Positions 1 to 14,450 are shown, numbered from the stretch's first letter. The stretch is DNA of 14,450 nucleotides from Candidatus Poribacteria bacterium (GCA_014730235.1 WJIO01000022.1:1-14450), one strand, 5' to 3'. Notes: generated by a model from the sequence alone, not told the origin. A program made the numbers and translations.

Positions 1-74
1 ATACCTTTGTCAAGAATGCGATCTACAACTTCTGCCAAACTACTTGAATCCATTGTCTTCTGTACTGAAGCCAT
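1..74 (-). CDS. gvpA: Gas vesicle structural protein GvpA, N-terminal fragment
   Basis: Only the first 24 codons are inside the window; the gene runs off the left edge. GvpA is the small hydrophobic protein that polymerises into the ribbed wall of gas vesicles. The visible residues include SSLAEVVDRILDKGI, which matches the highly conserved start of GvpA (SSLAEVIDRILDKGI in well-known homologues). The start ATG is at 74-72, and a perfect AGGAGG lies 11 nt upstream at about 86-91. A sigma-54 promoter at 142-157 would give a leader of about 57 nt. The upstream neighbours on the same strand are a receiver, an NtrC-like activator and a histidine kinase, which fits regulated gas vesicle production. 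The paralogues GvpJ and GvpM share this region, so the A assignment rests on the closeness of the N-terminal match. More gvp genes are expected beyond the left edge. Confidence 0.85.
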   Translation of the reverse strand, partial: MASVQKTMDSSSLAEVVDRILDKG

Positions 75-141
75 TAGTAAATACCTCCTTCTAAAGGTTA
101 AACAAAAAATATATTAACATAATTGTTTCATAATATGTTAG

Positions 142-157
142 AGCAATATTTATACCA
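142..157 (-). promoter_or_regulatory. Sigma-54 (-24/-12) promoter for gvpA
   Basis: On the minus strand the site reads TGGTATAAATATTGCT. It matches the sigma-54 consensus TGGCAC-N5-TTGCW at 14 of the 16 positions, counting the N5 as free, with the GG (156-155) and GC (144-143) exactly 10 bp apart. The predicted transcription start is about position 131, 57 nt before the gvpA ATG. Sigma-54 promoters need an activator of the NtrC family, and one is encoded 0.6-2 kb upstream on the same strand. Confidence 0.78.
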
Positions 158-247
158 AATGGCTTAATATTAGACAATTTATCCAAAACCTTTATTTACA
201 GGCTTTTAGAAATTCCCAAATTGTAAGATGTGTTTATTTTAATTTAA

Positions 248-293
248 ATTAGGGAATGAATTCCCTAAAGTGTTAGGGAATTCATTCCCTAAT
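248..293 (-). repeat. Perfect 21-bp inverted repeat; candidate terminator and/or activator-binding site
   Basis: Arms 248-268 and 273-293 are exact reverse complements separated by a 4-base loop. Each arm is itself a near-palindrome (GGGAAT..ATTCCC with one central mismatch), so the unit is two palindromes 24 bp apart. The right arm overlaps the stop codon of the receiver gene (289-291). Read on the minus strand, a strong hairpin is followed by a modest T-rich run (TTTAAATT), so it could end the kinase/activator/receiver transcript. It also sits about 118-162 bp upstream of the predicted gvpA start, the usual distance for an enhancer bound by an NtrC-type activator. A further ATTCCC half-site at 212-217 is 48 bp from the one at 260-265, keeping the 24-bp phase. 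Confidence 0.7.
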
Positions 294-666
294 GATTAAT
301 AATTTTTTTCAGACACTCAATAAGGGAATTATTATCAAAAGGTTTATCAAAATAGCTGTTGAAACCAATTTTTTCAGCTTTTTCCTTAAGCCTGGTTGAA
401 CCGTATGAAGTTATAAGTATGGAAGGTAAATCAGCATATTTTTTTCTTAACTCTATCAGCAGATCAAATCCATTTTTATCTGGCAGACGGTAATCTATAA
501 CAGCCGCAGACAGGTTCACCTTTTCTGCTATAGAGATTGCTTCCCGGGCTGTATTGGCAATCTCAACCGAAAAGCCAGCTTCAGAAAGCACTTTGGATAA
601 TATCCAACACATATTTTCCTGATCATCTACTATAAGAATAGTCATTTCTTTACTAAAAAACCTCAT
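289..666 (-). CDS. Single-domain response regulator (receiver only)
   Basis: This is a 125-residue CheY-like receiver with no output domain. Acidic pocket D14-D15, phospho-acceptor D58 (in AAVIDYRLP), the conserved T86 (ITSYG) and K108 (FDKPF) are all present, so it should accept a phosphate. Its ATG overlaps the stop of the NtrC-like gene by 4 bp (ATGA), indicating translational coupling. An internal ATG at 645 (MTILIVDD) is an alternative start; neither has a strong ribosome binding site. Without an output domain it probably acts by protein contact or as a phosphate sink within the neighbouring kinase/activator pathway. In Serratia sp. ATCC 39006 the gas vesicle regulators (gvrA, gvrB, gvrC) are, as I recall, a comparable mix of NtrC-like, kinase-type and receiver proteins, so a role in gas vesicle control is a reasonable inference. 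Confidence 0.88.
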   Translation of the reverse strand: MRFFSKEMTILIVDDQENMCWILSKVLSEAGFSVEIANTAREAISIAEKVNLSAAVIDYRLPDKNGFDLLIELRKKYADLPSILITSYGSTRLKEKAEKIGFNSYFDKPFDNNSLIECLKKIINH

Positions 667-2060
667 AAGTTATCCAAGGCTTTTATCTTTGCCCGTAAGG
701 TTTTTGGGTCCAGGTTTAAAAACTTTGCCAGTTCCAGTTGAGTCATAGAGTTATTTCTCATGATCGCAGAAATAACTGCCATTTCAGCCTCTGTCGCCAT
801 CTTTTTACCCAAATCTTTAATATCTATCGGTCTGGAAATATCACAACTAAAATTCAGATCAAAATCCAGTTTATTGTCCTCTCTTTTACTGGGAATAAAT
901 ACCCCTTTCTGGATATTTGCCGGTAGATGTCCGGGTAATATTATCCTGTCTGCCGCAACCACTGCCCCTCCTACAGCGTATTCCAGTTCTCTGACGTTAC
1001 CAGGCCAGGAATATAAACAAATTAAATCCATTGCTTCATCAGATATTTCCATAGCTGGTTTGTCATATTTTTGAGAGTATTTGCTTATAAAGTTGTGGGT
1101 GAGAAGCTCTATATCACCCTTGCGATCCCTCAGAGGAGGTAATTCTATACAAACCCCTGAAATACGATAATACAAATCATCCCGAAAAGTCTTATTGGCG
1201 ATAGCTTGTGTAAGGTCAACATTACTGGCACTAATAAATCTTACATCAACGTCCTTGGCTGTTTTACCACCCAAAGGTACATATTGACGCTCCTGAATAA
1301 CTCGAAGAAGCTTAGCCTGATATTGTAGAGATAAGTTAGATATTTCATCCAGGAAAAATGTACCTTTATGGGCCCAATCAAGCTGTCCTGGTTTTGAAGT
1401 GTCCGCTCCGGTAAATGCACCTTTTTCATAACCAAATATTTCACTTTCAAATAGAGTTTCCGGAAGCGTAGAACAGTCAACAGGCGCAAATGCCTTTTGA
1501 CTTCTCTTGCTTATTTCGTGTATAGCCCTGGCAAAAAGTTCTTTTCCTGTTCCTGTTTCTCCATATAAAAGTATAGGTAAATCCGTTGGTCCATATTTTT
1601 CTATCATTTTCCATACTTTTTTTATTTGAGGGCTTTTACCTATTATTTTATGTTTGCTTTGAAGTTCCTTATACCTTCTTCGTCCTTTAAGGATTTCGGA
1701 TACGTTTTTTTTCAAACGTGGTATTTCAAAAGGTTTTTCAATATAATCAATAGCACCAAGTTTTATAGACTGAACCGCTGAATCAATACTCCCAAAGCCT
1801 GTAAAAACAATTACAGGGGTATTTCTTTGGTTTTGTGATAGACGTCTTAATACCGTCATACCACTCATGCGTGGCATTATAATATCTAAAAGAACCAGGT
1901 CAGGGGACACCGCATCAATTTTTCGAAGACCGTCCTCTCCACACATGGCGTCGTATACAGTAAAATCCGGTTGAAATGCAGAATTTAATACTTGGTGAAT
2001 ACCCGGCTCATCGTCAATTATCAATATTTTGGTTTGTTGATTATCCTCCATATTAATCAT
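663..2060 (-). CDS. NtrC-family sigma-54-dependent response regulator
   Basis: This 465-residue activator has the full three-domain layout. The receiver (about 10-125) has D16-D17, phospho-acceptor D59 and K109. The AAA+ domain (about 137-380) has Walker A GETGTGKE at 167-174, the sigma-54-contacting loop GAFTGA at 214-219, Walker B GTFFLDE at 233-239 and the R-finger region around RDDLYYR. The C-terminal Fis-type helix-turn-helix is at about 415-465. It should use ATP hydrolysis to open sigma-54 promoters once phosphorylated. A strong AGGAGG sits 7 nt before the chosen ATG at 2060, which overlaps the kinase stop by 4 bp. The upstream kinase is the obvious partner, and the sigma-54 promoter of gvpA downstream is the obvious target. 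The intact GAFTGA loop argues for a true sigma-54 activator. The binding site is inferred, not shown. Confidence 0.95.
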
Positions 2061-3118
2061 ATATCTTCCTCCTGACTTATGGGAAGAATTATAGTAAATA
2101 CGCTTCCTTTGCCGGGTTTGCTTTCAACGTTAATCTCTCCGCCGTGTTCTTCTACAACCCTTCTACAAAAAGGTAATCCAAGACCTGTACCCGAGGGTTT
2201 TGTGGAATAAAAAGGCCTGAAAATGGATCGTAATTCACTTTCAGTTAGTCCTTGACCGGTATCGGAAATCTCGATAAACATGGAATCTTTTCCCTCATTT
2301 AAATATGTTTTAACATTCAACAATCCACCCTGAGGCATGGCTTCAATAGCGTTTTTTAATAAATTTAAAAGCAATTGCTTTATTTCCCTGACATCAATTT
2401 CACATTCAGGCATATTCTCAACAAATTGATAACTTACACTTATATTATGAATCTCAGCTTCTTTATGTATAAATGTAAGCATCTGGGACAAAACTGGACG
2501 AAGGTCTGTAAATTCAAATCGCGGTCTTTGAGAACCGGTAAAACCTGATAGTATCCTCAAAAGATCGTGCATTTGTCTTATACTATCCATTATGGTTTCG
2601 AAAGGGGTAATTATCTCCGAATTATCTTTCTCTGAATCCATCAGTACTTTTTGTATATATTGAAGGGTTGAATTCATAATGCTGAGAGGATTACCTAATT
2701 CGTGGGCGATTGTAGAAGCCAGGAGACCCATGCCGGCCAGCTTTTCCGATTGTAAAAGTTGAGATTCCAAACGTGCCCTTTCGCTTATATCTTCAAGAGT
2801 AATTAAACACAGCGCGTTTTCATTTTTTTCTAAATTGTTTAGGGATGTTACTGTAGCTCTGAGAATTTTGGGATTTTCTGTCTCCAAATTCAGTTCGACC
2901 AGCTTTGTATTGCTGCCTTTTAAGACCAGATCAGCCTGTGTTCTAAGTTCTTTATGGGGTATTATTTCTGAAAGATCTTTACCTTCTATTTCTTCTTGAG
3001 GTCTTGAAAATAAAGTTTGACATATACGATTACATTTAATTATCCGGAAATTTTTATCCAGCACAAGGAAGGCATATGGTAAGGAATCTATAATATTTTT
3101 ATAAATCTTTTCATTCAT
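2057..3118 (-). CDS. Cytoplasmic NtrB-like PAS sensor histidine kinase
   Basis: This is a 353-residue kinase with no predicted membrane segment, so it senses an internal signal. A PAS domain covers about residues 5-112. A HisKA dimerisation segment follows, with the phospho-accepting H139 in AHELGNPLS. The ATP-binding domain shows an N box (NLLKNAIEAMP, 252-262), G1 box DTGQG (286-290), F-box-like FRPFYSTK (300-307) and G2 box GTGLGL (310-315). No clear ribosome binding site precedes the ATG at 3118; the context is an A/T run. It is the first gene of the kinase-activator-receiver operon, with a 4-bp ATGA overlap into the activator gene. The architecture is that of NtrB-type kinases that phosphorylate NtrC-type partners. 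The PAS ligand cannot be read from sequence; redox, oxygen or a small metabolite are all possible. Confidence 0.94.
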   Translation of the reverse strand: MNEKIYKNIIDSLPYAFLVLDKNFRIIKCNRICQTLFSRPQEEIEGKDLSEIIPHKELRTQADLVLKGSNTKLVELNLETENPKILRATVTSLNNLEKNENALCLITLEDISERARLESQLLQSEKLAGMGLLASTIAHELGNPLSIMNSTLQYIQKVLMDSEKDNSEIITPFETIMDSIRQMHDLLRILSGFTGSQRPRFEFTDLRPVLSQMLTFIHKEAEIHNISVSYQFVENMPECEIDVREIKQLLLNLLKNAIEAMPQGGLLNVKTYLNEGKDSMFIEISDTGQGLTESELRSIFRPFYSTKPSGTGLGLPFCRRVVEEHGGEINVESKPGKGSVFTIILPISQEEDI

Positions 3119-3177
3119 TTTTCATATATATATTGAATTATAAATTACCTGTTGCTCAATAATTATACTAAAAATAT

Positions 3178-3195
3178 GTGACAAGAGTATGTCAC
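3178..3195. promoter_or_regulatory. Candidate operator palindrome upstream of the kinase operon
   Basis: The site reads GTGACA-AGAGTA-TGTCAC, two perfect 6-bp arms around a 6-bp spacer. It lies 60-77 bp upstream of the kinase start codon and just upstream of the TATAAT at 3162-3167, where a repressor or activator would normally bind. The half-site spacing does not fit the CRP/FNR consensus. Function is inferred from position and symmetry only. Confidence 0.35.
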
Positions 3196-3507
3196 CGGCT
3201 GGAATTTAGTATTTGAATGAATTGAAATTTTAATATAGGTGAAAAAGTAAACACCAAAAATAATCAGACGCAATTAGCTTGCCATATAAAAAATTTATAT
3301 ATTTATAATAAGTTTAGCCCAATAATATATAGTTTTTATAGCTATTATATTTTGTCGCGAATGGATTGAATATGGTCGGTAAGAGCGGTTCAGGATAGTT
3401 ATTGTATAGAAAAATATTCATTAGAATGGAAATTTTTTCTTTGAGGTGATCACTTTTTTATATGTTTCTTCCTGTTTTAGTGTTATATAATAAGAAAAAT
3501 CTATAAA

Positions 3508-3612
3508 CCTGTCATTTCTGCGAAATCAGGAATCTAGTCTTTCAAGATAATCTTTTTCTGGATTCCAGTCTTAGCTGGAATGACGCGGGACAATATTTGT
3601 TGAGAATTTTCA
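3508..3612. repeat. Dispersed palindromic repeat, long copy
   Basis: The element begins CCTGTCATTTCTGC, forms an imperfect inverted repeat ending GCTGGAATGAC at 3584, and continues with a conserved tail GGACAATATTTGTTGAG at 3588-3604. A shorter copy occurs at 5147-5203 in the same orientation. The tails agree at 22 of 25 positions. The two copies bracket the sulfatase gene. The style is that of REP/MITE-like intergenic repeats with a GTCATTCCTGC core. Confidence 0.65.
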
Positions 3613-3691
3613 TACTGTTCTTCAATCTAAATCCTCTTAATACTTGCTATAAGAACCTTTTTTAATTCTCAGTTTCTATATTTAATTATGC

Positions 3692-3731
3692 AATAAAAAA
3701 TTGCAGTGCCTCAGCCCATTATGGCACTGCA
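3692..3731 (-). terminator. Rho-independent terminator of the sulfatase gene
   Basis: A 9-bp perfect stem (TGCAGTGCC with GGCACTGCA, 3702-3710 and 3723-3731) has a 12-nt loop and on the minus strand runs into ATTTTTTATTG. It begins 28 bp after the sulfatase stop codon and has the classic GC stem plus U-tract form. Confidence 0.88.
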
Positions 3732-3758
3732 GAAATTATTCCTACCGGTTTTAATTTC

Positions 3759-5111
3759 TTACTCATATTCCCATTTATGAATCCAGGGATCATTTGTCTT
3801 TTTCTGAAAGTTCTTAATTTTTAGACAAAATTCCTCCACAAGTTCTGCATATTCGGTTTTATCTGCCAGATTATTTACTTCAAAGGGATCTTTCTCAAGA
3901 TCATATAACTCAAATTTGGAGCGATGTAGATATGACTGGAGACTCCTTTCACCGTATTTTTCCAATCTGTCTTTTAGCACTCCCTGCCAGGTGGCTGAGA
4001 TCCATAAATCCGAAGCAGAAGAATATGTGAGGGGATGAGCGATATTCCATATGAATTTATATCTCTTTTGCCGCACTACCCGCATTGGATAGTAATTGGT
4101 TATTTCGTGGAAAGTATGAGCTGCATATACTTCATCTCGCCAATCTTCAGGCGATTCCTGGTCTACAATGTCTTTAAATGATCTTCCATGAAAATCTTCC
4201 GGATTTTTGTAAGCACCAGCAAAGTCTAAGACTGTAGGAGTCAAATCCGCCCATGTAACCAGACCATCACAGCGAGTTCCCTTGCTCTGATGCAACGGGC
4301 TTTTGACTATACAGGGAAGATTCATGCCCGGTTCATATAGGGTGGTCTTGGCCCCATGAAAGGCCGGGCCATTGTCGGAGATGTAAATCATAACGGTGTT
4401 CTCGTATTTTCCCTCTTCTTTAAGTATATCCATCAAACGTCCAACACCTCGATCCAGTCGTGATACAGATTGGCAATATTGAACCAGTTCCGCCCGGGTT
4501 TCAGGTGTGTTGGGAAGATATGGAGGAACATATACTTCATCGTCGCTATATACCATTTCTTCATCATTGGGAAAATTCTGCTTAGGATTACCAAACCTGT
4601 CGGGTCTGCATGGATGCTCTTCTATTATCCCGCCGCCTCGATGGGGATTCATGGAACACCAGTAAAGGAAGAATGGAGCATCCCCGGTGATGAATTCCCG
4701 GCAGTTCTCTGACATAAGCACATCATTTCGCCCGAATTTTCCCTGGGGATGTCCATGCTGAAAAGGGAATATCCTCTCCGGTGCATAGTGTTTTTTCCCT
4801 ACTCTGGCTGTGCGATAACCTGCCTCATTGAGTAAAGCCGGTAATGTGGTTACATTATCAAAGCATGCAAAATGGTGACAACCATGAGTATGTCCATAAG
4901 TTCCGTTTGTATGATTATATATGCCCGTTAAAATAACGCTGCGGCTTGCGGCACATGATGCTGTGGTACAGAAAGCATTGTCAAAAACAACACCTTCCTG
5001 AGCAATTGCATCCAAATTCGGCGTTTTTATACCGGGATTGCCATAACATCCTGTATCCAAACCATGATCATCAGCTACCATTAGCACAATATTAGGTTTT
5101 TTATCCTGCAT
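3759..5111 (-). CDS. Sulfatase of the N-sulfoglucosamine sulfohydrolase (SGSH) type
   Basis: This is a 450-residue formylglycine-dependent sulfatase. Metal-binding D14-D15 lie in VADDHG. The active-site signature CAASR (53-57) has C53 as the residue converted to formylglycine and R57 stabilising it. K107-H108 (GKKHY), H157, D246-N247 (SDNG) and K255 complete a normal active site. Several stretches resemble the human lysosomal sulfamidase SGSH as I remember it (GKKH.. PE..(F/Y)PF, HHF..FD, P.TPE.RA, terminal NDPW), pointing to an N-sulfated or related amino-sugar substrate; substrate remains inferred. No signal peptide is seen, so the protein appears cytoplasmic unless the start is wrong. GGAG lies 7 nt before the ATG. 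Activation would need a formylglycine-generating enzyme encoded elsewhere. It is a single-gene unit with its own terminator, bracketed by two repeat copies. Confidence 0.92.
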   Translation of the reverse strand: MQDKKPNIVLMVADDHGLDTGCYGNPGIKTPNLDAIAQEGVVFDNAFCTTASCAASRSVILTGIYNHTNGTYGHTHGCHHFACFDNVTTLPALLNEAGYRTARVGKKHYAPERIFPFQHGHPQGKFGRNDVLMSENCREFITGDAPFFLYWCSMNPHRGGGIIEEHPCRPDRFGNPKQNFPNDEEMVYSDDEVYVPPYLPNTPETRAELVQYCQSVSRLDRGVGRLMDILKEEGKYENTVMIYISDNGPAFHGAKTTLYEPGMNLPCIVKSPLHQSKGTRCDGLVTWADLTPTVLDFAGAYKNPEDFHGRSFKDIVDQESPEDWRDEVYAAHTFHEITNYYPMRVVRQKRYKFIWNIAHPLTYSSASDLWISATWQGVLKDRLEKYGERSLQSYLHRSKFELYDLEKDPFEVNNLADKTEYAELVEEFCLKIKNFQKKTNDPWIHKWEYE

Positions 5112-5146
5112 TTTTTCTCCATTATAGTAATAAATACTGTTTCAAT

Positions 5147-5203
5147 CCTGTCATTCCTGCAAAAGCAGGAATGACATAGGACTATATTTATTGAGTATTT
5201 TCA
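5147..5203. repeat. Dispersed palindromic repeat, short copy
   Basis: A perfect 11-bp inverted repeat GTCATTCCTGC-AAAA-GCAGGAATGAC occupies 5150-5175, followed by the tail GGACTATATTTATTGAG at 5179-5195 that is shared with the copy at 3508-3612. Relative to that copy about 48 bp are missing, exactly between two GGAAT words (3529-3533 and 3577-3581), as expected from a deletion between short direct repeats. The hairpin lies in the sulfatase leader region and could also act on transcripts arriving from the acetyltransferase gene, but it lacks a U-tract. Confidence 0.75.
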
Positions 5204-5265
5204 GCCATTTCTTTATGCTGAATAATTATAATTATTGTTTTTAGAAGTCATTTATTATATCTCCA

Positions 5266-6540
5266 CTAATAGATGGTATAAATATGGGATCTCATCCGGG
5301 GGAAAAATATGTCCGTAATATATTGATAACGAGGCGGCATCCATATATCGGGCCAATTTGGCTCAAGTTCTTCGCGACAACAATAACCCAATACCATCAT
5401 CGTAGCCGCTCTGGGTGGTATCCTCATAGGTCCATCCGAAGGCCCCCTGGATTCTACTTTTACGATTTTACCATTATCAAAAATTATGGCGATAGTTTCT
5501 ATATAAAGATTCATCAAAACATCCTCTGTAAGACCGGCAAAGGGTGATTGGGCTATGCGTTTTTCCAGCACAGGACTGATCTTTCTTATAAATCGAGTCA
5601 TATTGGGAATATGTATCTGCCATGCGTAATGACCTACATCCCGACCGCCATGATAATTGGCAATTTTTACAAGGGTTGAATCATCAGGCAGGTTAAGCCT
5701 TATGTTTGGCTTATTTCGTTCCTCAGCCAGATTTTTAAGATACCTCAATACATCCAGAGACATGTCATAATTTAATTTTGAAACTTCATATACTATTAAT
5801 CCCTGGGTGAATCCTCGTCTTTTTACCCTGAAATATCCGACTATGTTAGATTCTGAATCCTCAACAACCCAGCTATCAAATCCTATGTGATTATTGTCAG
5901 AATTTTCATATAGATAATTCCATATATCGCCATCCCTACAAGCATATATTTGCAGTTTACATGCAGCCTGATTATATAAACCCTCAAGAACTGGAAGGTC
6001 TGAACGTTTTTCCCGTCGTATGTTGTATTTCGGATCTTCATCTTCCTTTAGACCGGGTATCTGATGCAACTCTATATCATAACCACCCTCCAAGGGTATT
6101 GTATATTCATAATCAAATTGACGGTAAAAATATGGTATTCCCTGGATTTTTGATATGTCAAATTCCCGTTGGTTAAGCTTTTCTTTGAAATAATCAACCT
6201 GAGCGCGTATCAATCCCTTCCTTCGGTATGGTTTTCTTGTACCTACAATACCTAATTCCCCTACATCAATAATTACGTCTTCATATTTCCATTTCCAGGG
6301 AATAAGGCATAATGTAGAAACCACCTGCCCAGTTTTTTCATCCTCTATATATATCAGATCGTCTATGTTTGTTTTTGGGTGCTTGGTAAACAGTTTTATA
6401 CATAGTTCATCAACACATTCATCCTTACCAAAAACTTCTGTATCGCAATCAGCAATGCGTCTTATATCCTCTTCATTTGCTGCTGTCTTTAATACAAGTT
6501 TATCACCAAGTTTCTTTTTGTATAATTCATTTTTATCCAT
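5266..6540 (-). CDS. Two-domain GNAT N-acetyltransferase (Eis-like layout)
   Basis: The protein has 424 residues. The N-terminal GNAT domain (about 15-150) carries the acetyl-CoA pyrophosphate loop TRKPYRRKGL (101-110) and the common GIPYFYRQFDYEY segment (134-146). A second GNAT-like region lies at about 175-310 (WVVEDSESNIVGYFRV) and the last about 100 residues (SPFAGLTEDVLMNLY onward) resemble the SCP2-like tail of Eis-type enzymes. The family moves acetyl from acetyl-CoA to amines; the substrate is unknown. I chose the ATG at 6540: AAGGAA sits about 8 nt upstream. The longer reading from a TTG at 6555 would place this ribosome binding site inside the gene. A consensus sigma-70 promoter at 6606-6633 gives a leader of about 58 nt. 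It appears to be transcribed alone. Confidence 0.85.
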   Translation of the reverse strand: MDKNELYKKKLGDKLVLKTAANEEDIRRIADCDTEVFGKDECVDELCIKLFTKHPKTNIDDLIYIEDEKTGQVVSTLCLIPWKWKYEDVIIDVGELGIVGTRKPYRRKGLIRAQVDYFKEKLNQREFDISKIQGIPYFYRQFDYEYTIPLEGGYDIELHQIPGLKEDEDPKYNIRREKRSDLPVLEGLYNQAACKLQIYACRDGDIWNYLYENSDNNHIGFDSWVVEDSESNIVGYFRVKRRGFTQGLIVYEVSKLNYDMSLDVLRYLKNLAEERNKPNIRLNLPDDSTLVKIANYHGGRDVGHYAWQIHIPNMTRFIRKISPVLEKRIAQSPFAGLTEDVLMNLYIETIAIIFDNGKIVKVESRGPSDGPMRIPPRAATMMVLGYCCREELEPNWPDIWMPPRYQYITDIFFPRMRSHIYTIY

Positions 6541-6605
6541 TAAAATTTCCTTCAAAATATTAGCGAGATTTTAAGATAACTAATGAGATTGCCAGACACA
6601 TAACA

Positions 6606-6633
6606 ATTATAAGTCATAACTAATAATTGTCAA
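6606..6633 (-). promoter_or_regulatory. Consensus sigma-70 promoter of the acetyltransferase gene
   Basis: On the minus strand TTGACA (6633-6628) and TATAAT (6611-6606) are both perfect hexamers separated by 16 bp. The predicted start is near 6598. An 8-bp inverted repeat (ACAATTAT/ATAATTGT) spans the spacer and overlaps both boxes, which could be a repressor site. Confidence 0.85.
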
Positions 6634-6699
6634 GATTATATAACTGAAGTTTAGAAAAAAGATCGGACATAAAAATCTCACGTATTATGATGAATATGT

Positions 6700-6729
6700 T
6701 AAAAAACCTGATTCACCATCAGTTTTTTG
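6700..6729 (-). terminator. Terminator-like hairpin after the sigma/surface-protein gene
   Basis: CTGAT (6708-6712) and ATCAG (6718-6722) form a short stem with a 5-nt loop, flanked by A6 on the left and T6 on the right. It can therefore act in either direction: on the minus strand the hairpin is followed by GGTTTTTTAAC. It lies just after the small ORF ending at 6735 and before the acetyltransferase promoter, so it separates the two minus-strand units. The stem is short, so strength is uncertain. Confidence 0.55.
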
Positions 6730-6734
6730 TGATG

Positions 6735-6920
6735 TCAGATATTACGAGTCTTTGGTATCATGTAAGAAAATCTTGAGAATACAGAGATAAAATGGTATAC
6801 CTCCCCTGAGTGAATGATATAAGACATAAATGAAAAGCTTATCAAGAAAATTAATATTTTGATATATACTTTATCAGGCGCATTTATGCGAGATGAATTT
6901 TTATTCTCCATCTGGATCAT
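6735..6920 (-). CDS. Possible small single-span membrane protein
   Basis: A 61-codon frame starts 10 bp after the stop of the sigma/surface-protein gene and ends 6 bp before a terminator-like hairpin. It has a charged start (about 1-17), one hydrophobic stretch (VYIKILIFLISFSFMSYII, about 18-36) and a basic, aromatic tail. GAGG precedes the first ATG at only 2 nt, which is too close; the second in-frame ATG (6911) would be about 11 nt away. I recognise no family. Placement inside the transcription unit and the membrane segment argue for a real product, but AT-rich DNA readily produces such frames by chance. Confidence 0.3.
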   Translation of the reverse strand: MIQMENKNSSRINAPDKVYIKILIFLISFSFMSYIIHSGEVYHFISVFSRFSYMIPKTRNI

Positions 6921-6930
6921 ATCCTCATGT

Positions 6931-9900
6931 CTAAGGTGAAGTTTTAAACTGAATATTATCAGCCCTGCCTATGAAATCCCATCCTCCACCGAAGATCAGG
7001 ATTCTCGTTATGGCTTTAGGAACCACTGGCGGATTGTATTCGTGGTATCCTTTGCCGTATCTGCGTCCATCTTCCACCAATACCGCATCGGCACATACAG
7101 GGATCATCTCTTTCAGATTGGGTGATATGTATGTATGCCACTGTTTCTGCCCAACCTTCGTGGAACTGCTGGGATATTTACTCTCACCTTTGTAATAAAC
7201 CCCATGTAGCCACCTGTAACCAATTCCTTTTTCATCTACAAAGGTCAATTCCACATTTACAGGATACTCACCACCTCCTGCCCATCCAGTACCCTCAAGG
7301 CTTTGATAGATGGGTTTCATATCCATCTGCAGGTATAGCTCATTATATTTTGACAGGTCAATGTATACATCATGGGCTAATCCTATCTGAGACCCGCTGC
7401 TGCCTCCATTTGTGCGCTTAAATTCCACAACGTTGGATTTTTTCTCTTCGTCATAAATTATTTCACAGGTCTGGGTGCTTATTTCGTCCTCGATATTCCA
7501 TTTTATCCATCCTTCGAAACCGTCCTCAAAATCAGTGAGTTTCGGGTATTTTTCTGTGGTTTCTTCGGGCAGGATTATCTTTTTGCCCGATGAATCTATA
7601 TCAGGGGGAGCGTATTTTTCCGGCACTTTAGGAGTAGGAAATCCACCGCTGGTCAGCTTAATATTCTGCTCTATTTCTTCAGCACCTTCAGAAACTTCCA
7701 CAGTGCCAGTATAGCGCATGGGCATTGGACAGGCTTCACCGGGTAAACATCGCTCAATTTTCATAGCACTTAATTGATGTATTCCCATTGGTAAATCCCG
7801 GATTTCATAGTTACCGTCCGAGTCGGTTATATCGGCCCCGCCTGAATGTAATAGGTCATCTTCAATACGCACACTGACAGTAGCGTCTTTTATCGGTTTC
7901 CCGTCTTCACCTGTAACCACACCATGAAGTTTAACACCACCACCCCCGCCCAGTGTAACGGAAGTAGTTTCACCTTCGGATACCTGGATTTCGGTAATTC
8001 TTACACTGGTGGCAAAGCCTTCTCCGCTCATCATCTGGGAAAGACGGTATTTGCCCGGTATAAGGTTTTCTATTTCAAAGTAACCTTCGTCGTCTGTTGT
8101 TGTAATTTTCATATAAGCAAAAAGACCTTTTCCTTGCATTACCTCATGGTCTTCCTTTACTTTAATATTTGGTATCCCCTCCAGCAGTCTGAGTTTTATG
8201 CTGTGGCCTGATATTGGCTCTGTGCCTTTACGGGCATGGCCGCTGACTTTTCCTCCTTTATTAAGCTTTGCGATGACTGAGGGTTTCCCCTCAAAGGGGC
8301 CGATTACCATAGGCGCATACCGGATATGATCAACGTACAGGAAGTTTTCTCCCGGTACTGCACCAATAGAGAACGAACCATCAGTACCACTCAGAGTTGA
8401 GCCAGTACCGCTTTTTCCCGCGTTGGAATACGGTGATGAGATCATGGGATATTCGGCGTTGAAGTGATGTATGGTGGCATTTTCCAGTGGTCTTCCGGTT
8501 TCTGCGTCGGTAACTATACCCTTGACGATAATTTCCCTTTCCATACTGATCACCAGATCATCAAAATCCGTTTTTTCTGTGGCAGTGACACGGGCTACAG
8601 TAGCAGGGGCATATCCATCAGCTATGGCTGTAAGTTTGTATATGCTTCCAACAGGAAAACCCGGGGCCACAAACTCACCTTCATCCGAAACATAACTCAC
8701 CCCGCTGCGGTTCCAATCGCAGGACATACCGTATCTAGGAACATCCTCACCGGGTTCCAGTTTCGGAAAGTCCAGCTTGATAATAAAGTGGGTGATGGGT
8801 TTTGAAGTCTCCGCGTCTACAACTCTACCCGCAAGTTTTCCCGATTGTTTCATGACAAATTCCAGATTGGTATCCCCCGGTGTTACAGACACTCCACGAA
8901 TATCAGTATATCCATCCCTCATAACAGCAGCGTCAATATGTGTTCCTTCTATATCCGGGATATTTTCGGCTTCAAATTTACCATCAGCGTCGGTCTTAGT
9001 CCATGTAACTATATGGTGTATTCTCATACGGTCTTTAAATAGACCAAAGGCTATACTAACTCCCTGAATAGGCTTGCCGTCCTGTTCTGTTACCTTCCCT
9101 GCCAGGATTTTACCCTGGTTTAACACAATATCCAGTTCCATGTTCCTTTTACCAACATCAATGCTTTTTAGACCAGAAGCATAACCTTCTGCTTTAGCTA
9201 TGACGCAATTATCACCTTCAGGTAAATATTTAACTGTGTATCGCCCGGTTTCATCTGTTTTCGCAGTTAAGTTTTCACTCATATAGGGCATTTTGCCTGC
9301 TATGACTTCCGCTCCTGATATTGGCTCTCCGGCTTCGTTTGTAACTTTACCAGTAACATTAATTCCGGCTCGCGGTTTAAGCATAATGTCCGGGACATTC
9401 GTCTTGCCTGTTTTTGTTACTTCAATTTCCACCTGTCCATATTTATAATCTTGGTGTTCGGCTGTTATTTTATATATATGAGACTGTTCCAGGCCTTTCA
9501 GGGTGTATTGACCCTGTAAATCAGTCCTGGCAGGTCCTATTCTCTTACCACTATTACCACTAATAGGTGTCCGCACCTCTGCATTTTCAATAGGATTTCC
9601 CTTGTCATCTATAACCCTACCGATTACATCTGTTCCGGGTATCAAGGCAAAATCAATATTTTCCAGCTTTTGCCCTCGGGATATTGCAACCATTTTGAAC
9701 TGAGTGGCAAAGCCATCGGCTGCAACCCAGACGCTTATATCCCCATAATTTTTCAATTCAAATTCATAATTTCCATCCTGATCCGTTGTCGCAGAGCCAT
9801 GTCTGAGTAGGCCGGGACGGACTTCCGCCCCGGATATAGGCCTTCCGTTTTCCGCTTTTGTAATCTTACCGGAGACGGTTGTTTTCTGCTGCATGTTCCC

Positions 9901-10848
9901 TTCCGGTGTTCCCGATGCCATGAGGTAATCCTGTGCATCCCCCATTCCTGATGAGTTTTCACCACTTGACATCTCCGTAAGGAATACAGGTATATTTTTA
10001 GAGCTTACCGGGGTTTTTACATGACGCTGAGATGCAATCTTATCTTCTTTTATCCCCCGGGGAGTAGATTCTTTTACCATTCGCTTTTCCACCGGAACTG
10101 ACGAGGTAATATTGTTAAAAGCCGCAACTTTAGGTATATTAGATGATAAATTCATGCTTATTAATGTAAAAAGGACGCATACGGCTGTTGATAATCCCCA
10201 GGGTATCCAGGGGTTACGGGGTAATGGTTTTACCCGTATTTTCCTTACGGTTTCTACAATCTTAAAGGTGAAATTGGCGTTTAGCTTGTGCTGTTGATAT
10301 GATTCTGACATCATCGTGACCATCTCCTTTTTTAATCTGGCCCTGGCCATGCTCAATCTGTGGGTAACAGTCCGGGTGGAAACACCGAGAAATCGGGCTA
10401 TTTCGCGTCTTTTCAGACCGCCCAGGTAATGAAGGGTTAATATCAATCGGTAATTTTCAGGAAGGGAGTTAAGAGCTTCGTCCAGGGATTCCACCATTGA
10501 ATCCTGTCGATAAGAATTCATGGATGATTTTTTCATGAAATCATCCGGTTGGTCTTCGATGTAATCACCATCAGGACGGCTGGACTGTGAGCGAACCCAG
10601 TCCTTGCAGAGGTTGGATGTAATGGAATAAAGCCACGCCAGGAAGTTGTCCCAGTATCTTAAGGTATGTAGTTTCTGATAGGCCTTTATAAAGGCTTCCT
10701 GGACAACATCTTCAGCATCGTGGAAGTTGTGCAGCTTTGAATAGGCCAGAGCATATATACTGGCCTTGTATTTGTCCACCAGCAGGCCAAAGGCTGCCTT
10801 ATCGCCATTAAGACATTTGCTGACTATATATCCGTCTTCTGTCCTCAT
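6931..10848 (-). CDS. ECF sigma factor fused to a membrane helix and surface repeat domains
   Basis: One uninterrupted 1305-residue frame holds a whole ECF sigma factor: region 2 at about 15-85 (DAEDVVQEAFIKAYQKL, 44-60) and region 4 at about 118-176 with a helix-turn-helix (RREIARFLGVSTRTVTHRL, 147-165). A basic stretch precedes one membrane helix (about 214-235), then a Ser/Thr/Pro-rich linker. Eight carboxypeptidase-regulatory-like repeats begin near 325, 408, 498, 582, 672, 775, 868 and 974, each opening with a G-x-V/I-T..G-x-P-I pattern. A C-terminal domain (about 1105-1303, FEDGFEGWIKW to GRADNIQF) looks like a carbohydrate-binding or galactose-binding jelly roll. Topology predicts sigma inside and about 1060 residues outside the cytoplasmic membrane. 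The start at 10848 has AGGTGG 6 nt upstream, within the preceding gene, which it overlaps by 41 bp. Tethering implies release by proteolysis or signalling through the membrane; this is inference. Confidence 0.92.
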   Translation of the reverse strand: MRTEDGYIVSKCLNGDKAAFGLLVDKYKASIYALAYSKLHNFHDAEDVVQEAFIKAYQKLHTLRYWDNFLAWLYSITSNLCKDWVRSQSSRPDGDYIEDQPDDFMKKSSMNSYRQDSMVESLDEALNSLPENYRLILTLHYLGGLKRREIARFLGVSTRTVTHRLSMARARLKKEMVTMMSESYQQHKLNANFTFKIVETVRKIRVKPLPRNPWIPWGLSTAVCVLFTLISMNLSSNIPKVAAFNNITSSVPVEKRMVKESTPRGIKEDKIASQRHVKTPVSSKNIPVFLTEMSSGENSSGMGDAQDYLMASGTPEGNMQQKTTVSGKITKAENGRPISGAEVRPGLLRHGSATTDQDGNYEFELKNYGDISVWVAADGFATQFKMVAISRGQKLENIDFALIPGTDVIGRVIDDKGNPIENAEVRTPISGNSGKRIGPARTDLQGQYTLKGLEQSHIYKITAEHQDYKYGQVEIEVTKTGKTNVPDIMLKPRAGINVTGKVTNEAGEPISGAEVIAGKMPYMSENLTAKTDETGRYTVKYLPEGDNCVIAKAEGYASGLKSIDVGKRNMELDIVLNQGKILAGKVTEQDGKPIQGVSIAFGLFKDRMRIHHIVTWTKTDADGKFEAENIPDIEGTHIDAAVMRDGYTDIRGVSVTPGDTNLEFVMKQSGKLAGRVVDAETSKPITHFIIKLDFPKLEPGEDVPRYGMSCDWNRSGVSYVSDEGEFVAPGFPVGSIYKLTAIADGYAPATVARVTATEKTDFDDLVISMEREIIVKGIVTDAETGRPLENATIHHFNAEYPMISSPYSNAGKSGTGSTLSGTDGSFSIGAVPGENFLYVDHIRYAPMVIGPFEGKPSVIAKLNKGGKVSGHARKGTEPISGHSIKLRLLEGIPNIKVKEDHEVMQGKGLFAYMKITTTDDEGYFEIENLIPGKYRLSQMMSGEGFATSVRITEIQVSEGETTSVTLGGGGGVKLHGVVTGEDGKPIKDATVSVRIEDDLLHSGGADITDSDGNYEIRDLPMGIHQLSAMKIERCLPGEACPMPMRYTGTVEVSEGAEEIEQNIKLTSGGFPTPKVPEKYAPPDIDSSGKKIILPEETTEKYPKLTDFEDGFEGWIKWNIEDEISTQTCEIIYDEEKKSNVVEFKRTNGGSSGSQIGLAHDVYIDLSKYNELYLQMDMKPIYQSLEGTGWAGGGEYPVNVELTFVDEKGIGYRWLHGVYYKGESKYPSSSTKVGQKQWHTYISPNLKEMIPVCADAVLVEDGRRYGKGYHEYNPPVVPKAITRILIFGGGWDFIGRADNIQFKTSP

Positions 10849-11269
10849 TGCTCTCCACCTTCTTTAATAATTTATTGGTTTCATTTATTAAGACGGAGCA
10901 AAAGGCATAAAGTGGAAGAAAAAATGTTATTCCGATTTTATTAAGTGGTTCATACAACAGGCTATTATGCCAGAATTGCATAATCTCTTTATGTTTATCA
11001 GGAGACGGGATGCCTATCCTGAGATAGTTTTTTGATGGTTTATCATCTTCTGCGGCTACCTCTAACCTTCCGCTCCATGAACCCTGTTGCAGGCCTTGCA
11101 TTTTATCCAGTATATGCCTTTTATAGCTATTATCCGGCTGGAGCTTTGATATTATGGTGGTCAATTTGGCTTCGTTGAGATATGTCTTCAGTATGCATTC
11201 TGTAAGATCACTTATCTCATTTTTGCAGAAATTGATATATCTCTCTGTAATCCTTACAGCTTCAGCCAC
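10808..11269 (-). CDS. Unrecognised protein overlapping the sigma-fusion start
   Basis: The frame gives 153 residues from a GTG at 11269, the first conventional start. I do not recognise the family. It is mainly helical and charged, with a Trp/Arg/Glu-containing middle (SWSGRLEVAAED) and a hydrophobic but not clearly membrane-spanning stretch (IGITFFLPLYAFCSVLI). The GTG lacks a ribosome binding site, and the same frame stays open upstream for more than 150 bp without ATG, GTG or TTG. A perfect AGGAGG at 11354-11349 stands 7 nt from an in-frame ATC at 11341, which would add 24 residues (ISKVNTQIRII...). Its 3' end overlaps the sigma-fusion gene by 41 bp, so translation is probably coupled. 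A partner or regulator of the tethered sigma factor is possible, but nothing in it resembles known anti-sigma factors. Confidence 0.65.
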   Translation of the reverse strand: MAEAVRITERYINFCKNEISDLTECILKTYLNEAKLTTIISKLQPDNSYKRHILDKMQGLQQGSWSGRLEVAAEDDKPSKNYLRIGIPSPDKHKEIMQFWHNSLLYEPLNKIGITFFLPLYAFCSVLINETNKLLKKVESNEDRRRIYSQQMS

Positions 11270-11348
11270 CTGTGCGTCTGTTGCTTCAGAATGCTCCTGT
11301 CGGTATCTTATTATCCGGATCTGGGTATTAACTTTTGAGATTTTCTTA

Positions 11349-11354
11349 CCTCCT
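11349..11354 (-). promoter_or_regulatory. Perfect ribosome binding site pointing at a non-standard ATC start
   Basis: AGGAGG on the minus strand is followed by TAAGAAA and then ATC (11341-11339), in frame with the gene ending at 10808. Spacing is ideal. No ATG, GTG or TTG occurs downstream in that frame until 11269, and the other two frames offer none nearby. Either ATC is used (a rare start like the ATT of infC), the start has mutated, or a base is misread. Confidence 0.6.
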
Positions 11355-11407
11355 GAATATATATTATCATATAAAACAGGTAATTGTAGTCGAAAAAAAA
11401 TGACAAC

Positions 11408-11424
11408 TTGAACTATTGGTTCAA
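11408..11424. promoter_or_regulatory. Candidate operator palindrome upstream of the sigma-fusion operon
   Basis: TTGAAC-TATTG-GTTCAA is a perfect 6-bp inverted repeat with a 5-bp spacer, 54-70 bp upstream of the AGGAGG. A GATAAT at about 11367-11372 (minus) could be the operon's -10 box, with only a weak -35. Function is inferred from position. Confidence 0.3.
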
Positions 11425-11436
11425 AATGCTGTTTTT

Positions 11437-11575
11437 TTATTTAACTGACAGAAAGATTGTGGTATAAATTGTAATATGGGCTATAGCTCCTGCGATGAAG
11501 GAAAGATAGCCGATGAATGTGCTTTATCGAAAGAACGGTTGCGATAGTTGCGATAAAGGTCATCCATAAGACCAT
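11437..11575 (-). pseudogene. Probable frameshifted membrane-protein fragment
   Basis: On the minus strand, a frame from the ATG at 11575 reads MVLWMTFIATIATVLSI. Removing one A from the run at 11523-11525 joins it to STFIGYLSFIAGAIAHITIYT, continuing hydrophobic to a TAA at 11437. Together these make 45 residues with two likely membrane helices. Without the correction, the first frame becomes basic and aromatic after the break and the second frame has a stop immediately before it, which is what a decayed membrane gene looks like. No ribosome binding site is visible and the upstream part is absent, so this may be only the 3' remnant of a larger gene. AT-rich chance hydrophobicity is the alternative. 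Confidence 0.35.
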
Positions 11576-11593
11576 AAGAGATGTTTTTTTTTA

Positions 11594-11622
11594 TTGACTT
11601 TGCAGATGACCTTCTGTAAAAT
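11594..11622 (+). promoter_or_regulatory. Sigma-70 promoter for the plus-strand gene run
   Basis: TTGACT (11594-11599), 17 bp, TAAAAT (11617-11622): five of six matches in each box and ideal spacing. The start would be near 11629, about 52 nt before the ATPase ATG at 11681. It was probably the original promoter of the ABC transporter genes and may now drive the dehydrogenase and the genes after it. Confidence 0.6.
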
Positions 11623-11680
11623 GCCGCTGTGGGTCTGTCAAATTTCAATTATTGCCATTATTAAACCATTAAAATTTATT

Positions 11681-12115
11681 ATGAATAATGTTATCAGAAC
11701 AGAAAATTTAACGAAGAGTTTTGGCAAGATAAAAGCCGTTAATAATATTTCTCTGGCTTCCGGTCTTATTATCGGAAAGATTATCCAGCTTTCAGGGTGG
11801 TCAGATGATATGTCTTTCCGTAGGGCTTATACATACTTGATAACCTCTCTTATTTCAATGCTACTCAGTACACCAGTAGCATTTTTCGCAAGTTACGGTC
11901 GCGGATACTTACCTCCTTTAGGTTTTGTGATTCTTACCCTTATTATAGCCCAGTTTATAAGTTTGGTAGGTCTAGGTCCCTATTTTCCATGGGCAATCCC
12001 GGCGTTATATACAGAAAACGCGCAGTTAGGGGTGATAAGCTATATTATTCTTTTCCTGACAATTATTTACGGATTGATCGCCACCCTTGCATGGTGGCGT
12101 TTCGCGGATCAGTAA
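11681..12115 (+). pseudogene. ABC transporter remnant: ATPase start fused in frame to permease end
   Basis: Residues 1-25 (MNNVIRTENLTKSFGKIKAV then NNISL) are the usual beginning of a drug-export type ABC ATPase, stopping just before where Walker A should be. From 11756 the reading changes to the C-terminal half of an ABC-2 type permease: ASGLIIGKIIQLSGW, then three membrane segments (about residues 45-68, 73-98 and 118-142), the GRGYLPPLGF loop, GLGPYFPWAIP and a final WWRFADQ. Most of the ATPase, including Walker A, signature and Walker B, plus the first part of the permease are gone. A single deletion across the two adjacent genes explains this. I took the ATG at 11681 because it gives the normal ATPase start; the longer frame from 11594 begins inside the -35 box. 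No ribosome binding site is obvious. It cannot work as a transporter, though an in-frame membrane peptide could still be made. Confidence 0.82.
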
Positions 12116-12161
12116 TCCCGATAAGTAGACATTTATAGAGGATATACAAGGAGATCAATTA

Positions 12162-13175
12162 ATGTCAAAAACAGTTGTTCTGGATCCAGCATTTCGCAGG
12201 CTTGAAAACATATTTTATTCTGAAGACTTAAAACGCCTGTATTCCATGGCAAATGTAGTATGGGGTAAAAATGAGCAGATACCCGAAGCTGAATTGGAAG
12301 CAGCCAGGAATGATGTAGTGGGTTTTATCACTGGATATTGGCGATATGGCGATGTTTCGAAATATCCAAAGTTAAAGGTCATTATGGAAGTTAGCGGCGG
12401 TTTTCCTTCACCCAAACATCTGGATTATGATACATGTTTTTCAAAAGGAATTCGTGTTATGAGTTGTGCTCCGGCCTTTGGTCCGGCTGTGGCTGAGATG
12501 GGATTGCTTTTGGCCCTGGCGGCATCTCGACAGATAGTCTGGAATGATGCAGCCTTTCGTGTAGGTGAAGCCCAGTGGAGTCATACGGAATTCGGAGGTA
12601 CATTTACGCTTTATGGGAAAAAGGTGGGTTTTATCGGTTTTGGAGGTATAGCCCGTTCTCTTAAACCTTTGATAGAACCATTTGGCTGCCCAATTCAGGT
12701 TTATGACCCCTGGCTTACGAATACTTATCTCCGCACCCAAGGTGTAAAACCTGTGGATCTGGAAACCCTTATGTCCACATCCCGATTCATCTTTGTGCTG
12801 GCTGTACCTACTGCGTCCAACAGAGCCCTGATTGACCGGAAATATCTCAGTAAAATAAAATCCGATTCTGTATTTGTGTTGCTGAGTCGTTCCCACGTGG
12901 TGGATTTTGAAGTCCTGACGGAGATGCTTGTGGAAAACCGTTTTAAAGCGGCTATTGACGTTTATCCTAAAGAGCCTTTTCCGGCAGATCACCCTATATG
13001 CAGGCTAAATAATGTTATCCTTTCTTCTCACAGGGCTGGTGCTATTGGTGAGGCACTGCTCAATATTGGCCGTATTGTGGTAAATGATATGGAAGCGATA
13101 CTGGCTGGTCTGGTCCCCCAGGAAATGCAGATCGCCCAACCGGAATATATCCGAAATCGGGAGAAAGAAACTTAG
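12162..13175 (+). CDS. D-isomer-specific 2-hydroxyacid dehydrogenase family protein
   Basis: The 337-residue protein belongs to the NAD(P)-dependent D-2-hydroxyacid dehydrogenases, which interconvert 2-oxoacids and D-2-hydroxyacids. The Rossmann motif VGFIGFGGIAR is at 155-165, with acidic D182 (VYDPW) at the position that favours NAD. Catalytic residues expected for the family are R243 (LLSRSHVVD), a glutamate in DVYPKEP (E271) and H290 (SSHRAG). The N-terminal substrate region is less conserved, so the substrate (phosphoglycerate, glyoxylate or another oxoacid) cannot be named. AAGGAG lies 8 nt before the ATG. It begins 46 bp after the ABC remnant, with no promoter of its own seen, and is followed at 29 bp by a small gene; the three genes after the remnant are likely co-transcribed. 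Confidence 0.92.
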   Translation: MSKTVVLDPAFRRLENIFYSEDLKRLYSMANVVWGKNEQIPEAELEAARNDVVGFITGYWRYGDVSKYPKLKVIMEVSGGFPSPKHLDYDTCFSKGIRVMSCAPAFGPAVAEMGLLLALAASRQIVWNDAAFRVGEAQWSHTEFGGTFTLYGKKVGFIGFGGIARSLKPLIEPFGCPIQVYDPWLTNTYLRTQGVKPVDLETLMSTSRFIFVLAVPTASNRALIDRKYLSKIKSDSVFVLLSRSHVVDFEVLTEMLVENRFKAAIDVYPKEPFPADHPICRLNNVILSSHRAGAIGEALLNIGRIVVNDMEAILAGLVPQEMQIAQPEYIRNREKET

Positions 13176-13204
13176 AGCTATTATTCAAACAATTGGAGAT
13201 TATC

Positions 13205-13462
13205 ATGCCAGAAACAGCAATCCAAATTTATAAGGAACATTACGTTAAGCCACCAGACAAAGAGAAATCCGAAGGTTTAAGCCAGCGAGTTGTAAAGCTG
13301 AGAAAACTTAACATTATGTTTACCAACAAACCTGATCCTACAGAACGAGGTCAGGCCCTAATGGATTCCTATGATGAAACCAGGGCTGAATCTGTTATCA
13401 TTCGCAGGGCCAAAACGGTAGCCAAGATACTTGAAACAAAATCCCTGCTGTTGGATGACTGA
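13205..13462 (+). CDS. Small hypothetical protein
   Basis: An 85-residue, soluble, highly charged protein that I do not recognise. It starts MPETAIQIYKEHYVKPP and ends with a helical, basic stretch (ESVIIRRAKTVAKILETKS). It has no signal peptide or membrane segment. GGAG at 13195-13198 is 6 nt before the ATG at 13205; the longer reading from a TTG at 13193 would overlap that ribosome binding site, so ATG is preferred. It sits 29 bp after the dehydrogenase and 35 bp before the LamG gene, all in one direction, which suggests a shared transcript. The recurring D/E-R-A/T words give it the look of a helical adaptor, but no function should be assumed. Confidence 0.7.
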   Translation: MPETAIQIYKEHYVKPPDKEKSEGLSQRVVKLRKLNIMFTNKPDPTERGQALMDSYDETRAESVIIRRAKTVAKILETKSLLLDD

Positions 13463-13497
13463 GCTACAGGAGTATGTTATAGAAAGAGGAAATCAAG

Positions 13498-14262
13498 ATG
13501 AGATTCAGAGCTATTAATTTAGTTGCCATAGTATTTATGATGATCTTTACGTATTCTGTAATTGCTGTTGATATAGATGAAAACACAATGGCCCTATGGT
13601 CTTTCAACGATGCCAAAGATGACATTATAAAAGACTTATCGGGCCGAGGACATGATCTGGAAATACAGGGAGGCCATGAGTGGATAGCCGGGAAATTTGG
13701 CACGGCTCTGTTCTTCGAAATCGATGCCTTTATTGAATATGAAGCACATCCGGATTTAAGTTTTGAAGATGGTTTGACAATCGAGCTATGGTTAAATCTG
13801 GAAGATATTGATCCCCAGGAAGTGGTGGGAATACCCCGAAAAGAAAACGAGTATGTTCTGGCTGCCTATGAACAGGGGGATGGATTTTATATGGGCCCCT
13901 GGCTGAATAACGGGGCATGGGTAGGGCCAGCTAATTCAACGGTTGTCGTTCCTTACGGCGAATGGCATTATCATGCCATCACCTATGACGGAAATGAAAT
14001 CAAGGTTTATGTGGACGGTGAAGAAACAGGATCAATGGAGATACCCGGCCCCTTAAATGCCACAGATGCACCTTTTAAAATTTCCAATAGCTGCTGTGGT
14101 GGAAGGTTCTTTATCGGTGCAATTGATGATATGCGCATATCCAATGTCCCTCGCACAGAGGAAGAGATTAACAATTTGATGATAAGCGGTATAGATGGTA
14201 TGCTTTCTGTAAACCCATCTGACGCTTTGCCTTCTGTCTGGGGATATATCAAAAACAAGTAG
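13498..14262 (+). CDS. Secreted LamG/concanavalin A-like lectin-fold protein
   Basis: The 254-residue protein opens with a typical signal peptide: basic MRFR, hydrophobic core about 6-22, likely cleavage after VIA (21-23). The mature part is a LamG-like jelly roll (about 28-220): MALWSFND, DLSGRGHDLEI, GKFGTALFF, LTIELWLNL, GEWHYHAITYDGNEIKVYVDGE and IGAIDDMRISNVPRTEEEI are its usual landmarks. Such domains bind glycans or proteins outside the cell. The tail LSVNPSDALPSVWGYIK resembles the short tail I associate with secreted LamG proteins of Poribacteria, a recollection rather than a proven signature. GAGG lies about 9 nt before the ATG. It is the last gene of the plus-strand run before an insertion sequence. 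No catalytic domain is present. Confidence 0.88.
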   Translation: MRFRAINLVAIVFMMIFTYSVIAVDIDENTMALWSFNDAKDDIIKDLSGRGHDLEIQGGHEWIAGKFGTALFFEIDAFIEYEAHPDLSFEDGLTIELWLNLEDIDPQEVVGIPRKENEYVLAAYEQGDGFYMGPWLNNGAWVGPANSTVVVPYGEWHYHAITYDGNEIKVYVDGEETGSMEIPGPLNATDAPFKISNSCCGGRFFIGAIDDMRISNVPRTEEEINNLMISGIDGMLSVNPSDALPSVWGYIKNK

Positions 14263-14310
14263 AATTTCCAGAACACCACCAGAATAATAATAATCAAATT
14301 GATGTTTATC

Positions 14311-14450
14311 CTATGTTCCGCACCTTTAAGTAGCGTTTGAGATAATATTGTGTTATCCTCTTTGTTCATGGAGGATAGCATATGTATGAAGAAACCTATA
14401 GCACACAACGATTGGATCATCTTGGTATTGTTGCTGGCATTTGCCAGCAA
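14311..14450 (+). mobile_element. Left end of an insertion sequence (IS1634-like, DUF4277 transposase)
   Basis: The transposase gene begins 120 bp before the window edge. The upstream word CTATGTTCCGCACC at 14311-14324 is where I would place the left terminal inverted repeat, from resemblance to ends remembered for this IS type. The boundary is an estimate because the right end is outside. The element begins about 50 bp after the LamG gene stop and does not interrupt it. Confidence 0.5.
14382..14450 (+). CDS. IS transposase with DUF4277 domain, N-terminal fragment
   Basis: Only 23 codons are visible. They include RLDHLGIVAGICQQ, which matches the well-conserved opening of DUF4277 (xLDHLGIVAGICxExGL), the N-terminal domain of many IS1634/IS4-superfamily transposases. 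A strong GGAGG at 14370-14374 is 7 nt from the ATG. The catalytic DDE core would lie beyond the right edge, so activity cannot be judged. Confidence 0.8.
   Translation, partial: MYEETYSTQRLDHLGIVAGICQQ

Follow-up and report, generated by a model that had tools for sequence, protein, structure and literature searches.

Membrane-tethered ECF sigma factors with exchangeable, predicted extracytoplasmic domains in Candidatus Poribacteria

The IutY protein of Pseudomonas putida (ECF243) is a fused sigma/anti-sigma factor from which the sigma part is released by Prc and RseP (PMC5411451, PMC8999054), its periplasmic part first being trimmed to about 50 residues to give the RseP substrate (PMC5411451). 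In ECF52 (SCO4117, Streptomyces) a sigma factor is joined to a transmembrane (TM) segment and an extracytoplasmic carbohydrate-binding domain; positive autoregulation has been proposed for this protein, as has action by proteolytic release in the manner of IutY (PMC5826349). The ECF57 proteins of Planctomycetes carry a WD40-like C-terminal extension and have many paralogues per genome (PMC8999054; Tuwongella ECF-WD40, PMC8567305), and a conserved cysteine pair, one residue in sigma2 and one in sigma4, is proposed to connect the two regions (PMC8999054). The SigI/RsgI systems of Clostridium thermocellum employ paralogous membrane sensors, cleaved by RseP, whose ectodomains are CBMs, GH10 or peptidase-like domains (PMC12203970). 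An earlier, sequence-only reading of the gene studied here stated that C-terminal extensions of sigma factors are known in Planctomycetes/Poribacteria-type genomes and that, to its knowledge, their mechanism in surface-repeat fusions was not worked out; this vague picture of the known extensions needs correcting, ECF52, IutY and ECF57 being close precedents. Our literature search found no paper joining Poribacteria with such sigma factors, and the many poribacterial WD40 proteins listed by Kamke 2014 are presented without mention of sigma (PMC3909097).

The window, the whole 14,450-nucleotide stretch of Candidatus Poribacteria DNA that was analysed, contains on its minus strand a single open frame of 1305 codons (6931..10848; ATG at 10848, stop ending at 6931), which encodes a 1305-residue membrane-tethered ECF sigma factor. 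All features given below lie on this strand. Sigma region 2 (residues 1-90, 10579..10848) has an intact core-binding motif, DAEDVVQEAFIKAY, and a Pfam match to Sigma70_r2 (residues 23-90, 7.5e-17), and it matches region 2 of sigmaE bound to its -10 element (Z 13.9, rmsd 2.0). Sigma region 4 (residues 121-178, 10315..10488) has an intact helix-turn-helix and matches Sigma70_r4_2 (residues 121-172, 4e-15), and NCBIfam assigned the protein to sigma70-ECF (3.9e-27). By Pfam, NCBIfam, alignment and structure this is an ECF (group IV) sigma factor, with sigma2 and sigma4 and their conserved motifs. A conserved cytoplasmic linker of 35 residues follows (179-213, 10210..10314; LNANFTFKIVETVRKIRVKPLPR), and then the only TM helix of the protein (~214-235 by hydropathy, 10144..10209; helix 217-234 in the AlphaFold model). 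The roughly 1070 residues C-terminal to this helix comprise a predicted extracytoplasmic stub (236-310, 9919..10143), degenerate in the window copy and conserved in the large sponge-symbiont clade, an array of CarboxypepD_reg (transthyretin-like) repeats (322-1076, 7621..9885; seven Pfam stretches, 5.5e-71) and a C-terminal jelly-roll domain of predicted CBM-like fold (1099-1305, 6934..7554). The sequence-only reading, which had placed a sigma factor, one helix and a long extracytoplasmic part in one frame, was thus borne out by the ORF, Pfam, hydropathy and AlphaFold; its coordinates were correct, and the strand, which it left unstated, is minus. Its term 'adhesin-like' applies loosely to the repeats and to a jelly-roll domain that matches carbohydrate-binding modules in fold.

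The C-terminal domain had no sequence match in Pfam, nor in the PDB by sequence. Its model (pLDDT 70, pTM 0.76) gave CBM11 as the best Foldseek match (5.7e-7) and was similar to a hyaluronan-binding module (Z 11.5, rmsd 2.9, 138 residues) and to CBM16 (Z 11), and other jelly-roll proteins matched with equal scores. The last 207 residues recur in three other genomes, in one (G049) as part of an M56/BlaR1-like receptor, which matches CarboxypepD_reg as well, and in two (G042 and G043) on membrane-anchored C-type lectins. Sugar binding by this predicted CBM-like domain is likely.

Candidatus Poribacteria is a candidate phylum best known for its dominant, uncultured sponge symbionts. The sigma-linker-TM module was found in 73 of 84 Poribacteria genomes (E <= 1e-35), and the 11 genomes lacking it are concentrated in two families, with some isolated cases elsewhere, among them the sole other genome of the order to which the window's genome belongs. 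At least 231 distinct TM-bearing members were collected from other contigs and genomes; the order sigma-linker-TM-ectodomain is kept, and with few exceptions the TM segment begins at 210-228 of the sigma. Dozens of members in a single genome are common, often in tandem arrays of 3-kb genes, and one family reaches up to 68 matches per genome (E <= 1e-30). In G010, 18 members extend through the TM segment and 5 further ones are sigma factors with other extensions. A sequence search of the genome contigs with the full window protein gave no matches. Four further paralogues with a homologous sigma-linker-TM part are encoded in the same genome as the window, carrying a Kelch ectodomain (L002), glycosidase-like propellers (L003 and L005) or a jelly-roll-like part with PKD (L004). 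Searched with a 36-row alignment, the module was confined to Poribacteria among the matches listed, where the closest named relatives are poribacterial MAGs, and the listed matches from outside the phylum cover the sigma part only, bar one Hydrogenedentota protein.

Identity between tandem copies is 65-94% for the sigma part, 67-98% for the linker, 60-85% for the first 50 residues outside and 21-60% for the rest, and in the large clade the linker is conserved as well as the sigma domain or better. The stub in this clade reads FQKPYSfdA.SE.TVEiidaPvV. Similarity across ectodomain groups stops at a median of 73 residues past the TM segment; the constant module consists of sigma, linker, TM and about 60-80 residues beyond the membrane. 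BLAST clustering sorted 207 ectodomains into 17 unrelated groups, and about 39 ectodomain changes were counted on the sigma tree, compared with 74 when labels were shuffled. Some pairs are 90-94% identical from sigma to stub yet have unrelated ectodomains, for example one pair with 93.6% identity and unrelated propellers. About half of 69 ectodomains are BNR/sortilin-type propellers and about 17 are WD40; PD40, Kelch, LRR, C-type lectin with CarboxypepD, M16-like, GH32-like and PKD types also occur. The expectation that a large share of WD40 proteins in Poribacteria would be sigma-fused was dropped, most WD40 frames in G010 not being fused. Because the orthologues whose sigma parts are closest (48-60%) have WD40-type sequence at their C-terminal end (by Pfam for one), the ectodomain of the window copy has probably been exchanged in its own lineage.

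Several features bear on topology. Lysine and arginine are more numerous before the TM segment than after it in 187 of 227 members. Six members carry at their C terminus a KLATTWGxIK-like tag whose other occurrences are mostly in signal-peptide proteins (41/347 vs 7/711). In 13 of the 75 members with a signal-peptide gene as neighbour, the ectodomain is homologous to the adjoining secreted protein, with identity of up to 71% over 416 residues. From this charge bias, the tag and the homology to secreted proteins, the C-terminal part most likely lies outside the membrane.

In the family alignment D5, F20, Q50, F53, L60, W72, L129, Y141 and A168 are invariant, and core-binding and helix-turn-helix positions are conserved throughout; C81 is the only nearly invariant cysteine, sigma4 having none that is conserved. 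A zf-HC2-like ORF was found directly downstream of 0 of 169 testable members, as against 15 of 32 short ECF genes, in a test that covered zinc-finger types in directly downstream ORFs. The window protein has no Pfam match to zf-HC2 and no conserved Cys or His in its linker (179-213), and no FecR domain, a trait of IutY, was matched in the window protein or among the 25 commonest families of the 69 ectodomains. The canonical arrangement, which shares the sigma part but has sensor and anti-sigma as separate genes, is present in the same genome: next to the ordinary ECF gene of L007, on its downstream side, lies a gene of its own for a membrane anti-sigma of the zinc-finger type.

Like IutY, the poribacterial proteins combine a cytosolic ECF sigma, one TM segment and a periplasmic part in one polypeptide, and their constant stub is comparable in length to the trimmed part of IutY. 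IutY, however, responds to an outer-membrane receptor and has its anti-sigma domain in the periplasm, whereas the poribacterial family is without an anti-sigma domain and has a variable, presumably ligand-binding ectodomain. ECF52 likewise has sigma, TM and extracytoplasmic part in one chain, but it is restricted to Actinobacteria and has both a Pro-rich stretch and, separating sigma from TM, a zinc-finger anti-sigma domain, none of which is found here; for its carbohydrate-binding domain the window protein offers a possible counterpart, matched by fold and not by sequence family. The poribacterial family also has far more copies and a much wider range of ectodomains. ECF57, compared here by description and not by sequence, shares the C-terminal extension and the many paralogues but differs by its cysteine pair, and its WD40 repeats have CarboxypepD_reg repeats in their place in the window protein. 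SigI/RsgI shares a constant inside/TM module with exchangeable ectodomains; RsgI is a separate anti-sigma with an autocleaving periplasmic domain, whereas here sensor and sigma form one chain. Because ECF52 differs by its zinc finger, IutY by its FecR domain and ECF57 by its cysteine pair, the poribacterial family is, judged by published descriptions, set apart as a phylum-wide new form of membrane-bound fused ECFs; it may already fall in an existing ECF group.

The sequence GCAACC-N17-CGTCA (consensus ATGCAACCtTTT..CTAAnTTGCGTCACTatA) is present at -70 to -104 before 60 of 225 family genes (27%). Among 817 other ORFs the pattern had 22 matches, mostly redundant family copies or pattern-picked loci, of which 3 are unbiased non-family genes. 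In four genomes, complete or nearly so, the exact pattern was matched 24 times and its reversed control once, and the pattern precedes family genes and several secreted-protein genes. At family level this is an AAC (-35)/CGT (-10) type ECF promoter upstream of the members' own genes and, from this position and the habit of ECF sigma factors, we infer that the family sigmas read it. A search for the GCAAC promoter in the window's clade did not find it; this clade has a different -35 and the same CGTC -10. With patterns chosen post hoc, 12 of 25 clade genes have a CGTC-type -10 in their upstream sequence, where 1.1 would be expected. The promoter-like element of the window gene itself (10892..10918) consists of CGTCTTA at 10895, 47 nt before the ATG, with CCACTTT upstream, a post hoc match that is weaker than the family promoter and falls within an overlapping short ORF. 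A homologue search with an upstream 153-residue ORF found none.

An AlphaFold model built with 36 sequences places a helix at linker residues 193-202 (pLDDT ~97). The model resembles SigW:RsiW (Z 14.2 over 156 residues) and CnrH:CnrY (Z 12.8), both in the closed, anti-sigma-bound arrangement, and RNA polymerase (RNAP)-bound sigmas superpose on both of its domains only with an rmsd above 20; this closed arrangement may reflect training bias of AlphaFold. In a mean-field covariation analysis, residues 190-205 coupled most strongly with sigma4 residues 163-178 and 109-130, a block that ranks 181 of 5100 (top 4%) with about 98 effective sequences. Folding and this weak covariation suggest that the linker packs on the sigma and, together with the resemblance of the model to anti-sigma complexes, hint that it is a built-in anti-sigma.

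The sequence-only reading had proposed that the sensor is part of the sigma itself, and had named split homologues and degenerate sigma residues as signs to the contrary. The sigma-helix-ectodomain order is instead kept in at least 231 genes, the collected homologues are not split, and core- and DNA-binding motifs are conserved; this order, the intact sigma and the lack of an adjoining zinc-finger anti-sigma all agree with its proposal. We consider it highly probable that these proteins are receptors with a sigma output. The best overall explanation, which we regard as probable, is a one-protein surface receptor that has its own ECF sigma as output and releases it by intramembrane proteolysis. 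The sigma domain would stay at the membrane, its halves held together partly by packing of the linker helix on sigma4, until the ectodomain meets its ligand, in the window copy probably a polysaccharide recognised via its CarboxypepD_reg array and CBM-like C-terminal domain. Shedding of the ectodomain would follow, an RseP-type site-2 protease would cut in or near the TM helix, and the sigma thus liberated, about 23 kDa in size, would join RNA polymerase and switch on its own gene and secreted-protein genes through promoters with a CGTC -10.

Release by proteolysis, taken as a separate step and drawn partly from analogy with IutY and RsgI, is somewhat favoured. The fused ECF precedents and an RseP-like M50 protease encoded in the genome make it the most likely mechanism, although the presence of this protease says little, since almost all genomes encode an M50 protease, as did 14 of 14 controls. 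A protease site of the kind that the sequence-only reading suggested looking for between residues 176 and 214 could not be read in the linker, which is itself conserved; the TM helix and the constant stub of about 60-80 residues are better candidates for a processing zone, and no site-1 protease site was recognisable. The sigma could instead act while still attached, in the manner of ToxR and CadC, which activate transcription from the membrane, with ligand freeing it from the linker without a cut and RNAP being recruited at the membrane. The tight packing predicted for the linker helix, its weak covariation with sigma4, its conservation (67-98% in the large clade's tandem copies) and the lack of a visible site-1 motif are all consistent with such action. 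We nevertheless consider it unlikely, since a sigma must enter the RNAP clamp and exit after initiation, which a tether would hamper, and since IutY, the nearest tested fused ECF, needs proteolysis (PMC5411451).

It is less probable still that the outside part is the working product, a surface adhesin or lectin, with a sigma that merely amplifies its own expression and senses nothing. Autoregulatory-type promoters, the relation of ectodomains to adjoining secreted proteins and the sorting-like C-terminal tag on some members would fit display of this kind, but the promoters also precede separate secreted-protein genes, the same C-terminal domain is found on an M56/BlaR1-like signalling receptor, and dozens of ectodomains behind one output module form the pattern of a receptor. 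Very little speaks for a decoy sigma, inactive as such, that sequesters core RNAP or blocks promoters: tethering by itself would lower activity and nothing direct favours the idea, whereas core- and DNA-binding positions are conserved family-wide and a matching ECF promoter precedes family genes. An assembly error, read-through or accidental joining of two genes, for which one could point out that the genome is a MAG of 451 contigs and the window one entire contig, is effectively refuted because at least 231 distinct genes elsewhere, many from single-contig genomes such as G010 and G037, share the same order with the TM segment in the same place.

We know of no account of how Poribacteria sense their host and polysaccharide surroundings. 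If the receptor reading is correct, dozens of sigma-coupled receptors per genome together with the readable GCAACC-N17-CGTCA promoter would make regulons predictable from sequence. Some 'eukaryote-like' WD40, Kelch and LRR proteins of these symbionts would be sensor halves of sigma factors, and the natural cassette-swapped receptors could be used for studying how a tethered sigma is released. More tentatively, and short of calling it probable, we propose that much surface sensing in Poribacteria runs through a large receptor-sigma family, with one transmembrane chain per signal and the linker as built-in anti-sigma, its sensors being exchanged as cassettes among tandem copies and duplicated from secreted proteins encoded nearby.

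Two other fusions were observed. The exceptional Hydrogenedentota match carries FecR_C/STN. In the genome of the window, one sigma (L006) is joined directly, without a TM segment, to a 3-keto-disaccharide-hydrolase-like domain.

The C-terminal CBM-like domain of the window's membrane-tethered sigma factor was also found in an M56/BlaR1-like receptor at fetched loci L294/L297 (G049:C39, genome and contig). This receptor additionally carries a CarboxypepD_reg match, and its gene is adjoined by a sulfatase-like gene. Genes for secreted Kelch proteins adjoin the sigma-TM-Kelch genes in L077, L085, L086 and L002/L070, as if the Kelch sensor had been copied from the neighbouring secreted Kelch gene.

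The sigma domain of the present family is also joined to other domains without a transmembrane helix (TM): to thioredoxin plus PD40 (L298:3928-6297), to an M61 peptidase (L159:481-3453) and, in the window's own genome, to a lectin-like domain (L006:895-2049). A Pup ligase domain (PF03136, 2e-113) is joined to an ECF sigma factor at L107:58-2031 (G016:C215). At L299:2175-3359 and 6917-8323, two genes that flank a present-family member belong to another ECF-TM family, whose ectodomain (YLSPWEDGT) is different. An ECF sigma factor in a Hydrogenedentota MAG (L163:3944-6373) has TM segments and weak FecR_C and STN matches; this is possibly a sigma/FecR fusion from outside Poribacteria.

Elsewhere in the window, genes for a histidine kinase, an NtrC-type sigma54 activator and a single-receiver response regulator form one operon-like run on the minus strand (289-3118). 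A 153-aa ORF on the same strand (10808-11269) shares 41 bases with the beginning of the sigma gene; searches of the fetched loci and of Pfam gave no homologue, and it may not be a gene. Read by eye, the ORF at 11594-12115, which has no Pfam match, appears to join the N-terminal part of an ABC transporter ATPase to the C-terminal part of a permease and is probably a decayed transporter. The 89-aa ORF at 13193-13462, with a partial pyruvate formate lyase-like match (E 0.0027), is a gene fragment.

The window protein encoded at 13498-14262 carries an SVxPxGKLaTtWGxIK-type tag, a C-terminal end shared among poribacterial secreted proteins that may serve as a signal for sorting or anchoring. This tag was present in 41 of the 347 signal-peptide proteins in the fetched loci, with examples in L006, L057, L070, L302, L304, L306 and others.
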